Of a DNA stretch of 64,000 nt, positions 1 to 64,000 are shown in pieces. The notes beneath the pieces are model-generated. The model ran no database searches. It was not told where the DNA came from and saw only the letters and a list, made by a program, of their open reading frames with translations. This stretch comes from Halobacteriovoraceae bacterium (GTDB lineage Bacteria; Bdellovibrionota; Bacteriovoracia; Bacteriovoracales; Bacteriovoracaceae), in the NCBI GenBank assembly GCA_002712005.1, contig PASP01000009.1, positions 1-64,000 of the forward strand. Direction: 5' to 3'. A program made the position numbers and the translations under genes. The number at the start of each line of letters is the position of its first letter. Position 1 is the first letter of the stretch.

Positions 1-45
1 GCCTCTTTTGATGAGATATTGACTTGAATTGCAGTGGGGACACAT
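1..45 (-). CDS. Partial zinc-ribbon protein, probable transposase N-terminus (cut by left edge)
   Basis: Only the first 15 codons are in the window. Reading leftward from an ATG at 45-43 the peptide begins MCPHCNSSQYLIKRG, a CxxC zinc-ribbon followed by a basic stretch, as at the N-terminus of IS1-type and related transposases. AGGAAG lies about 8 nt upstream of the ATG and a stop codon in the same frame closes the ORF just before it, so this is a true gene start. The terminal repeat at 132-155 lies 110 bp upstream, which suggests that this is the transposase of the insertion sequence whose end is there. The family cannot be fixed from 15 residues; another zinc-ribbon protein is possible. Confidence 0.45.
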   Translation of the reverse strand, partial: MCPHCNSSQYLIKRG

Positions 46-131
46 GGGGGTGCTTCCTGGTTAAGAGAAGCACCTTATTTAAGGTATATCTAATGGATAT
101 GATTTAGAAAGTATTGATTATTTCTTTACTG

Positions 132-155
132 AACTCCATTTAAAGGGGTCAGTTT
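132..155. repeat. IS terminal inverted repeat, copy 1
   Basis: This 24-bp sequence recurs exactly (inverted) at 44111-44134 and, with one mismatch over its first 24 positions, at 44290-44313. It contains the TGA stop codon (149-151, minus strand) used by the neighbouring coiled-coil gene. Confidence 0.7.
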
Positions 156-964
156 AAGAAGGACTGAATGTTTTCTAGTTCGGTTGTTACGCGATAGAGC
201 TCATTTTCCATTCTATGATTAATTCGCTTATATTCTTTATTGTAGCGTTCACTCTCTCCCAATCTCTCTTCCAGCTCTTGAACTCGAGACCTAAGTTGGG
301 CCAATTCAATCTGCGATTGATCATACTCTGTATCTAATTTTATGAGAGCATGCTGAGAAAGATTGAGGTGAGTTTCTAGTTTTTTGATTTCATCTTCGTA
401 TTTGCTATCTTTATGGCCATTCATTTTGATTACTCTTTCGAGTGAGCGAGCTAAGATGCGATATTTTTCGGTTTCTTCTTTTTGAGCAAGAAGGTCTTTT
501 CTAAGAGCGGCTTTTTCTCTGAGGTAATTTTCTTTAGTTCGTTGAGACTCTTGTGTTTGTTTTTGAATCTGGTGTTCTGCTTCAGCTAGTTTTGCTTGTA
601 GAAATTCTATGCTCTGACGTTGTTCATTGGATTGTTCAAACCACGTCGCTTCTTTCGATTCCCAATCTCTTTGATTTTCGTGGTGATTGATCTCTAAGTT
701 TTGGATGAGGCTTTGGTAGCTTTCTTCTCTTTCAATAAGAGTATTTTCAGATTGGATTAATCTTTCTTTGTAAGTATCCACTTCCGCTTGACGGGATTGC
801 CAAACAGCTTGGTACATTCCTGGATTTTTCGCTTTTCTAAAAAGGCGAAATACTCCTTGATTATTTTCAAGGAGGTTTTGAAAATTATGATAGATAGGGG
901 AGAAGGGTCTTGTTCCAGAGTTTTTAGCTTCCTGCTTCTTAGATTCTGGCCTAGTGTTGTTCAT
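149..964 (-). CDS. Coiled-coil protein of unknown function, C-terminus set by IS end
   Basis: No family is recognised. The protein (about 271 residues from the preferred start) is polar and charged, and from roughly residue 55 to the end it is a nearly continuous heptad-like coiled coil rich in Glu, Gln, Lys and Arg; no signal peptide or membrane segment is seen. Three starts are possible: a TTG at 1000, ATG at 970 and ATG at 964. The last is preferred because AGGA lies 9 nt before it. The final residue (Asn) and the TGA stop lie inside the IS terminal repeat, so the original C-terminus has probably been cut off or replaced. Structural or scaffolding roles are plausible but not shown. Confidence 0.65.
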   Translation of the reverse strand: MNNTRPESKKQEAKNSGTRPFSPIYHNFQNLLENNQGVFRLFRKAKNPGMYQAVWQSRQAEVDTYKERLIQSENTLIEREESYQSLIQNLEINHHENQRDWESKEATWFEQSNEQRQSIEFLQAKLAEAEHQIQKQTQESQRTKENYLREKAALRKDLLAQKEETEKYRILARSLERVIKMNGHKDSKYEDEIKKLETHLNLSQHALIKLDTEYDQSQIELAQLRSRVQELEERLGESERYNKEYKRINHRMENELYRVTTELENIQSFLN

Positions 965-1088
965 ATGCATCGATCCTGATGTAAGTTTGTAACTACTCAA
1001 TTTCCTATTGGTATTTATACAAGTTATAGTATAGCAAGGAATTCGGATTCTTATTAACCCGCCGAGTCACTAGGCTGTTATTCTCTGG

Positions 1089-1655
1089 TTAAAAGTCGGG
1101 TGCAATATAAACATCAATTTCTGGATTATATTCATCCCTTAGGATTCCTTTTATCGCTTCTAGAGTACCGGTAGTACTTGAAGGACAGGTTCCACAAGCT
1201 CCCTGATATTTAACGAGTAGGATATTATCTTCATAGGAGAGTGCCATGATATCGCCACCATCCCCTTGGAGGCCTGGACGGATGGTCTTATCAAGAATTT
1301 TTTCGATATCTTGTAGCTCTGGACTTAGGGCCGCTCTTCTGTCGGCTTCAGGATCGGGATCGTGATAGTCAGGATTGTGCTTGGGAAAATTCTCTTTGAT
1401 GGTATTCATTAATTTTTCTTCAATATTTTCCCAGTCTTCATAACCAAATTTAGTAATGGTAATGGCGGTATCAAAAAAGTGGACTTGATCAATTCCTCTA
1501 ATTTTGAAGAGTTCATAGGCCAATAGATTCTCTCCACATTCAACAGGTGAACGATAGGTAGAGTTACCTTCTAATTTAACGGGCTTATCAAGAATGAACT
1601 TGAGTGCGTTAGGATTAGGGGTAGGTTGAATAAAAATTTCTACTTGGTCACTCAT
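1089..1655 (-). CDS. nfu: Nfu-type iron-sulfur carrier (Nfu_N + NifU C-terminal domain)
   Basis: Iron-sulfur cluster scaffold or carrier that receives a cluster from SufBCD and hands it to apoproteins. Residues 5-95 match the Nfu N-terminal domain (signature PTPNPNALKF near residue 11), and residues 115-185 match the NifU C-terminal domain with the cluster-binding CGTC pair at Cys154 and Cys157. This is the Nfu1 architecture rather than the E. coli NfuA type, whose N-terminal half is a degenerate A-type carrier. It is the last gene of the SUF operon, its ATG overlapping the sufS stop by 4 bp, so the two are probably translationally coupled. Length is typical. Confidence 0.92.
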   Translation of the reverse strand: MSDQVEIFIQPTPNPNALKFILDKPVKLEGNSTYRSPVECGENLLAYELFKIRGIDQVHFFDTAITITKFGYEDWENIEEKLMNTIKENFPKHNPDYHDPDPEADRRAALSPELQDIEKILDKTIRPGLQGDGGDIMALSYEDNILLVKYQGACGTCPSSTTGTLEAIKGILRDEYNPEIDVYIAPDF

Positions 1656-2881
1656 AATAGCTCCTGCGCTTTCTTTAGAGCGCTAACCAAACGATCCACA
1701 TCTTCACTATTATTATAAAAACAAAAGGAAGCACGAGCTGTTGCGGGAACGTTAAATCGATTCATTAAAGGTTGTGTACAGTGATGGCCTGTTCGAATGG
1801 CCACACCTTGTTCATCTAAAATCATCCCTAAATCATGGGGATGGGCACCTTCCATTACAAAGGAGACAACAGAAGCTTTATCTTGAGCTGTTCCTATAAT
1901 GCGAAGTCCTTTTATTTCAGAGAGTTTCTTTGTTGCATATTTTACGAGCTGATCTTCTACTTGGGAGATTCTATCTAAACCAATCTCAAGCATATAATCA
2001 ATCGCTGATTTAAAGGCGATTACTCCAGCAATATGAGGAGTTCCGGCTTCAAATTTTTCGGGAAGTTCGTTGAAAGTTGTCCCTTCAAACTTAACTTCCT
2101 TAATCATGGCCCCGCCACCTTGATAGGGAGGCATCTCTTCTAAGAGGGTCTTTTTACCCCAAAGAACGCCGACACCTGTAGGGCCAAACATCTTATGCGC
2201 ACTAAAAGCAAAGAAGTCGCAATCAAGATCTTGGACATCTACTTTCATGTGGGCGATAGATTGGGCACCATCTACGAGAAAATGAGCACCTTTTTCGTGG
2301 GCCCATTTTGCATATTTTTTTACATCGTTTATTGTGCCTAAGGTATTAGATACATGGGCCATGGCCACCATTTTCACTTTTGAAGAGGAGAGAAGTTCTT
2401 GGTAACGATCTTCTAAGATTTCCCCTTGGTCATTGATTGGGATTTCTTTAACGATAGCACCTTTCTTTTGAGCAGCAATTTGCCAAGGTACTATATTTGA
2501 ATGGTGTTCCATGGTTGAAACTAGAATTTCGTCACCTTCTTGAAGATAGATTTCAGACCAGCTGTGAGCAACAAGGTTGATAGCGTCTGTTGTTCCTTTA
2601 GTGAAAATGACTTCTTCTAAGTGAGGAGAGTGGATTAAATTCTTTACGGCTTCTCTTGTGGCCTCGTATTTTTGAGTCCCCATCGCTGAAAGAAAATGAA
2701 TTCCACGATGAACATTGGCCGTCTCTTTGGCATAGTGATTCTTAATAGACTCGACTACGACTGAAGGTTTTAAGGTTGTTGCCGCATTATCTAAATAGAC
2801 TAGGGGATGTCCATGAATCGATTGATCCAAGGCCAGAAAGTCTGAACGATGGAGAGCTTCGATATTTTCTTTTTCGGACAT
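1652..2881 (-). CDS. sufS: Cysteine desulfurase SufS
   Basis: PLP-dependent class V aminotransferase-fold enzyme that takes sulfur from cysteine and holds it as a persulfide for cluster assembly. The PLP lysine sits in SAHKMFGPTG (about residue 230) and the catalytic cysteine in RTGHHCTQP (about residue 368), the SufS/group II signature. An upstream ATG at 2902 is in frame, but AAGGAA precedes the ATG at 2881 by about 7 nt, and that start leaves a clean 10-bp gap after sufD, so 2881 is chosen (409 aa). SufS normally needs SufE or SufU as sulfur acceptor; neither is encoded in this operon. Confidence 0.93.
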   Translation of the reverse strand: MSEKENIEALHRSDFLALDQSIHGHPLVYLDNAATTLKPSVVVESIKNHYAKETANVHRGIHFLSAMGTQKYEATREAVKNLIHSPHLEEVIFTKGTTDAINLVAHSWSEIYLQEGDEILVSTMEHHSNIVPWQIAAQKKGAIVKEIPINDQGEILEDRYQELLSSSKVKMVAMAHVSNTLGTINDVKKYAKWAHEKGAHFLVDGAQSIAHMKVDVQDLDCDFFAFSAHKMFGPTGVGVLWGKKTLLEEMPPYQGGGAMIKEVKFEGTTFNELPEKFEAGTPHIAGVIAFKSAIDYMLEIGLDRISQVEDQLVKYATKKLSEIKGLRIIGTAQDKASVVSFVMEGAHPHDLGMILDEQGVAIRTGHHCTQPLMNRFNVPATARASFCFYNNSEDVDRLVSALKKAQELL

Positions 2882-2891
2882 AGCTTTTTCC

Positions 2892-4169
2892 TTATTGTAC
2901 ATTCAAGTGTTCAAGAGCATATTTTTCAAATAGCTCAAAGAGATGATTTCCTAACCAAGTTGAAAGTTCATCATGAGCACAAGATTCAATGGCTTCAAAT
3001 GCAAAGGCATGGCATAGAATCTTTTGCGCTTTCTCTTTAGGAATCCCTCTACTTTCAAGATAGAAGACTTCTTCTTCATTTATTTGACCTACCGTTGCAC
3101 CGTGACCACATTTGACATCGTCAGCGTAAACTTCAATCTGTGGACGTGTATCTACATGGGCCTTCTTAGAGAGAAGAAGATTTTTATTTAATTGATTACT
3201 ATCGACTTGCTGAGCATCTCTATGGATAACGATTTTTCCAGTGAAGACACCACGAGCTTCATCATCAAGAATTCCTTTGAAAACTTGATCACTCGTTGTG
3301 TGAGCAGCATTGTGATGAATGGTTGTAAAGCAGTCTTGATGCTGAGAGCTTCTTCCCGTATAGAGACCATTTACCGAGGCGTGAGCACCTGTATCTTCAA
3401 TAAATACCTCTACATTATTGCGATTCATCTTTCCATCGACACTAAAAGTAAGGGAGGTGAAATGGGCATCTCTGGCTAAGGTGGCCTTAACCTTACCGAC
3501 GTGAATATGAGAGGATTTTGTTAAAAGGGCCTTTGTATGCTTAGCTTTGGCATTAGCAGCAAGTTCAAAACTTGTTTGAGTGATAGAAGTATTTTCTCTC
3601 TCTTCCTCTAATTGAATCACTTCAAAAAACTCTGCCTCTGCACCTGTTTCTACCGAAATATGAAGGGACGTCATTGCCACTTGGGACTGGTCAGCTTCGA
3701 TTCTATGAAGAAGGGTAACGAGTGGAATTTGAGAATTCTTTTCAACTTTTAGAAGATACTTATTTTCTACCATGGAAGAGTTTAAGGCCTCCATCGTATC
3801 ACTAACAAGTGGCTTATCTTTATTTGGTTGGGAAGATTCGGTTAAGGGAAGAAGAGATAACCCTTTGGGAAGATGACTTAATTCTTCTTTCCACTGCCCA
3901 TTATCAAAGACAAGGGTATATTTTGCTGGAGTTTCTAATACAGAAGTCGAAGTCACCTGAGAGGGCTTAGCTAAATCTAACTTCTCAGGAAATACTTTAT
4001 TCAGATTAGTATACTTATAGTTTTCATTTTTCTTGGTAGGGAGGCCGATGTCTTTAAAGAGCTCTAAAGCTTTTTCTCTTTGATTGCGATCAATCAATGA
4101 AGAAGCTTTGAGAAACTCAGATGCGGTTTCTACATAGCCAAGAGATTTTTCAGTTAAGGTTACGCTCAT
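2892..4169 (-). CDS. sufD: SufD, Fe-S scaffold complex subunit
   Basis: SufB/SufD-family beta-helix protein that forms the SufBC2D scaffold with the products of the two genes before it. The conserved C-terminal half is clear: the segment around HTTSDQVFKGILDDEARGVF and the later DVKCGHGATVG motif, whose His matches the SufD residue implicated in cluster assembly, then the FYLESRGI and AFAFEAI signature near the end. The N-terminal third is helical and variable, as usual for SufD. It lies 2 bp after sufC and 10 bp before the chosen sufS start, so it is transcribed with them. Length 425 aa is normal. Confidence 0.93.
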   Translation of the reverse strand: MSVTLTEKSLGYVETASEFLKASSLIDRNQREKALELFKDIGLPTKKNENYKYTNLNKVFPEKLDLAKPSQVTSTSVLETPAKYTLVFDNGQWKEELSHLPKGLSLLPLTESSQPNKDKPLVSDTMEALNSSMVENKYLLKVEKNSQIPLVTLLHRIEADQSQVAMTSLHISVETGAEAEFFEVIQLEEERENTSITQTSFELAANAKAKHTKALLTKSSHIHVGKVKATLARDAHFTSLTFSVDGKMNRNNVEVFIEDTGAHASVNGLYTGRSSQHQDCFTTIHHNAAHTTSDQVFKGILDDEARGVFTGKIVIHRDAQQVDSNQLNKNLLLSKKAHVDTRPQIEVYADDVKCGHGATVGQINEEEVFYLESRGIPKEKAQKILCHAFAFEAIESCAHDELSTWLGNHLFELFEKYALEHLNVQ

Positions 4170-4171
4170 AA

Positions 4172-4975
4172 TTAAGCCTCAGTCTTTTTTTGAGTATGTT
4201 CTTCAATTAGCCAGTCATAACCTTTAGCTTCAAGATCGAGTGCGAGTTCTTTTCCACCTGATTTAATGATTTCGCCTTTGTAGAGCACATGAACGTGATC
4301 AGGAATAATATAATCGAGAAGTCTCTGATAATGAGTGACTAATACAACAGAATTATATTTATTCTTTAAGGCATTAACTCCACCTGCTACGGTTTTAAGG
4401 GCATCAATATCGAGTCCAGAATCTGTTTCATCGAGAAGTGCCAATCTCGGATTGAGTACGGCCATTTGAAGAATTTCATTCTTCTTCTTTTCACCACCTG
4501 AAAATCCAGTATTGACCCCTCTATCCAAAAAGCTTGAATCCATCTCTAGAAGTTTAAGCTTTGGACCTAAATATTCACGAAAGGACTGGTCATCCATTTC
4601 GGAAACCCCTTGGGCCTTACATACTGAATTATAGGATTCTTTTAAGAAGGAGAAATTAGATACACCAGGAATTTCTACAGGGTATTGGAAGCCTAGGAAA
4701 ATTCCATTCTTACTTCTTTCATCTGCTTCCCATTCGTTGATATTAGTCAGCTTACCGTTGAGATTATAATTCACTTCACCTTCGGTAACTTCAAAAGAAG
4801 GGTGACCTGCAATTACTTTAGATAATGTCGACTTTCCTGAACCATTAGGTCCCATTATGGCGTGAACTTCTCCAGGTTTAATCGTTAGATTAATTCCTTT
4901 TAAAATTTCATTTCTCTTTGCGCCTTCGGCATCATCAGCTAAGCATGCATGTAGATTCTTTACTTCAATCATCAT
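4172..4975 (-). CDS. sufC: SufC, Fe-S assembly ATPase
   Basis: Soluble ABC-type ATPase that drives conformational change of the SufBD scaffold. Walker A is GPNGSGKST (about residues 42-50), the ABC signature is SGGEKKKNEI, Walker B is LALLDETDSGLD and the switch His lies in VTHYQRLLDYI; SGGEKKK and DETDSGLD are characteristic of SufC as opposed to transporter ATPases. Two adjacent ATG codons (4975 and 4972) could start it. It follows sufB by 31 bp and precedes sufD by 2 bp. Length (267 aa) is standard. Confidence 0.95.
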   Translation of the reverse strand: MMIEVKNLHACLADDAEGAKRNEILKGINLTIKPGEVHAIMGPNGSGKSTLSKVIAGHPSFEVTEGEVNYNLNGKLTNINEWEADERSKNGIFLGFQYPVEIPGVSNFSFLKESYNSVCKAQGVSEMDDQSFREYLGPKLKLLEMDSSFLDRGVNTGFSGGEKKKNEILQMAVLNPRLALLDETDSGLDIDALKTVAGGVNALKNKYNSVVLVTHYQRLLDYIIPDHVHVLYKGEIIKSGGKELALDLEAKGYDWLIEEHTQKKTEA

Positions 4976-5006
4976 TTGTATATTTCCTTTTTATTAACTT
5001 AATTCA

Positions 5007-6440
5007 CTATCCAACAGAGTTTTCCAATTTCATCTCGAGAAGTTTTACAGCTTCTACTGAAAATTCGAGAGGAAGAGTTTTGAAAACTTCATTACAAAAA
5101 CCATTCACGATAAGAGAGATTGATTTTTCCATATCGAGTCCACGGCTTTGAAGATAGAAGAGCTGATCTTCACTAATCTTAGTCGTAGAGGCTTCATGTT
5201 CGACTGTCGCCGAATTATTCTTTACTTCTATATAGGGGAAGGTATTGGCCGAGCACTTATCACCAACAAGCATAGAATCACATTGTGAATAGTTTCTTGC
5301 ATTGTGAGCGCCTGGCATAACTTTTACGAGACCACGGTAGTTATTCTCAGAATACTCGGCACTAATTCCCTTTGAGATAATCGTAGACTTTGTATTCTTA
5401 CCAATATGAACCATTTTAGTTCCGGTATCGGCTTGCATTTTATTATTGGTTAAGGCCACAGAGTAGAATGCACCCTGAGAGTGATCTCCAATAAGATTAC
5501 AAGAGGGGTATTTCCAAGTTATCGCCGAGCCTGCTTCTACTTGAGTCCAAGAGATTTTTGAATGAACACCAAGGCAGTTTCCTCTCTTGGTTACAAAGTT
5601 ATAAATCCCACCTTTTCCTTCTTTATTACCGGCATACCAATTTTGTACTGTTGAATACTTTACCTCGGAGTGATCGAGGGCCACAATCTCTACAATAGCG
5701 GCGTGAAGTTGATTTTCATCTCTTTGTGGTGCTGTACAACCTTCAAGATAGTTAACGTAAGATCCTTCATCAGCAACAATAAGAGTTCTTTCAAATTGTC
5801 CGGTCTCTTTAGCATTAATTCTAAAGTATGTGGAAAGGTCCATTGGGCAAGTCACACCCTTTGGAATGTAAGCGAATGATCCGTCAGAGAAAACAGCAGC
5901 GTTAAGAGCAGCATAGAAATTGTCAGAGTAGGGAACCACTGTCCCTAAATATTTCTTTACGAGATCGGGATACTCTTTTACGGCCTCGGAAATAGAACAA
6001 AAGATCACTCCAGCTTTTTCGAGGTCTTCTTTCCAGGTTGTCGTAATGGATACAGAGTCAAAGACGACATCCATGGCAACACCTGTAAGTCTCTTTTGTT
6101 CTGCTAGAGGAATTCCAAGTTTTTCAAAGGTGGCCAGAAGTTCGGGATCAACTTCATCTAAGCTTTTTGGACCATCTTCTTTCTTTTTAGGAGCTGAATA
6201 GTAATAGAGATCTTGAAAATCAATTTCAGGAATTTCAAGCTTAGCCCAGTCAGGCATAGGCATCGTTTTCCAATGACGAAATGCTTTTAAGCGATAGTCC
6301 AGTAGCCATTGAGGCTCTTCTTTCTTAGCGCTTAGCATACGAATAATATCTTCATTAAGACCTTTAGGAAATTCTTCCGTCTCAATGTCGGTATAAAATC
6401 CGTATTTATAGTCTTCGTTTAAGATGTCCTCTGTACTCAT
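5007..6440 (-). CDS. sufB: SufB, Fe-S scaffold core subunit
   Basis: Core scaffold protein on which the nascent cluster is built, acting with SufC and SufD. The whole SufB signature is present: [49 protein letters not shown] and, near the C-terminus, [17 protein letters not shown]. The Cys in the [13 protein letters not shown] segment corresponds to the cluster-associated cysteine of the family. At 477 aa it is full length. Its ATG overlaps the stop of the upstream Rrf2 regulator by 4 bp, which points to translational coupling with the regulator. Confidence 0.95.
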
Positions 6441-6943
6441 GGGAGCTCCGTTATTTTATCTTCACTTTTAATATTCTTTGAATCGACCATGGAGACAAGG
6501 TTATTGGCATGCTCATTGAGCAGCAGCTCTTCAAGACTCAAGCTCGATAGGTATTCATTTACTTTTTTACTGAGAAGGTCGATGGGGGTGACAATATTGC
6601 AGTTTTCATAGAGGTCACAGCGTCCCTTAGCCGATTGGCAAAAGGAGCCTGTTTTATTCTTCCCTTCAATAATTTCTGCTAATTGACCAAAGGTTACATG
6701 GGAGAGAGGGACGGCCAATGAATAGCCTCCCTTAATTCCTTTCGTGGAAATGAGAATTCCTTGATTATTCATCAGCTGTAAAACTTTGGCCGTGGTATCA
6801 AAGGGAGTATGGAACTTGTCACATATCTCACGAGCACTTGTAAGTTCAAGTGTTTGTTCTTCTCCCTTGGCATTGGCACAGCGTTGCGACATGTACTTCA
6901 GGGCCATGAGAGCGTACTCAATTTTCTTGTTTATTTTGATCAT
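6437..6943 (-). CDS. Rrf2-family Fe-S-sensing regulator of the SUF operon
   Basis: Winged-helix Rrf2 protein in the IscR/SufR group. The N-terminal 80 residues are the Rrf2 HTH ([17 protein letters not shown], then the [10 protein letters not shown] wing). Cysteines 102, 109 and 115 form C-x6-C-x5-C, close to the C-x5-C-x5-C cluster ligands of IscR, so it probably binds a 2Fe-2S cluster. As first gene of the operon, overlapping sufB by 4 bp, it most likely controls its own operon in response to Fe-S status. Whether it represses or activates cannot be seen. It is somewhat longer at the C-terminus than many family members. Confidence 0.88.
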
Positions 6944-7288
6944 ATACTAGCTCAAATATTAAAATTGACCTTCGCGTTAATAAACCCGATCTTTTTTATT
7001 TCAATTTTAAAATTTTAAAGATCTCAATACCTTAAATCAGGTCAAAAAAAAACCTATTTTTAAAAAATATAGCATATAAATAAGCTAAAAAAAGCCTTAT
7101 TTAGGAATTTCCAACAATTTAGGTCTCTTGTCTAAACTAGGATACTTAAATGGGGATGAGGTTGGCCTTTATTAAGAAGGGATCTTCTTATAGAATAGAT
7201 CACTGTAAACACTTGGAAATAAGATAGGCCAAGGCTTTGTAATTTCTAAGTATTAGATTTTATTCATCCCCAATAAAAGGGTCCAGTT
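6944..7288. promoter_or_regulatory. Divergent control region between suf operon and rhomboid gene
   Basis: A 345-bp, very AT-rich region separating two divergent genes; no ORF with a ribosome site is seen. On the minus strand a TTGACC (7044-7039) is a possible -35, with no convincing -10. Two palindromes are candidate regulator sites: TAGCATATAAATAAGCTA at 7070-7087 (8-bp arms, one mismatch) and, on the minus strand next to the TTGACC, ACCTGATTTAAGGT. Neither matches a published IscR or SufR consensus that I can recall, so their role is open. Confidence 0.35.
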
Positions 7289-8251
7289 ATGATGATTATC
7301 GGAGAGCTCTTTGATCGAGGGCAAGCCCATACGATTGAGAGAGAGCTCAGAGATAGGGGAATTGATGTACGTGTCCATGAGATAACGCAGCAATCCCCTG
7401 GCCAACAAGGCGCACACCAAATCAATCAGAAAGAAAATCAAGCAAGACAAGAGGTCCTCTATCAACTTGTGGTTGCCAACAAAGAGCAGGCCTTAGAGGC
7501 CCACGAATATTTTCGGGTAAAGATGGGGATGCCAGGAGCTCCGCCTGCACCTGATCCCGATTGGCAAAAGATTAAATCATTTCAAATGGGTCCCGTTACC
7601 AAGGGGTTGCTCGCGATAAGTTTAATGGTTTTTGCTCTTAGCTACTTGCAGCCCTCTCTATTTGAAAAGATCGCTCAACTCTTTTTCTTCAACGATCTTG
7701 ATGCAGGAGTTTTGGAGAGTATAGCGACTGGAGAAATTTGGAGATTAATTACTCCTATATTCCTGCACTTTGGTTTTCTCCATATACTTTTCAATGGTAT
7801 GTGGATTAAAGATTTGGGGGCGGTTTATGAGTCAGAAAAGGGAAGTGCAAAATTTCTGATTTTCATTGTTGTGGTGTCCGCACTTTCAAATTTTCTTCAA
7901 TATTTAGCCATGGGGCCACGCTTTGGTGGCCTGTCAGGTCTAGTCTATGGACTATTTGGTTATTTATGGGTCTATGGATCAACTCATGAGAGTGCTCAAA
8001 TCAGGCTTCCCAAGCGTGATGTCTTCTTTATCGTAGGTTGGTACTTCCTGTGTTTGTTGGGAGTCATTGGTCCCATTGCCAATGTTGCCCACGGAGTTGG
8101 GTTGGGTGTAGGGATGTTGTGGGGGATATTTCCTCTAAGAGATGCGACCTCTGATCAATCCGTTTTACTTCTAAGGTTTAAGTACATAGCAATGGCGCTC
8201 TTCTTTACCCTAGGGACTTATCTTATCGAATTGTTTAGAAGCAATCTCTAA
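7289..8251 (+). CDS. Rhomboid-family intramembrane serine protease (GlpG-like)
   Basis: Polytopic inner-membrane serine protease that cleaves transmembrane substrates. Residues 1-90 form a soluble N-terminal domain (residues 40-55 Gln-rich), comparable in placement to the GlpG cytosolic domain. From about residue 105 there are six hydrophobic segments. The oxyanion Asn is in HILFNGMW (about 169), the nucleophile Ser216 in GGLSGLVYG, and the catalytic His268 in NVAHGVGLGVG, giving an intact Ser-His dyad. AAAGGG lies 8 nt before the ATG; a second ATG follows directly. It stands alone, convergent with argS. Substrates cannot be inferred. Confidence 0.9.
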   Translation: MMIIGELFDRGQAHTIERELRDRGIDVRVHEITQQSPGQQGAHQINQKENQARQEVLYQLVVANKEQALEAHEYFRVKMGMPGAPPAPDPDWQKIKSFQMGPVTKGLLAISLMVFALSYLQPSLFEKIAQLFFFNDLDAGVLESIATGEIWRLITPIFLHFGFLHILFNGMWIKDLGAVYESEKGSAKFLIFIVVVSALSNFLQYLAMGPRFGGLSGLVYGLFGYLWVYGSTHESAQIRLPKRDVFFIVGWYFLCLLGVIGPIANVAHGVGLGVGMLWGIFPLRDATSDQSVLLLRFKYIAMALFFTLGTYLIELFRSNL

Positions 8252-8269
8252 GAGTTCATCCCCATGAAT

Positions 8270-10099
8270 TTACATTTTTGTAGGAGCTTCAATCCCTAGT
8301 AGGGAGAGACCTTCTCTCATGACTTCTCCGGTGGCGTGGGCCAAGGCGAGGCGAGTATGCTTCAGCTCTTCTTCGGCCTTACCTATGGGGCATTCAGCGT
8401 AGAAAGAGTTAAAGAGCTTTCCTAATTCAAAGAGGTAATTACAGACCCCAAGAGTTTGTAGCTTTTGAACTCCTGTGGCGACTGTTTGGTTAAAATCCAT
8501 AAGTTTAACCATAAGAGCGGTTTCACTTTCTTCTTTTAAAAGTTCCCAGTTAACTGGCATTTCTTCACGGTAGCCAAGTTTATTGCATAGAGAATGAATT
8601 CTTGCGTGCACATATTGTAAGTAGGGACCCGTTTCACCATCAAGTTTTAGCCACTCTTTCATATCAAATACAATTTTACGATTATTATCGACTCGAACCA
8701 TTCCATATTTGATGGCCCCACCAGCAATCATTCTCGCTGTGCGATCGACTTCCTCTTGACTCCATTTTTCATGATCAGAGTCATCACTTAAGTATTTTTC
8801 GAGATAATTTTCTTTGATTGTCTTTTCCATTTCAGAAACAAGTTCCATCAAAGGTACAATATTTCCCTTACGGGATGACATGGCTCCATCAGGAAGTTCA
8901 ACCATTTCATACTGAAGATGATGGCAGTCTTTCGCTTTTTCAAAGCCCACTTTTTCAAGAACTTTAAAAACTTGCTTAAAGTGATGGGCCTGGCGATTAT
9001 CGACAACATAGATATTCTTATCGACTCCGTATTCCTTAAACTTCTTACGGGCTAGCTCTACGTCTTTAGTTGCGTAAAGCCCTGTTCCATCTGTTTTGAT
9101 GAGCATACAGAAGCCTAGTTTATCATCGGAGAGGTCCATTCCAATGGCACCTTCATCTTTAATAAGCTTTCCTTGGTCGTAAAGTTCTTTGACGTAGGTC
9201 AAAGAGGGAGCGTCTACTTCTGATTCCCAAAACCAACGGTCAAATTCTACGTCAGCCCATGAATAGGTTTCTTTCATCAGTTCGACAGACCAGCTCTTTG
9301 TTTCAAGCCATAGGTCATAGAATTCACCTTTTTGATCGTGAAGTTCCTTTAAAATATGAGTGAGGCTCTCGCGATTTTCAGCTTCTTTATCTGTTCCTCT
9401 TTGTTCTTCCAGTAGGGTATTGGCCTTTGTGTACATTTGTCCAAGCCATGCCCCTTTATCTTCTTTAGGAACTTCTTCTTGATTATGAAATTTGTAATAC
9501 CACAGGCACTTGGCCACATGGGTTCCCACATCTCCAGGATAAGTAACGGCCGAAGTATCAATTCCGGCATATCGACACATTCTTACTAATGCATTTCCTA
9601 AGCAGAGATTTCTCATATGACCCACATGGAGAATTTTGTGGGTATTGGGTTGGGAGTACTCGATCATCCACTTTTCATTTCTCTTTTTACCCTTTTCATC
9701 TTGAGTTGTGAGATCAAAGATTTCTGTTTCAAAGAGAGCGTGAGAATTTGCAGCTGCAATGACAAGCTCACCTAGAGATTCTTTTTTGATAAAGAAATTG
9801 AGGTAGGGACCTTGGGCTTGGACTTCTTCAACGAGGGGACAATTGGCCACATGATCTTTTAATTGAGCTGCAATTTGAGGAGGTCCCTTTCTAAGGGCTT
9901 TGGCCAGAGGAAAGCATCCAAAGGCAATATGTCCCATTTTTAAATTAGGGGCGAGGCCGAGCATGGAGTAAACCTGTGAGAGTTCAATATCGAGTCCTTC
10001 CTCATTTGAATAGACTTCATGGATGGCCGCGACAATAGATTGGGCCAAAGCTTTGAAAATGGGATTAAAGGGCAAGGGTTTTACTTTCATATCGCTCAT
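8270..10099 (-). CDS. argS: Arginyl-tRNA synthetase
   Basis: Class I aminoacyl-tRNA synthetase that charges tRNA-Arg. An Arg-tRNA synthetase N-terminal domain (residues 1-110) precedes the catalytic core with the HIGH-type motif HVGH at 158-161. The KMSKS position reads MSSRKGN, a variant common in ArgS. The C-terminal third is the DALR anticodon-binding domain, ending in the typical GLSLLGIEAP stretch. Length 609 aa is in the long range for the family. No strong ribosome-binding site is seen before the ATG. It is monocistronic, its stop 19 bp from that of the convergent rhomboid gene. Confidence 0.95.
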   Translation of the reverse strand: MSDMKVKPLPFNPIFKALAQSIVAAIHEVYSNEEGLDIELSQVYSMLGLAPNLKMGHIAFGCFPLAKALRKGPPQIAAQLKDHVANCPLVEEVQAQGPYLNFFIKKESLGELVIAAANSHALFETEIFDLTTQDEKGKKRNEKWMIEYSQPNTHKILHVGHMRNLCLGNALVRMCRYAGIDTSAVTYPGDVGTHVAKCLWYYKFHNQEEVPKEDKGAWLGQMYTKANTLLEEQRGTDKEAENRESLTHILKELHDQKGEFYDLWLETKSWSVELMKETYSWADVEFDRWFWESEVDAPSLTYVKELYDQGKLIKDEGAIGMDLSDDKLGFCMLIKTDGTGLYATKDVELARKKFKEYGVDKNIYVVDNRQAHHFKQVFKVLEKVGFEKAKDCHHLQYEMVELPDGAMSSRKGNIVPLMELVSEMEKTIKENYLEKYLSDDSDHEKWSQEEVDRTARMIAGGAIKYGMVRVDNNRKIVFDMKEWLKLDGETGPYLQYVHARIHSLCNKLGYREEMPVNWELLKEESETALMVKLMDFNQTVATGVQKLQTLGVCNYLFELGKLFNSFYAECPIGKAEEELKHTRLALAHATGEVMREGLSLLGIEAPTKM

Positions 10100-10207
10100 A
10101 AATTACTACTTATTTGTTAAAGGGATAATGGCAATTAGTTTAACTATATATGCTATAATAATAAAGAATTGTCTTTCTCTTAATTGATTGGAATATAGGT
10201 TTATTCA

Positions 10208-10648
10208 ATGACAGGCTGTTTTCAAAGACTCATTATTTTTTCTTTATTTTTGACTCTGGCAGGCCAAGAGCTCGCTTGGGCTGAAGATAAAGCAGAAGCT
10301 TCTCCAGCGACAGAGAAGGCCGATGGGAAAAAGAATCAAGGAAAGCACGATACGGAAGGAATGGATCAGATCGAAAGAGAGCGATATGAACCAAGAATTT
10401 CCAACAAATGGTTTCGGGGCTCTTATCTTATCTACGATTGTTCTCGTGGAAATTATATTTGCGTGAATTATCAAAGTTTCTACAAGTGCACCAATGAGCG
10501 TGAAGAAGATAAGAAAGAATCGAGACCTGCTCTTCGTTGTGCGCCTTTTAAGAAATTTGCTACTCAGGAAAAGTGCTTTGGGGAACAATACCGTCAGATT
10601 CAAAATCAAAAGCCTAAGGTCTTTTGTATGAATCCCAAGTATTACTAG
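10208..10648 (+). CDS. Small secreted cysteine-containing protein, unknown function
   Basis: Not recognised. Residues 1-26 are a signal peptide (hydrophobic core, cleavage likely after AWA). A Lys/Glu/Ala-rich low-complexity linker follows to about residue 65, then a compact C-terminal domain of about 80 residues with six cysteines, which could form three disulfides in the periplasm or outside the cell. Ribosome-site sequence before the ATG is weak. The next gene downstream also encodes a secreted protein in the same direction, but 156 bp separate them, so co-transcription is uncertain. Confidence 0.7.
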   Translation: MTGCFQRLIIFSLFLTLAGQELAWAEDKAEASPATEKADGKKNQGKHDTEGMDQIERERYEPRISNKWFRGSYLIYDCSRGNYICVNYQSFYKCTNEREEDKKESRPALRCAPFKKFATQEKCFGEQYRQIQNQKPKVFCMNPKYY

Positions 10649-10804
10649 AGAGAAAATGTCGAAGTGACCTGTTAAAAGAATAAACAAATCTTAGATTCTG
10701 TAAATAAATTACCTCTGTTATCAATCTTAAGTATTCGTAATTACATAAAGTCAGTTGGTATGAACCTTGCTTCTAAATAAGAAAAGAAGAACCAAGGACT
10801 TTTC

Positions 10805-12010
10805 ATGTTGTTTTTGAAGCTGCTCGTTTCCCTGTGTCTATTTACCTTTCTAATGCCTTCCTCCTATGCTCTTAAAATAGCGAGCTCTTCGAAGATTCAG
10901 GTCTACGAGATGAAAAGTTGCTTAATGCAAGCTGAGGAAGTTGAGGGTTGTCGTGGGCTTATTTTACACGATGTCGTCATGAAAGATTTTTGGGGTCGAG
11001 AAGTGAAGGTAGATCATCTCTTTTTTAGAAATTTGAGAAATGAAGACGGTCCCATTTCTAGAGAGTGTCTGGACGAATACGCTCAGAAAATGTCAAAGTA
11101 TATCCAAAATCCCAATATCATGAATAGCTTTTCTCAAAGGCCTAGGGCGACCTGGAGTGATCCCGTAGATGGTTCACAATTTCGTTTTCCTTCATTTGTG
11201 GATCACACGGCCTTAGATCACAACGGATCAGCTTATGCTCTTCCAGAGGAGAAGAGTTCTGAAATTTATTTTAAAAATCAGCGTGGTTTAGAGTGTTCTT
11301 TTTCTGTCTCTATGGGTGAACATCCAGAAGATGTTGAAATTGAATCTCGGCCAGAAGAAAGTGAAGATTTTCAAGAGGAGAATCCCGAGCAAACAGAAGA
11401 TAGTATCGTCATTGGTCATGATTCAGAACAAGATGACGGAGAAGAAGAGTCTGTTCCTGAGCAAGGGGACTGTACTCCCGAGCAAGGAGAGCTTCTCGAA
11501 GAAGAGGTAGAGCAAAATATTGAAGAACTCGCGGAAGTTGCGGCTGCTGTTTACTCTACTTCAGAATTAATGAGTGGTGATTTAACTTATGGGGCTTTTG
11601 GAATGGATGCTGCCACTGCCAAAGTATATTTGGAAACCAAAGGTGATGAGATTTCATCTATTAGCCTGCAAGGTCAATATGATATTTTCGGAATGAAGGG
11701 CTCAATTGTTGAAAACGTTCCTGTATCCGACCTTTTAACAGGAGAGTCTGTAGGTTTCGCACTTGAGCCTGGTCTAAATCCCATATTGAAATTAACTCCT
11801 GGATCTAATTTCTCAGTAACAGAAGGGGGAGATTTAACTTTCGAATATTGGGATGGAAGTCGCTACCAAAGAGTTGAGTCTCAATTGGTAAAGGATCAAA
11901 ATGGCGAGTTCTCTATGAAACTTGGGCAAAGAGATATATCTTACCTTTCCGTTAATGTAAGAGGTATGAGCGCAGAAGGGATGCGAGTCAAAAGCTTTCA
12001 GGTGCGCTAG
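10805..12010 (+). CDS. Secreted protein with glutamate-rich linker, unknown function
   Basis: Not recognised. A signal peptide (residues 1-22, cleavage near SYA) leads a domain of about 145 residues with several cysteines. Residues 160-240 form a strongly acidic, Glu/Asp/Gln-rich low-complexity linker. The C-terminal 150 residues look beta-rich and repetitive in style (ISLQGQYDIFGMKG, LTFEYWDGSRYQ), as in an extracellular or periplasmic beta-sandwich domain. AAGGA sits 6 nt before the ATG. The bipartite structure with an acidic hinge suggests a surface or exported factor; being in the same genome as a Gsp system makes it a possible but unproven substrate. Confidence 0.72.
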   Translation: MLFLKLLVSLCLFTFLMPSSYALKIASSSKIQVYEMKSCLMQAEEVEGCRGLILHDVVMKDFWGREVKVDHLFFRNLRNEDGPISRECLDEYAQKMSKYIQNPNIMNSFSQRPRATWSDPVDGSQFRFPSFVDHTALDHNGSAYALPEEKSSEIYFKNQRGLECSFSVSMGEHPEDVEIESRPEESEDFQEENPEQTEDSIVIGHDSEQDDGEEESVPEQGDCTPEQGELLEEEVEQNIEELAEVAAAVYSTSELMSGDLTYGAFGMDAATAKVYLETKGDEISSISLQGQYDIFGMKGSIVENVPVSDLLTGESVGFALEPGLNPILKLTPGSNFSVTEGGDLTFEYWDGSRYQRVESQLVKDQNGEFSMKLGQRDISYLSVNVRGMSAEGMRVKSFQVR

Positions 12011-12047
12011 AAATGAATCAAAAGGGAGAATGAGCTTTTAAGCTTTT

Positions 12048-12485
12048 CTAAACTTTTCTAAACATGAGGACGTGTTGTCCAATTTGCGGAATATTAAAAG
12101 GTTCTCCCATTCTTTCAAATCCAACTTTTTGATAAAAGCCCATGGCATTTTCTCTAGCGTTACACCAGAGAAGGGTGCAAAGGTTGAGTTTGATAATGGG
12201 AAAGGCCATTTTTAAAAGGGCACTGGAGTGACCTTGACCTTGGTATTCAGGGAGAGTGGCCATTCCTCTTAAGCGGTATTGGTATTCATCGTGGATCAAA
12301 TCGGGATGCTTCTCAAAATAGAAAGAGGCAACACTAACCAGCTTATTACCGTCGAAGGCACCGAGATGGAAGGTTTGATCTTCTTCATCTCCAGGGAAAA
12401 TCGTTGTTTCTTTTGGACGCCCTGGACGAAGCATTTTATGGCGAATGTCATAGGTGTCGGAAGCACTTATTCTTAATATTTTCAT
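12048..12485 (-). CDS. GNAT-family N-acetyltransferase
   Basis: Acetyl-CoA-dependent acyltransferase of unknown substrate. The acetyl-CoA-binding motif A is visible as ATLPEYQGQGHSSALLKMA (Q-x-x-G-x-G/H form, about residues 76-94), followed by the beta-5 segment with LLWCNARENAMGFYQKVGF near residue 120, typical of the family. Its 145-aa length is that of a single GNAT domain. The AUG has only a weak upstream purine tract. The gene is preceded at 12521-12602 by a GC-rich, strongly foldable element lying between it and the upstream gene in the same direction, so a structured leader could regulate it. Confidence 0.85.
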   Translation of the reverse strand: MKILRISASDTYDIRHKMLRPGRPKETTIFPGDEEDQTFHLGAFDGNKLVSVASFYFEKHPDLIHDEYQYRLRGMATLPEYQGQGHSSALLKMAFPIIKLNLCTLLWCNARENAMGFYQKVGFERMGEPFNIPQIGQHVLMFRKV

Positions 12486-12520
12486 ATACGATTCTTATTG
12501 AAAAAATGTTTATCTACTGA

Positions 12521-12602
12521 TCACGACCTTGAGGTGAAGGGCGTGAGCCCAAGCTTGATTGGGGCAAGCGGGAGCTCAAGTATACGACAAACTATCTCGT
12601 GA
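12521..12602. ncRNA. Candidate structured RNA element in GC-rich intergenic segment
   Basis: In otherwise AT-rich intergenic DNA this segment is GC-rich and can fold into a closed multi-branch structure: outer TCACGA (12521-12526) with TCGTGA (12597-12602), then CTTGAG (12528-12533) with CTCAAG (12575-12580), enclosing two hairpins, GGGC-GTGA-GCCC (12539-12550) and GCTTG-7-nt loop-CAAGC (12553-12569). In the plus sense the first loop is a GNRA tetraloop; in the minus sense the element would be a leader of the GNAT gene at 12485. The outer stem overlaps the last codons of the gene ending at 12592. It matches no riboswitch class I can recognise by eye. Confidence 0.45.
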
Positions 12603-13230
12603 GGGAAATTCTGAATAGGGTTTCCATCGCATTTTTCCCTAAGGCCTGGGAAAAAAAGGAGAACACTTGGTCGGGAATACGTGATTTGGGACCTTTCCAG
12701 CGAGCTTCACTGACAAAGAGGCATCTGTTGCGGTGGGTTGATACCGATATTTCCCCAGTCAGTCCTTTGAGAAAGCCCTTATCAAAGTGAAAAGGATAGA
12801 TTCCAGGCTTCTTAATGCGAGGAATCTCAAAGTCGAGAATCATATCAAAGGGAAGAAGAAGGTGCCCTAGGTATAGAGTGATACGCTTGGACTTTTCGTC
12901 GTAAGATGATTTTTCAACAAAATCGATGAATTCTGAAAATCTCTCATATTGGGAAAGCTTACTAAGAGCGACTCGACAATTCTTCTTATGAAGGCCCGCT
13001 ATAAAATATTGGAGAGATTGAGTGGCCTCATCGGATTCAACCTTGCTCTTACAGTACAGAGCATTATCGGAAATAAGCTTTTCCTTAGTTGAATTTTCCA
13101 GGGGAAGTCGTTGCCAATCGAGAACTGTCTTTTGAGAGGCCATTACAGGAGAAATTAATCCGAGAGAAATACACGGGATTAAATGTAAGATTAAATAAAA
13201 AATGGCTTTAATATTAAGTGTTTGCTGCAT
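12592..13230 (-). CDS. Secreted protein, possibly SRPBCC/START-like fold
   Basis: No close family recognised. A signal peptide covers residues 1-31 (ending near VMA). The mature part contains a stretch shaped like a SRPBCC/polyketide-cyclase domain: SKLSQYERFSEFIDFVEKSS, then alternating strands (KRITLYLGHLLLPFDMIL), a predicted beta hairpin, and a terminal helix (DQVFSFFSQALGKNAMETLF). That resemblance is by pattern only. AAGG lies just before the ATG. The stop codon falls within the outer stem of the GC-rich element that separates it from the GNAT gene downstream, with which it may be co-transcribed. Confidence 0.65.
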   Translation of the reverse strand: MQQTLNIKAIFYLILHLIPCISLGLISPVMASQKTVLDWQRLPLENSTKEKLISDNALYCKSKVESDEATQSLQYFIAGLHKKNCRVALSKLSQYERFSEFIDFVEKSSYDEKSKRITLYLGHLLLPFDMILDFEIPRIKKPGIYPFHFDKGFLKGLTGEISVSTHRNRCLFVSEARWKGPKSRIPDQVFSFFSQALGKNAMETLFRISLTR

Positions 13231-13403
13231 TGTGCCTTTTCGAGAGTTTTTTGGCCCTTTAGTCTGATAAGGGGAATATTATTTTTAAATCTTAATTTTG
13301 AGGTGAAAAAAAGTAATCTCCACGACCTTTTTAACTTAAACTTTAAATTAACGAGATCACATAAATCAAATTATAACAAATAATAAAAGAAGGAATTTTG
13401 CCC

Positions 13404-15767
13404 ATGGCCATTGAATCAGTTAAACGTCGGGGAAAGACCAAGGATGCGGTCATTGAAAGTAAAGACCAACGTTGGCACTGTCGTAATCGAATTACCCTTG
13501 TATTTGGATCAAATGACGTAGAAGAGTTAGATACTTATCTCTATACGGATGGTGGCCTTCAATGGCAGACCGTCAATTTTCACCAAGCTAAGAGTAAGGC
13601 CATCGAAGAAATTCTCGATAATTGTATCGATGAATACTATCGTGGGCACGTGACTGAAGTTCACTGTAGACTTAGTGATGATGGGCTTAGAGTAACAGTT
13701 GAAGATAATGGGATTGGATTTCCTTTAGAGAAAATTCCCCAAGTTTATTCTGAGTTTAGGACAGGTTCTAAATTCAAAGATGAAGAAGTCGATGAGAAAG
13801 GATTTCTTCACCGAACTCTTGGTCAAAACGGACTAGGGGCAGCTGCCACTTGTTTAACGAGTGATGAATTTAAAGTAACGGTTCGCCATTACAATACTAA
13901 GAAAGAACAAGTTGTGACTTTCATTGATGGAGCTCTTAAAACCAATAAAGGTAAGAAGAAGACCTTTTCTGGTCACTCTGGAGTGAAGGTTGAGTTAGAG
14001 CTTTCTAAAGAAGTTTATAAGAATGCAGTTGTTGATAAAGAGTTACTGAGAAAGAGAATTATTGATCTGGCCTATAATAATCCAGGACTCACTTTCTACT
14101 TCAATGGAGAAAAGTATCTCTACAATAAAGGCCTTTTTGAGTTGGCCCAAAGAATCTCTCCTGAAACAGCTCAAAATATAGTGGATGAGCACTATATTTA
14201 TGAAGATGAAAATAGCAAAGGTAAGAAAGTCAAAGGAAGGATTGATATGAATCTTTCCATCTGCTTTGATAAAATGTCAGAGGAAAGGGAGAACTTTGTA
14301 TCATTTGTAAATTCAACTCCTACTTTTGATGGTGGTTTCCACCAAGACCGCTTTAGAAGAATTTTCATTAATAGTTTAAAAGATAAACTTGAGAAACAGG
14401 CCAAGAAAGAAAAGGTAAACCTTGTTGATAACGACTTTCTTACGGGAATGACTTTTGTTCTCGGAATAACGATGCCTAATCCCAGGTTTGAGTCTCAAAC
14501 AAAGAGAAAACTGGTTAGGGATCTCAACTTAGAAAAGGCCATCGAGAAAGTGATGGATGCGGCCATGCCTAAGTTTATCCGCAAGAATAAGGAATATCTT
14601 GAGCAAATTATGGAAAGGGCCAAAAGCCGCCATAAGTTCCAAATGCTCAAGGAAGCTTCTAAGAAAGCGAGAAAACAGAAGAAGCAAAGAGTTGAGAAAC
14701 TTCTCGATGCCAATGAAAGAAGAAAGCGTGACCTTTGTACACTCTTTATTTGTGAAGGGGACTCTGCAATTGGTGGACTTCGTTCGGCTAGAAATAAACT
14801 CTATCACGGTGGGATTGCCTTAAAAGGAAAACCCATGAATGTGGCCCAGGCCAATATTAAAGATATTCTTAACAACCAAGAATTTTCGGACATCATGGCC
14901 TCTATTGGCCTAACACTTGGCCAACCAGTTGACTGGAAGAATTTACGTTACTCTAAAATTGTCTTCCTTGCTGACTCTGATGTTGATGGTGGCCATATCA
15001 ATACGTTACTGACGAATTTCTTCTTCACGTTTTGGCCAGAGCTCTTTGAAAATGAAGCGATTCAAATTGCTAAAGCTCCTCTTTTTGAGGTGGTTACCGA
15101 GCGTAAGACTGTTTACGTTGAAACGCCCAATCAACTTGAAGAGCTTAAAAATAAAGGTGAGTATAAAATCAAGGCCATCCACAGAAATAAAGGTTTGGGG
15201 GAGATGAGTCCCGAAGCTTGGAAATATGTAATGAGTAAAGAGTCTTATACTGTGATTAAAGTTGAAAAGGCGACTCAGGCCAAGGCCATGCTCAATGTCT
15301 GTTTTGGTAAAGATTCAAATCCTAGAAAGGCGCTTCTCATTGATGGGGCAAGTGATGGAGCTGAGCAAATCATATTATCGACTGGATTAGATGAAGTGGC
15401 GGAAACCCTTCTTGAAGATGCGGATATCAGTCAGGCGGCCATGAAAACAGCAAAGAAAACAACAAAGAAAACAACAAAGAAAACGGCTAAGAAAACGGCT
15501 AAAAAAGTAGCAAAGAAAACAGCAAAGAAAACAGCAAAGAAAACAGCAAAGAAAGTAGCCAAGAAAGCCGCCAAGAAAACAGCTAAGAAAGCAACTAAGA
15601 AAACGGCCAAGAAAGCGACAAAGAAAACAGCAAAGAAAACGGCCAAGAAAGCGACAAAGAAAACAGCAAAGAAAACAGCAAAGAAAACGGCCAAGAAAAC
15701 AACAAAGAAAGCAAGCAAGAAAAAGAAGTCCGGCGGCGGAGGTCTCCTCGGTCATCTGGAGTACTAA
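13404..15767 (+). CDS. parE: Type IIA topoisomerase subunit B (ParE/GyrB family) with lysine-rich tail
   Basis: ATPase subunit of a type IIA DNA topoisomerase. The GHKL ATPase domain has EILDNCIDEYY (catalytic Asn, about residue 70), DNGIGFPL and the GQNGLGAAAT lid; the TOPRIM metal site has EGDSAIGG (about 449) and DSDVDGG (about 523); HRNKGLGEM follows. From about residue 680 to 770 the sequence is almost only Lys, Ala, Thr and Val in KKTAKK/KKVAKK units, like histone H1 tails, then a Gly-rich end. The start is ATG at 13404 with AAGGA 10 nt before it; a TTG two codons earlier is less well placed. The symbol is by family and by its subunit-A neighbour; gyrase function is not excluded. Confidence 0.88.
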   Translation: MAIESVKRRGKTKDAVIESKDQRWHCRNRITLVFGSNDVEELDTYLYTDGGLQWQTVNFHQAKSKAIEEILDNCIDEYYRGHVTEVHCRLSDDGLRVTVEDNGIGFPLEKIPQVYSEFRTGSKFKDEEVDEKGFLHRTLGQNGLGAAATCLTSDEFKVTVRHYNTKKEQVVTFIDGALKTNKGKKKTFSGHSGVKVELELSKEVYKNAVVDKELLRKRIIDLAYNNPGLTFYFNGEKYLYNKGLFELAQRISPETAQNIVDEHYIYEDENSKGKKVKGRIDMNLSICFDKMSEERENFVSFVNSTPTFDGGFHQDRFRRIFINSLKDKLEKQAKKEKVNLVDNDFLTGMTFVLGITMPNPRFESQTKRKLVRDLNLEKAIEKVMDAAMPKFIRKNKEYLEQIMERAKSRHKFQMLKEASKKARKQKKQRVEKLLDANERRKRDLCTLFICEGDSAIGGLRSARNKLYHGGIALKGKPMNVAQANIKDILNNQEFSDIMASIGLTLGQPVDWKNLRYSKIVFLADSDVDGGHINTLLTNFFFTFWPELFENEAIQIAKAPLFEVVTERKTVYVETPNQLEELKNKGEYKIKAIHRNKGLGEMSPEAWKYVMSKESYTVIKVEKATQAKAMLNVCFGKDSNPRKALLIDGASDGAEQIILSTGLDEVAETLLEDADISQAAMKTAKKTTKKTTKKTAKKTAKKVAKKTAKKTAKKTAKKVAKKAAKKTAKKATKKTAKKATKKTAKKTAKKATKKTAKKTAKKTAKKTTKKASKKKKSGGGGLLGHLEY
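15442..15724. repeat. Degenerate 12-15 bp tandem repeats encoding the KKTAKK tail
   Basis: Imperfect tandem units of the type GCAAAGAAAACA, varying mostly at the Ala/Thr/Val codons, cover about 280 bp inside the topoisomerase B gene. The variation is largely synonymous or Ala/Thr/Val exchange while the Lys-Lys pairs are kept. Long open frames on the opposite strand here are by-products of the repeat. Confidence 0.85.
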
Positions 15768-15851
15768 CCTTACTCCTCGTAACCGTCGAAGCTATGAGCA
15801 GAAATAAATGGTCGTGGTAGAAGCTATGGCCAAGGAAGGAATAGAAAAATT

Positions 15852-17273
15852 ATGGAAGAAAATTATTTACACTCCCTCGACTCCGTCTCTTTAACTGAAG
15901 TCGTTAAAGAAGAGTATCGTACCTACCAGATCTACACACTCATGGATCGTGCCATACCTTATCTTCAGGATGGTCTCAAACCTGGTCAGAGGAGAATTCT
16001 CTATACCCTTTATCGCAATCAAAGCAAGGGGTTAACTAAAGTGAGCTCTGCAACTGGACTTGTACTTACTCTTCACCCACATGGTCCTGCTTCTATTGAA
16101 ACGGCCATTGTGAATATGGCCCAAGATTTTACTTTCTCTAATAATTATCCCCTTATTGATAAGAAAGGGTATTTCGGAGAGAGAATGGAACCTCAACCAG
16201 CAGCATCTCGTTATATTGAATGTAAGCTTGGTGATGTGGCCAAATTCATTCTCTTTGATGATATGAACCAAGTTGAAATGGTTCCTAATTATGATGAGAC
16301 CGTTCAAGAACCTGTACATCTCTTACCAAAGCTTCCCATTATGTTACTCAATGGTTCAGAAGGAATTGGTACCGGTTTTTCATCGGTCATCCCTAGCTTC
16401 AATCATATGGATATTGCCAATTCAATGATCCAATATATCCGTACAGATAAACCAAAACGTCTTAAACCATGGGTTAATTACTATAGTGAAGATATTATTG
16501 ATGAAAAAACAAAGTACACATTTCCTATGCGAATTGAGGAAATTGGTGGAAAGATTGTCATCACTGAACTTCCTAGAGGATATGATGCAAAGAAGATTTA
16601 TCGTTTTCTCAATAAGCATATCGAATCAGATTTTATAAAAGACTATATCGACAGTTCTGTTGATAATGAGATTCATATTGAGTTGCTCTTTAAGAGGGGA
16701 GTTGAACCTAAACTCGAAGAAGTTCGAAAAGAGATGCTGGTAACAACTTCTCTTACACCTAATTACACTCTCATTAGTGAAAGAGGGGTGAGAATTTTCA
16801 ATCGTCCGGAAGAGATTATTCAAATCTTTACTGAACAACGTATAAAAGTTGTAAAGAGACGTTATGAACTTCTTTGTGAAGAATATGAAAGGCGAATTCG
16901 CCAAAATAATGAAATTATAAAATTCATTAAGCAAAAAGAGTATGAAGTAGCAACAAAGTCTAAGAATAGACGTTCATTTGTTGAGCATCTGACTAAGAAA
17001 AAATTTACATTTAGTGACTATCTTGCAGATATGCCTATTTATAGGATGACTAAAGAAGAAGTTGAAAAGAGAAAACTTCTCGTCAAAGAAGACTCTGCAA
17101 AACTTAAAGAGTTTCAAAAAATTGCAAAGTCCGACAAGCTCGTTCGTACTAAACTCATTGAAGAACTCGAAGAAGTGAAAACTAAACTTTCTACTTGGTT
17201 AAGAGATCAGGCCAAAATTAAGAAAGAATTAAAGAGAAAATTAGAAAAACAGAGTAAAAAACGTAAAAAATAA
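15852..17273 (+). CDS. parC: Type IIA topoisomerase subunit A (ParC/GyrA family) lacking C-terminal domain
   Basis: DNA-cleaving subunit. LQDGLKPGQRRILYTLY opens the winged-helix region; the catalytic tyrosine is Tyr121 in AASRYIECKL, preceded by GYFGERMEPQPAASR; NGSEGIGTGFSS follows. At 473 residues the protein ends just after the coiled-coil region with a Lys-rich tail (KRKLEKQSKKRKK), so the beta-pinwheel DNA-wrapping domain of GyrA and most ParC proteins is absent. Short subunits of this kind are known from T4-like phages. AAGGAAGG lies upstream of the ATG, 84 bp after the B subunit, so the two are probably one operon. Confidence 0.88.
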   Translation: MEENYLHSLDSVSLTEVVKEEYRTYQIYTLMDRAIPYLQDGLKPGQRRILYTLYRNQSKGLTKVSSATGLVLTLHPHGPASIETAIVNMAQDFTFSNNYPLIDKKGYFGERMEPQPAASRYIECKLGDVAKFILFDDMNQVEMVPNYDETVQEPVHLLPKLPIMLLNGSEGIGTGFSSVIPSFNHMDIANSMIQYIRTDKPKRLKPWVNYYSEDIIDEKTKYTFPMRIEEIGGKIVITELPRGYDAKKIYRFLNKHIESDFIKDYIDSSVDNEIHIELLFKRGVEPKLEEVRKEMLVTTSLTPNYTLISERGVRIFNRPEEIIQIFTEQRIKVVKRRYELLCEEYERRIRQNNEIIKFIKQKEYEVATKSKNRRSFVEHLTKKKFTFSDYLADMPIYRMTKEEVEKRKLLVKEDSAKLKEFQKIAKSDKLVRTKLIEELEEVKTKLSTWLRDQAKIKKELKRKLEKQSKKRKK

Positions 17274-17372
17274 GCAATATTTAAGGCAATAGTGGATTGA
17301 AGTAGTCAGAAAATAGATAGGTATTTAAATTCATTTAGATTTTTTCTAGCGTCCGACGACTTCATCTGCTAA

Positions 17373-17387
17373 CCTATTAATAATAGG
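17373..17387. promoter_or_regulatory. Perfect palindrome upstream of the IHF/HU gene
   Basis: CCTATTAATAATAGG is a perfect 7-1-7 palindrome, 52 bp before the ATG at 17440. Its AT-rich centre could overlap a -10 element, so an operator role is plausible; no clear -35 is seen. Confidence 0.35.
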
Positions 17388-17439
17388 ATTCTTAAAGAAT
17401 GTTGATAAGACAAAGATTTAATTTCACGGAGGAAATCAC

Positions 17440-17868
17440 ATGAGTCTTACCAAGGCCGATATCGTAGAACGAGTATACAAAGAAGCGGGCTTTTCCAAGA
17501 AGGAAGCTGCTGACCTAGTAGATCTTGTTTTCAAAATCATCAAAGATACTCTTGCTCGTGGGGAGAAAGTAAAAATTTCTGGTTTCGGAAATTTCTCTAT
17601 TCGCGATAAGGCAACTCGTGTGGGGCGTAACCCTCAGACTGGAGATGCAATGGAAATCTCTGCAAGAAGAGTACTTACCTTTAAGCCTTCACAGGTTCTT
17701 AAAGAAGACGTAACGGCCAGATATGCCCACCGTCTAGATGACAAAGGTAAAGAAGATACATCTATTCCTGCGAAGGAAGGATCAAATAGAGCATTATCAA
17801 GCTTCATGAATAATACAGAAGAAGATTCTGGAAGCGATGATGATGACAATTCAAATGGGTTCTTCTAG
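17440..17868 (+). CDS. IHF/HU-family DNA-bending protein with acidic tail
   Basis: Nucleoid-associated protein that bends DNA as a dimer. Residues 1-95 are a complete HU/IHF domain, most like IHF alpha: LTKADIVERVYKEAGFSKKEA, then KVKISGFGNFSIRDK and the arm GRNPQTGDAMEISARR with the Pro that intercalates into DNA. Beyond it is an extra tail of about 45 residues ending in an Asp/Ser/Asn-rich acidic cluster (EEDSGSDDDDNSNGFF), not present in ordinary IHF or HU. A perfect GGAGG lies upstream of the ATG. A MerR-type regulator follows after 39 bp, a pairing usual for ihfA in delta-proteobacteria. Confidence 0.9.
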   Translation: MSLTKADIVERVYKEAGFSKKEAADLVDLVFKIIKDTLARGEKVKISGFGNFSIRDKATRVGRNPQTGDAMEISARRVLTFKPSQVLKEDVTARYAHRLDDKGKEDTSIPAKEGSNRALSSFMNNTEEDSGSDDDDNSNGFF

Positions 17869-17907
17869 AATTTAGAAGAAGAACCTTTTTGCTTATGGAG
17901 TGAGTAT

Positions 17908-18429
17908 ATGGAGATCATCGAGATTCCCAACAAGTCTGCATTTAAATTAAATGAAGTATGTAGCATAACAGGTGTTAAGCCTTATGTTCTACGTTTTTGG
18001 GAATCTGAATTCGATGAGATTGAACCTATGACTTCCTCCACTGGTCAGAAATTATTTGGACCAAGAGATATCGAAGTTATCGCCACTATCAAGGATCTTC
18101 TTTTTAATCAAAAGATGTCGATTGAAGAGGCCCGCTTTTCTTTGAAGAGTCATTTAGAGAAAGCTTCTTCTCTACATGAGCCTGAAACTGAAACTGAGCT
18201 TGATTCAGCTGCCTATTCTGAGATGAATAACAGTAGTGAAGGGATACTTGTGGAAGAGACAGCGGCAGATCTTCCTCCAGCATTCAATGCCACACCTTTT
18301 GAAAAAGAGGGGGCTTCTCAAAGTCCCATTTCCTTTCAGAGAATGTCTTTAAGCGATAGTGATCTTGAAAAATTAGTAATGGCAAAGTCTCTACTGAGAG
18401 GAATTGTCGATCATCAAATTCATAATTAA
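17908..18429 (+). CDS. MerR-family transcriptional regulator
   Basis: DNA-binding protein with an N-terminal MerR winged helix (residues 9-75): FKLNEVCSITGVKPYVLRFWESEF, then TGQKLFGPRDIEVIATIKDLLF and the helix QKMSIEEAR. The remaining 95 residues are acidic, Glu/Ser-rich and lack any recognisable ligand domain or metal cysteines, so it resembles the ligand-less MerR proteins found beside ihfA. It follows the IHF gene closely, in the same direction, and its stop overlaps by 4 bp that of the convergent prenyl synthase gene. Targets are unknown. Confidence 0.87.
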   Translation: MEIIEIPNKSAFKLNEVCSITGVKPYVLRFWESEFDEIEPMTSSTGQKLFGPRDIEVIATIKDLLFNQKMSIEEARFSLKSHLEKASSLHEPETETELDSAAYSEMNNSSEGILVEETAADLPPAFNATPFEKEGASQSPISFQRMSLSDSDLEKLVMAKSLLRGIVDHQIHN

Positions 18430-19406
18430 CTGAGATGGGCCAAGAGCCCGTCATAGTTAAGATCTATTGAAATATTATTTAAGATGAAGCTCTTATCCGA
18501 ATTAATATCCTTTTCTATAATGGATCTCATTTTATCAAAATAGCTTTTACAGACTTGATTAAGATAGGGATGATTTTCTCCGAGTTCTTTTTTTACTTTA
18601 GTGAGTTCAAGATTTAGGCATTGCATGGATTCATGCGGAAATCTTAAAAAGGGATTAACTTCCTTTTCATGCTGACTCAATTCTTCTGTAGCTTCGCTTA
18701 AATCGTCTAGTAGTTGAAAACAAATTCCAAGACCTGCTCCAAAGCGAAGCAGTGAAATTATTTCTCGGTAATCAAGTTTACCTCTTGCTGCCCAAGCTCC
18801 ACTGAGAACTGAGAGTTGAATTAAACGACCTGTTTTGAGTTCATGAGTTCTAATAAGAGATTTGAAGTCTTCTTTAATAATTTCACCAAGGTCAAATACT
18901 TGGCCAAGAATAAGTCCTTTTGCTCCAAGAGCCCAATTGAAAAATTGTCTTAATTGATAGTGATCACCTGCAGTGGAGGGAACTTTTCCCATGAGATAGT
19001 GACTATGATGAAGAAGAGCATCACCAGCTAGAACTGCTTGCCATTGTCCAAATTTCTTATGGGTTGAGAGTTTTCCTCTACGGTAATCATCGTCATCCAT
19101 GCAAGGAAGATCATCATGAACAAGAGAATAGCTGTGATGAATCTCAAGTGCAGAACAAAGAAGGCTTAGGGGATGATTCTTGTCCTCTAAGATCTCAGTA
19201 ATTGTGTTCGGATTTTTTGGAGAAGATTTATCTGCAAAAATTGCGGCTGCAAGTTTTGGACGAAAGAGTTTTCCAGGAGGAAGGACTGAATAGCGTAGAG
19301 TTTCGTAGAAGAACAGATCACTCTTTAAAGGGCTTAAATGGAGCTCCAAATTATCTTCTAGTCTCTTATGCCAATCACCAAGTTCAAATGTATTCATCTG
19401 GGCCAC
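18426..19406 (-). CDS. Polyprenyl diphosphate synthase (farnesyl/geranylgeranyl type)
   Basis: Chain-elongating trans-prenyltransferase that condenses isopentenyl diphosphate with allylic diphosphates. The first Asp-rich motif is intact in HDDLPCMDDDDYRRG (Asp98, Asp99, Asp104), in the bacterial farnesyl synthase form. The second motif, normally DDxxD, reads DDLSE, with Glu in the last position. PPGKLFRP and the GGKxxRP-like start are recognisable. A GTG at 19406 with GAGG 6 nt upstream is the best start (326 aa, slightly long for IspA). It lies just downstream of gspN in the same direction, 42 bp away, but is functionally unrelated to secretion. Confidence 0.85.
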   Translation of the reverse strand: MAQMNTFELGDWHKRLEDNLELHLSPLKSDLFFYETLRYSVLPPGKLFRPKLAAAIFADKSSPKNPNTITEILEDKNHPLSLLCSALEIHHSYSLVHDDLPCMDDDDYRRGKLSTHKKFGQWQAVLAGDALLHHSHYLMGKVPSTAGDHYQLRQFFNWALGAKGLILGQVFDLGEIIKEDFKSLIRTHELKTGRLIQLSVLSGAWAARGKLDYREIISLLRFGAGLGICFQLLDDLSEATEELSQHEKEVNPFLRFPHESMQCLNLELTKVKKELGENHPYLNQVCKSYFDKMRSIIEKDINSDKSFILNNISIDLNYDGLLAHLS

Positions 19407-19448
19407 TCATTACCTCATTTTTTGAATTTCCGTACTATAGCAATGCTA

Positions 19449-20381
19449 TTATTGAGGGTCAACGACCTTAGGCTGAGGTGCGCCAAGAGTTCCAGACAAA
19501 GTCAGGAAGTAGAATCCATTCTTCTTTTTCTTACCATTGAGAAGAAGGCGAATAATAGGGAGAGCCTCTTGAATCTCCTTTGAAATTTTAATTTTTCCTT
19601 GGAGATCAATTCTTGAAAAGGCAATATTGGCCTTGGAGAGTTGAATATTACCTTTAAATTCACCTTGAATATTCGAGAGATTATTTCCGATTCTTAGGGC
19701 CTTAATCTGTAATTTGTTTTTGACTACATTTGCCGCAAGTTCAAACTTTTTTAGAGGAAGTGAGGGGATCATGATTCCAGAGATAGTCTGAGGGGGGATA
19801 AAGAAATTATTAGAATTTATGAGCAGATGAGCAGAGTCGATTTGATTTGATTTAAGCTCAATATTTCCTTTTACATCAAAATCTCCCGTTACAAGATTGG
19901 GAGAGGGTGTGAGCTGGTTTAAGAAAGATGAACTGAGTGTCGTATTCGAAATTTGAATAGAGTGACCGGAAATCGTAAATCTAGGGAAGATATTAATGAG
20001 AGTATCTTCATACTTTGCCTCTAACTTTGTTTTGATTCCAATAGGCCAAAAGCTAGGAAAACTCATCTTAAAAGAGGCATCATTAAATTGAATAGATTTG
20101 GAAGGATTTTGAAAGCAACGACCGGGGATAGTAAGATCTTCAAAACTTACCCCTGGTAGAAAGAAGCTTAAATCCATTTCTTTATAGGCCAAAGGACATC
20201 TTGGATTGCGCAGGACTTGTTTTTCAATAAGAGATTGAAGACCTGAAGCAACAGGAAGGTTTATCATAAGAGTAACAACAAAGAGAGCGAAGGGAATAAG
20301 TAAGAGGCTAAATATTTGCTTCTTATTTTGTTTATAGACTTCTCTCGTATTGTGAGACTCTGTTAACTTCTGCTGTTCCAA
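19449..20381 (-). CDS. gspN: Type II secretion protein GspN
   Basis: Bitopic inner-membrane protein of the type II secretion apparatus. One membrane segment (about residues 23-43) is followed by a periplasmic domain of the GspN/AsmA-like beta type: LSFFLPGVSFEDLTIPG, MSFPSFWPIGIKTKLEAKYED, and a repeated strand pattern to the end. GspN is absent from many Gsp systems but is usual at the end of delta-proteobacterial clusters, which is the position here, 3 bp after gspM. The family assignment rests on context and pattern, since sequence conservation is low. Confidence 0.78.
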   Translation of the reverse strand: MEQQKLTESHNTREVYKQNKKQIFSLLLIPFALFVVTLMINLPVASGLQSLIEKQVLRNPRCPLAYKEMDLSFFLPGVSFEDLTIPGRCFQNPSKSIQFNDASFKMSFPSFWPIGIKTKLEAKYEDTLINIFPRFTISGHSIQISNTTLSSSFLNQLTPSPNLVTGDFDVKGNIELKSNQIDSAHLLINSNNFFIPPQTISGIMIPSLPLKKFELAANVVKNKLQIKALRIGNNLSNIQGEFKGNIQLSKANIAFSRIDLQGKIKISKEIQEALPIIRLLLNGKKKKNGFYFLTLSGTLGAPQPKVVDPQ

Positions 20382-20384
20382 TTC

Positions 20385-20993
20385 TTATCCTTCCTGTCTG
20401 CCAAAATGTATTAAAGAAATTTGTCCAGAAATGGAATCTGTTGTTCTTTTCAAATTAAGACTATTAATTTTAAATTTTTCATTTACGGCCAAAACACGAA
20501 GTAGGGCCATAAGATCAGGTGTATTGAGATTAGAAATCTTTAAACTGGCCTTACTCTTTGTTATTCCACCAATGCTCTCTGTATTGAATGTTTCTACAGA
20601 GATATCGCCTGAGTTGATTCCTTGCATAGAGGCGAGTCTATTGATCTGTGCCTTCATATCGTTGAGACTTGAGATCTTTAGTCTTCCAATGAGCGATCTT
20701 TCATATTGAGAAACTTCTGTGGCCAAAGAGCTGGTTTCTACCAGTTGTTTGAGTAATTCTCTCTTATCACTAATAGTACTTTGGGCCATAGCAAAATAAA
20801 TGGCCATTGCTGCCAAGAGAATTAACGGAAAGAAAGAGAGAAAGTAGGTAAGTCCTTGATTAACATACTTACCGTAATCTTCTGGAATACTCTCAAGCTG
20901 AGAGGTGAATTGGGAATACTGAGGGGTAGCCTTGAGTTGATCAATAAATTTGAAAAGCTGTTGATCTATAATTTTAGAAAGGCCATTTTTCAT
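20385..20993 (-). CDS. gspM: Type II secretion protein GspM
   Basis: Inner-membrane platform component that partners GspL. A cytoplasmic N-terminus of about 48 residues, one membrane segment (LSFFPLILLAAMAIYFA, about residues 50-68) and a periplasmic ferredoxin-like region (coiled segment, then NTPDLMALLRVLAVNEKFKI, typical of the GspM/PilO fold) are visible. The N-terminal part is longer than in E. coli-type GspM. It lies between gspL and gspN with spacings of 21 and 3 bp. Identification is mainly by position and topology. Confidence 0.82.
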   Translation of the reverse strand: MKNGLSKIIDQQLFKFIDQLKATPQYSQFTSQLESIPEDYGKYVNQGLTYFLSFFPLILLAAMAIYFAMAQSTISDKRELLKQLVETSSLATEVSQYERSLIGRLKISSLNDMKAQINRLASMQGINSGDISVETFNTESIGGITKSKASLKISNLNTPDLMALLRVLAVNEKFKINSLNLKRTTDSISGQISLIHFGRQEG

Positions 20994-21014
20994 AAGAGCT
21001 ATCCTTCAATGAGA

Positions 21015-22634
21015 TTACTGGTTAAAAGCGAATTTAACTTTATCTCCAGCTATTTCTGTTTTCATATTGGCGAGCCCTGAATTAATCAAGTTCGATTCAA
21101 TATCTTTTAACTTTGCACTGTCACTAACTTGAAAGCTTCCTTGAGTACTCACACCGTCTGTCTTGAAATCAAGCAGTGTCACCTTAGGATCTGCGGAGAT
21201 AATTTGGAATACTTTAAAAAGAGGGGGAAGTGCATTGAGTTGGGTCGCACTTGAGAGCGTGCTGACTTCTTGTTTTATATCATCGTGTTTTTTTCGAACA
21301 ATCGACTGAATTCGACTTAAATTTCTATCGATATTTCTACGGGCACTGACACTAATATTTAAAGACTTATTTCTGGCCAAAGACTTTATCTTTGCATCAA
21401 TTTGCTTCTCCTCACCTTTGAGGAAGTAGTATTCAAGCCCCATAAGGGCACCAAATACAAATGTGAGAACTGCACTTCGGTAGAGCAGCATACTTGTTGT
21501 ATGGAGGGGGAGACTAACACCACTACCATTAGCATATTCACCGAAGAGAAAATTTCCAGGTTTAACTTTCGAACTTAAGCCAATTCCCATAAGCATAGAA
21601 TTAAAGAAGTTGGACTCTCTTCCCTCTAACATTTCATCATAATTAACAAAGGAGCCGGCCATATCGAGATAGTCCGTTTTAACATTCACAGCTTGAGAAA
21701 TAAAATTACCAATATTGTGGATATTACTTGTTCCACCTGTAAGAAAAATGGTTTCAACTTGAAGGCCAAATTTAATTCTAAAACCTAAGAGCCATCTCTT
21801 AAGCTCCAAGGTTAGTGGATTCATCGCTTTTTTCATTAACAGGGCGAATGCTTTTTGATCTTCAGAGACTTCATCATATTGAGATTCGGTCAGAAAGAAG
21901 CAGTTATCATGCTTATATATAGCCGCTTCTTTTCTATCAATATTATAAGTTTCAGATATCACTTCATCGATAGTTGAACCGGCACAGTAACTAAAATGAT
22001 GTTCTACAACCTCTCCATTATAAATAATATAGCACTTGGAGGTCGTATGGCCTATATCGAGAATGGCCACGGGTCCTTTTATATTTCTATTTTGAGCATG
22101 GGCATGAACACAGGAGAGTTCACTTGTTAGATACATCGGGAGAATTCCGCGATTGTTAAAGCGATTATAGTATTCTAAAAAGTGAGACTTCTTCGCAATA
22201 TTGGCCAAGACTTTTGTGGACTTAGGAAGTTTTTCCATCTGACAAAAGTAGTGAGCTTCAGAAGAAGGGAAGGGAAGGTTCTCATCGAGTTGAAAGGGAA
22301 CCATGAGTTCGACTTTCTTTCTCTGAGTAACGGGTAATTCTAAATTTCTTGAGGCCACATAAGAGTTTGGTATTTGCCAAATTGTTTTGCCTTCAAAGTT
22401 CTTGGGATAGATTTCAGCAACAATATCTTCTTGAAGCTTTCTTAGCTTCTCTGCCTCACTGGGGCCCTGATCTTCACTGTCTTCAGAAGAAGGGGAAGAA
22501 GGGGGAGGTGTGGGTTCTTTATAGTCGGCAAGAACATATTCTGTCGCTTCTAAGATAGAATAGGTCTTCCTTTCCATTTTCATGAGAAAAGACTTTATAG
22601 AATAGGTTCCAATGTCGAGTACAAAATATTTCAT
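21015..22634 (-). CDS. gspL: Type II secretion protein GspL (PilM-like actin fold)
   Basis: Platform protein that links the GspE ATPase to the inner membrane. The cytoplasmic part (residues 1-370) is an actin-like PilM/GspL domain: FVLDIGTYSIKSF at the N-terminus, AILDIGHTTSKCYIIYNG (about 190) and FLTGGTSNIHNIGNFIS (about 300). One membrane segment near residues 382-402 leads to a periplasmic ferredoxin-like domain. A Pro/Ser/Glu-rich insert lies at residues 43-60. No Shine-Dalgarno-like tract is seen before the ATG, and 98 bp separate it from gspK, so a second promoter for gspLMN is possible. Confidence 0.88.
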   Translation of the reverse strand: MKYFVLDIGTYSIKSFLMKMERKTYSILEATEYVLADYKEPTPPPSSPSSEDSEDQGPSEAEKLRKLQEDIVAEIYPKNFEGKTIWQIPNSYVASRNLELPVTQRKKVELMVPFQLDENLPFPSSEAHYFCQMEKLPKSTKVLANIAKKSHFLEYYNRFNNRGILPMYLTSELSCVHAHAQNRNIKGPVAILDIGHTTSKCYIIYNGEVVEHHFSYCAGSTIDEVISETYNIDRKEAAIYKHDNCFFLTESQYDEVSEDQKAFALLMKKAMNPLTLELKRWLLGFRIKFGLQVETIFLTGGTSNIHNIGNFISQAVNVKTDYLDMAGSFVNYDEMLEGRESNFFNSMLMGIGLSSKVKPGNFLFGEYANGSGVSLPLHTTSMLLYRSAVLTFVFGALMGLEYYFLKGEEKQIDAKIKSLARNKSLNISVSARRNIDRNLSRIQSIVRKKHDDIKQEVSTLSSATQLNALPPLFKVFQIISADPKVTLLDFKTDGVSTQGSFQVSDSAKLKDIESNLINSGLANMKTEIAGDKVKFAFNQ

Positions 22635-22732
22635 AAAAATAGAGTTACTTAAAAGTTAAAACAGTCCCTTAAAGTGTACCAGAAAGCATGGTTACGTTGT
22701 ATAGATTTTTGTTACTGGAGTCTAATGCTTGG

Positions 22733-24157
22733 TTAATCGACACGGATCTCTATGATTCGAGGAACCATGAATTCAGTCTTAGACTCTTGCGGTTTTCCTG
22801 ATTGATTTGATCCATTTTGAGAGTTCTGATTATTATTTAAATTAGGATTCGAATTTTGGTTTGCGTTTGGATTCTGATTTTGATTTTGATTCTGATTCTG
22901 ACCATTTTGATTTTGTCCGGGAGTCGTCTTGGGCTGGGGTTTAACAGGGAGGTCAATATAGGCCGTAATTTTAACTTCTGCCGTATTGTATCTTCCTATA
23001 CTTTCCACTTTATAGAGTTTTCCTGCAACTCCAAAATTGAGATTAGCGGCCTTAAATTCTGCCTGCCTCTCATCAAATTTTGTAGCTGATACGATACCAA
23101 GAGTATTTACGACTAAGTTCTTAAAATCTTCTACACTTTGAAAAGGCTTAGGCTCTTCTTGTATTTCAGGATCTCCATCTCGATATTTAAAAAATTCCTC
23201 TGATTGTAATTCAGTAACTGTAGGAAAAATGAGTCTTAAAGTATTTTCATTAATTTCATTTAATGCAATATAGCCCACCTCATGAACTGTGAAACGATCA
23301 ATGACGAGGTTAACAATATATTCAGGCCAACCAGCAAGAAGGTAGAATTCATCAATACTGCTCATGGGAGCGTGTTTGGGAGTAAGTTCCGCTTGTTCAT
23401 ATTTACTTTCAATTTCAGGGAACATGGGATCGTCGATTGCTCCCTTATTATTTACGTAATATTTAAGTTCTTTAACAAGTATTTCTGGATCGAGATTGGA
23501 ATAATTCGTATTGAAGTAATCACTTGTTTCTCTTTCTCTTTCAAAGACATCTTTTAGCATTTGAAGAATTTTATCTTCGGTGACTTCAAGTGGGGTTTTA
23601 TTCTGTTGGGCTTGATCATCATCGGGGTTATTGCTTTGAAATTGGCTATTTTGATTACGATTTTCTTCCTCTTCTTGAGAAGGATCGGTAACTGGAACAA
23701 TTCTAAGATTATTAGGATTGAGGAAACCGCTGATCTTACTCATGGTAACATTAAGTTCCCCTTTTAGTGCTGTACCCTTAGCGAAGGTGTCGATGGCACT
23801 TTTTTGGATAATACTCATATCCTCACCAACAGGAATAGGAAAGATAAAAGGTTGGGTGAGAACATTGTCGAGTACGCTAGGCTTAAGCATATTTTTGACA
23901 TTCTCATTTTGTTCCATTTTATTTCTGGCCTCTTGATAAATCCGAAGTTTTCCCATAGAGAAATGAATCCCTGCCTCGGCCGTGAGTCTAGCTTGAATTC
24001 GATCTTGAGCATTATACGCTTTGATTTGATTCACTTTTGTTTCAAAAGTAAAGTCGGCCAGGAGATAGGTGAGAAGGGCAATTGAACTAATCACCATAAG
24101 GAGCGCCATCCCAGACTCATCGGAACGAATAGGGCAATAGTTTTTAGGCGACTTCAA
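22733..24157 (-). CDS. gspK: Type II secretion minor pseudopilin GspK
   Basis: Large minor pseudopilin at the tip of the pseudopilus, where it is thought to plug the tip and help start assembly. After the leader, the segment DESGMALLMVISSIALLTYLLADFTFE gives the prepilin helix, with the GspK-typical lack of Glu5. The helical insert (residues 60-330) carries SSIDEFYLLAGWP and the SVEDFKN repeat of T2SSK domains. Near the C-terminus an Asn/Gln-rich low-complexity stretch of about 45 residues (430-460) interrupts the conserved fold before its last strand. Its ATG overlaps the gspJ stop by 4 bp. Confidence 0.9.
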   Translation of the reverse strand: MKSPKNYCPIRSDESGMALLMVISSIALLTYLLADFTFETKVNQIKAYNAQDRIQARLTAEAGIHFSMGKLRIYQEARNKMEQNENVKNMLKPSVLDNVLTQPFIFPIPVGEDMSIIQKSAIDTFAKGTALKGELNVTMSKISGFLNPNNLRIVPVTDPSQEEEENRNQNSQFQSNNPDDDQAQQNKTPLEVTEDKILQMLKDVFERERETSDYFNTNYSNLDPEILVKELKYYVNNKGAIDDPMFPEIESKYEQAELTPKHAPMSSIDEFYLLAGWPEYIVNLVIDRFTVHEVGYIALNEINENTLRLIFPTVTELQSEEFFKYRDGDPEIQEEPKPFQSVEDFKNLVVNTLGIVSATKFDERQAEFKAANLNFGVAGKLYKVESIGRYNTAEVKITAYIDLPVKPQPKTTPGQNQNGQNQNQNQNQNPNANQNSNPNLNNNQNSQNGSNQSGKPQESKTEFMVPRIIEIRVD

Positions 24158-25038
24158 TTTGGGGCTCCTGGGGTATTAGGATTTGAATTATTATTTCCAC
24201 CCTGAGTCTGTCTTTCGGTCTCATCTTTTACGACATCGAAATAGGGCCAATAGGGTCTGAAAATTCTAATTTGAGTATGTTCTGCTTTATTGGAATCAAC
24301 CCAAACAAGGGTAACTCGCAAGGAGCGAGGAGTGTATTTCTCATTTGTAGTAATAAGTCGCAAGTTATCCACCCATTTTTCTTGATCGCGACTGTAGAAT
24401 TCTAATTTAAATTCTTTTACTCCTCGCAATAGAACGTGTCCTGGAACTTTTTCAAAATCGAGGTCTCGGTCATAGATATTTCTCTTAACTTCTCTTCTCA
24501 TCAGCTGATAGTCGGCAGTGGCCAATTCTTCGCGATCATCAGCTTTTAAATAATATTCTACCCACATATGCCTACTTTGTTTTTGGTCTTCAAAAAAACG
24601 CTTATTGGCACTTGTGAGAAAGCGGAGAGAGTTTTTTTCTTCTTGGGTAACAGCTGGTACAGGCTCGATATTGACCGAAGCCGTGGGAAAGTTTTCTGAT
24701 ACTTGATACTGATATTTAGCATTAGACTCCTGCTGAGCATAGCTAGGAGTTGACTCATAGGGATCATTTCCCGACTTCTTTGTTTGAATGGGGAGAGAAG
24801 AATAGTAAAGGGGAGAGTAAATTTGTGAAAAGTCCTTATCCAGTCTATACATGGCCGTATAGACTTGAAGATATTCTCGATCTTCTTTAATTATGATCTC
24901 TTTCGTATCAATATTATCGTTGGTAATCGTAAAGATACTGATGGAGAGAAATCCCATGATGGTAAGAGCAATGAGAATCTCTAAAAGTGAAAAACCATCT
25001 TGAGTGGGTGAGAATAGACTTTTAGATTCCCAGTTCAA
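24154..25038 (-). CDS. gspJ: Type II secretion minor pseudopilin GspJ
   Basis: Minor pseudopilin that forms the tip complex with GspI and GspK. The prepilin cleavage region is DGFSLLEILIALTIMGF, with cleavage after Gly and Glu at position 5. The globular domain has the GspJ pattern: YTAMYRLDKDFSQIY, then LRFLTSANKRFFEDQ and later FKLEFYSRDQEKW. The tail is Asn/Gly-rich and disordered (TQGGNNNSNPNTPGAPN). Its start overlaps gspI by 17 bp, so the pseudopilin genes H-I-J-K are all translationally coupled. Confidence 0.92.
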   Translation of the reverse strand: MNWESKSLFSPTQDGFSLLEILIALTIMGFLSISIFTITNDNIDTKEIIIKEDREYLQVYTAMYRLDKDFSQIYSPLYYSSLPIQTKKSGNDPYESTPSYAQQESNAKYQYQVSENFPTASVNIEPVPAVTQEEKNSLRFLTSANKRFFEDQKQSRHMWVEYYLKADDREELATADYQLMRREVKRNIYDRDLDFEKVPGHVLLRGVKEFKLEFYSRDQEKWVDNLRLITTNEKYTPRSLRVTLVWVDSNKAEHTQIRIFRPYWPYFDVVKDETERQTQGGNNNSNPNTPGAPN

Positions 25039-25570
25039 CTGTTCCGTCCTTATAAAACCATGTACTGAGATCGTAAACTTGCCCAGACGCCTTATGTCTG
25101 ACCGTTATGATAATTTGAAAAACAAGTTTTTCCATATTTTCTTTAAATTTATTATAAATTAATTTCTGCGTACTTTGATTTTGTTTTTCTTCTTGCGATT
25201 GTTCTTCACCTGCTCCAGCTACGATTTTATCGAAATCAGGAATGGCAATTTTATAAGTATTGATGGCATATTCAAAGTTCTCATCATCTTCAAATGTTTT
25301 AAAATCTCTCGAACTCACGGGATCTATTTCAACTTCACCTGCGATGGTTTTTACTTCGGGAGGTTCTATCATTTGTTCATTGAGAATGACCTCTGCGATA
25401 TCTTTGAGTTTTAATTCTTCTTTGAAGCGGATAGAAGTCGTAATATTGCCGCCCTGCCCAGACATAAAGGCGATGATAAAAGTACTAAAGAGGGCCAAAG
25501 CAATAAGGACTTCAATTAAAGTCATGGCCTCTTCTGAAAAAAATCTCTTTAGTCGTTCCAACTTAGCCAT
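25022..25570 (-). CDS. gspI: Type II secretion minor pseudopilin GspI
   Basis: Minor pseudopilin with the leader motif EEAMTLIEVLIALALFSTFI. The residue before Met-Thr-Leu-Ile-Glu is Ala rather than Gly at the usual -1 cleavage position, which is tolerated in some GspI/GspK proteins but unusual. The rest is a short globular domain ending in VRHKASGQVYDLSTWFY, as in other GspI proteins. The start overlaps the gspH stop by 22 bp and the end overlaps the gspJ start. Confidence 0.9.
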   Translation of the reverse strand: MAKLERLKRFFSEEAMTLIEVLIALALFSTFIIAFMSGQGGNITTSIRFKEELKLKDIAEVILNEQMIEPPEVKTIAGEVEIDPVSSRDFKTFEDDENFEYAINTYKIAIPDFDKIVAGAGEEQSQEEKQNQSTQKLIYNKFKENMEKLVFQIIITVRHKASGQVYDLSTWFYKDGTVELGI

Positions 25571-26259
25571 TCCTTGTAGAATTCTTCTGCTTTATTTGCA
25601 AAAAACTCATCATCTATATCTCCACCTTCTATTCTATAGAAATTTCTCTTAAAATCGAGGGTGAAGGGTTCAATAGATAAAGTTGCGAACTCCTCACCAT
25701 TAGCGAGGACAATGATTGCCCCATCTTTTTCACCTGAGGGATAGAAGAAGATGCTGGATTTTGTATAAACTTGTAAATTATTGGTTAGGGTTGTGGCCAC
25801 TCCTATGATTCTTACTTGATCATCAAACTCTAATGGATCTTCTTGAAATTCTCTGACTTTATTAAACTGAGATTCGACCTTCTTTTGTTTGGCCTCTAAT
25901 TCCTCTTGATTGTAACTATCTAGGGCAACTTGCTCATCAAAAATTTTAGAGGGGAGTATAAAGTCGCTTTTAGCACTATATTCTACGGTAAAAGCATTAG
26001 GATCGGTGGTTCCATCAAGTTGAATACGAACGATTTTATTTCTAAGAACAGCTTCATCTTGAGAAAATCGGACGGCCCTTTCTAAATTATCGAGGGCCTC
26101 TTCAAGTTTTCTATGGGGATCGAACATACTTCCCGACATAGTAAAACTAGTTAAGACTAGGGCAATGAGAAAAAGGGCCACGAGTATTTCAATTAAGGTG
26201 AATCCTTCGTGGCCAATATTTTTAAGATATGATTTTGGGTTGGGCTTTTGAAGAGCTAT
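25549..26259 (-). CDS. gspH: Type II secretion minor pseudopilin GspH, apparent AUA start
   Basis: Minor pseudopilin. The motif GHEGFTLIEILVALFLIAL gives an intact cleavage site, but the reading frame has no ATG, GTG or TTG before that motif; a GTG at 26181 lies inside the membrane helix and cannot be the start. The frame opens just after a stop and contains ATA at 26259, placed 6 nt after AGAGG and overlapping the gspG TAA by one base (TAATA where TAATG would be the classic stop-start overlap). Starting there gives 236 aa with a 20-residue leader. AUA initiation, a recent mutation, or a base error in the sequence are all possible. Confidence 0.85.
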   Translation of the reverse strand: MALQKPNPKSYLKNIGHEGFTLIEILVALFLIALVLTSFTMSGSMFDPHRKLEEALDNLERAVRFSQDEAVLRNKIVRIQLDGTTDPNAFTVEYSAKSDFILPSKIFDEQVALDSYNQEELEAKQKKVESQFNKVREFQEDPLEFDDQVRIIGVATTLTNNLQVYTKSSIFFYPSGEKDGAIIVLANGEEFATLSIEPFTLDFKRNFYRIEGGDIDDEFFANKAEEFYKEWLSWND

Positions 26260-26762
26260 TATCTACCTCTTGCTTCTCTTTGCTTACGTTTTGAACTGAT
26301 ATCATCTTCAGTACCAATTTCATTATCTGGACCTCCAGAGATGATTTCAAATGATTTTCCATCTGAATTATATTGGAAATCATAGTCCCATGGATCTAGA
26401 GGAATAACACCTTCTTCTAAGAAACCTTCAGCAGGATAATTACGACACTCTTTACTAGAAGGAGCTTCAACAAGGGCATAGAGACCATCTTCTGTTGATG
26501 GATAAAATCCACACTTTCTTCTAAATTCTTTCAAACTTCCTTTAAGGCTATTAATTTGAATTTCAGCTGCTTGTTTCTTTCCCTCTTCAAGTTGATCAAA
26601 GATTTTTGACGCTACGAAAGTACCCGCAATACCGAGTAGGGTAAGGGCAACAAGAATTTCAATAAGCGAGAAACCTTTTTCATTTTGAAGGGTATGATTA
26701 GATACCTTCTTTTGATCGAGTTTTTCGAAAAATTGAGCCACAGTTTTAACAGATTTCATCAT
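26259..26762 (-). CDS. gspG: Type II secretion major pseudopilin GspG
   Basis: Major subunit of the pseudopilus. The leader is unusually long (about 30 residues) before the cleavage motif NEKGFSLIEILVALTLLGIAG. The globular domain is typical: LKEFRRKCGFYPSTEDGLYALVEAP, then GVIPLDPWDYDFQYNSDGKSFEIISGGPD, and a calcium-site-like IGTEDDIS before a basic tail (KRKQREARGR). It lies 18 bp after gspF and its TAA overlaps the proposed gspH start. Confidence 0.95.
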   Translation of the reverse strand: MMKSVKTVAQFFEKLDQKKVSNHTLQNEKGFSLIEILVALTLLGIAGTFVASKIFDQLEEGKKQAAEIQINSLKGSLKEFRRKCGFYPSTEDGLYALVEAPSSKECRNYPAEGFLEEGVIPLDPWDYDFQYNSDGKSFEIISGGPDNEIGTEDDISSKRKQREARGR

Positions 26763-26780
26763 GAGTTTTCTCCCAAATAT

Positions 26781-27995
26781 TTAACGATTAAATGAATTAA
26801 GTTCCATCATAGGTATGACAACAGAAAAGACGATAAATCCTACGGCCAATCCCATTCCCACCATCATAATAGGTTCTAGAACAGATGTAAGGCCGGAGAG
26901 CTTATTGTTGACTTGGTCTTCATAATTATCTGACACAATTTTCAACATAGGCTCTAATTCACCTGACTTCTCACCAAGAGTAATCATATGGGTTACCATA
27001 GTAGGATAGTATCCAGATGCTTTCAAGGGTGTGGCCATAGACCCCCCTTCCTTGACTAACACTTTTGCTTCATCTACGGCGCGGGCCATATGAACATTGG
27101 CAATAATATTCTTAACAATAGACATGGCCGTTAGAATGGGAACACCAGAGCCCATGAGAGTGGCTAAAGTAGAGCAAAATCGACTGACATTAATCATTGT
27201 CGTCAATTCTCCAATGATAGGCATTCTTAGTAGAGTTCTATGCCACCAGGCCTTTCCTTTAGGAGTGTTGATATACTTCATAAAGAAATAGTAACTGGCG
27301 AACATTCCAATAATCACCATGTACCAGTAATTAAGAAGAAAGTCGGAAATCCAAATACAAAGTTGAGTGGTCCAGGGCAATGCCTTATCCATAGTTTCAA
27401 AAATTTTAGTAATCTTTGGAATAACAACGGTAAAAATAATCCCAAACATGAGCATACCAATGATGACCATGATGACTGGATAGGTAATAGCACCTTTAAT
27501 TTGGTTTTTAAGTTTCGTTTGAGCTTCGGTAAAGTCGGCAAGTCTTAAAAGTACGATTTCTAAATTTCCTGACTGCTCACCAGCTTCAACCATATTGACA
27601 TAAACATTATCGAAGACCTTAGGATAGTCTCCAAAAGCTTTGGCCAAGGATGTCCCTTCATTAACCTTTCCTCTAATTTCAGAAAGAATAACTTTTAATT
27701 TTGGGTGATCCGTTTGATCCATGAGGGCCCCAAGGGCCTCTACAATTTGGATCTTTGCTTTAGCGAGAGTGGCCAACTGACGAGTGAAGAGAGCAAGCTC
27801 TTCTACCTTGATAGAGCCACCAAAAGAAAAAGAACTCTTATCTTTGCTAGCGCCAGATTTCTTTTCTTTGATATCGATGAGCATAATGCCCATGGACTTA
27901 ATTTTTGTTTTGGCCTGGTTAATACCTTCGGAGTTTAGAGAAGCCTTTACCTCTTTACCCGTTCGATCCAGTCCTTTGTACTCATATATGGCCAT
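26781..27995 (-). CDS. gspF: Type II secretion inner-membrane platform protein GspF
   Basis: Polytopic platform protein. Two T2SF domains (residues 65-195 and 270-395) each carry the family pattern: FTRQLATLAKAKIQIVEALG and FCSTLATLMGSGVPILTAMS, with VEAGEQSGNLEIVLLRLADF and ITLGEKSGELEPMLKIVSD as the matching second motifs. Three membrane segments lie near 170-192, 220-242 and 372-395. Length (404 aa) is normal. It lies 21 bp after gspE. Confidence 0.95.
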   Translation of the reverse strand: MAIYEYKGLDRTGKEVKASLNSEGINQAKTKIKSMGIMLIDIKEKKSGASKDKSSFSFGGSIKVEELALFTRQLATLAKAKIQIVEALGALMDQTDHPKLKVILSEIRGKVNEGTSLAKAFGDYPKVFDNVYVNMVEAGEQSGNLEIVLLRLADFTEAQTKLKNQIKGAITYPVIMVIIGMLMFGIIFTVVIPKITKIFETMDKALPWTTQLCIWISDFLLNYWYMVIIGMFASYYFFMKYINTPKGKAWWHRTLLRMPIIGELTTMINVSRFCSTLATLMGSGVPILTAMSIVKNIIANVHMARAVDEAKVLVKEGGSMATPLKASGYYPTMVTHMITLGEKSGELEPMLKIVSDNYEDQVNNKLSGLTSVLEPIMMVGMGLAVGFIVFSVVIPMMELNSFNR

Positions 27996-28016
27996 AAATT
28001 ATAATTTACCTATTCT

Positions 28017-29786
28017 TTATTGAGGAGGAAGAACCATTGCTTCTTCATCACCATCATCTCTTTCATCACCTTCATCATTGATCACTCGTACGACTTCTTC
28101 TAAAGATGTTCTACCATTGAACACTTTTAAGATGGCATCTTGTCTTAGAGTAATCATACCTTGTGAAACGGCCATTTTCTTAACCGTTCCGGCATCAGCT
28201 TTATCTAAAATAAGAGGACGTATTTCATCAGTCATCATGAGAAGTTCGGTTACAGCAGTTCGCCCAGCATATCCCTTATAATTACACTTGGGACAACCAA
28301 CAGCTTTATAAATGGTTGCATCGCTAGGAACTCTTTTTATACCTAAGATTTTTAATTCATGCTCTTCTAATTCATGAGGCTCTTTGCAGTGGTCGCAAAG
28401 GGTCTGAATGAGTCGTTGCGCTAATACCCCTGAAAGGGAAGAAGCAATAAGGAAGGGCTGTACTCCCATATCAATGAGTCGGTTTGGTGCAGACGATGCA
28501 TCATTCGTGTGAATCGTACTCAGAACAAAGTGACCGGTTAGGGAAGCCTCAATGGCCATTTGAGCCGTTTCTAAGTCCCTTGTCTCCCCAACCATGATGA
28601 TATCCGGGTCTTGTCGAACAATAGATCTTAGTGCTCTTGCGAAACTTAGGTCGATTTTGTGATTCACTTGAATCTGGGAAACCCCATCGATCTCATATTC
28701 AACCGGGTCTTCCACTGTAATGATCATTTTATCGGGACTATTAATTCTTCCAAGAATAGCGAAGAGGGTTGTCGTTTTACCCGAACCTGTCGGTCCACAG
28801 ACATAGAGAACCCCGTGCTTTCTTTGTGATAATTCATGTAAGTCTTGAAGAACTTTTCCATGAAATCCTTGGTCTTCAAGTTGAGGAGCCTTATTTGTTT
28901 TTTGCAGAACCCTCATAACAATTCTTTCCCCATTTTGAATAGGGACGGTAGAGAGACGAATATCGACATCTTTACCAGCAATTTTAATTTTAATACGCCC
29001 ATCTTGAGGAAGACGTTTCTCTGCTATATCTAGTTTGGCCATTACTTTAATTCTGGCCGAAACTGCTGAATGAGTTTTCAGAGGCTGTCGTAGAATTTCA
29101 TTCATAACCCCATTTACACGGAAGCGGTAAATGGTTTCTTTTTCATAGGGTTCGATATGGATATCAGATGCATTTTCTTTTACGGCCCTAAATATAATGG
29201 AATTCACAAAACGGATTACAGGGGCTTCATCTGCACCTGCATCGAGAATATCCATAGGTCCATCAAGGTCTAGAGATTCATCAAACTCATCTTCTAGAGT
29301 GTTAACGAGATTTCGATCGGCCTTTTCATATACTCGGTTTATAGCATCTTGAATTTTAAGAGGGGGAGCCACCATAATGATGACTTCTTTCTTAAAGATT
29401 TCTCTTACATCATTAATCGTATCGAAATTAAAAGGATCGGATACAACAATACTGACCGAGTAGTCTGTCTCTAAAATAGGCAGAATCTCATTATGTTTAG
29501 CATAATTAATAGGGATATCCATCGTGAGATTAGGATCGATATCTTGGACCTTAATATCATTCACGTAGGGAATATTTACTTGATGACAAATAACTTTGAT
29601 GATGTCATGCGGATGTATGAAGTTCTTCTTTAGAAGAATTTCACCAATAAGCATACCTGATTCTTCTTGAACCTTAAGAGCTTCATCAAGCTGTTCTTTT
29701 GAAAGGGAGGTGTGCTCTAATAAGAGTTCTCCCATTTTTTCTTTTTGGCCTTCAACTTGGGCCATCATTTGTTCAGTTAGCTTCAC
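28017..29786 (-). CDS. gspE: Type II secretion ATPase GspE
   Basis: Cytoplasmic hexameric ATPase that powers pseudopilus assembly. The N-terminal domain (residues 20-150) is followed by the RecA-like ATPase: Walker A CGPTGSGKTTT (about 333), the Asp box TVEDPVEYEIDGVSQ, Walker B RQDPDIIMVGETRD and the His box HFVLSTIHTNDA. The C-terminal zinc module has two CxxC pairs (LCDHCKEP and CPKCNYKGYAGR). All catalytic parts are intact. It lies between gspD and gspF with gaps of about 20 bp. Confidence 0.96.
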   Translation of the reverse strand: MKLTEQMMAQVEGQKEKMGELLLEHTSLSKEQLDEALKVQEESGMLIGEILLKKNFIHPHDIIKVICHQVNIPYVNDIKVQDIDPNLTMDIPINYAKHNEILPILETDYSVSIVVSDPFNFDTINDVREIFKKEVIIMVAPPLKIQDAINRVYEKADRNLVNTLEDEFDESLDLDGPMDILDAGADEAPVIRFVNSIIFRAVKENASDIHIEPYEKETIYRFRVNGVMNEILRQPLKTHSAVSARIKVMAKLDIAEKRLPQDGRIKIKIAGKDVDIRLSTVPIQNGERIVMRVLQKTNKAPQLEDQGFHGKVLQDLHELSQRKHGVLYVCGPTGSGKTTTLFAILGRINSPDKMIITVEDPVEYEIDGVSQIQVNHKIDLSFARALRSIVRQDPDIIMVGETRDLETAQMAIEASLTGHFVLSTIHTNDASSAPNRLIDMGVQPFLIASSLSGVLAQRLIQTLCDHCKEPHELEEHELKILGIKRVPSDATIYKAVGCPKCNYKGYAGRTAVTELLMMTDEIRPLILDKADAGTVKKMAVSQGMITLRQDAILKVFNGRTSLEEVVRVINDEGDERDDGDEEAMVLPPQ

Positions 29787-29808
29787 AAGTTTACCTATAT
29801 GCTAAGAA

Positions 29809-32220
29809 TTAATTCTCTTTCTTTGTTGCACTTTGTTTCATTTTTATTTCTTGGGCAATCTCCGTATAATCTGGTGTCATTGCCATATCATCGGGAAGGG
29901 GCTTTCCACCAATTCCATCAGCATCATTATTGATATCATCATAATTACGATTATCTTTGTAAAGAGGACCATTTTCCTGCTTCTTAACTTTTTCGTAAAT
30001 ACCTTTAACTGTTGTTCCAAATGGATCTTCATCGCCAACAGCATTTTTCAAGTGATGACTACGACGGTTAAGTAAGTCTTTAACATTGGCAGCATTGTCG
30101 GCTTGGTAGTTGGCAAGAATTCTTGGAGTCATGAAAAAGAGAAGGTTCGTTTTTACCACTGATTTCTCTGTACTTTTGAATAACCAGCCAAGAACTGGAA
30201 TATCCCCGAGCAAGGGTACCTTTGAAGTAGAGTAGTTGTCTTTATCTCTCATAAGACCACCCATCGCTACTGTATCTCTGTCGCGAACAACTACGGTTGT
30301 ATTAATCGAACGAGTTGTTGTTGCTACACCATTACTTCCCGAAGTTTGAGCTGAACCAGCAAAATCATCAATTTGTTGATCAATCTTTAATTTAATGAAG
30401 CGTGATACTTTATTAATTTGGGGAGTGATCTTAAGAGTCAAAGCTACTTTTTGATTCTTTACCGATGTCTGTGTCCCTGTTGGAGTCGAAAGATTTTCTG
30501 TTATAGGAACAGTTTCCCCAACTTCAAAAACAGACTCTGTATTATCGAGGGCCAGTACTTGTGGAGTGGCCAGGACATTATTATTCGTATTTGAGGCAAT
30601 GGCCTTTATAAGCGCGTTAACTGAGTTAACTTCAATGGTTTGCCCATTGGCATTAAGCTCTACTTTACTTCCGAGACCAACACCTGCGAAGAGTCCACCT
30701 AAAGAGGGGATTGTTCCTGTAACCAAACTGGTGAAATCACCCGTTGGACCAGATGTCACTCTCTGAGCAGCACCACTTCCGGTAGCGGAAACAATAGAAA
30801 CTCCTAAAGATCGAGAGTTATCTACATTCGTTTCCATGATTAGACCTTCTACATAAACTTGATCTCTAGGAACATCTAACTTTGAGATCACTTCTTTAAG
30901 AGTTAAGTAGTCAGTAGGAGAGGCCGTTACAACTAAGGCATTATTATCTTTATCGGCTGTGATTTTTACATCATCAGAAAAAAGCTGACTTCCCGTGTCT
31001 TGAGTTGAACTTAGGCGACTTCTCAAACGTGAAGTACGACTTGATCGAGAAGAGTTTTGTTGAGCACCAGAGACAAGACTCGAAAGTGTTTTGGCCAGCT
31101 CTTCGGCATCTCCATGGTTGATATAATAAACGTGGATTCTTCCACCACCTTGGCTCACTTGAGAAACATCTAACTTCTTAATAAGTTCTCTAAGTTGTTT
31201 CGCTCCTTGAGCATTGGCCATGGCAATGATGGAGTTTGTTCTTTGTTCGGCAATAATCTTCGAGATACTTTCTGCTTGTTGAGTCTTAGCACTTTTAAAC
31301 TTGGAAGATCCCGATGAGTTGCTCTTTAGAATTTGGTCAAGAAGCTTCGCAATTTCAGGAGCTGAAGAGTTCTTAACGGGAATAATTTGAAGGGACTCTT
31401 CATAACCGGGAACGTCGATGAATTTAATGAGCCGAACCAAACGATTAATATTAGAACCTGTATCTTGAACAATAATGGTATTTGTTTGCTTTATATCGAT
31501 AATACGACCAAAACGAGTCATGAAAGGTCTAAATGATCGTGTTACTTCGGTAGAGTCAATATTCTTCAAGGGAAGAATTCTCATCACATAATTATCAGTG
31601 TCTGGAGTGTAGTTACCGGTATAGATTTTTGTAGGAGTATAGCGAATATCTCTTGTGGATACGATTTTATAGAATTTACCACTGGGAACAAGAGTGTAAC
31701 CATTGATTTCAAGAGCGGTAAGATAGGATTTCCAAGCATCTCCTACTGTGATAGCTGTTGGAGATAGGATCGTAATCTTTCCCTTTAGTCCTTTTCCATC
31801 AAGAATGAGTTTGATACCTGTAAGCTTCTGCATCTGTTTGGTAAGTTCTTCAAGTTCAACACCATCAAAATTAAAATTCTTAACGACCTCTGGGCCAAAG
31901 GCTGTCTCTGGGTTGAGATTCACATAGGCTGCACTCTCTTTAGAAACCTCTTTTACTTGTCCTACAGAAGAAGAACGGCCAAAGGCATCGGTTTCATTCG
32001 CAGGTTTATCTCTGAGGTTAATAACAGGGGCTTTCTTTTTGACAAGATCTGCTGCTGATTTTGATGAGCCTCTTTTATTAAACTTAGTTTTTGATTCAAA
32101 TTTATCAAAGCCTTGAGCTGTAGCGACTTTAGCAGAGAGAAGGGGAACCAGTAGGGCTCCAACATAGAAGAAGTTCCTAAACTTCAATGTCTTATTCTCA
32201 TTTCTAATCGATTTATTCAT
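29809..32220 (-). CDS. gspD: Type II secretion outer-membrane secretin GspD
   Basis: Multimeric outer-membrane gate. A signal peptide (residues 1-36, ending near ATAQG) leads through N0 (FNFDGVELEELTKQMQ), three N-domains (for example NIDSTEVTRSFRPFM, NTIIVQDTGSNINRLVRLIKFID, ADKDNNALVVTAS) to the secretin domain (DQVYVEGLIMET, TPQVLALDNTESVFEVGETVP, VPLLGDIPVLGWLFKS). A Ser/Arg-rich loop (residues 385-410) lies between N-domains. About 90 residues follow the beta region, where some GspD proteins have the pilotin-binding S-domain. No pilotin gene is adjacent. Confidence 0.95.
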   Translation of the reverse strand: MNKSIRNENKTLKFRNFFYVGALLVPLLSAKVATAQGFDKFESKTKFNKRGSSKSAADLVKKKAPVINLRDKPANETDAFGRSSSVGQVKEVSKESAAYVNLNPETAFGPEVVKNFNFDGVELEELTKQMQKLTGIKLILDGKGLKGKITILSPTAITVGDAWKSYLTALEINGYTLVPSGKFYKIVSTRDIRYTPTKIYTGNYTPDTDNYVMRILPLKNIDSTEVTRSFRPFMTRFGRIIDIKQTNTIIVQDTGSNINRLVRLIKFIDVPGYEESLQIIPVKNSSAPEIAKLLDQILKSNSSGSSKFKSAKTQQAESISKIIAEQRTNSIIAMANAQGAKQLRELIKKLDVSQVSQGGGRIHVYYINHGDAEELAKTLSSLVSGAQQNSSRSSRTSRLRSRLSSTQDTGSQLFSDDVKITADKDNNALVVTASPTDYLTLKEVISKLDVPRDQVYVEGLIMETNVDNSRSLGVSIVSATGSGAAQRVTSGPTGDFTSLVTGTIPSLGGLFAGVGLGSKVELNANGQTIEVNSVNALIKAIASNTNNNVLATPQVLALDNTESVFEVGETVPITENLSTPTGTQTSVKNQKVALTLKITPQINKVSRFIKLKIDQQIDDFAGSAQTSGSNGVATTTRSINTTVVVRDRDTVAMGGLMRDKDNYSTSKVPLLGDIPVLGWLFKSTEKSVVKTNLLFFMTPRILANYQADNAANVKDLLNRRSHHLKNAVGDEDPFGTTVKGIYEKVKKQENGPLYKDNRNYDDINNDADGIGGKPLPDDMAMTPDYTEIAQEIKMKQSATKKEN

Positions 32221-32243
32221 TCTCTGTCCTTAGCTCATAGAGC

Positions 32244-33818
32244 TTATTCAAAATCATATTTTAAATTTTGTTCTATACCTTTTTTCTTCACTGTCAGTTC
32301 AAAATGATCAATCTGATCTATCTTTCCAAAGAGTTGCATCAGTTCACTAACATTTTGAATTTTCTCACCATTGATACCTGTTACCACATCACCATTTTCA
32401 ATATTGAGTTGGCTATAAATGGACCCAGGTACAACTTCTTGCATTCTAAATGCAAGACTTCCATCTGGATTCTTTATTTGTACAGCGCGTGCTTGGGTTA
32501 GGACTTCAGAAATATTTTCTAACATTCTGGCCCGTACTTCTTTCTTTATTTTGAATTGATTTCCAGTGTTACTAATTCCATTTTTCTTCGTATCTTGAAT
32601 AAGCTTTTTGGCCTTTCTTGGCTCTCGTACAATGGCCATTTTGTTAGAAGATCTGTCCTTCTTAGGTGCATTTTCAATATATTCACATTCTCTAGTTTTA
32701 AGATTTTTAAAAATCAGTTTTTCAGAATCAATTCTTCCAACTTCAAGAACACCTGGAATAGAGTCACCCTTTCTCAGATATTCGGAATCTTTTCTTCGTT
32801 GTACGCTCGCTAAACTCTTAACTTCATCTTGGAGGACTAAAGTAGAGAGTAACTTTATTTGTAAGCTCGACTTCTTCTTTGCTTCGAGACAAATGGCCTG
32901 CTCTTTTGTTTTTGGCGTGACTTTTACGGGCTCCTTACCTTTACGTGGAGCGCGAAAGAGATCATTTTGTTCCAGTTGAGCGAGAGCATTTTTAATTTGA
33001 TCTAACTCGTTCAAACGAGGAGGGGGAGCGGCCTTCTTTGTCGTGGCAGGAAGGGGAGTAAGAATTGTTGAAATGATTTGAGCCGACTTGATAGATACAC
33101 CTATTAAAAGAAGGAGGAGAAAGGTGTAATGAATCTTATTTCTATTCTGTGGGGAATAGAACTTTTCAAAGAATTCATCAAGATTGATATTCTTGATTTT
33201 CTCCATGAAAGGGGAGCTTTCTGTGGAGGATCCCGCATTGAGTGGCTTGGCCTTCTTTTCTCTAAGCTGACTTAATTTTGAAAAAAGAGACCTCTTCTGC
33301 TTGGGAGCATACTCTCTAATGGAAGGGTTTGTGAGGTCGAAGTCATTTTCCTCTTCTTGATAGTTGTGATCATCTTCGAGGGAATGTCCTTCTTCTATTT
33401 CGTTGGGAACCTCTGGGGGAGCTTCGCCATTATCCACTTGGGATTGTTTGATTTGATCTATGGTTAGGGTTTCAAAGGAGGGGGAGGTCTCTTCGTGGAA
33501 GGGGTCTTCTTCTTCTTCGTCCTCGTAGCTTTCTTCGCTATAGTTTTCTTCATTATAGCTTTCTTCTTTATAGCTTTCTTCTTTATTTGAATGATGTGAT
33601 GGAGGTAAATGGACTTCACCGGTATCGCCTTCTTCCCAATCCATTGACTCGACGAGATCTTCTGGATTGCTGGGAGATGACTTGCGAAAGAATTTATTTT
33701 CATTTTGGGATTCAGAATCAATATCGCCTTCATCTTGATTTGATTTTGATGAAGTGCGCTTAACCGAATTCTTTAAAGAATCCATCATTGAAGAAAATTT
33801 AGATTTCCACTTACTCAT
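32244..33818 (-). CDS. gspC: Type II secretion protein GspC with long acidic cytoplasmic extension
   Basis: Inner-membrane protein that connects the platform to the secretin. The single membrane segment lies at about residues 229-248 (IHYTFLLLLLIGVSIKSAQI); a homology region (about 305-375) and a C-terminal PDZ domain (GSIYSQLNIENGDVVTGING, about 460) follow in the periplasm. The N-terminal cytoplasmic part is about 228 residues instead of the usual few tens: low-complexity, strongly acidic, with tandem KEESY/NEENY/SEESY units near residues 80-98. It is the first gene of the Gsp operon; AAGG precedes the ATG. Confidence 0.92.
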   Translation of the reverse strand: MSKWKSKFSSMMDSLKNSVKRTSSKSNQDEGDIDSESQNENKFFRKSSPSNPEDLVESMDWEEGDTGEVHLPPSHHSNKEESYKEESYNEENYSEESYEDEEEEDPFHEETSPSFETLTIDQIKQSQVDNGEAPPEVPNEIEEGHSLEDDHNYQEEENDFDLTNPSIREYAPKQKRSLFSKLSQLREKKAKPLNAGSSTESSPFMEKIKNINLDEFFEKFYSPQNRNKIHYTFLLLLLIGVSIKSAQIISTILTPLPATTKKAAPPPRLNELDQIKNALAQLEQNDLFRAPRKGKEPVKVTPKTKEQAICLEAKKKSSLQIKLLSTLVLQDEVKSLASVQRRKDSEYLRKGDSIPGVLEVGRIDSEKLIFKNLKTRECEYIENAPKKDRSSNKMAIVREPRKAKKLIQDTKKNGISNTGNQFKIKKEVRARMLENISEVLTQARAVQIKNPDGSLAFRMQEVVPGSIYSQLNIENGDVVTGINGEKIQNVSELMQLFGKIDQIDHFELTVKKKGIEQNLKYDFE

Positions 33819-34112
33819 ATGACCTTTGTGTTTTCATCCATGAAATGAACAAAGTAAATATTGGTTAATACTTAATGTATTACATCACTCTAATTATTTT
33901 AAGGCACTTAGACCAATTGTATCAAGCAATGATTTGGTCAATTTTTAAAGAGAGGGGAAAAAATAGAGGAGTTCTGCGCTCGGTTATTGTTGTATCACAA
34001 TAAATCGATATTTCTTTATCCAAGGTAATTGCACGCTATAGAAATAAGCTGTTAGAATGTGAATGCTAAAAATATTTTAAAACTAAAAATAACAGACAAA
34101 AAGGGTTGTGTA
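33819..34112. promoter_or_regulatory. Divergent control region between gspC and acyl-CoA dehydrogenase
   Basis: About 290 bp, AT-rich, with no convincing ORF. A bulged hairpin is possible at 33911-33939 (GACCAA/TTGGTC plus ATCA/TGAT around AGCAA). On the minus strand TTGACC and TACAAT occur in this hairpin's sequence but with a spacing too short for a standard sigma-70 promoter, so the actual Gsp promoter is not located. Confidence 0.3.
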
Positions 34113-35891
34113 ATGAGTGACAAAGAAAAGGAAAAGCAGGAAGAAATGAATTCTGTTGTGGGTGGATTATTTTTTGGAGAAGTAGATGAAGATGCTATCT
34201 TTCCCTATCCCCATTTTACTCAAGAACAAAAAGAAATTGGTAAAGAATTTACAGATGCTATCTCTAAATTTGCCACAGATAATATAAATGCAGAAAAAAT
34301 GGATGAAGAAGCAGAGATTCCTCAAGAAGTGATGGAAGGTCTAGCTGCTTTGGGTCTATGTGGCCTAGGTGTTCCTGAGGAATTGGGAGGAATGGGGCTT
34401 GATTATACTCTTTATAGTCGTCTCTTTGCCGAAGTTGCAGCTCATGATGGATCTACGGCAACTTTTATTGGTGCCCATCAGTCGATTGGTTATCGCGCAC
34501 TCTTAAATGAAGGAACTCAAGAGCAGAAAGAGAAGTGGTTACCTTCTCTAGCTTCAGGAGAAAAAATTGCAGCTTTCTGTCTAACGGAGCCTGGGTCAGG
34601 ATCTGATGCTTATTCCATCAAAACGAAAGCTGTTGAAAACGAAGATGGAAGTTTCACTCTTACTGGTCAGAAACTGTGGATTACCAATGCTGGTATGGCC
34701 GAGTTTTATACTGTTTTTGCAAAAACGGATCACGAAAGAGACGGTGAGAAGATTGAGAAGATCTCTTGTTTCATTGTAGAAAAGTCAATGGAAGGAGTGA
34801 GCTTCGGTGAAAAAGAAAATAAAATGGGTATCCGTGCCAGTGAGACACGTGCTGTTTATTTTGATGGAGTTAAAATTCCAAAAGAGAATGTGTTAGGAGA
34901 ACTTGGTAAGGGATTTAAAATTGCCATGAATGTTCTTAACTCCGGTAGACTTTCACTAGGTGCAGGTTGTGTTGGTGGAATGAAAACGATCATGAAAATG
35001 GCCACAGAACATGCTGTAGGACGAAAGCAATTTGGCCAATCTCTAACAGAGTTTGGGATGATTCAAGAAAAGCTCGCCACTATGGCCGCTCTTACTTATG
35101 CCGCTGAATCTGTCGTTTACATGACAACTGGTAATATGTGTAAAGGAATGAAGGATTACTATTTAGAGACTGCAGTCTGTAAAGTCTTCGGATCTGAATC
35201 TCTGTGGGAAGTGGTCGATACCTCGTTACAAATTGCTGCAGGAAATGGATATATGAAAGAGTATCCTTATGAAAGAATGATGAGAGATTCAAGAATTAAT
35301 CTCATCTTTGAGGGAACGAATGAAATCCTAAGATGCTTCTTATCTCTATCAGGAATAAGAGGTCCTTCTGAAAAACTTAAGGAGCTAGGAAAAATTTCAA
35401 ATGTATCAAAGGCTCTCGAAGACCCGATTAAATCTCTAGGTGTTCTTACTGATTTTGCTAAGAATAGAATCACTAAAATGATGCCAACTCGCTCTCTATC
35501 AAAAGCTCACCCACGTTTAGAAGAGTGGGCGAGTGAATTCAGTTCTATGCTGGGAGGATTCTCAATTCAAGTTGAGAATACCTTGATGAAGTATGGAAAG
35601 AATATTATTGGGAATGAGCATCCTCAGAAGCGTTTAGCCAATATGGCGATTCAACTCTACGTTATGATTGCTGTAATCTCTCGTACGACCTCGATTCTTA
35701 ACGATGAGAAGTTGGATGAGGAAAAGAAAGAATACTGCTTTAATCTTGCTCAGCATTCGTTGAGAAGGGCCAAACATGAGTTTGTCTCTAATCTTAAGGA
35801 GATGACTAAGAATATCGATAAAATTGAAAAAGAACTTTCTAATCAAGTGGCCAAGAATGGAGGTTACGGATTAGATATTATCGATTTCTAA
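34113..35891 (+). CDS. Acyl-CoA dehydrogenase, very-long-chain (VLCAD/ACAD9) type
   Basis: FAD enzyme for the first step of fatty-acid beta-oxidation. The core shows FCLTEPGSGSDAYSIKT (FAD site), KLWITNAGMAEFYTVFAKT, and the catalytic-base region NLIFEGTNEILRCFLSLSGI. At 592 residues it is far longer than the usual 380-aa enzymes and has a C-terminal helical extension of about 170 residues, like mitochondrial VLCAD/ACAD9; long-chain substrates are inferred. AAGGG 7 nt before the ATG at 34113 supports this start over a GTG at 34059. The lipoprotein gene downstream begins 4 bp after the stop. Confidence 0.9.
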   Translation: MSDKEKEKQEEMNSVVGGLFFGEVDEDAIFPYPHFTQEQKEIGKEFTDAISKFATDNINAEKMDEEAEIPQEVMEGLAALGLCGLGVPEELGGMGLDYTLYSRLFAEVAAHDGSTATFIGAHQSIGYRALLNEGTQEQKEKWLPSLASGEKIAAFCLTEPGSGSDAYSIKTKAVENEDGSFTLTGQKLWITNAGMAEFYTVFAKTDHERDGEKIEKISCFIVEKSMEGVSFGEKENKMGIRASETRAVYFDGVKIPKENVLGELGKGFKIAMNVLNSGRLSLGAGCVGGMKTIMKMATEHAVGRKQFGQSLTEFGMIQEKLATMAALTYAAESVVYMTTGNMCKGMKDYYLETAVCKVFGSESLWEVVDTSLQIAAGNGYMKEYPYERMMRDSRINLIFEGTNEILRCFLSLSGIRGPSEKLKELGKISNVSKALEDPIKSLGVLTDFAKNRITKMMPTRSLSKAHPRLEEWASEFSSMLGGFSIQVENTLMKYGKNIIGNEHPQKRLANMAIQLYVMIAVISRTTSILNDEKLDEEKKEYCFNLAQHSLRRAKHEFVSNLKEMTKNIDKIEKELSNQVAKNGGYGLDIIDF

Positions 35892-35895
35892 TTTT

Positions 35896-37695
35896 ATGAA
35901 GGCTCAAAAAACTTCAATTGTTTTGGCCATGACTTTATCCGGCCTGGTAGCTACCAGCTGCTCAGGCCCTGAAGTCAATTCACAAACCAAGAGTGAAGAG
36001 GCTAAGCTTGAAGCAAAGCCGCAATCTCAACTCGAAAAAGAAAAAGAAGTCCCCATCAATGTCGGACCTACGGCTCCAAGAAATAGAGGAGCCTTTGTTG
36101 ATAAGACCAAAGAAGTTGGACTAGAAAATATACAGTCGACTCACAACTATATTGTCGATTGGAATGGTGATGGTGTTGAAGACTTGGTCATTCTTCCTGA
36201 ATATTACGGACCAGCCCAATTTTATACCTATAACTTAAAGTATAAGCGCTTTATCAAAGCGGATTATAACCCCTTTGGTATTGTGACTCGAAGCTCTTTT
36301 ATGGCCTTCGCTGACTTTAATCGAGATGGTCTTTTAGATGTTGTATTGGCCACTTTGAATCAAAAAACAGAATTAAATAAAGATCCTCTTAGACTCTATT
36401 TGGCCACTAAAGAGGGAAGAAGAGTTAAGTATATCCTTCAGCCCCAAGCTTTTGATAAGAAAATTTATCCCGTAAGTTCTCTAGGGCTCATTGATTATAA
36501 TATGGATGGACTCTTAGATATTTTTATCGGGAGTTGGTTTGATTTTCAAAAAAGAGGAAATAAGAGTGCTCCTGATCGACTTTTACAGGGAAGAAAGGAT
36601 AAGTCGGGAAGATTATCATTTGTAGATGCAAGCTTACAATTAGAAGGTGAGCACAAGTATAATAGAGATTTAAAGATCTATCCTCATGCTGTTCCAACTT
36701 ATGGAGTAAGTATATGTGACGTGGATCAAAATGGATTCCCTGATATTGCTACTGCTTCATCAAGTGGTTACTCCAATCGTCTATGGTTAAACTTACAAGA
36801 GCCTAAATCTAGCGAACGATTCTTTAAAGAATATGGGGACCAAACAAAATTCTCACATGATATGGAAGGAGCTTATTCCCAACTCGGTGGTGGCAATAGC
36901 TTCTATACTCTGTGCCATGATTATAATAATGATGGAATTATAGATTTTGCTGTTGGTGAGCTATTTCACAGCTATGATACAGAGTCGAGAGATCGTTCTT
37001 CTATTCTAACGGGAATGAAAAATGATTTTCCACCTCAATTTTTGAGAACGGAATATCATATGGATGATGGAACAGGATCTTGGAATCAAGGGGATCGTAG
37101 GGCCGTTTGGGTAGATTTAAATTTTGATAGTCATACAGATCTATTGGTTGAAAATAGTGGCTTTCCTCCTAAGAGTCGTTTAATCGCTTTTGATCAAGAT
37201 AAGAATCATTCCTTTGCTGATCTTTCGAAAGACTATGGAATTGACCTTGTTAATCCTTCCGGTATTACCACGGCCGATTATAATCGTGATGGACGCCAAG
37301 ATTTGATCATTGGGCAAGTCTCTATACGAAATGCAAGTATTAAACCTCGAATCTATGTATTCGAAAATCAATTTTCTTTTAAAGATAAGAAAGTTTTAAA
37401 GATTATTCTAAGAGGAAAGAAGGCCAATTATCATGGTTTAGGGGCTACCGTTATTGTTTCTACCGATAAAGGGACCTATCGAAAATTTGTCAGCTATATC
37501 GATGGTGGGCTCCCTTCTCAAAATAGCGAAGGTCTTTATTTTGGGTTGGCTCAAAAAGAAAGCATCAAATCCATTGAAGTTCGCTGGCCTTATCTTCGCA
37601 AGGATAAGTCTAATCGATCTTATCCTTATCGAAGAAAATATAAAGTCTCATCAAAGTTCAATAAGTTCAAAGAAGTGACCCTCACTGACTTTTAG
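35896..37695 (+). CDS. FG-GAP/VCBS-repeat lipoprotein with ASPIC/UnbV domain
   Basis: Predicted lipoprotein (lipobox ending ATSC, about residue 23). After a Glu/Lys-rich linker come seven calcium-loop repeats of FG-GAP/VCBS type, for example DWNGDGVEDLVILPE, DFNRDGLLDVVLAT, DYNMDGLLDIFIG, DVDQNGFPDIAT, DYNNDGIIDFAVGE and DYNRDGRQDLIIGQ, forming a beta-propeller. The C-terminal domain (about 500-585) fits ASPIC/UnbV: GLGATVIVSTDKGTYRKFV, then SQNSEGLYFGLAQ and IEVRWP. It probably sits on the cell envelope and binds Ca2+. It is in the same transcript as the acyl-CoA dehydrogenase, with no obvious functional link. Confidence 0.88.
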   Translation: MKAQKTSIVLAMTLSGLVATSCSGPEVNSQTKSEEAKLEAKPQSQLEKEKEVPINVGPTAPRNRGAFVDKTKEVGLENIQSTHNYIVDWNGDGVEDLVILPEYYGPAQFYTYNLKYKRFIKADYNPFGIVTRSSFMAFADFNRDGLLDVVLATLNQKTELNKDPLRLYLATKEGRRVKYILQPQAFDKKIYPVSSLGLIDYNMDGLLDIFIGSWFDFQKRGNKSAPDRLLQGRKDKSGRLSFVDASLQLEGEHKYNRDLKIYPHAVPTYGVSICDVDQNGFPDIATASSSGYSNRLWLNLQEPKSSERFFKEYGDQTKFSHDMEGAYSQLGGGNSFYTLCHDYNNDGIIDFAVGELFHSYDTESRDRSSILTGMKNDFPPQFLRTEYHMDDGTGSWNQGDRRAVWVDLNFDSHTDLLVENSGFPPKSRLIAFDQDKNHSFADLSKDYGIDLVNPSGITTADYNRDGRQDLIIGQVSIRNASIKPRIYVFENQFSFKDKKVLKIILRGKKANYHGLGATVIVSTDKGTYRKFVSYIDGGLPSQNSEGLYFGLAQKESIKSIEVRWPYLRKDKSNRSYPYRRKYKVSSKFNKFKEVTLTDF

Positions 37696-38840
37696 TGAGT
37701 GAGGTAGTTCAAGGCCGTAAAGAAAGTCACAACGATACAGAAGGCGACAAGAAGAAGAAGGGTAACAAAGAGATCTTTTTCTCCTCCTCTTTCTTCAATT
37801 TTCTTTTTCTTAATTTCGTAGAAGAAAGCAAAAGATAGTCCAATAGCCGCGGTACCAATAAGAGAAACGACCGAGAAAGATACCCACCACTTCCCATCTC
37901 TTACCGGAGGTGGGGCATATTCAAGAGTTTTCCAAAGGGGACTGTCTCTTAATCTTATGATTTCTTCTGTGGTGAGATCGTCTTCGTCTTCGTCTTTGTC
38001 TTTGTCTTCGTTATTACCGTTAGAATCATGGGAAGTGGGATCTAATTGAGAAGAATAGGCTGTGGCCTTACTTTTTACCGCTTCTTTAAACTCCTCTTTG
38101 GTGATTTCTCCACGCGCAAGCTTTTCACTCATTTGAATATAATAAGTATTGGGGAGCATATGCTTATAACTTGGAGTTTTATCTCCAATAGGTTGGATCT
38201 GAATATTTCCTTTGAACTTGATGACTTCGCCCACAAGGAATTCTCCGTCTGTAATACCCTTAGACCAAGTCACTCCAAAATCTTTTCTATTAATTTCTGA
38301 TTCAAAATTAACAAAGCGATTGGTGTGGCCCCAAGTATCTTTAACCTTCTTGGTTAAGGTAAAGGGAAGCTCAAAAGGTTTTGTTATTCCTTTTAAGGTC
38401 AATTCCCCAACTGCACGATAGAGATTGCCCTTCTTTGTAATATTCTCACTTTCAAAGTGAATAAGAGGGTATTTATGCGTATCAAGAAAGTCTTCGCCTT
38501 TGACGTGTCCATCACGAATACGGTGATTAGAGTCGAAAGAATTGGCCTTGATCTCAATAGAGAGGCGGGAAATATCGGAGTTTTCGTTAGTATTTTCTTT
38601 TGCGCCCTCAGGAGATTCAAAATAGATTTTTCCAGAGAAGCTACGTAAACGGGCCGTTACATCGGAAACGCTCATGTAGGGAATAGAGAGTAAGAGTTCG
38701 GAATGATCTTTATTTATAACCCAGACATTCGTTTTGGCGAAGGTGCCTAAGGAAATGGCGAAAGAAAAGAGGATACTTAATAGAAGAGTGTGGCCTTTTA
38801 GATTTAAAATCATAGGGCCAGAAAGTTTGGAGTCACGCAT
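37692..38840 (-). CDS. YceI-domain protein with C-terminal membrane anchor
   Basis: A signal-like hydrophobic segment (residues 14-35 from the chosen ATG) is followed by a YceI lipocalin-like domain (about 38-220): VWVINKDHSELLLSIPYM, SGKIYFE, then FLDTHKYPLIHFESENI and VGELTLKGITKPFELPF. YceI proteins bind polyisoprenoids or other lipids. After an Asp-rich low-complexity linker (EDKDKDEDEDDL) the C-terminus has two membrane segments, separated by a short basic loop, not found in ordinary YceI. Upstream TTG (38873) and later ATG starts are possible; 38840 is preferred. The stop overlaps by 4 bp that of the convergent gene. Confidence 0.82.
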   Translation of the reverse strand: MRDSKLSGPMILNLKGHTLLLSILFSFAISLGTFAKTNVWVINKDHSELLLSIPYMSVSDVTARLRSFSGKIYFESPEGAKENTNENSDISRLSIEIKANSFDSNHRIRDGHVKGEDFLDTHKYPLIHFESENITKKGNLYRAVGELTLKGITKPFELPFTLTKKVKDTWGHTNRFVNFESEINRKDFGVTWSKGITDGEFLVGEVIKFKGNIQIQPIGDKTPSYKHMLPNTYYIQMSEKLARGEITKEEFKEAVKSKATAYSSQLDPTSHDSNGNNEDKDKDEDEDDLTTEEIIRLRDSPLWKTLEYAPPPVRDGKWWVSFSVVSLIGTAAIGLSFAFFYEIKKKKIEERGGEKDLFVTLLLLVAFCIVVTFFTALNYLTH

Positions 38841-39015
38841 AAAATCTCTCAGTGTCAAAATGACCTTTACCAAGGTTCAAAACTTACAAATAAATACTTT
38901 TACGTAGAATATCCTCCTTTGTGGAGTACGTACATAGACATTGAATATCCAAACGATGATAAAGATCATAAAGAATTTTTAGCTAAAAAATTTTGAGATT
39001 TAGGGAGAGAGAAAA

Positions 39016-39540
39016 ATGAAAAAATTGACACTTCTATTATGTATTCTTTCATGTCAATTAGGCTGGTCTACAGGTAATCGTAGATTAAGTATCCTGGCCC
39101 AAAGGGCATCGGCACAAGTTCAAAATGGATTAGACCAATTCTCAACTCGCCAGCAAGAGGCTCTACTCAAGCGCTACGAAGAAATCCTTGAAATCGTAAA
39201 AGGAAATATTCCTGATGATTCTGATGGAAGTGGTGGTCTATTCTATTGTGATGGCGGCTATATTAATGATCTATCCGGCAACGATCTTGATTATATCTCG
39301 GGTGGACAACAAGCTTGCCAAGAAGCCATTAAAGGAATTTTCTACTGTGATGGTGGATATATTAATGATCAATATGGAAAAGACTTAGACTATATCAGTG
39401 GCGGCCAAAAAGAGTGCCTTCGCGCTATCAAAGGGCGTTTTTACTGTGATAGTGGCTGGCTTAAGAATGAGAAGGGCGAGAGTTTAGATTATATCAGTGG
39501 GGGCCAAGAGGCTTGTATTGAGTCTCTCTCTCATCTTTGA
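39016..39540 (+). CDS. Secreted protein with three 33-residue cysteine repeats
   Basis: Not recognised. A signal peptide (residues 1-19) leads a helical stretch to residue 75, followed by three perfect-length 33-residue repeats, residues 76-108, 109-141 and 142-174, with consensus FYCDGGYIND..G.DLDYISGGQ..C. Each repeat holds two cysteines 23 residues apart, suggesting one disulfide per unit in an exported protein. The repeat ends exactly at the stop codon. GGGAGAGAG lies before the ATG. The end overlaps by 10 bp the convergent LysR gene. Confidence 0.75.
   Translation: MKKLTLLLCILSCQLGWSTGNRRLSILAQRASAQVQNGLDQFSTRQQEALLKRYEEILEIVKGNIPDDSDGSGGLFYCDGGYINDLSGNDLDYISGGQQACQEAIKGIFYCDGGYINDQYGKDLDYISGGQKECLRAIKGRFYCDSGWLKNEKGESLDYISGGQEACIESLSHL
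39241..39537 (+). repeat. Three 99-bp in-frame direct repeats
   Basis: Units at 39241-39339, 39340-39438 and 39439-39537 each encode one 33-residue cysteine repeat. The first two are most alike and the third is the most diverged, which is consistent with the first two being the most recent duplication. Confidence 0.85.
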
Positions 39541-40328
39541 ACAAAGTCAGTAAGATCTTTTAAATAACTAGGCATGGACTTGTAATTGAGAGTAGTCATA
39601 TAGATCTCTGAAGAATCAAGTCCTGTCACTTCTTCTATTTGAAGGGCATCCGTTTTCTTCAGCACATGATCGGGGACTACAGCAATTCCTACATTGGCCT
39701 TAACAAGATCAACAATACTATGCATATCTTCTACTTGAATGATGTGATCTGATTCTTTCTTAGATATTTTATAAATATTATCTTCTTCTGAGTAAACGAC
39801 CCAACGATATTCATGGAGCTTTTTCTTTTGAATAGGGTCCTTACTGATTATGACCATTCTCTCATCAAAGATTTTAAGGGAAGAGATGAGTTCTGATTGA
39901 ATATTATCTGAAGAAAAGACAATATCGAGTTTTCCTTTTTCCATATCGTCACGAAGTTTCTTCTGGGTTCCAACACAAATAGTAAAGGTTCTATTTTTCT
40001 TTTTGAGATATTTTGCTAAACGAGGAATGAACCAGTTGCGTAGTAGACCGTGTAAAATACCGATTCGAATTGGGCGATCATCTTCTTTATCGAAAATTTC
40101 ATGGGTGAGCTGATCAAAATGTTTAGCGGCCATATAGAGGCCTTGACCCTTCTCTGTAAGTATTACTTTCTTAGATGAACGAATTATTAATTCTTCATCT
40201 AAACTCTCTTCAAGAAGTTTAATTTGGCGACTAACAGCTGATTGAGCAATCTTTAGTTTTTCTGCCGCTTTTGAGAAACTTTCAAATTCAGCAGTCATTA
40301 AAAAGGCTTTGAGGTAGCGATAGTCCAT
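39531..40328 (-). CDS. LysR-family transcriptional regulator
   Basis: The N-terminal 60 residues are a LysR winged HTH: MDYRYLKAFLMTAEFESFSKAA, then LKIAQSAVSRQIKLLEESL and the wing ending VILTEKGQGLY. The effector-binding part (about 90-265) is a shortened periplasmic-binding-protein-like fold with IRIGILHGLL near its start; at 265 residues the protein is about 30 shorter than most LysR members. AAGAGA lies a few nucleotides before the ATG at 40328, which is preferred over an ATG at 40349. The divergent or adjacent target is unclear: its neighbours are a HesB-like gene upstream (same strand) and the repeat protein downstream. Confidence 0.87.
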   Translation of the reverse strand: MDYRYLKAFLMTAEFESFSKAAEKLKIAQSAVSRQIKLLEESLDEELIIRSSKKVILTEKGQGLYMAAKHFDQLTHEIFDKEDDRPIRIGILHGLLRNWFIPRLAKYLKKKNRTFTICVGTQKKLRDDMEKGKLDIVFSSDNIQSELISSLKIFDERMVIISKDPIQKKKLHEYRWVVYSEEDNIYKISKKESDHIIQVEDMHSIVDLVKANVGIAVVPDHVLKKTDALQIEEVTGLDSSEIYMTTLNYKSMPSYLKDLTDFVQR

Positions 40329-40430
40329 TTCTATTCTCTTGATAAACACTTTGTTTTTAAATCAATATTCGTTATGAGTTAGCTAATGAATATCGCAAGA
40401 GAATAGACATAAGAAATCTTTGCTTGGGGA

Positions 40431-40865
40431 TTAAACAGTTGGTGGGACCTTCTGTTCATCTTTTTTCCAAAACTTTCCTGAAAACTTCTTTTGATTTTCA
40501 TTGGTAACAACAAATCCTTCGTTATTATTGGCGAAATCTTCAACATAATCAACGGAGCATTTTTGTAAATAAAAGGCAGTAAAAGGGTCCATTATAACGT
40601 GGAGTTCTGTCGAGTTAAGTTCTGTCGAAAGTACTGGAATTTGCATGTCATCTTGATTCCAGTCAGTAAATCCAACGCTATAGTTAAATCCGTCACAACC
40701 TTTTCCACTGATCAAAAGTCTTAGGTATTTCCCCTTCAGGGTAAAGTCATTTTCCATGATAAGAGTGAGTTGAGAAATGGCTTTATCTGTAATTTTGACC
40801 TCAGGAGTAGGTACACTTGTGGGGTCGACTTTAGTTTCTGAATGATGAGAAGGCGCTTTGGTCAT
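40431..40865 (-). CDS. HesB/IscA-like protein lacking the C-terminal cysteine pair
   Basis: Fold-level match to A-type Fe-S carriers: ITDKAISQLTLIM, then LRLLISGKGCDGFNYSVGF with the first conserved cysteine (Cys57), and VDYVEDFANNNEGFVV. Where true carriers end in a C-x-C pair (CGCG), this protein reads KKFSGKFWKK, so two of three cluster ligands are missing. It may still bind a metal or partner but probably not as a standard carrier. It is apart from the SUF operon, and in the same direction as, and 102 bp upstream of, the LysR gene. Confidence 0.8.
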   Translation of the reverse strand: MTKAPSHHSETKVDPTSVPTPEVKITDKAISQLTLIMENDFTLKGKYLRLLISGKGCDGFNYSVGFTDWNQDDMQIPVLSTELNSTELHVIMDPFTAFYLQKCSVDYVEDFANNNEGFVVTNENQKKFSGKFWKKDEQKVPPTV

Positions 40866-41016
40866 AAAGTGAACTCCATTAAGTTGTTGTGTTTAAGGGG
40901 CATGACTTGAAAGTTGACGGGCAAAGCAATATCTTGATTAAGATTATAATTCAAGAAGTAAAATTTTAATAAAGAGCTAGATAGGCCATAAACTGCTGAC
41001 AAAATAAGAGGGATTT

Positions 41017-42744
41017 ATGAAATTAGAGTATAAGTTATCGATAACAGAACCTTGGACTCATTATGTCAAAGTACGATTAACCGGTAAACGTCCTAAAGGA
41101 CAAGATACACTCGACTTCTTTCTTCCCTCGTGGTCACCGGGAAGTTACTTAATGCGTGAGTATGCTAAGGGTGTGAGAAAGTTTAGGGCCGTAAGTGGTA
41201 ATGGTGAATTCCTCTATTTTGAAAAAAGAGATAAGGGGACGTGGAGAGTGGACTGGAGTCAGTCTGAGCTCAAGGCACAAGGCGAAGAATTCACGATTGA
41301 ATATGAAATTTATTGTAATGAAATTTCTGTAAGAACGAGCCACGTAACTGAAGAGCATGCCTTTATTCACGGGCCAAGTGTTTTTATGGGGATTGTAGGC
41401 GAAGTCCTCGATAAACCGACACTAGAAATTGAATTTCCACCCCTTTGGTCAAAAGTGACAACAGGGCTCAAAGATATTTCTGATAAAAGGGAACGCTTTA
41501 TTTATGAAGCCAAAAATTATGATGAACTCATCGACACTCCGGTTGAAATTGGTTGTCATGAGACCAATGGTTTTCGTGTGGATGGAAAAGATCATCATTT
41601 GGCCTATTACGAGTGGCCAGAAAATCTGCCAGGAGATCTAAGAGTAGACACTCAGAAAATTGTAGAAAGTGTTTTCAAATTTTGGGGAGAACTGCCTTAT
41701 GAAATGTATGTTTTCATGGGACATTTCATGCCTGGAATTTATGGTGGCCTAGAGCATTTGAATTCAACGGCCTTGCAATTTGATCCCTTTGCAGTGAAAA
41801 CGGAAGAGGGATATCGAGACTTTTTAGGACTTGTCGCTCATGAGTTCTTTCATACTTGGAATGTTAAAAGAATACGTCCGATAGAGTTGGGACCTTTTGA
41901 CTATAGAAATGAAAATTATACTCGTATGCATTGGCTAACAGAGGGGATGACAAGTTTTGTCGATGATCTCTTCGTTTTTACTGCAGGACTTTCCACTCTT
42001 GAACAGTATCTTGAAACATTAGTGAAAAGAATTAAACGCTACGAAGTGACTCCGGGAAGAAAGTTTGATTCCCTTGAAGACTCTAGCTTTGATGCTTGGA
42101 TTAAGCTTTATCGACCTAATGAGAATTCTAGAAATACCACGATCAGTTATTATCTTAAGGGACAGTTGGCCTTCTTTTGTTTAAATATTCTGCTCGTTAA
42201 AGAGGGAAGCTCCTTACAAAATTTGTGCTCTCTTCTTTGGAAGAGATTTAAAGATAACCCCGAAGTTGGACTTGAGAAAAGTGAGTTCATGGCGGCACTT
42301 AGAGAATGCTCATCCCAAGAAGTTGTTGATGAATTTGAAACCTTCATTTCTCATACAACGGAGTTGCCATTAGAGACATTGGCCTCCGATATCGGTCTTA
42401 AACTTAAGTACTCCACAACGACAAAAGGGGACTTTGGATTTGATTGGAAAGAAGACGGGCAAAGACTTTTTGTACAAACTGTTCTCTTAGATAAAGCTGC
42501 TTATAAAGCGGGACTCAATGCGGGAGATGAACTTCTTGCGGTTAACGGCTTTAGACTCTCAACTTCTATGTACAAGGGTTGGTTAAAAAGTTTAGAGGTC
42601 AGTGATCAGCCTCTTCACTTTCTTATCTCGAGACAAGGAAAGATTCAAAATGTTGAGATCGCTTTTGAAAAAGCAGTTCCAGAATTAGAATCTATTGAAA
42701 TCACGGATCGAAAGAAGGCGGAAGCTGCGTTGAAACTATGTTAA
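41017..42744 (+). CDS. M61-family aminopeptidase with PDZ domain
   Basis: Zinc metallopeptidase of the glycyl-aminopeptidase (M61) family. The N-terminal 170 residues are the M61 beta domain. The zinc site is HEFFHTWNVKRIRP (about residue 275), with the third ligand Glu in LTEGMTSFVDDL about 40 residues later. A C-terminal PDZ domain (about 470-555) contains VLLDKAAYKAGLNAGDELLAVNG. No signal peptide is seen, so it probably acts in the cytoplasm on small peptides. Length 575 aa is usual. AAGAGGG lies before the ATG. It stands alone, followed 82 bp later by the GYF-PilZ gene. Confidence 0.92.
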   Translation: MKLEYKLSITEPWTHYVKVRLTGKRPKGQDTLDFFLPSWSPGSYLMREYAKGVRKFRAVSGNGEFLYFEKRDKGTWRVDWSQSELKAQGEEFTIEYEIYCNEISVRTSHVTEEHAFIHGPSVFMGIVGEVLDKPTLEIEFPPLWSKVTTGLKDISDKRERFIYEAKNYDELIDTPVEIGCHETNGFRVDGKDHHLAYYEWPENLPGDLRVDTQKIVESVFKFWGELPYEMYVFMGHFMPGIYGGLEHLNSTALQFDPFAVKTEEGYRDFLGLVAHEFFHTWNVKRIRPIELGPFDYRNENYTRMHWLTEGMTSFVDDLFVFTAGLSTLEQYLETLVKRIKRYEVTPGRKFDSLEDSSFDAWIKLYRPNENSRNTTISYYLKGQLAFFCLNILLVKEGSSLQNLCSLLWKRFKDNPEVGLEKSEFMAALRECSSQEVVDEFETFISHTTELPLETLASDIGLKLKYSTTTKGDFGFDWKEDGQRLFVQTVLLDKAAYKAGLNAGDELLAVNGFRLSTSMYKGWLKSLEVSDQPLHFLISRQGKIQNVEIAFEKAVPELESIEITDRKKAEAALKLC

Positions 42745-42826
42745 GTCTCTGAAATTACTTCATTAATAAAAGAACTTACTTTAGCCGATAAGGATAGAGG
42801 TATAATGAAGTAATAGGAGGCCTAAT

Positions 42827-43924
42827 TTGGCGCATTCTTCTAAAGATTCAAAAGCTCACGTTTTCTATGCGGTCTATATGAACGACGAAGTTCATTATTA
42901 TACGGCATTTGATATTGTGTGCTTGATCGAACTGGGGGTCCTAGGAACTTTAGATTATTGCTATTGCTTTCATAAGTTCATGTGGCAAGAGATCGATAGT
43001 GACCCCTTTGTTATTGAAGGACTTGATCCCAAATTCAAAGTGATAAAAGAAAGTAAGCTTCAAGCTTCTCTTGCTGGAGCTCCTGACTTTATTCCTGATG
43101 GACCAAAAGGAAAGAAAGTCTATACTCTCGTCAATAAATTTTTAAACTACCATGAACATCACCATGGCCATAGTAAAGAGGATACAACGACCTCTTCACA
43201 GGGCATGAATGATATTGAATTGAAAAAGAAGATTCACCATTTGGAAGAGCGTATCGCTCGTTATCAAAAAGAGAAACTAAAGAAGGGCGCTTCCGATTAT
43301 TCAAGTCATGTTGATGAATCGACTCAAGGGATTTATGCCTGGGAGGAATTGATTGGTGAAGTCTTTGAAATTCTCGACTTTCCAGAATGGTATTTGAAAA
43401 AAGAGGGGAAGGCCCATGGGCCCTATAGCTTCTCTTATCTCTATGGTCTTTACAAAGATAATCTCCTCAATGAAAAGTCCCTGATTAAGAAAGAAGGCGA
43501 GCGAGTCTTTAATCGTATCAGTGAAGTTTATGAATTTAATACCAAAGTATTTTCTAAAGTAGAGCAGGGAAAAACTCGTCTCTTTGTGAGAAGAACTGAC
43601 TTTCGTATTCCCTTTTATGAGGTATGCGATATCACTTTTGGTGATCTCAGTTGGAAAGCTCATTGCACCAATCTTTCCATTGGTGGCTGTTTTATCGAGT
43701 TTGGGCAATTTCCAAAAGAGCTTACCTTGAATGCTGTAGTTAAATTTAAGCTTCACTCAAAACTTTTAAATACGAGTTTCGAAGTTCAGGCCATCGTTAA
43801 GAATATTCATGAAGGCAGAAGTGCGGGAATGGGTTGCTCATTCTTAGATCTTGATTCGGAGCATCGAAAGCTGATTGCCTCTTACGTAGAAAACTATCTA
43901 GGTCAGCATTCGCAAGCTTCTTAA
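42827..43924 (+). CDS. GYF_2-like plus PilZ domain protein
   Basis: Two modules are visible. About residues 185-240 resemble the GYF_2 domain: WYLKKEGKAHGPYSFSYLYG, then NLLNEKSLIKKEGE and ISEVYEF. Residues 250-360 are a PilZ domain with the c-di-GMP motifs RRTDFRIPF (RxxxR) and NLSIGGCF (D/NxSxxG), so it probably binds the messenger. Between them are a His-rich spot (HEHHHGH, about 105) and a short coiled coil. It starts at TTG (42827): AGGAGG stands 6 nt before it and no ATG fits. A role in c-di-GMP-controlled motility or envelope change is inferred. Confidence 0.82.
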   Translation: MAHSSKDSKAHVFYAVYMNDEVHYYTAFDIVCLIELGVLGTLDYCYCFHKFMWQEIDSDPFVIEGLDPKFKVIKESKLQASLAGAPDFIPDGPKGKKVYTLVNKFLNYHEHHHGHSKEDTTTSSQGMNDIELKKKIHHLEERIARYQKEKLKKGASDYSSHVDESTQGIYAWEELIGEVFEILDFPEWYLKKEGKAHGPYSFSYLYGLYKDNLLNEKSLIKKEGERVFNRISEVYEFNTKVFSKVEQGKTRLFVRRTDFRIPFYEVCDITFGDLSWKAHCTNLSIGGCFIEFGQFPKELTLNAVVKFKLHSKLLNTSFEVQAIVKNIHEGRSAGMGCSFLDLDSEHRKLIASYVENYLGQHSQAS

Positions 43925-43982
43925 ACTTGCGTTAAAGAATAAATTTTGCCATTATGAAGGAAATTTTGCGGAGGTTGGAGCA

Positions 43983-44117
43983 ATGTTTCCTCATGAAGCT
44001 CAAGAGATGATGGCGAAAATTCTATTTGTTGTATTTGCAATGTTAATCCTTTCTTTTTCAAAAGTTAATGCATCGCAGGTCCCATACCCATCCCAAAATG
44101 TTGTCCACATAAACTGA
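43983..44117 (+). pseudogene. Truncated secreted-protein ORF running into a mobile-element end
   Basis: A 44-codon ORF starts at an ATG (43983) with GGAGG about 10 nt upstream. It encodes a signal-peptide-like N-terminus (KILFVVFAMLILSFSKVNAS, residues 12-31) and only about 13 residues beyond, then stops at TGA (44115-44117), which lies in the terminal repeat of the element starting at 44111. The ribosome site and full signal peptide suggest the start of a real gene cut by insertion. A possible rest of it could lie after the element (frame reading FVEAVSFEKVGLFYLDRGRV before a stop at 44377), but the link is weak. Confidence 0.5.
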
Positions 44118-44134
44118 CCCCTTTAAATGGAGTT
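44111..44134. repeat. IS/MITE terminal inverted repeat, copy 2 (left end)
   Basis: Exact reverse complement of 132-155. It contains the TGA that terminates the truncated ORF at 43983. Confidence 0.7.
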
Positions 44135-44289
44135 GGTTTCCCTCAATAATTTTCTATCCTTTAAAATTTCACGAGTTAGGTCTTAAAAATCAAATGACTA
44201 TCTTCGGGCCCTCTATCTTTTAGAAGAGCTCAACTTTTATCTATTAAGTCATAGATTTGATGAGCCTTTAGATTCATTGAATAGAGTCG

Positions 44290-44313
44290 AACACCATTTA
44301 AAGGGGTCAGTTT
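44290..44313. repeat. IS/MITE terminal inverted repeat, copy 3 (right end)
   Basis: Reverse complement of 44111-44134 with one mismatch. Confidence 0.7.
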
Positions 44314-44543
44314 CTTTGTCGAAGCAGTTTCCTTTGAAAAAGTAGGACTCTTTTATTTAGATAGAGGGAGAGTTTAGGAGGAGGGAGTCCAATTTTTAAT
44401 AATTAGTTTACCCTTATGGGTTTAATTAGTTTTCGTTATGGACATTCAATTTATACCCCCGTTAAAATAAACCAGCTTTTATTTATTTTGATTTTAATTG
44501 ATACTAGTTATCAGAAAATTTTTAATCCACTGAAGGAGTTTTT
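44314..44543. promoter_or_regulatory. Upstream region of glnN with 10-bp direct repeats
   Basis: AT-rich region before glnN. TAATTAGTTT occurs at 44400-44409 and again at 44423-44432, 23 bp apart (about two helical turns, so on the same face of DNA), a layout seen for regulator binding sites. No sigma-54 GG/GC promoter is seen. A near-palindrome, TGATACTAGTTATCA, lies about 30 bp before the ATG. No ORF of note beyond the fragment ending at 44377. Confidence 0.3.
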
Positions 44544-46730
44544 ATGTCGGCCAAGAATGAACGTTTTAGAGCGAGAAACCTAGCGGTTCATCGCCCTGAG
44601 AGAAAAGTTGAATTTCCAAAAGATACGGACGGTCGTCACTTAAGGATAAGTGAGTATTATGGAAAGAATATTTTTGACTTTAGAACGGCAAAAGAAATTC
44701 CTGAGTCGGTAAAGAAAGAATTAATCTCCATTGCCAATACCAATAAGCCTCTGACGAAAGAAATGGCCGATGTAGTGGCCAAAGCCGCTTTAGAATGGGC
44801 CCTTTCTCGTGGAGCAACCCACTATTGTCACTGGTTTCAACCCCTAACCGGAAATACGGCTGAAAAGCATGATAGCTTTCTAGATATCAAAAATGGAGAG
44901 GCGATTGAAAATCTTTCGGCTTCTCAGCTTATGCAAGGTGAACCTGATGCCTCTTCTTTTCCTAATGGGGGAAGTCGCTCGACTTTTGAAGCCAGAGGTT
45001 ATACTTCATGGGACCTAACTTCTCCCATGTTTCTCGTGAGTGGAACTAATGGAAAGACGCTTTGTATTCCTACCGCCTTTATTTCTTATACAGGTCAGGC
45101 CTTAGATATTAAAACTCCCTTATTGCGTTCAGAAGTGGCCCTTTCCAATGCTGCCTGTCGCTTTCTTAAGGCCATTGGCCAAGAGACCACTCATGTTCAA
45201 TCCAATTGTGGATCAGAGCAAGAGTACTTTCTTGTGGATAAAGCCTTCTTCTATGCCCGTCCTGATTTAGTAATGACGGGAAGAACTTTATTCGGTTCAC
45301 TATCGGCAAAGAATCAGCAGCTTGATGATCACTACTTTGGAGATATTTCTGAGCGAGTGATGTCTTTTATGCAAGAGCTTGATTTTGAACTTCACAAATT
45401 GGGAGTACCTTCAAAAACAAGACACAATGAAGTAGCACCTGGTCAGTATGAGATTGCTCCTATTTTTGATCGAACCAATGTTGCAGCGGACTTAAATCAA
45501 ATTCTTATGTCGACACTCTCTCGTGTTGCCCATAAGCATGAGTTCGAAGTTCTTCTCCACGAGAAGCCTTTTGCAGGAATTAATGGTTCTGGTAAACACC
45601 TTAACTGGTCACTCTCTACTGTTGAAGGAGATAATCTTCTAAACCCTGGTGAAAAGCCGGAAGAGAATTATCGTTTTCTAACGGTTTGTTCAGCAGTTAA
45701 TGAAGCCGTTTTTCGCCATGGGGGCATGATTAGGGCCGCTATCGCTTCTGCTGGAAATGATCACCGTCTAGGGGCAAATGAAGCTCCACCTTCAATTATT
45801 TCAACTTATCTTGGTGATACGCTTGAGAAGATCTTTAGCGCCATTAAAGAAGGGAAGACTTTTACTTCTGATGATGAATGTACGATGGATCTTATGGCCA
45901 CTCAATTGGCGAATTTATCAAAAGATAATACTGACCGTAACCGAACTTCACCTTTTGCCTTTACTGGAAATAAATTTGAATTAAGGGCCTGTGGTTCTGA
46001 AATGGCGATTGGTTTACCTCTTTCTATTCTCAATGGGGCGGTTGCTGAAGTACTCAATGAGACAGCAGATAAAATTGAAAAACTTATGAGCTCAGGTAAG
46101 TCTTCTGAAGCGGCCATGAAAGAAGTAACTAAGGAATGGGTTACTCATTCTTATGACGTTATTTTCAATGGTGACGGTTATTCTGATGAGTGGATTGTGG
46201 AAGCTGAAAAGAGGGGACTTCCTAATTTAAAAACTACTGCCGACGCCCTTCCTCTTTTCATGGATAAGAAGAGCACAAACTTCTTATTTGAACAAAAAAT
46301 TTACACTCAAGATGAACTTGAAACTCGTTTTCATGTACTCGTTGAACGCTACAATGTGATTAGAGAGATTGAATTTAGAACTCTCATTGAGATGGTTAAT
46401 CAACATGTCATTCCAGCAGTCCTTCACTACAAGAAAGAGCTCGGAAGTGTAATTCGTATGCAAAAAGATCTCTCCATTGAATCCAGTGTAGAGAAATCGA
46501 TTTATAAGAAGATTAATTATGCTACGGAAACTCTCTTTACTAGGGTTGAAAATTTAAACAATAGCATCAATGAACTTGCTGAAGATGATGAAAAACGCAG
46601 TCATACCATTGCAGAAACTTTAATGCCTCTTTCAGAAGAAATTGCAGAATTGTGTAATGAAATTGAAGAGATGGTTCCTGATCAACTTTGGACGCTTCCT
46701 AAGTATTATGACATGCTCTTCCTAAGGTAA
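44544..46730 (+). CDS. glnN: Glutamine synthetase type III
   Basis: Makes glutamine from glutamate, ammonia and ATP. At 728 residues it has the GSIII size, much longer than GSI or GSII, with the GSIII-specific N-terminus (GATHYCHWFQPLTG), FPNGGSRSTFEARGYT, and the catalytic core NSNCGSEQEYF-like segment (SNCGSEQEYFLVD), RHNEVAPGQYEIAPIF, and GINGSGKHLNWSL followed by NDHRLGANEAPPSI. A helical C-terminal domain closes the protein. AAGGAG stands 7 nt before the ATG. Transcription ends at a strong hairpin at 46787. No PII or ntr gene is adjacent. Confidence 0.96.
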   Translation: MSAKNERFRARNLAVHRPERKVEFPKDTDGRHLRISEYYGKNIFDFRTAKEIPESVKKELISIANTNKPLTKEMADVVAKAALEWALSRGATHYCHWFQPLTGNTAEKHDSFLDIKNGEAIENLSASQLMQGEPDASSFPNGGSRSTFEARGYTSWDLTSPMFLVSGTNGKTLCIPTAFISYTGQALDIKTPLLRSEVALSNAACRFLKAIGQETTHVQSNCGSEQEYFLVDKAFFYARPDLVMTGRTLFGSLSAKNQQLDDHYFGDISERVMSFMQELDFELHKLGVPSKTRHNEVAPGQYEIAPIFDRTNVAADLNQILMSTLSRVAHKHEFEVLLHEKPFAGINGSGKHLNWSLSTVEGDNLLNPGEKPEENYRFLTVCSAVNEAVFRHGGMIRAAIASAGNDHRLGANEAPPSIISTYLGDTLEKIFSAIKEGKTFTSDDECTMDLMATQLANLSKDNTDRNRTSPFAFTGNKFELRACGSEMAIGLPLSILNGAVAEVLNETADKIEKLMSSGKSSEAAMKEVTKEWVTHSYDVIFNGDGYSDEWIVEAEKRGLPNLKTTADALPLFMDKKSTNFLFEQKIYTQDELETRFHVLVERYNVIREIEFRTLIEMVNQHVIPAVLHYKKELGSVIRMQKDLSIESSVEKSIYKKINYATETLFTRVENLNNSINELAEDDEKRSHTIAETLMPLSEEIAELCNEIEEMVPDQLWTLPKYYDMLFLR

Positions 46731-46786
46731 GATCGTTTAGTTTACTTTAAAGTTTTCGTTTAGATCACTTATTTTTTTTCATATTG

Positions 46787-46818
46787 AAATCCGTGTGCTA
46801 CAAAAGCGCACGGATTTT
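46787..46818 (+). terminator. Rho-independent terminator after glnN
   Basis: Twelve-base-pair stem (46787-46798 with 46806-46817, one G-T wobble), 7-nt loop, ending in TTTT. It lies only 22 nt before the ATG of the next gene, so it may also limit read-through into it. Confidence 0.75.
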
Positions 46819-46839
46819 GAGAAAATTTAAGGGGTTTAT

Positions 46840-48198
46840 ATGAAGAAGTTTTTACTATCTGCGCTATTTCTATTTCTATTTCTTTCTCAATTTACCATTC
46901 AGGCCAATTCTGAATTATCCGCTGAAGAGCTTCGTCGTGAATTTTCTTCCCACGGTGTTGTTCCTCTCTTTACTCTCAAACATAAGACCTATTCTGCTGA
47001 GAAGTTTGAATTAGGAAGACTTCTTTTCTTTGATAAAATTCTCTCTGGAAATAAGAATATTTCATGTGCAGCTTGCCACCATTCTCATTTTGGAAGTGGA
47101 GATGAACTTCCCTTATCTATAGGAGAAGGGGGAGAAGGACTCGGTAAGAAGAGAGAACTCAAAGCAGGGCATTTGATTCCTCGAAATGCTCCTCCTATTT
47201 TTAATCGTGGGTTTGATGACTATCACACAGTGATGTGGGATGGCCGAATTAGAAAAGGGGAGAAACCTGGAACATGGCAAACCCCTGAAGCGGGAATTAA
47301 TGGTGAGAACCCCGAGTTTGCTCATGTGGTTGAACCTCTTGAATCTATTTTGGCCGTTCAGGCCCTCTTTCCCATATCTTCTGAACACGAAATGCTGGGA
47401 GCCTTTCAAACGAATGAAGTCTCTAGAGAGACGGATCGTGATTATATGTGGATGCGTTTGAGAGAGCGAATTTTAAAGATTGAAAGATATCGTGATCTCC
47501 TTTTTAAAGCTTATCCAGAAGTTAAAGAGAGTTCTGATTTTAATTTTGGTCACATTGCAAATGCTGTTGGTGCATTTGAAGCCGAGGCCTTTAGGGCCGA
47601 TCGCACAGACTTTGATTATTTCCTTGCTGGTAAGAAAGAATTAACTAAGAGAGAAATGAGAGGAGCTCAACTCTTTTTAAATAAGGGAGCTTGTATAAGC
47701 TGTCACAATGGACCCTTTCTCAGTGACTTTGACAATCATGCTTTGGCCGTTCCTCAAATGGGGCCGGGTAAAGAAGAGGCCGTAAATGACCGAGGATTGG
47801 AATTACAAACTAAGAACCCAATGGATCGCTATAAGTTTAAAACTCCAACGCTTCGAAATGTAGAATTGACTGGGCCATGGATGCATGACGGTTATTTTAC
47901 AAATTTAAAAGAAGTGATCAAACATCATGTTAATGCGCAATCGAGTTTATTAAAGCATATTTCATCAAAGAATCATCAAAAGCATAAGCAACTCTTTATT
48001 AAGACACTCGATCGAGACTTCGAAAGAAATAGAGAACGTATGAGCTTCTTGAGCCCTAAGCTTGCTTCCCTGCCGCGTTTTAGTGAAGATGAAATTCACG
48101 ACCTCTATTTATTTCTATTAACTCTTACTGACCGAAGTTTTAAAGAGAGAGTTAAGAATCCTTTAAGTGTGCCTTCTGGACTAAGCGTCGATAAGTAA
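46840..48198 (+). CDS. Di-haem cytochrome c peroxidase (MauG/CcpA family)
   Basis: Periplasmic di-haem protein that reduces hydrogen peroxide with electrons from small cytochromes, or a MauG-like oxidase. A signal peptide covers residues 1-22. Two haem c sites are present: CAACH (about residue 76) and CISCH (about 286). LGRLLFFDKILSGNKNISCAACH and RNAPPIFNRGFDDYHTVMWDGR are family signatures, as is FKTPTLRNVELTGPWMHDGYF, with the distal-haem Met region. Length 452 aa is longer than the typical 330-aa peroxidase. AAGGGG precedes the ATG. No partner cytochrome is near. Confidence 0.92.
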   Translation: MKKFLLSALFLFLFLSQFTIQANSELSAEELRREFSSHGVVPLFTLKHKTYSAEKFELGRLLFFDKILSGNKNISCAACHHSHFGSGDELPLSIGEGGEGLGKKRELKAGHLIPRNAPPIFNRGFDDYHTVMWDGRIRKGEKPGTWQTPEAGINGENPEFAHVVEPLESILAVQALFPISSEHEMLGAFQTNEVSRETDRDYMWMRLRERILKIERYRDLLFKAYPEVKESSDFNFGHIANAVGAFEAEAFRADRTDFDYFLAGKKELTKREMRGAQLFLNKGACISCHNGPFLSDFDNHALAVPQMGPGKEEAVNDRGLELQTKNPMDRYKFKTPTLRNVELTGPWMHDGYFTNLKEVIKHHVNAQSSLLKHISSKNHQKHKQLFIKTLDRDFERNRERMSFLSPKLASLPRFSEDEIHDLYLFLLTLTDRSFKERVKNPLSVPSGLSVDK

Positions 48199-48199
48199 T

Positions 48200-49498
48200 T
48201 TAATTATTTGGCGGGATAAAGAGAACTGTATTTCTTGGGGAAAGCTCGGAGTCAAAAACTTGATAAAGTTGAGCATGCCGACCTTTTTCCACCTGCCATA
48301 GAGCACGATTGAGCAATATAAATTTCTCTAATATGCGACCAAAGCGCCAGCGAATTAGATTAGCGTGAAAGATGGTATGAATCTTTTTTTGAATATCTTC
48401 TCGTTGGTAAAAATCATCGAGAGTATCCTGTGATTCATAGAGATTAAATTTTTGGAGTTTCTTATGGGCGTAGGTACCAAAACTTTCAAAATAATCTCGG
48501 GCCTTTGCACTTCCTACAGTTATAAAAGTATTGTCGGTAGTATTGTCACTCATCCATAAATGAAGAGCTGCTCTATAGAGTTTTACTCTCTTTTTTAATT
48601 CATAGTCTTTGAAGTTGATCTTTGTATGTCCTCGCGTGGCCAACGTGAGTGCAAATTTTCCAAGCTCTAAAGGAGTATGTTCTTGGGAGAATTCACTTAA
48701 GTTCACTTCCGTGGTCCAATCAAGTTTTTGATAACAGCAACCAAAATTATAGAGGCCGTGATGATCCTGGTAGGTTTGGATATGTTCGAGTGCTAGAGGG
48801 CCACAAGTATGGAGTCCAAGGGTGGCCTGTGCTTCTTCGAAAATCAATCTATCTAGTTTTTGATCTTCCGAATCTTTGCCAAAGGTATGATTGAGAAAAG
48901 TTAAGCTTCCCGCACCTGTGGGGTAGGGGTATTTATCAAGCCTTTCCTTACCTAGAGTTTGAAGTTCGGCATTTGTATCGAGAGTTGTGACATGATGACC
49001 GTGATAAAGAGCAAGAATTCGGGCCAGGTGACCTTTTCCTCCACCTATATCAATAAATTTTAAAGAAGAAGAACTTTTGGGAAGAGTTTGATCAATGAAT
49101 TGAGAAAAGAAGCGGATTTCATGCTGCTTTTTTTCAGTTACATAATTAAGGGCCCAGCTAGGATAGGGGTATTGATTGGGATCTTGCATATCCTTTGAGA
49201 AGTCCCACTGGGGAATCGCTTCAAGCTCCTCTAATGTTTTGAATAATTCGGTTAGTCCTGAACTTTCAAGCTCTGTTGGAATGGTGCCAATTTCAATCAA
49301 CCAATGCTTTTCAAAGTCTAGTTCTTCCATGGCCTGGAGCCAACTCGCCGGATAGGCCTCTAAGGTATCAGGAAATTGATTGAGGACTTCTTCCGACCAT
49401 ATCCCCTTAAGCGGCTTAAGAAATTCATAGATCTTTACAAGTTCTTGCTGATAGAACTTGGCCGTGTGCTCTAATGTGGGATAAACTGGATAAGTCAT
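48200..49498 (-). CDS. METTL25-like SAM-dependent methyltransferase
   Basis: Rossmann-fold methyltransferase of the Methyltransf_32/METTL25 type. The SAM site is FIDIGGGKGHLARILALYHG (about 150-169), with Asp in VTTLDTNAELQ as the acidic ribose ligand. Further on, LGLHTCGPLALEHI and NFGCCYQKL match the GLHaCGdL and gCCY signatures of this family, which is mostly described in eukaryotes. The N-terminal 140 residues are helical. Substrate is unknown. Its ATG lies only 37 bp from that of murD, which runs the other way, so their promoters must overlap. Confidence 0.82.
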   Translation of the reverse strand: MTYPVYPTLEHTAKFYQQELVKIYEFLKPLKGIWSEEVLNQFPDTLEAYPASWLQAMEELDFEKHWLIEIGTIPTELESSGLTELFKTLEELEAIPQWDFSKDMQDPNQYPYPSWALNYVTEKKQHEIRFFSQFIDQTLPKSSSSLKFIDIGGGKGHLARILALYHGHHVTTLDTNAELQTLGKERLDKYPYPTGAGSLTFLNHTFGKDSEDQKLDRLIFEEAQATLGLHTCGPLALEHIQTYQDHHGLYNFGCCYQKLDWTTEVNLSEFSQEHTPLELGKFALTLATRGHTKINFKDYELKKRVKLYRAALHLWMSDNTTDNTFITVGSAKARDYFESFGTYAHKKLQKFNLYESQDTLDDFYQREDIQKKIHTIFHANLIRWRFGRILEKFILLNRALWQVEKGRHAQLYQVFDSELSPRNTVLFIPPNN

Positions 49499-49535
49499 TA
49501 ATGCCTGACATTATACAGAAAAAAGAGCGGAGTCT

Positions 49536-50894
49536 ATGAATTTATCTGATAAAAATATTGTCGTCTTTGGCCCAGGAGTAAGTGGTAGAGCAACCTTGGA
49601 ATTTCTTGGACATTTTGATATTTCCTCGGCAACGATTGTAGGCTCAGGTGATCCTAGTGAATGGAAATTAGATGATTCATTTCTAGAGGCTCCTTTTCAG
49701 GCCTTATCCCAAACAGATCCGCGCTGTGAAGATATTTTTGCTGATAGTGATCTTATTATTCTCTCTCCTGGGATTGCTAGGGAGCATCCTCTTTTAACTA
49801 AGGCGCTTAATAAGGGAGTAAAAGTTTGGTGTGAGGTTGAACTGGCCTTTCACTTTTTTAAAGGGCCAATTATTGGGGTGACTGGAACCAATGGAAAAAC
49901 AACGACAGTCACCTTATTGGGTGAGGTATTCAAAAGATATGGAAGTTCGCCTTTTATTGGGGGAAATATTGGCCTTCCTTTTGTTAAGTCGTATAAAGCA
50001 CAAACCGCCTATGATTTGGCCGTGCTTGAGCTTTCAAGTTTTCAATTAGAATCCCTTGAAGACTTTCATTGTCAATTTAGTGCCATTCTCAATGTCTTTC
50101 CCAATCATGGTGAGCGTTATGAAAATCATGAAGACTATCGCTTGGCGAAGTGGAATATTATTTCTCACCAGAGTCATTCCCCATCTGTTGAACAAAATGA
50201 CATCCTCTTCCTAGGAGCAGGAGTGGGAGATATGCCTGAAGGCCTAGGATCTCCAGAAGTGGTCTCCATGCCCGAAAACTTTGAAGTCGATTTAGTCCAA
50301 GAAATCGAGGGCTTTGATTTTTCTCAAGTTAAAATTGTTGGGCTCCATAATCGCATGAATATTTGGTTTGCTTGGAAATTATTTAGTTCTTATATAGAAC
50401 GCTACGAGAGAGAGAACTTATCCAAGGCCAAGAAAATTTTTAAAGAAGTCGTTTATGAATTTAAAGGGGTGGAGCATCGAGTAGAAGCAACGGGGCAGTG
50501 GGATGGTCATCTTCTCTACAATGATGCAAAGAGTACGAATTGGAAGGCGACGCTTACTGCTTTGACAGCAGTCGAGGAATTAAATCTTCCCATATATCTT
50601 ATTATGGGTGGTCAGCTACGGGGACAGAATGATTTGCCTTCTGATGAGCAATTGGAGCAGATTAAAAAATCTGCTACCCATATTTTGACTATAGGGGATT
50701 CTGGAGAATTACTTTCTAAGAATTTTCCTCTTTTTCAATATGTGAAAGATTTAGCGGGAGTGAAAGAGAAAATGCTTGAACTCAAAGAGAAGGGAGTTCT
50801 CCTCTTTTCTCCAGGATTTCCTAGCTTTGATCAATTCAATAATTATGCTCATAGAGGAAGATGCTTTAAAGAAGTCTTCGGTACTGAGAAGTGA
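49536..50894 (+). CDS. murD: UDP-N-acetylmuramoylalanine-D-glutamate ligase
   Basis: Peptidoglycan enzyme that adds D-glutamate to UDP-MurNAc-L-Ala. Three Mur-ligase domains are visible: the N-terminal Rossmann-like part (VVFGPGVSGRATLEFLGHF), the ATPase centre with P-loop GVTGTNGKTTT (about 113) and LELSSFQLESLEDF, and the C-terminal domain with NDAKSTNWKATLTAL and SPGFPSFDQFNNYAHRG. Length 452 aa is normal. Unlike in most bacteria it stands outside any mur/fts cluster, so it could be a second copy or a dispersed single copy. GGAG precedes the ATG. Confidence 0.92.
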   Translation: MNLSDKNIVVFGPGVSGRATLEFLGHFDISSATIVGSGDPSEWKLDDSFLEAPFQALSQTDPRCEDIFADSDLIILSPGIAREHPLLTKALNKGVKVWCEVELAFHFFKGPIIGVTGTNGKTTTVTLLGEVFKRYGSSPFIGGNIGLPFVKSYKAQTAYDLAVLELSSFQLESLEDFHCQFSAILNVFPNHGERYENHEDYRLAKWNIISHQSHSPSVEQNDILFLGAGVGDMPEGLGSPEVVSMPENFEVDLVQEIEGFDFSQVKIVGLHNRMNIWFAWKLFSSYIERYERENLSKAKKIFKEVVYEFKGVEHRVEATGQWDGHLLYNDAKSTNWKATLTALTAVEELNLPIYLIMGGQLRGQNDLPSDEQLEQIKKSATHILTIGDSGELLSKNFPLFQYVKDLAGVKEKMLELKEKGVLLFSPGFPSFDQFNNYAHRGRCFKEVFGTEK

Positions 50895-50913
50895 GTCGTG
50901 AAAGCGATGAGTC

Positions 50914-51081
50914 TTAGTAACTGGCCTTCACTGAAGTGACTGTTGTTTTCATTTGACTTAAGGCGGCAGGATTTCTCTTTAGAGTAGAGTCTTGATTTTG
51001 CCTGTAGGGATCGGCCACGGTTATTTTGAGAAGGAATAATCCCAAAAAGAGCATAACCAATTTCTTAATACTTATTTTCAT
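50914..51081 (-). CDS. Small secreted peptide (55 aa)
   Basis: An ORF of 55 codons starts at an ATG (51081) with AGGTAGGA immediately upstream. Residues 1-23 form a strong signal peptide (MKISIKKLVMLFLGLFLLKI, cleavage probably after TVA), leaving a polar mature peptide of about 32 residues with Arg, Lys, Gln and Thr and no cysteine. It is convergent with murD, 19 bp beyond its stop. No family can be named; the ribosome site and signal peptide are the support. Confidence 0.6.
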   Translation of the reverse strand: MKISIKKLVMLFLGLFLLKITVADPYRQNQDSTLKRNPAALSQMKTTVTSVKASY

Positions 51082-51240
51082 TTCCTACCTGTCCAATTGA
51101 AAGGATGAGATATACAAGTTAATTTGTCATATAATCGTCCTAAATAGTTAAAAACTTTAGACAATTAAAATAAAAGCATTGAATAATATGAAGATTTAAA
51201 GATATTAAATTTTCTAAGTCATTAGAATTAAAGGGTAATT

Positions 51241-52980
51241 ATGCAAGTTGGGAAAAAGACAGAGGTCTTAAAAAAGATTCAAGATAAGCTCGGAGCTGAG
51301 AACATCGATTTTCTCTATCTTTCCAGTTTTGACCACTTTTTGAGCGAATATGTACCTCTAGATGATTCTTTTCGTGTTTTCTTAACTGAGTTCACAGGTT
51401 CTGTTGCAGAGGCGCTTATTCCTAAAGAGGGAAAAATTCTTCTCTATGTGGATGGACGCTATCACGAACAAGCTGATAACGAATGCAATCTCGAGATGAT
51501 TGAAGTGGTAAAAGTTCCCTTTGGCACTCCCTTATTAAAAGCGATGAAGGAGGATCTCAGTGGAGATCTTCATTTAGGAATTCTTGCCAAGAGAACACCT
51601 ATTGGACTTCTTTCAGAGTTTCCTCATCTTAAAATTAAAGAGATTGAGGAAGAGAAGTTATTTGAAGAGATATCCTTTTCTCCCAAGATTTATCGTGGGC
51701 CTTTGTGGGAGGTTCCTCTTACTTATACCGGGAGAACGGTTGCTCAAAGATGTAGAGAATTTATTAAGAAAGATGAAATGGCCTTTATCAATGCTCTGGA
51801 TACCTTGGCCTGGTTTTCAAATTTAAGAGGTTCTCATCTTCCTTTTCAAGGGACATTTCGTTCTGTGGGGATGGCCACTCACGACGCTCTCTATCTCTTT
51901 GTTGAAAAGGAACTCATGGAATACGTAGAACCTTTTGCTCTTGAGAATGAACGAATGGTCTTTCCTCTTGAGCAAATGCAAGAGAAGCTTAAGGATTTAA
52001 AAAGCGAATATCGTCCTACGAAAATTTCTTATGATAAGGGATCAACAAATATTTACTACTATAAGCTGATTGAAGATATTTTCGAAGACTCTGAAAGTCG
52101 TAAGGGAATCCTTCACGCCAGTGAGCGCAGCTTCCATGAAGCTTGGCAGGCCATTAAAACCCCAGAAGAAGTAACCGCCTTTACCGAGAGTTTTGAAAAA
52201 TCAGATCAGGCCATTTACGATTCCCTAGTCTGGTTGATTGAACAAACGAGAAAGGGCGAGAAAGTGTCTGAACTTCAGTTTAGAGATAAGTCTAATGAAA
52301 TCTATAAGTCCTTCGGAGCCAGAACTCAGAGTTTTAAAACCATAGCAGGCTTTGGCGCCAATGGAAGTATCATTCACTATAGTAGTCCAAGTGATAAGAA
52401 ATTTTACCAAGAAGGTGAAAATGTTCTTATGGATTCTGGTGCTATTTATGAACAAGGTTTGGCAACTGACTGTACGAGAACAATCGTTCCATGTGGAAGG
52501 CCAGAGGCTGAACAAGTTAAGAATTATACTCTTGTTCTGAAAGGACTTTTGGCGCTTATGATGGCCAAATTTCCAGAAGGAGTGAAGGGAGGGATTCTAG
52601 ATGAAATTTCTCGTGGACCTCTTAAAGAAGAAGGACTGAATTATGGACATGGAACTGGACACGGGGTGGGAGTGAATGTACATGAAGCTGGCTTTAGTAT
52701 CCGTCCAGAGAGTCAAGTTGCCATGAGAGAAAATACTGTAGGTTCGATTGAACCGGGTTGCTATGTTCCGGGTAAAGCCGGGATACGTCTTGAGAATATT
52801 GCCCATGTAAGAAAGGATGGAGAATCTCTCTGTTTTGATAGCTTTGTGCATATCGGTTTTTGGCCGGATCTTATCGACTCTTCTTTATTGACTGACGAAG
52901 AAGCTCAGTATTTAGAAGAATATGAGGCGGAATGTGAGAGAAGAGGACGATCTTTTAAACGCTATGCAGTGACTAAATAA
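51241..52980 (+). CDS. Xaa-Pro aminopeptidase, M24B (aminopeptidase P) family
   Basis: Dimetal peptidase that removes N-terminal residues preceding proline. It has the three-domain form of the long aminopeptidase P (two creatinase-like N-terminal domains, residues 1-290, then the pita-bread catalytic domain). Metal ligands are in LMDSGAIYEQGLATDCTRT (two Asp), GHGTGHGVGVNVHE (His) and GSIEPGCYVPGKAGIRLENI (two Glu). Length 579 aa matches eukaryotic-like and Bacteroides forms. AAAGGG precedes the ATG. No signal peptide, so cytoplasmic. It stands alone, 108 bp before serC. Confidence 0.92.
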   Translation: MQVGKKTEVLKKIQDKLGAENIDFLYLSSFDHFLSEYVPLDDSFRVFLTEFTGSVAEALIPKEGKILLYVDGRYHEQADNECNLEMIEVVKVPFGTPLLKAMKEDLSGDLHLGILAKRTPIGLLSEFPHLKIKEIEEEKLFEEISFSPKIYRGPLWEVPLTYTGRTVAQRCREFIKKDEMAFINALDTLAWFSNLRGSHLPFQGTFRSVGMATHDALYLFVEKELMEYVEPFALENERMVFPLEQMQEKLKDLKSEYRPTKISYDKGSTNIYYYKLIEDIFEDSESRKGILHASERSFHEAWQAIKTPEEVTAFTESFEKSDQAIYDSLVWLIEQTRKGEKVSELQFRDKSNEIYKSFGARTQSFKTIAGFGANGSIIHYSSPSDKKFYQEGENVLMDSGAIYEQGLATDCTRTIVPCGRPEAEQVKNYTLVLKGLLALMMAKFPEGVKGGILDEISRGPLKEEGLNYGHGTGHGVGVNVHEAGFSIRPESQVAMRENTVGSIEPGCYVPGKAGIRLENIAHVRKDGESLCFDSFVHIGFWPDLIDSSLLTDEEAQYLEEYEAECERRGRSFKRYAVTK

Positions 52981-53088
52981 GAGGCTTAGAGGAGCTTTGA
53001 ATTTATTGCGTACGAGTGTATGATTTATACTCATCGCAGATGAAATACTCATGAATCATTAATTTATATACCTTGATAAGGGGCTTCT

Positions 53089-54210
53089 ATGTTTGAAAAT
53101 TATAATGTGCCTAAAGAATTAAAACCAAGTGATCCAAGATTTGGTTGTGGTCCTTCACTTATTCCTGTGGAGTTTCTAAAGTCTCTAGCGGCAACGGGAA
53201 CAGAGTTATTGGGGACTTCTCACCGTAAGCCAGCGGTTAAGAACTTGGTGAAAGAAGTTAGAGAAGGTCTTATGGAATATTTCAATTTACCTGAAGACTA
53301 TAGTGTTGTTCTTGGTAATGGAGGGGCTACTTTTCTCTTTGATAGTATTGGTCTTGGAATGGTTGAAAAGAAATCAGTTCACTATACATGTGGAGAGTTT
53401 TCTTCGAAATGGTTTAAGGCCCACAATAAAATTCCATGGATTGAAGCAGAAGAAGTTTCTGTAGATTTTGGAGGGGGAATTAATCCCGAAAATAGATCAG
53501 ATGCAGATATGATTTGTTGTACTCTAAATGAGACATCGACAGGTGTGATTGTTCATGAATTCCCCGAAGTGGATGAGAATACGATTCTTGCTGTTGATGC
53601 CACAAGTGGTGGTGGTCAAGTTGCTTGTGATCTTAGTAAAGTTGATCTTTTCTTCTTTGGGCCGCAAAAGGTTTTTGCCAGTGAAGGTGGCCTTTGGATT
53701 GCTATTATGTCTCCAAAAGCGAGAAAGAGAGCACTTCAATTAGCGGAAGATAAGAGTCGATATATCCCAGATATTATGAGTTGGAAGACTGCTATTGAGA
53801 ACTCTGATAAGAATCAAACTTATAATACTCCTGCAATTGCCACATTCTTTTTCTTAAATGAGCAAATCAAGAGAATGAATAAAGCCGGTTACCAAGGTGT
53901 AATTGATGAAGGAAAGAGAAGAGCAGAGCTTCTCTATGGCTGGGCAGAAGAGAAAGATTATCTAAGTCCTTATATCAAAGAAGAGAAATTTCGCTCCACT
54001 TGTGTAGCGACTATTGATGTTGATGATAAGGTCGATGCAAGCGCTCTTGTTAATCGTCTTCTTGCAGAGGGAAGTGTATATAATATCGATGCGTATCGAA
54101 AGCTGGGAAGAAATCAATTTAGAATTGCTATGTTCTACAATATTTCTTATGAAGATCTTGAAAAGCTGACAAAGATTTTATCGGATGCCATTGAGTCTGA
54201 ATTAAAATAA
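53089..54210 (+). CDS. serC: Phosphoserine aminotransferase
   Basis: PLP enzyme converting 3-phosphohydroxypyruvate to phosphoserine in serine synthesis, also used for pyridoxal synthesis in some bacteria. RFGCGPSLIP at the N-terminus, LLGTSHRKPAVKN, and the PLP lysine in FFFGPQKVFASEGGLW (about residue 195) are visible; it resembles the actinobacterial-type SerC in sequence style rather than the E. coli form. Length 373 aa is typical. AAGGGG precedes the ATG. It ends at a perfect bidirectional terminator shared with tgt. Confidence 0.92.
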   Translation: MFENYNVPKELKPSDPRFGCGPSLIPVEFLKSLAATGTELLGTSHRKPAVKNLVKEVREGLMEYFNLPEDYSVVLGNGGATFLFDSIGLGMVEKKSVHYTCGEFSSKWFKAHNKIPWIEAEEVSVDFGGGINPENRSDADMICCTLNETSTGVIVHEFPEVDENTILAVDATSGGGQVACDLSKVDLFFFGPQKVFASEGGLWIAIMSPKARKRALQLAEDKSRYIPDIMSWKTAIENSDKNQTYNTPAIATFFFLNEQIKRMNKAGYQGVIDEGKRRAELLYGWAEEKDYLSPYIKEEKFRSTCVATIDVDDKVDASALVNRLLAEGSVYNIDAYRKLGRNQFRIAMFYNISYEDLEKLTKILSDAIESELK

Positions 54211-54211
54211 T

Positions 54212-54238
54212 AAAAAGGGAGCTTAGAGCTCCCTTTTT
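54212..54238. terminator. Bidirectional terminator between serC and tgt
   Basis: Perfect 12-bp stem (54212-54223 with 54227-54238) and a 3-nt loop; poly-A on one side and poly-T on the other make it usable from both directions. The tgt stop codon abuts it at 54238-54240. Confidence 0.9.
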
Positions 54239-55389
54239 TATTTGGTATAGTTTTCTAAAAATTCTTTTTTGAACTCGCGGTAGCGATCTTGAAGAATTGC
54301 TTCACGGGCCTTTTCTGCCATGGTTTTATAGAAAGCAATATTATGCTCAGTCGCAAGGATCTGGCCTAGAATCTCGTTAGAGTCAAAGAGATGTTTCAAA
54401 TAGGCACGAGTGTAGTGGCGATCGGCATAGCAATCAATATTTGGATCAATCGGGTAGAAGTCTCTTCTATAGTTCTTATGCTTAATTCTGATTTTACCTC
54501 TAAAGGTAAAAAGCGTTCCACCACGAGCAAACTTGGTCGGAATGATACAATCACTCATATCAACCCCATTTTCCCAGATCATAAGTAGATCTTCTGGATT
54601 TCCCACACCCATGACGTAACGAGGTTTATCTTTGGGCATTTTCGGAGCTGTATAGCTTACGATTTTTTCCATGAGTTCTGGCCCTTCACCAACTGATACA
54701 CCACCGATGGCGTAGCCGGGAAGATCACGCTTTACGAGCTCCTCTAAACATTCATCTCGATAATCATCATAGGTACTTCCCTGAATGATTCCAAAGAGGG
54801 CCTGCTTGTCATTGGTCCAACTCTCGATACAGCGATCTAGCCAGCGGTGAGTACGGTCAATCGAATTTTTGGTGTACTTTCTATCAGCTGGATAGGGGAT
54901 ACATTCATCAAAGGCCATCATGATATCTGAACCAAGATTCTGTTGGATTTGAATACTTGTCTCAGGGCTTAACATAATCGTTTTACCCTTTTGGTCTTTA
55001 AATTCAGCTCCCTCTTCTTTAATGCTCTTTCTTTGAAGAGAGAAGACTTGAAATCCTCCAGAGTCTGTGAGGATAGGACGATCCCAGTTCATAAAGCGGT
55101 GTAGTCCACCTGCTTTTTTCACCAAATCCGAACCTGGAGAGAGGTGAAGGTGATAGGTGTTAGAGAGAATGATAGGAACATTCATTTGCTCTAAGAATGT
55201 AGGCTGCAAGGCCTTAATGGCCCCGTGAGTTCCTACCGGCATAAAGACCGGAGTAGGGATAACCCCGTGAGGAGTAGTGATCTCACCTGCTCGGGCTCCT
55301 GTATGCTTGTCTACATGAACAACCTTGAAGGAGAAATTTTCTTTAATTCGGTCTTGGATTCTACCGCTCGATTTCATTTCGTCTGACAT
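54238..55389 (-). CDS. tgt: Queuine/preQ1 tRNA-guanine transglycosylase
   Basis: Exchanges guanine for preQ1 at the wobble base of tRNAs with GUN anticodons. The active site is intact: DSGGFQVFSL (catalytic Asp), GSDIMMAFDECIPYP, and ALFGIIQGSTYDDYR with YAIGGVSVGEG. The zinc site CYADRHYTRAYLKHL near residue 320 departs from the usual CxCxxC form: the first cysteines appear only as DCY, so zinc binding may be altered. AGAAGAG lies about 7 nt before the ATG at 55389, preferred over a TTG at 55404. Monocistronic. Confidence 0.93.
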   Translation of the reverse strand: MSDEMKSSGRIQDRIKENFSFKVVHVDKHTGARAGEITTPHGVIPTPVFMPVGTHGAIKALQPTFLEQMNVPIILSNTYHLHLSPGSDLVKKAGGLHRFMNWDRPILTDSGGFQVFSLQRKSIKEEGAEFKDQKGKTIMLSPETSIQIQQNLGSDIMMAFDECIPYPADRKYTKNSIDRTHRWLDRCIESWTNDKQALFGIIQGSTYDDYRDECLEELVKRDLPGYAIGGVSVGEGPELMEKIVSYTAPKMPKDKPRYVMGVGNPEDLLMIWENGVDMSDCIIPTKFARGGTLFTFRGKIRIKHKNYRRDFYPIDPNIDCYADRHYTRAYLKHLFDSNEILGQILATEHNIAFYKTMAEKAREAILQDRYREFKKEFLENYTK

Positions 55390-55415
55390 ATAATCTCTTC
55401 TCAATGGAATGAGGT

Positions 55416-57737
55416 TTATTTATTTAGTTTAAAAAATGACTCTTCTCTTTCAGAGAGGGCCTTTTGAATTCTCAAAAGTCCCAGTCTGAAATCAGATAAA
55501 GATTGCTTTTTATTCTTCTTTGCATAAATGAGCAACCATTTATCAAGTCTTTCTAGCTCTTCCAATAAGGTAGTTTGTAACATCTGGTCCTCGGTTTTCA
55601 AGCTATGATAAGAAAGTTGTAAAAAGGTATTGGTTAGATTGGAAATTTCGAGCTCTGAGAGCTCTTTTGAACTCCTTATTTTATTTAGACTGGACACAGA
55701 GCTAAACGCGCCCAGGATAATTTGGGGAGCTTGTTGTTCTGGAAGCTGGGTTAAGAGCTCAATCTTGGAAGACTTGGCTTCTACACTCAATCCATTGGCC
55801 CATGTCTTGTTAATGAGATCAAGAACAATGGCCCTCATTTTGGGCTCAAATTCAAATCTTGTTTCTATAAGTCCTTCTGACGTTACATTGAGAAGAGAGA
55901 GTTGGTAATTGGTACGTGAGCGCTCAATAGTGATGAAGTTATCATGAATCCCTTTGAGGAAGGCACTTTTATCTGCGGTCGCCAATGAGGTCTCTTCAAG
56001 AATTCTATTATAGAGTTTTTGATAGGGATTGGAGACGAGCCCCACTTTTTCAAAGAAGGGGAGTGGGTCTTGATATTGAAATGTGATGGTCTCATAGAGA
56101 GCTTCCATAATCATCTCATCAGCTTCAACAGACAGAATGAAGTCTTGACCTTCTGTTTTTTGAAAGCTTCCGATATTAAGAGGGTCTTGTTTGAGAAGTC
56201 TCAAAAGTTCGCTTGCAGGGATAAGAATATTACTTTGGGAAATCTTAATCACGGCCCTATCTCTTGAGCGGTATAGGGCAAGCTTGGTTTTATAGCTGCG
56301 TGAATTGCTCTCTACAATTTGTTCAACTGAAGGAATGATAATTTCGTTGGCATAGAGAGCCCCGGTAGTATTGAGTTGAAATAAAGGGTTTTGAATTTTG
56401 AAGAGGACCTCTCCTCCTTTATCACTTGGGCGGGCTTTCTTTACTTGGACCCTTTCTTTTTCAATTGTGGGATGACCCGCAACGAGGTTGAGGATCAGTT
56501 CAAGATTACAAAAACAAAGAATAAGAACTGGCAGAAGGACGAGAGAATTAAAGGCCACTGCTTTCTTCGATTTAGATTCAATAGAGCAAAGGGTAAGAAC
56601 TTCTTTTAAAGATCTCTTATTTAAAATAATCGGCAGATCAAAAATAAGAAGAGGAAAAGTTAATATATAGAGGAGTAGTCTAATGGGAGATAATAGTCGC
56701 AAGAGGATGAAATTCCCTTTTGCTCTAAGTCCTACAAGAAATTGTCCTAATCCAACTCCTAAGATGAAATGAATCAGAAGCTCATAACTGGCGAAAATTG
56801 TCAGAAGGTTAAAGTGCTCAAAGGAGGTAAGATACTTCTTTAGGTAGGGAAGTATGGCCTCCGAATAGGGGATGACATCTATTTTAAGAGGTAGTTTTTC
56901 TAAATGGGGAAGGGCCAAATCAAAGAGGTCTTTAGAAAGGGTAGTAAAACTAATTTGGGTCAACTCTTCTATCGCGGGAAGGCCTTGGAAATAGAAGAGA
57001 ATAAAAATAATTAAGTTATAGAACACTCCCAAAAAGCGAGGAAGTAGTCCTGCACTAGGTTCTCTTTTCTTATTTTTTCCACTTTGAATTGGGGCGGCTG
57101 AACGAGGCTTGCTACTTTTACCATCGTTCTCGTTATTGCCCGCTTTCTTATTGGAGCCCCATTTTTGTTTAAGTTCTGCAAAGCTGAACTCTCTAATAAA
57201 TTCAAAGAAGTCTTGTATTTTCTCTTTCGTGTAATCGAAGGTTTTAGTTAAAAGCCTCTTAATTCCCTTTTGATTGGGGTTTTTAAATACCCCTGTCATC
57301 TCATTGAGATTGAAGACCCCAGAGGCCTCTACGGCCTTTGGATCAGTTACATCTTCGTCAAATTCTTCGCCTTCATGACCTTCTTCATATTCTTCGTCTT
57401 GAATTTCTTCTTTACGAATGATGATCTTTAGTTTCTCTTCCTTGCCTTCCTTTTTCTCCGTTGTAATGCGATCCCCTTTTTCGAGGATATACATTCGTCC
57501 CTTTTTACAAACTTGGTTTCCGATACGAATAAGTTCATCTTGACTCATATGAGTGTAGGTTAGAATTTCATTTTGAAAGCGAAATTTTCCTTGAATAGGG
57601 GAGAGGCCTTGACCGGTAATGGCCAAGTCGCAATCACGACTAGAGCCAAAAGAGATTTCTCTTTCTACTTCTAATTTCTGAGCTAATTCCTTAGGAAAAA
57701 TGACGTCGAGAATATAGATGTAATCCAAATCGGACAA
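55416..57737 (-). CDS. FHA-domain membrane protein with RDD-like segment
   Basis: Residues 1-115 are an FHA phosphothreonine-binding domain (EISFGSSRDCDLAITG, LSPIQGKFRF, RIGNQ). An acidic then basic linker leads to four membrane segments at about 230-250, 310-335, 345-375 and 395-420; LGQFLVGLRAKGNFILLRLL and the RSLKEVLTL stretch look like an RDD domain. The last 350 residues are soluble, probably periplasmic, with no named domain. It starts at TTG (57737) after an AGGGAG tract. A link between Ser/Thr phosphorylation and an envelope process is inferred; no kinase is encoded nearby. Confidence 0.78.
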   Translation of the reverse strand: MSDLDYIYILDVIFPKELAQKLEVEREISFGSSRDCDLAITGQGLSPIQGKFRFQNEILTYTHMSQDELIRIGNQVCKKGRMYILEKGDRITTEKKEGKEEKLKIIIRKEEIQDEEYEEGHEGEEFDEDVTDPKAVEASGVFNLNEMTGVFKNPNQKGIKRLLTKTFDYTKEKIQDFFEFIREFSFAELKQKWGSNKKAGNNENDGKSSKPRSAAPIQSGKNKKREPSAGLLPRFLGVFYNLIIFILFYFQGLPAIEELTQISFTTLSKDLFDLALPHLEKLPLKIDVIPYSEAILPYLKKYLTSFEHFNLLTIFASYELLIHFILGVGLGQFLVGLRAKGNFILLRLLSPIRLLLYILTFPLLIFDLPIILNKRSLKEVLTLCSIESKSKKAVAFNSLVLLPVLILCFCNLELILNLVAGHPTIEKERVQVKKARPSDKGGEVLFKIQNPLFQLNTTGALYANEIIIPSVEQIVESNSRSYKTKLALYRSRDRAVIKISQSNILIPASELLRLLKQDPLNIGSFQKTEGQDFILSVEADEMIMEALYETITFQYQDPLPFFEKVGLVSNPYQKLYNRILEETSLATADKSAFLKGIHDNFITIERSRTNYQLSLLNVTSEGLIETRFEFEPKMRAIVLDLINKTWANGLSVEAKSSKIELLTQLPEQQAPQIILGAFSSVSSLNKIRSSKELSELEISNLTNTFLQLSYHSLKTEDQMLQTTLLEELERLDKWLLIYAKKNKKQSLSDFRLGLLRIQKALSEREESFFKLNK

Positions 57738-57988
57738 AAAGAGCTCTCCCTGAGAATGATAATCTACAAATAGATAATTACTTCTATTTTCGCCAAGGTT
57801 GAAAGAAAACGCAACTAGTTGATAAAATTAAATTAAAACGTTTTTGCTCGGTTATTTTGGAATAGTTTTCTTATTTACATTTTTCTGATTTCGCCTATTC
57901 TATTTTCTAATAATTCTTAAAATTCATTTTTCTTTAGGCTAAGGGAGTTAGCTTGAGGATTTATTACTTGGAGTTCAAGGAAGGACTT
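57738..57988. promoter_or_regulatory. Divergent control region
   Basis: About 250 bp of AT-rich DNA between the divergent FHA gene and the outer-membrane-like gene. No repeat, hairpin or promoter is clear enough to call. Confidence 0.25.
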
Positions 57989-59281
57989 ATGACAAACCGA
58001 TTAAATTTTTCGTTTCGCATTTTTTTACTCTTGGCCGGAGTTGTTCTCTTGGCCGAAACACAAGCCCAGGAATATAATATCCTAAAGAGGTTTCAATATC
58101 TCGAGGATAAGTATCGTACTCAAGAGATGCTTCGTCCTTATGATAATGATGATTTTGTATTTGATCTCTCTGCATTATTAAATACCGATGCGACTGACTT
58201 CATCGATGAGGCAGAAGAGGTTGCTGACTACGAGGGCTCAGACCAACTTGATAGAGCACAAGAATTCCTTAGAAAATATGACAAAACAGAGCAGAACCTT
58301 AGGGTTCAAGTAGGGCTGAATATTCCTTTCTTTGACTTCTCTGTATATGGAATTAAGTTTAAGCCTAGCTTAAGAGCTACGGGGAACCTTGGTTTTCTAA
58401 TGGGGATTCAAGCCTCGAATCTTACCGTACAACAAGCGGTAGAATATCTTGGATCTGATGTTCCTCAAAACTTAAAAGATGCGCTTCTAACATGTGTGAA
58501 TGATTCAATTCGAGGAGAGAATATTATTACTTTCCTTATCGATACTCCGGCTTGTGGACTTACTGAGCAAGAAAAGCAAGTGGCCCGTCAGTACGAAGAT
58601 GAAAATTACATCTTTCCAGAAGATACTTCAGTTCCTGATATTTACAACTATGTAAAAGCGGAAGCTAGAGCTGGTCTCTACTTTGATTATATCTATGATG
58701 AGCACTTCTTTGGAGCTTTCAATATCTATGCCTTAGGACGTGCGGATTATAGAGTAAGGGTTTCTGCTGATTCACTTGCCAATGACGGTGATGTGGCCGA
58801 TCTTCCAGATGATATGAATACGACTATTAACGCTGCCATTGATTACACTCTTGGATATCGTAATGGTAATTTAACCGCCTATGCAGGTATTGAAGACCTT
58901 AAGCTAACGACCATCTCAGATAATGAAGAAGAGGGGGGAGAACTTATTTATGGAAACGATCCTCTCCTAAGGCTTCATGGAGAATACCTCTATAAATATA
59001 GTCTATTTTCAGTGAAGCCCTTTGTTGGGATTCATAAGAGAGCGAGCTATGGAATCAGTGAAGGTTACTATGCTGGGGCTGATCTAGGGGCACATGTTTG
59101 GAGTGACCGTATTGGACTAAGATTACGTGGAATGGTCGATAAAGAGCACTTTACCTTTAGTCCTATGGCGAAACTTTGGTTGATGCATATTGAATATATG
59201 TTAAAAACTCCAATGAGTTCAGAAGTAGATGGTCTAAAGCCGGCCACGATTCACTCTCTAAATATTAGAATTTCGATTTAA
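57989..59281 (+). CDS. Predicted outer-membrane beta-barrel protein, unknown family
   Basis: Not recognised. A signal peptide (residues 1-26, cleavage near TQAQ) is followed by a helical and acidic region to about residue 95. The rest alternates short amphipathic strands rich in Tyr, Gly and Leu (VGLNIPFFDFSVYGIKF, YFDYIYDEHFFGAFNIYALG, LRLHGEYLYKYSLFSVKPF), in the manner of an outer-membrane barrel, ending with strands LNIRISI. The start at ATG 57989 has AAGGAAGG close upstream and is preferred to a TTG at 57953. It ends at a strong terminator and is monocistronic. Confidence 0.72.
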   Translation: MTNRLNFSFRIFLLLAGVVLLAETQAQEYNILKRFQYLEDKYRTQEMLRPYDNDDFVFDLSALLNTDATDFIDEAEEVADYEGSDQLDRAQEFLRKYDKTEQNLRVQVGLNIPFFDFSVYGIKFKPSLRATGNLGFLMGIQASNLTVQQAVEYLGSDVPQNLKDALLTCVNDSIRGENIITFLIDTPACGLTEQEKQVARQYEDENYIFPEDTSVPDIYNYVKAEARAGLYFDYIYDEHFFGAFNIYALGRADYRVRVSADSLANDGDVADLPDDMNTTINAAIDYTLGYRNGNLTAYAGIEDLKLTTISDNEEEGGELIYGNDPLLRLHGEYLYKYSLFSVKPFVGIHKRASYGISEGYYAGADLGAHVWSDRIGLRLRGMVDKEHFTFSPMAKLWLMHIEYMLKTPMSSEVDGLKPATIHSLNIRISI

Positions 59282-59308
59282 ACTCTATCTTTTTTAGTTG
59301 TCAGTGTA

Positions 59309-59335
59309 GGGGACCTTTTATAAGGTCCCCTTTTT
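59309..59335 (+). terminator. Rho-independent terminator
   Basis: Perfect 9-bp stem GGGGACCTT / AAGGTCCCC with a TTAT loop, followed by TTTTT; it ends the outer-membrane-like gene. Confidence 0.9.
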
Positions 59336-59405
59336 GTTTTTACCAGAGCTTGCTATAATAGGGGAAGCAGGTATTTCCCTTAATTTTATTTCTTAGGTTG
59401 GTGTT

Positions 59406-60761
59406 ATGAGTTCATTTGAGGACTTTCTATTTATTGAAGATATTGAACGATTTATTGATGAGGCCGGCTTAAAGAAGCCGACTGAAGTGCAGACTAAGGT
59501 CATCCCTGAAATCTTTAAAGGTGAGAATGTCTCTGTTCTTGCTCAAACAGGTTCGGGTAAAACTCTATCTTATGCCCTTCCTATCTTTCAGCTTTTAAAA
59601 ATGAATGATGATGATATTCCTATGGAGCTTCAAGTTGGTGCACCGAGGGCCATTATTCTCACGCCAACACGTGAATTGAATCAGCAGGTGAATAAAGTTC
59701 TTAAGTCCATTGCCCATCAAGCTAAACTTCGAATCCGAACTTTAACAGGGGGAGATAAGGGAAAAATTTCGAGAAGAATTGCAGATGAAGCTTACGATAT
59801 TCTTGTTAGTTCACCCTCTCGTTTAAAAAGTGCCCTAGAAAGAGGTGAAGTAAAATCCACTCTTTTGGAAATTATGATTTTCGATGAAGCAGATCAATTA
59901 CTTGATATGGGATTTACAAAAGATATTGTACGTATCCATGAGTTAATCAAAAAAGAATATCGTCAAATGCCAGTTCAGATTGGTCATTTTTCAGCTACAT
60001 GGCCTGCTCAGTATAAGAATTTCTTGGCCGAAGTATTTCCTGAGTATCCTTTTAAGGAAATCGTCTGCCAAGGTGGAGTTCAATTAAAAAGAAATATAGA
60101 AACCTATAATATTCCTATGGGGATGCGAGACAAGCCGGTTATGCTTGAGTCCTTTCTCGAAAAAGAAGGCAAGGGAACAGGGGTTGTATTTTTAAATCGA
60201 AAAGAAGAAGCCGTTAAGGTTTTCAATGTCCTCAAGCAAAAGTTCCCAAGAAGAAAATTAAATATCCTTCATGGCGCTCTTTCTCAGAAAGAAAGAAGAG
60301 AGGCTTTTGCTCAATTTAGAACAACGGGTGGTATTCTTGTGGCCACAGATATTGCAGCCAGAGGGCTCGATGTCAAAGGCCTATCTTGGGTACTTAACTA
60401 TGACCTTCCTTTTGAAGCAGTCTATTATGTTCATCGCTGTGGAAGAACAGGAAGAGAGGGGAAGCTTGGTAGAGTTTTCAATTTTGTTACTTCAGCTGAT
60501 CTTAAGTTAATGGCCCGAATTAATGAGGCCATTCTTTCGCAGAGTTCTCTTTCTCTGACGACTCTAGAGCCTAGTGGAATGAAGATTCCCAATCAAAATA
60601 AGTCCGGCTCAAAGAAATATACCAAAAAAAATACAAAGAAAAGCGGACAATCTGGTAGTCAAAAAAAGGCCAAAAAAGTAACCAAGAAAAAGGCCTCTGC
60701 TGCTGGTAAGAAAACCCCACGCTACAAGAAAACCAAGAAACTCAGAAAGTCTAATAGGTAA
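59406..60761 (+). CDS. DEAD-box RNA helicase with lysine-rich tail
   Basis: ATP-dependent RNA helicase for ribosome assembly or RNA turnover. All core motifs are present: Q motif region PTEVQTKVIPEI, motif I AQTGSGKT, Ia PTRELNQQ, II DEADQLLDMGF, III SAT (SATWPAQ), V ATDIAARGLD and VI HRCGRTGR, where Cys replaces the usual Ile/Ala. After residue 385 a tail of about 65 residues is Lys/Ser/Thr-rich (KKAKKVTKKKASAAGKK), probably an unspecific RNA-binding extension. A lipoprotein gene follows 10 bp later. Confidence 0.92.
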   Translation: MSSFEDFLFIEDIERFIDEAGLKKPTEVQTKVIPEIFKGENVSVLAQTGSGKTLSYALPIFQLLKMNDDDIPMELQVGAPRAIILTPTRELNQQVNKVLKSIAHQAKLRIRTLTGGDKGKISRRIADEAYDILVSSPSRLKSALERGEVKSTLLEIMIFDEADQLLDMGFTKDIVRIHELIKKEYRQMPVQIGHFSATWPAQYKNFLAEVFPEYPFKEIVCQGGVQLKRNIETYNIPMGMRDKPVMLESFLEKEGKGTGVVFLNRKEEAVKVFNVLKQKFPRRKLNILHGALSQKERREAFAQFRTTGGILVATDIAARGLDVKGLSWVLNYDLPFEAVYYVHRCGRTGREGKLGRVFNFVTSADLKLMARINEAILSQSSLSLTTLEPSGMKIPNQNKSGSKKYTKKNTKKSGQSGSQKKAKKVTKKKASAAGKKTPRYKKTKKLRKSNR

Positions 60762-60771
60762 GAGAGCTTCT

Positions 60772-61206
60772 ATGCTTAACTGGAAAAACTTCATTCTATT
60801 CACTCTCATATCTCTTCTCGCGGGCTGTTCGTGTTCCAAGGAAGAGCGACTCCTTAGTCCCACTGAGATGTGGTACAAGGCCACTGAATTTGATCCCTCA
60901 ACAGAGCTGGTCTTTGTGGCAGATACTCCTGAGGGAAGGGCCCGCCGTGTACTTTGCTCTCAATACAGGGCCGAGGGTTGTATAGAAGGTAGTGGAAAGA
61001 GAATCAAGGTTCGTTTAGTTGAATTACTCGTGATCCAATATGATTCAGAAAAGAATGCTTGTAAGGCGGCCCTCGAAGTAGGGCAGTGGTATGCCTATAA
61101 CTGGCTCTTTGATGATGTTACAAATGAACCTGTTTTGGAAGATTATGTTCAAAAGGGTTTTGAGGCCAAGAAGCCAGTGAGTGCAGAAGATTGTTCAAAA
61201 TTATAG
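60772..61206 (+). CDS. Small lipoprotein, unknown function
   Basis: Signal peptide with lipobox LLAGC (lipid-bearing Cys about residue 19), immediately followed by SCSK. The mature 125 residues contain four further cysteines and a compact mixed fold (VKVRLVELLVIQYDSEKNACKAALEVGQWYAYNW). No family is recognised. It follows the helicase by 10 bp with AAGAGAG before the ATG, so it is probably co-transcribed with it; the end overlaps by 6 bp that of the convergent globin gene. Confidence 0.72.
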   Translation: MLNWKNFILFTLISLLAGCSCSKEERLLSPTEMWYKATEFDPSTELVFVADTPEGRARRVLCSQYRAEGCIEGSGKRIKVRLVELLVIQYDSEKNACKAALEVGQWYAYNWLFDDVTNEPVLEDYVQKGFEAKKPVSAEDCSKL

Positions 61207-61683
61207 GATCTTCTTAAACTTCTCTTTAAAAAAATCTAACTTAAGTCGCCAACTATTGGCCAATTCCTCAATTTCTCTTTTGTGAGAGGCAGGGGTTAAA
61301 TCTTGTTGGGCCTTTAGGGTTTGTTCGAAGAGTGTGAGCCAGCGGTTTAATTCTCCCATGCGAATGAAGAGGGCCCGGTGGATTTGGATGAGGTCAAAGG
61401 GCTGCATGAGCTTTCTTTGGTAGTTATCTTGATCACTCTTGGATAGGCCTTGTTGAGGGGCCATGTCCTTACTTAAATCTACGTGGAGTAATTGAATATA
61501 CCAGAATCTTTTAATACGAGGTAAGTGATGGGAGAAAGCTTCAAGAGGAGGTCTCAAGGGATGACCGGGACTAGATTCTTTTAAGGCTATTTTTCTAAAT
61601 TGATGACCAATGAGAATATCTACAGTGGCCACACGATAAAACTCATCTACCACACGGTCTATAAATTCTCTTTTTTCAGTCAT
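61201..61683 (-). CDS. Group III truncated haemoglobin-like protein
   Basis: A 160-residue protein with the group III (P-type) truncated globin pattern: IDRVVDEFYRVATVDILIGHQF, HHLPRIKRFWYIQLL (conserved Phe-Trp), and QIHRALFIRMGELNRWLTLFEQTL, where His102 would be the proximal haem ligand and Trp115 is conserved. The segment between the FW and the proximal His is longer and lacks the usual GxP pattern, and there is a C-terminal extension of about 30 residues. A role with NO or O2 chemistry is inferred. No SD-rich tract; convergent with the lipoprotein gene. Confidence 0.78.
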   Translation of the reverse strand: MTEKREFIDRVVDEFYRVATVDILIGHQFRKIALKESSPGHPLRPPLEAFSHHLPRIKRFWYIQLLHVDLSKDMAPQQGLSKSDQDNYQRKLMQPFDLIQIHRALFIRMGELNRWLTLFEQTLKAQQDLTPASHKREIEELANSWRLKLDFFKEKFKKIL

Positions 61684-61745
61684 AGGATTTTACGAAAGGA
61701 AGACCTGTAAGAGGTCTTCCTTGTCGGTGTTTTATCTGAAGTAAA

Positions 61746-62186
61746 TTAAGCGCGTCCGTATTCTTGAGCAGTCTTGCCAAGAGACTTAGAAACTTTCTTA
61801 TAGAGTTTTGATCTCTCTGAAAGTTCTGAATCTTCCTTACAAGTTATACACATATCGGCTACGGGACGAGCAAGAAGTCTCTCATAAGGAATCTCACAAT
61901 CACATTCCTTACAAAGTCCATATTCTTCATTATCCATATCAAGAAGAGTCTTGCTAATTTTCTTAACAAGGAATCCTTGGCGGCTAAGAAGACGAGCTTC
62001 TTGTTCTTTTTCACGATTATTATTGGCCGCATCGACTTGTTCCTTTTGTTCATTAGGGTCGAGGGCATATTGAGTTTGGTCTGAAATTTTGTTGAGGATA
62101 TCTTCTTTTTGAGAAAGAAGAATGTCTCTAAGATTCTTTAACTGCTTGTCATTTAGGTGTGCATTTCGTCTCTGTACTGTTCCCAT
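61746..62186 (-). CDS. dksA: DksA/TraR-family zinc-finger transcription factor
   Basis: RNA polymerase secondary-channel factor that works with ppGpp. The coiled coil (residues 15-95) contains a DAA (VDAANNNREKE) near its tip, and the four-cysteine zinc finger is LCKECDCEIPYERLLARPVADMCITCKE split as CxxC...CxxC (about 98-122); ARPVADMCITC is the family signature. A C-terminal tail of 25 residues is longer than in TraR. GAGGAG lies 8 nt before the ATG. Monocistronic. Symbol by family; several paralogues may exist in the genome. Confidence 0.87.
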   Translation of the reverse strand: MGTVQRRNAHLNDKQLKNLRDILLSQKEDILNKISDQTQYALDPNEQKEQVDAANNNREKEQEARLLSRQGFLVKKISKTLLDMDNEEYGLCKECDCEIPYERLLARPVADMCITCKEDSELSERSKLYKKVSKSLGKTAQEYGRA

Positions 62187-62414
62187 GGATCTAACTCCTC
62201 AGTCAAGGTCATTGTAAGTTTTGTGTTATTCCTCTTTGCTAGTTGCTTGTAAACTTCCTATCTACTCAACTCCTAACGTAAAGGAATTCGCCTATTGTTG
62301 TAGTGTAAGAAAATCCTATATTGGAGGCTAATCGTAAAGAAGTTATATCTAACAAAAGATGACGGCCGTATGACTCATAACAATAGAAGGACTAATGATT
62401 TCAGCTTCTTGACG
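62187..62414. promoter_or_regulatory. Intergenic region upstream of dksA
   Basis: About 230 bp between two leftward genes. No ORF with a ribosome site, hairpin or terminator stands out; the region presumably holds the dksA promoter, which I cannot pick out. Confidence 0.25.
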
Positions 62415-62771
62415 CTAGTCTAAGTCTTTTGGAAATGGAGCTTCGCAGTAGGGACAGAAGGTCCAGAACTGAGTGTCAAGTTCTTGACTACATTTCTGAC
62501 AAATATAGAGCTTTTCGAGATCTTCGAACTCTTCACTACCAGCGAGGAAGAGGTCCTTTCTCATTGCTTTGATCGTCACTTCGTGGGCCTTGTAGTGACC
62601 AGGATTGAGAGGATCAGGTTTGAACATTCCGGGACTAACAGAATCATCGCGACGGATATTTACTTTAAATTCTTCTTCGGGCTTTCTACCAAAGTGGGGA
62701 GCATTGACTGCATTGGTTGCTTGCATAAGTTTTTGATAGAATTCTTCTGTCTTATTATCTTCTCTACTCAT
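62415..62771 (-). CDS. Small zinc-ribbon protein, unknown function
   Basis: A 118-residue protein with a C-terminal zinc ribbon, YICQKCSQELDTQFWTFCPYC (two CxxC pairs about 16 residues apart), preceded by a charged, helical N-terminus. Not assigned to a family. GGAG stands about 5 nt before the ATG at 62771, which is preferred over an upstream ATG (62792). The start overlaps the stop of the upstream helical-protein gene by 8 bp, so the two are translationally coupled. Confidence 0.72.
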   Translation of the reverse strand: MSREDNKTEEFYQKLMQATNAVNAPHFGRKPEEEFKVNIRRDDSVSPGMFKPDPLNPGHYKAHEVTIKAMRKDLFLAGSEEFEDLEKLYICQKCSQELDTQFWTFCPYCEAPFPKDLD

Positions 62772-63309
62772 GGGGACTCCATCTTTTTTCAAGCATTCCT
62801 ATTAACTCAAAAATATTCTTGGCCTTTGGATTTAGCTTTTGCATGAAGCCTGGTTTGCGTCCTAGAGTTTCGGTCTTGAGAAAAATTCCTTGAGGGCCAA
62901 GTTGATCAATGACTCTTAAAGTCCACTCCAAGACTTCAAGATCTTTGTGTTGCAACGGCTTCTTTAAGGCGTTTAAAAAAGAAAAAGGAATTCGTTCATT
63001 CTTTTTTTGACAGTCTTCGATGATGACTTTGAATGAGGCGCTCAGTGTATAGACGAGAAGATTCACTTCTTCTCTTTGCTCCAGTGTATATACCAAAGGA
63101 GCTACGAGCTCTTCATGAGAACGAGTTAAGTGATCTGCTATACATAGAATGGGATAGAACTTTATTTCAGCAGCATTCTGTTCATTAAGTTCCTGCCACT
63201 CCTTGGCCAAGAAAATAAGTTCTTCTTCCTCTAGCTTAATAAGAGGTCGTTTTCCGGCCTTAAGCAAGTCGAGCGTTTCATTGTATTTAGTTTGGATATC
63301 AAAAGACAT
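62764..63309 (-). CDS. Helical protein of unknown function
   Basis: A 181-residue protein, almost all helical by pattern, with repeated Leu-rich helices (ELIFLAKEWQELNEQ, CIADHLTRSHEELVAPLVYTLE, LEVLEWTLRVIDQLG) reminiscent of HEAT or ARM-like repeats. No membrane segment, signal peptide or catalytic motif. It lies between the HD-GYP-like gene upstream (32 bp) and the zinc-ribbon gene downstream (overlapping), suggesting a small operon of shared function. Confidence 0.7.
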   Translation of the reverse strand: MSFDIQTKYNETLDLLKAGKRPLIKLEEEELIFLAKEWQELNEQNAAEIKFYPILCIADHLTRSHEELVAPLVYTLEQREEVNLLVYTLSASFKVIIEDCQKKNERIPFSFLNALKKPLQHKDLEVLEWTLRVIDQLGPQGIFLKTETLGRKPGFMQKLNPKAKNIFELIGMLEKRWSPHE

Positions 63310-63341
63310 AATGCCATTTTAAAGGCATTAGCGGCAATGGT

Positions 63342-63986
63342 CTAGCTTACTTTCTTTAGGTTGCTAGAGGCACTTGTTTTCAAGCGAAACACCTTCTTAG
63401 CTGCTTGTATGGCCACTTTATAATTTCCTTTCTTATATTTTTGAGAAAGGTCATCAATAATATCTCTTACATTTTGAGGATCTTGTCCTGACTCGAAGAA
63501 ATACAAGGCCAATTCGTGAGCGACGTTAAAGATGGCACTGAGAATATGAATTCGCTTGTAATCTAAGCCGCGAGGAAAACCTGTTCCTTCGTAATTTTCA
63601 TGATGCTGTAAGAGGATGGTTTGAACTTCTGAGGGAATTCCACTAATTTTACTCACTATCTCTGCAGCAGCTTCGGGATGTTCAAGAACTTCTTCCTGTT
63701 CTTTAATTCCAAGAATTTTAAATTGATAATCGTCTGTACTTTGAACCTTTGCTTTGGCCTCTGTATCCAGGGAAATATCGTGAAAAAAGGCAGCGATGGA
63801 AAGGCATAGGTTATTATCGGGATCAGAATAAGGACTCTCTTTTAAAAGAGAGCAACTGATATAAGTAAGCAAGTAGCTATGTTCAGAAATGTAGTTCTTA
63901 CCTTTGATAACATCGTGGAGGATATTGAAGATTTCATCGTTGGATTGAATAAGCTCCAATGTTGAATTTATCGCTAAATTCGTCAT
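63342..63986 (-). CDS. HD-GYP-like phosphohydrolase domain protein
   Basis: Metal-dependent HD-family protein related to HD-GYP c-di-GMP phosphodiesterases. The HD pair is in FFHDIS (His69, Asp70); QHHENYEGTGFPRGL (His128, His129, Glu130) is the HD-GYP signature with Phe for Tyr in GYP; ILSAIFNVAHEL follows. At 214 residues it is only the domain itself, without a receiver or sensor. GAGAGG lies 8 nt before the ATG, so 63986 may be the true start, but the frame is open to the window edge 14 bp on and a longer N-terminus cannot be excluded. First gene of the leftward trio. Confidence 0.8.
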   Translation of the reverse strand: MTNLAINSTLELIQSNDEIFNILHDVIKGKNYISEHSYLLTYISCSLLKESPYSDPDNNLCLSIAAFFHDISLDTEAKAKVQSTDDYQFKILGIKEQEEVLEHPEAAAEIVSKISGIPSEVQTILLQHHENYEGTGFPRGLDYKRIHILSAIFNVAHELALYFFESGQDPQNVRDIIDDLSQKYKKGNYKVAIQAAKKVFRLKTSASSNLKKVS

Positions 63987-64000
63987 TTCGATGGCCTCTC

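Follow-up and report, generated by a model that had tools for sequence, protein, structure and literature searches.

The B–A topoisomerase pair

Why does a type IIA topoisomerase carry a histone-H1-like tail on its ATPase subunit, and to what kind of enzyme does such a subunit belong? The question is raised by a locus in the genome of a Halobacteriovoraceae bacterium (GTDB family Bacteriovoracaceae, bacteria of predatory type), within a window of 64,000 nucleotides of contig PASP01000009.1. A sequence-only reading of this DNA had described an otherwise complete ATPase–TOPRIM protein ending in a lysine- and alanine-rich (K/A) tail, and had proposed that the tail may stand in for the DNA-wrapping C-terminal domain (CTD) that the partner A subunit lacks. 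Pfam and PHROG searches identify the protein as the 787-amino-acid B subunit of a second type IIA topoisomerase, encoded on the forward strand at 13404–15767 with an ATG start at 13404 and an N-terminal sequence, MAIESVKR, that is kept in congeners. Four Pfam domains (HATPase_c, DNA_gyraseB, Toprim and DNA_gyraseB_C) span residues 66–643, in agreement with the description of the protein as otherwise complete. The GHKL ATPase domain (PF02518; residues 66–161; 13599–13886, forward strand) keeps an EEILDNCIDE-type motif in the family alignment. It is followed on the same strand by the transducer domain with its SQTK loop (PF00204; residues 258–420; 14175–14663), the TOPRIM domain (PF01751; residues 446–550; 14739–15053) and the GyrB C-terminal domain (PF00986; residues 591–643; 15174–15332), which marks the end of the conserved core and scores 28.2 bits, slightly below the 29.8 cut-off. 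Across Bacteriovoracaceae the residues Q365-T366-K367 of the SQTK loop, EGDSA at 451–455 and the DSDVDG acidic residues D524, D526 and D528 are invariant.

The A subunit lies downstream on the forward strand (15852–17273) and comprises 473 amino acids, forming a breakage–reunion core and coiled coil without a beta-pinwheel CTD. Its sole Pfam domain, PF00521, covers residues 33–439 and positions 1–431 of the 432-position model, and the catalytic residues R120 and Y121 are invariant across Bacteriovoracaceae. A Pfam search of the full 473 residues found neither a ParC-type CTD nor a GyrA CTD with its GyrA-box, bearing out the claim that A is without a DNA-wrapping domain. Together, Pfam and alignment show that the GHKL ATPase, TOPRIM and Tyr-Arg motifs of the type IIA superfamily are all intact in the B–A pair. 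Within residues 79–84 of A, 13 family rows mostly have Ala and Thr/Ser at the two quinolone-contact positions, where GyrA and ParC have Ser and Asp/Glu; A is thus without the usual quinolone-contact residues.

Distribution of the pair and of topoisomerase VI

The 3.96-Mb genome encodes exactly two PF00521 proteins, an 825-amino-acid GyrA and the short A, and GyrB is the only B-type subunit besides 13404–15767; no further type IIA subunit was found in this genome beyond gyrase and the B–A pair. GyrA and the short A occur together in 30/30 Bacteriovoracaceae genomes (G001 in pieces), and GyrA occurs alone in all 24 genomes from other Bdellovibrionota families. The A subunit of topoisomerase VI (topo VI-A, PF04406) has the reverse pattern, being present in 0/30 family genomes versus 21/24 of the others. 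Fisher's exact test on the contrast, treated as a table, gives p ~4e-12; phylogenetically it may represent a single switch. The topo VI pattern agrees with published work on Bdellovibrio bacteriovorus, in which gyrase and topo VI are reported to be present and topo IV absent (PMC11302465). These reverse patterns suggest that the decatenating enzyme was swapped, topo VI against the B–A pair, possibly with topo VI as the enzyme replaced. By its gene content the family probably relies on the pair for decatenation, and if this is right, the Bdellovibrionota present a case of one decatenase type exchanged for another.

Among the matches listed, records for Bacteriovoracaceae, Halobacteriovorax and Bacteriovorax account for the named B homologues with 65–82% core identity, and matches listed among GTDB species genomes come only from Bacteriovoracaceae before dropping to ordinary GyrB and ParE proteins at ~30% identity. 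The order of B and A is constant across the loci examined. Downstream lie genes for an HU/IHF-family DNA-binding protein (17440–17868, forward strand; PF00216, 107 bits) and a MerR-type regulator (17908–18429, forward strand; PF13411); the HU/IHF gene follows the pair in 24/63 loci, many others being too short or rearranged, and the MerR-type gene is conserved along with it. A recent prophage origin of the genes is unsupported, given the constant B–A order, the conserved chromosomal neighbourhood and the single family clade.

Placement outside gyrase and topoisomerase IV

The best profile matches of both subunits point towards T4-type topoisomerase II. B scores 461 bits with phrog_543, the T4-type large subunit, and 306 with the highest-scoring gyrase model, and A scores 385 bits with phrog_551; both PHROG models outscore the Pfam and NCBIfam gyrase and topo IV models. 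The predicted structure of A has T4 topo II (8yo3_A) as its top fold match in the PDB, which serves as supporting evidence only because model confidence is moderate (mean pLDDT 68.9, with the first 126 residues below 50). The B model matches gyrase, ParE, human topo II and T6 topo II equally and does not discriminate between them.

Phylogenetic trees of both subunits, unrooted and with a long family stem, place the pair more precisely. In the A tree, cellular GyrA and ParC fall on one side of a branch with support of 100/100, and phage and eukaryotic topo II group together at 100/97. The family clade (100/100) attaches between these two groups and nearer the latter, being separated from the phage/eukaryote node by ~0.55 substitutions per site and from the cellular node by 1.34. 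In the B tree, cellular GyrB and ParE together with three other phage rows split at 100 from the family and T4-type phages, and, counting against a place on the phage side, midpoint rooting sets the family beside the cellular enzymes with an SH-aLRT of only 80. In both trees the family forms its own clade outside the phage clade, between the phage/eukaryote and cellular enzymes, and the pair falls outside GyrA/ParC (100/100) and GyrB/ParE (100). These placements rule out that the pair is a topo IV whose CTD was deleted recently; as the trees are unrooted, a phage origin of the pair is only possible.

Like T4-type topo II (gp39/gp60 and gp52), the pair is split into B and A genes with an A subunit that has no CTD, some 440–490 amino acids long in the T4 type. 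Unlike the phage enzyme, it is a constant chromosomal feature and only ~30% identical, and many of its B proteins bear a K/A tail, which none of the nearest T4-type phage homologues checked possesses. Bacterial topo IV (ParE/ParC) is comparable in accompanying gyrase as a second type IIA enzyme, in having its two subunits encoded together and in its conserved ATPase/TOPRIM/Tyr-Arg core; by contrast, the pair has no ParC CTD and lacks the Ser-plus-acid pair at the quinolone-contact positions. It likewise differs from DNA gyrase, whose own 825-residue GyrA is encoded separately, in having no GyrA CTD. Eukaryotic topo II resembles it in the core motifs SNN..L, EGIGTG.S and IP.FN, in the absence of a wrapping CTD and in a lysine-rich disordered C-terminal region, and differs from it in that the family enzyme has separate B and A genes and bears its tail, a simple KKTA repeat, on B and not behind the A core.

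The K/T/A tail and its conserved end

The tail of B was found as 94 residues (681–774; 15444–15725, forward strand), confirming the earlier estimate of about 90 residues of KKTAKK and KKVAKK units. It consists solely of K, T, A, V and S, with lysine at 51%, and the probability of such a segment given the composition of the core is ~3e-45. The repeat unit is a tetrapeptide, KKTA or KKVA, encoded by 12 bp (AAG-AAA-ACN-GCN), and Tandem Repeats Finder reports a period of 12 with 23.4 copies and 81% match. Lysine codons are in strict phase, with AAA in 24/24 and AAG in 22/23 cases at the two lysine positions, and the Thr and Ala codons differ synonymously between units; this combination fits an old duplication of units followed by drift. 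AlphaFold pLDDT is below 50 over residues 636–787. A long, low-complexity K/A-rich repeat with 51% lysine and a disordered model places the tail among H1-like sequences. It resembles the bacterial H1-like proteins Hc2 and AlgP in its K/A-rich repeat units of variable number, Hc2 length varying even within a species (PMC2848022), but those are dedicated DNA-binding proteins and here the repeat is the tail of an enzyme.

The protein does not end with this repeat, as had been read: the tail is present, but 13 further residues, KSGGGGLLGHLEY, lie beyond it, of which the final seven are conserved. This C-terminal peptide, LLGHLEY (15744–15764, forward strand), has the form [LVI]-[LV]-[GD]-H-L-E-Y and is the B terminus in 6/6 congeners, and a related [LI]x[DE]M[IV]DY terminus is found in five further long-tailed B homologues. 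Such a cap occurs on 11 of the 12 longest family tails (including the ends of loci L035–L039, L042, L044 and L071–L073) and may be a docking peptide. It also bears a faint resemblance to the NLDV end of GyrB; the genome's own GyrB ends in VRNLDV.

Independence of the tail from the missing CTD

To define how the tail is distributed, we surveyed 72 distinct complete B proteins and 67 complete A frames from Bacteriovoracaceae. Of the B proteins, 45/72 have a tail with three or more KK pairs and 16 end in a short or weakly basic stretch; the other 11 are tail-less, ending no more than 13 residues past the core. The length past the core is 101–142 amino acids within the genus and 3–142 within the family, so the tail does vary between species; the variation suggested from sequence alone was between strains, and the survey covered one genome per species. 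The tail is present in each of the six congeners whose B could be read, which rules out a strain-specific expansion.

If the tail compensates for loss of the DNA-wrapping CTD from A, the two traits should travel together, and to a degree they do: tail and short A coincide in this genome and in the 45 tailed family proteins, and the genome's GyrB, partnered by a full-length GyrA, has no K/A tail. The A subunit, however, is equally short wherever we looked in the family. Complete A frames measure 465–506 amino acids in 67/67 cases, whether the partner B tail is absent or exceeds 100 residues, and ten of the tail-less B proteins partner an A of the same short length. No full-length A stands beside a tailed B in these close relatives, and alignment of the homologues revealed no co-variation between tail and CTD. 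The nearest T4-type phage homologues likewise have short A frames without a CTD, and both their B proteins and those of tail-less relatives stop at the same point, soon after the GyrB C-terminal domain. Since a short A is invariant in the family and in these phages, the CTD was not lost in step with tail gain; its absence is the older trait and stays the same whatever the tail. A itself shows no sign of domain loss, its short form being general to the family and the T4-type phage homologues. The distribution rules out a coupling of CTD loss to tail gain and largely refutes the proposal of a tail in place of a lost CTD, which we now hold to be very improbable. The tail is instead a later and variable addition to B. 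A lysine-rich B end beside a short A also occurs as an independent instance on a jumbo-phage contig of ~295 kb (L207, IMGVR_UViG_3300045971_000344).

A probable DNA tether and its rivals

On balance, we favour the reading that the pair is a CTD-less type IIA enzyme from the phage/eukaryote side of the tree, a probable decatenase and relaxase, to whose B subunit an H1-like DNA-tethering tail was added later. The pair would form a minimal B2A2 enzyme without the wrapping CTD of GyrA and ParC, probably decatenating and relaxing the chromosome alongside gyrase, and would hold the place that topo VI has in most of the other Bdellovibrionota surveyed. The K/T/A tail would have joined B once this enzyme was established and, to judge from the lysine repeats of Streptomyces TopA and the CTDs of eukaryotic topo II, is most likely a disordered, strongly positive and sequence-nonspecific tether that would keep the enzyme on DNA and gather a second duplex by raising its local concentration. 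Removal of the lysine repeats of Streptomyces TopA lowers processivity and leaves speed unchanged (PMC7398561), and eukaryotic topo II has disordered CTDs rich in lysine (PMC9674351). As the catalytic core is complete without it, the tail should modify activity and not create it, and the 11 tail-less proteins among the 72 indicate that it is unnecessary for the basic reaction.

K/A stretches are also found elsewhere in the genome, in a search that was not a full census. The genome's own topoisomerase I (TopA) carries a KKTAKK block at its N-terminus, and the C-terminal ends of its GyrA and GyrB have no K/A block. The arrangement recalls actinobacterial topoisomerase I, which has an H1-like lysine-repeat tail, except that the actinobacterial tail is C-terminal on a type IA enzyme and the repeats here are on a type IIA B subunit, with an additional N-terminal block on TopA. 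In a set of 28 genomes, TopA N-termini with more KK go with B tails with more KK (Spearman 0.71), and independent contrasts on the B-core tree retain the relationship (r = 0.60, p = 0.0013). Scored simply as present or absent, the B tail shows about three changes and so does the TopA block; a sign test would need more, and a yes/no analysis of their co-evolution was set aside for want of power. A tendency of the whole lineage towards K/A repeats may lie behind the TopA–B correlation; genomes differ widely in how many tail-like stretches they contain. Six family members (L261–L266, from G015, G024, G010, G009, G027 and G030) have a different topoisomerase I, 41–44% identical to that of this genome and without an N-terminal K/A block. 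H1-like proteins are encoded at C8:187221, C6:79457, C7:447641 and C16:210412, and four proteins of this genome that combine long K/A repeats with the absence of any Pfam domain (L232 898–1494; L233 1464–2219; L234 621–1676; L235 862–2070) are candidate H1-like nucleoid proteins.

Against a tether stands the occurrence of K/A repeats on unrelated proteins of this genome, including polyphosphate kinase, so that a general habit of the genome may account for part of the pattern. The tail could accordingly be mainly an expansion of a 12-bp repeat in a K/A-prone lineage, tolerated at a protein end with little function. The strict lysine-codon phase is what such an expansion predicts, and tail length and composition do vary freely between genera. 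Yet the units differ synonymously while all 94 residues stay within K, T, A, V and S, the tail is common to all six congeners examined and closes with a conserved peptide, and the strong K/A blocks are on TopA and B with none on gyrase. We therefore consider a largely functionless expansion unlikely.

The tail might alternatively be directed mainly at another polyanion or condensate, such as polyphosphate granules or nucleoid bodies, and not at substrate DNA. Polyphosphate kinase 1 (L236 2106–4466) has a KKTAKK-type N-terminal extension in this genome and similar lysine-rich extensions in two congeners, and the H1-like AlgP of Pseudomonas associates with polyphosphate granules (PMC9239181). 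The kinase, however, was found in only 10/28 family genomes, K/A tails on B being commoner, and AlgP-type tails bind DNA too, so the two readings are not exclusive. As the principal role of the tail we judge a target other than DNA to have little chance of being correct, and return to the DNA tether as the preferred explanation.

Relation to eukaryotic topoisomerase II

Lysine-repeat tails on topoisomerases, CTD-less topo II in T4-type phages and topo VI in Bdellovibrio are already known. No paper describing this B–A enzyme was found in the literature searched, a scope that most subscription papers fall outside, and a search with the main type IIA phylogeny outside it returned no description of a CTD-less topo II with a lysine tail in a bacterial family or of an exchange with topo VI. 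A wider reading, which we offer as speculative and think somewhat doubtful, is that the family replaced topo VI by a deep-branching topo II of the phage/eukaryote type and then added H1-like tails to its two topoisomerases that do not wrap DNA, at the TopA N-terminus and the B end, converging on the disordered, lysine-rich tail of the eukaryotic enzyme and possibly on its condensate-forming behaviour. If the placement and the tether are right, the pair is a bacterial counterpart of eukaryotic topo II, with a related core, no wrapping domain and a basic disordered tail, and it would give the phage/eukaryote side of the type IIA tree a bacterial branch close to its base. Tailed and tail-less enzymes that are 65–80% identical in the core occur naturally in the family and allow the effect of the tail to be compared.

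How eukaryotic topo II arose is a matter of debate. In the A tree, the topoisomerase A of a 735-kb uncultured phage (L268, LR756501.1) is sister to eukaryotic topo II with support of 100/98; either this contig is misassigned, or the placement could bear on where the eukaryotic enzyme came from.
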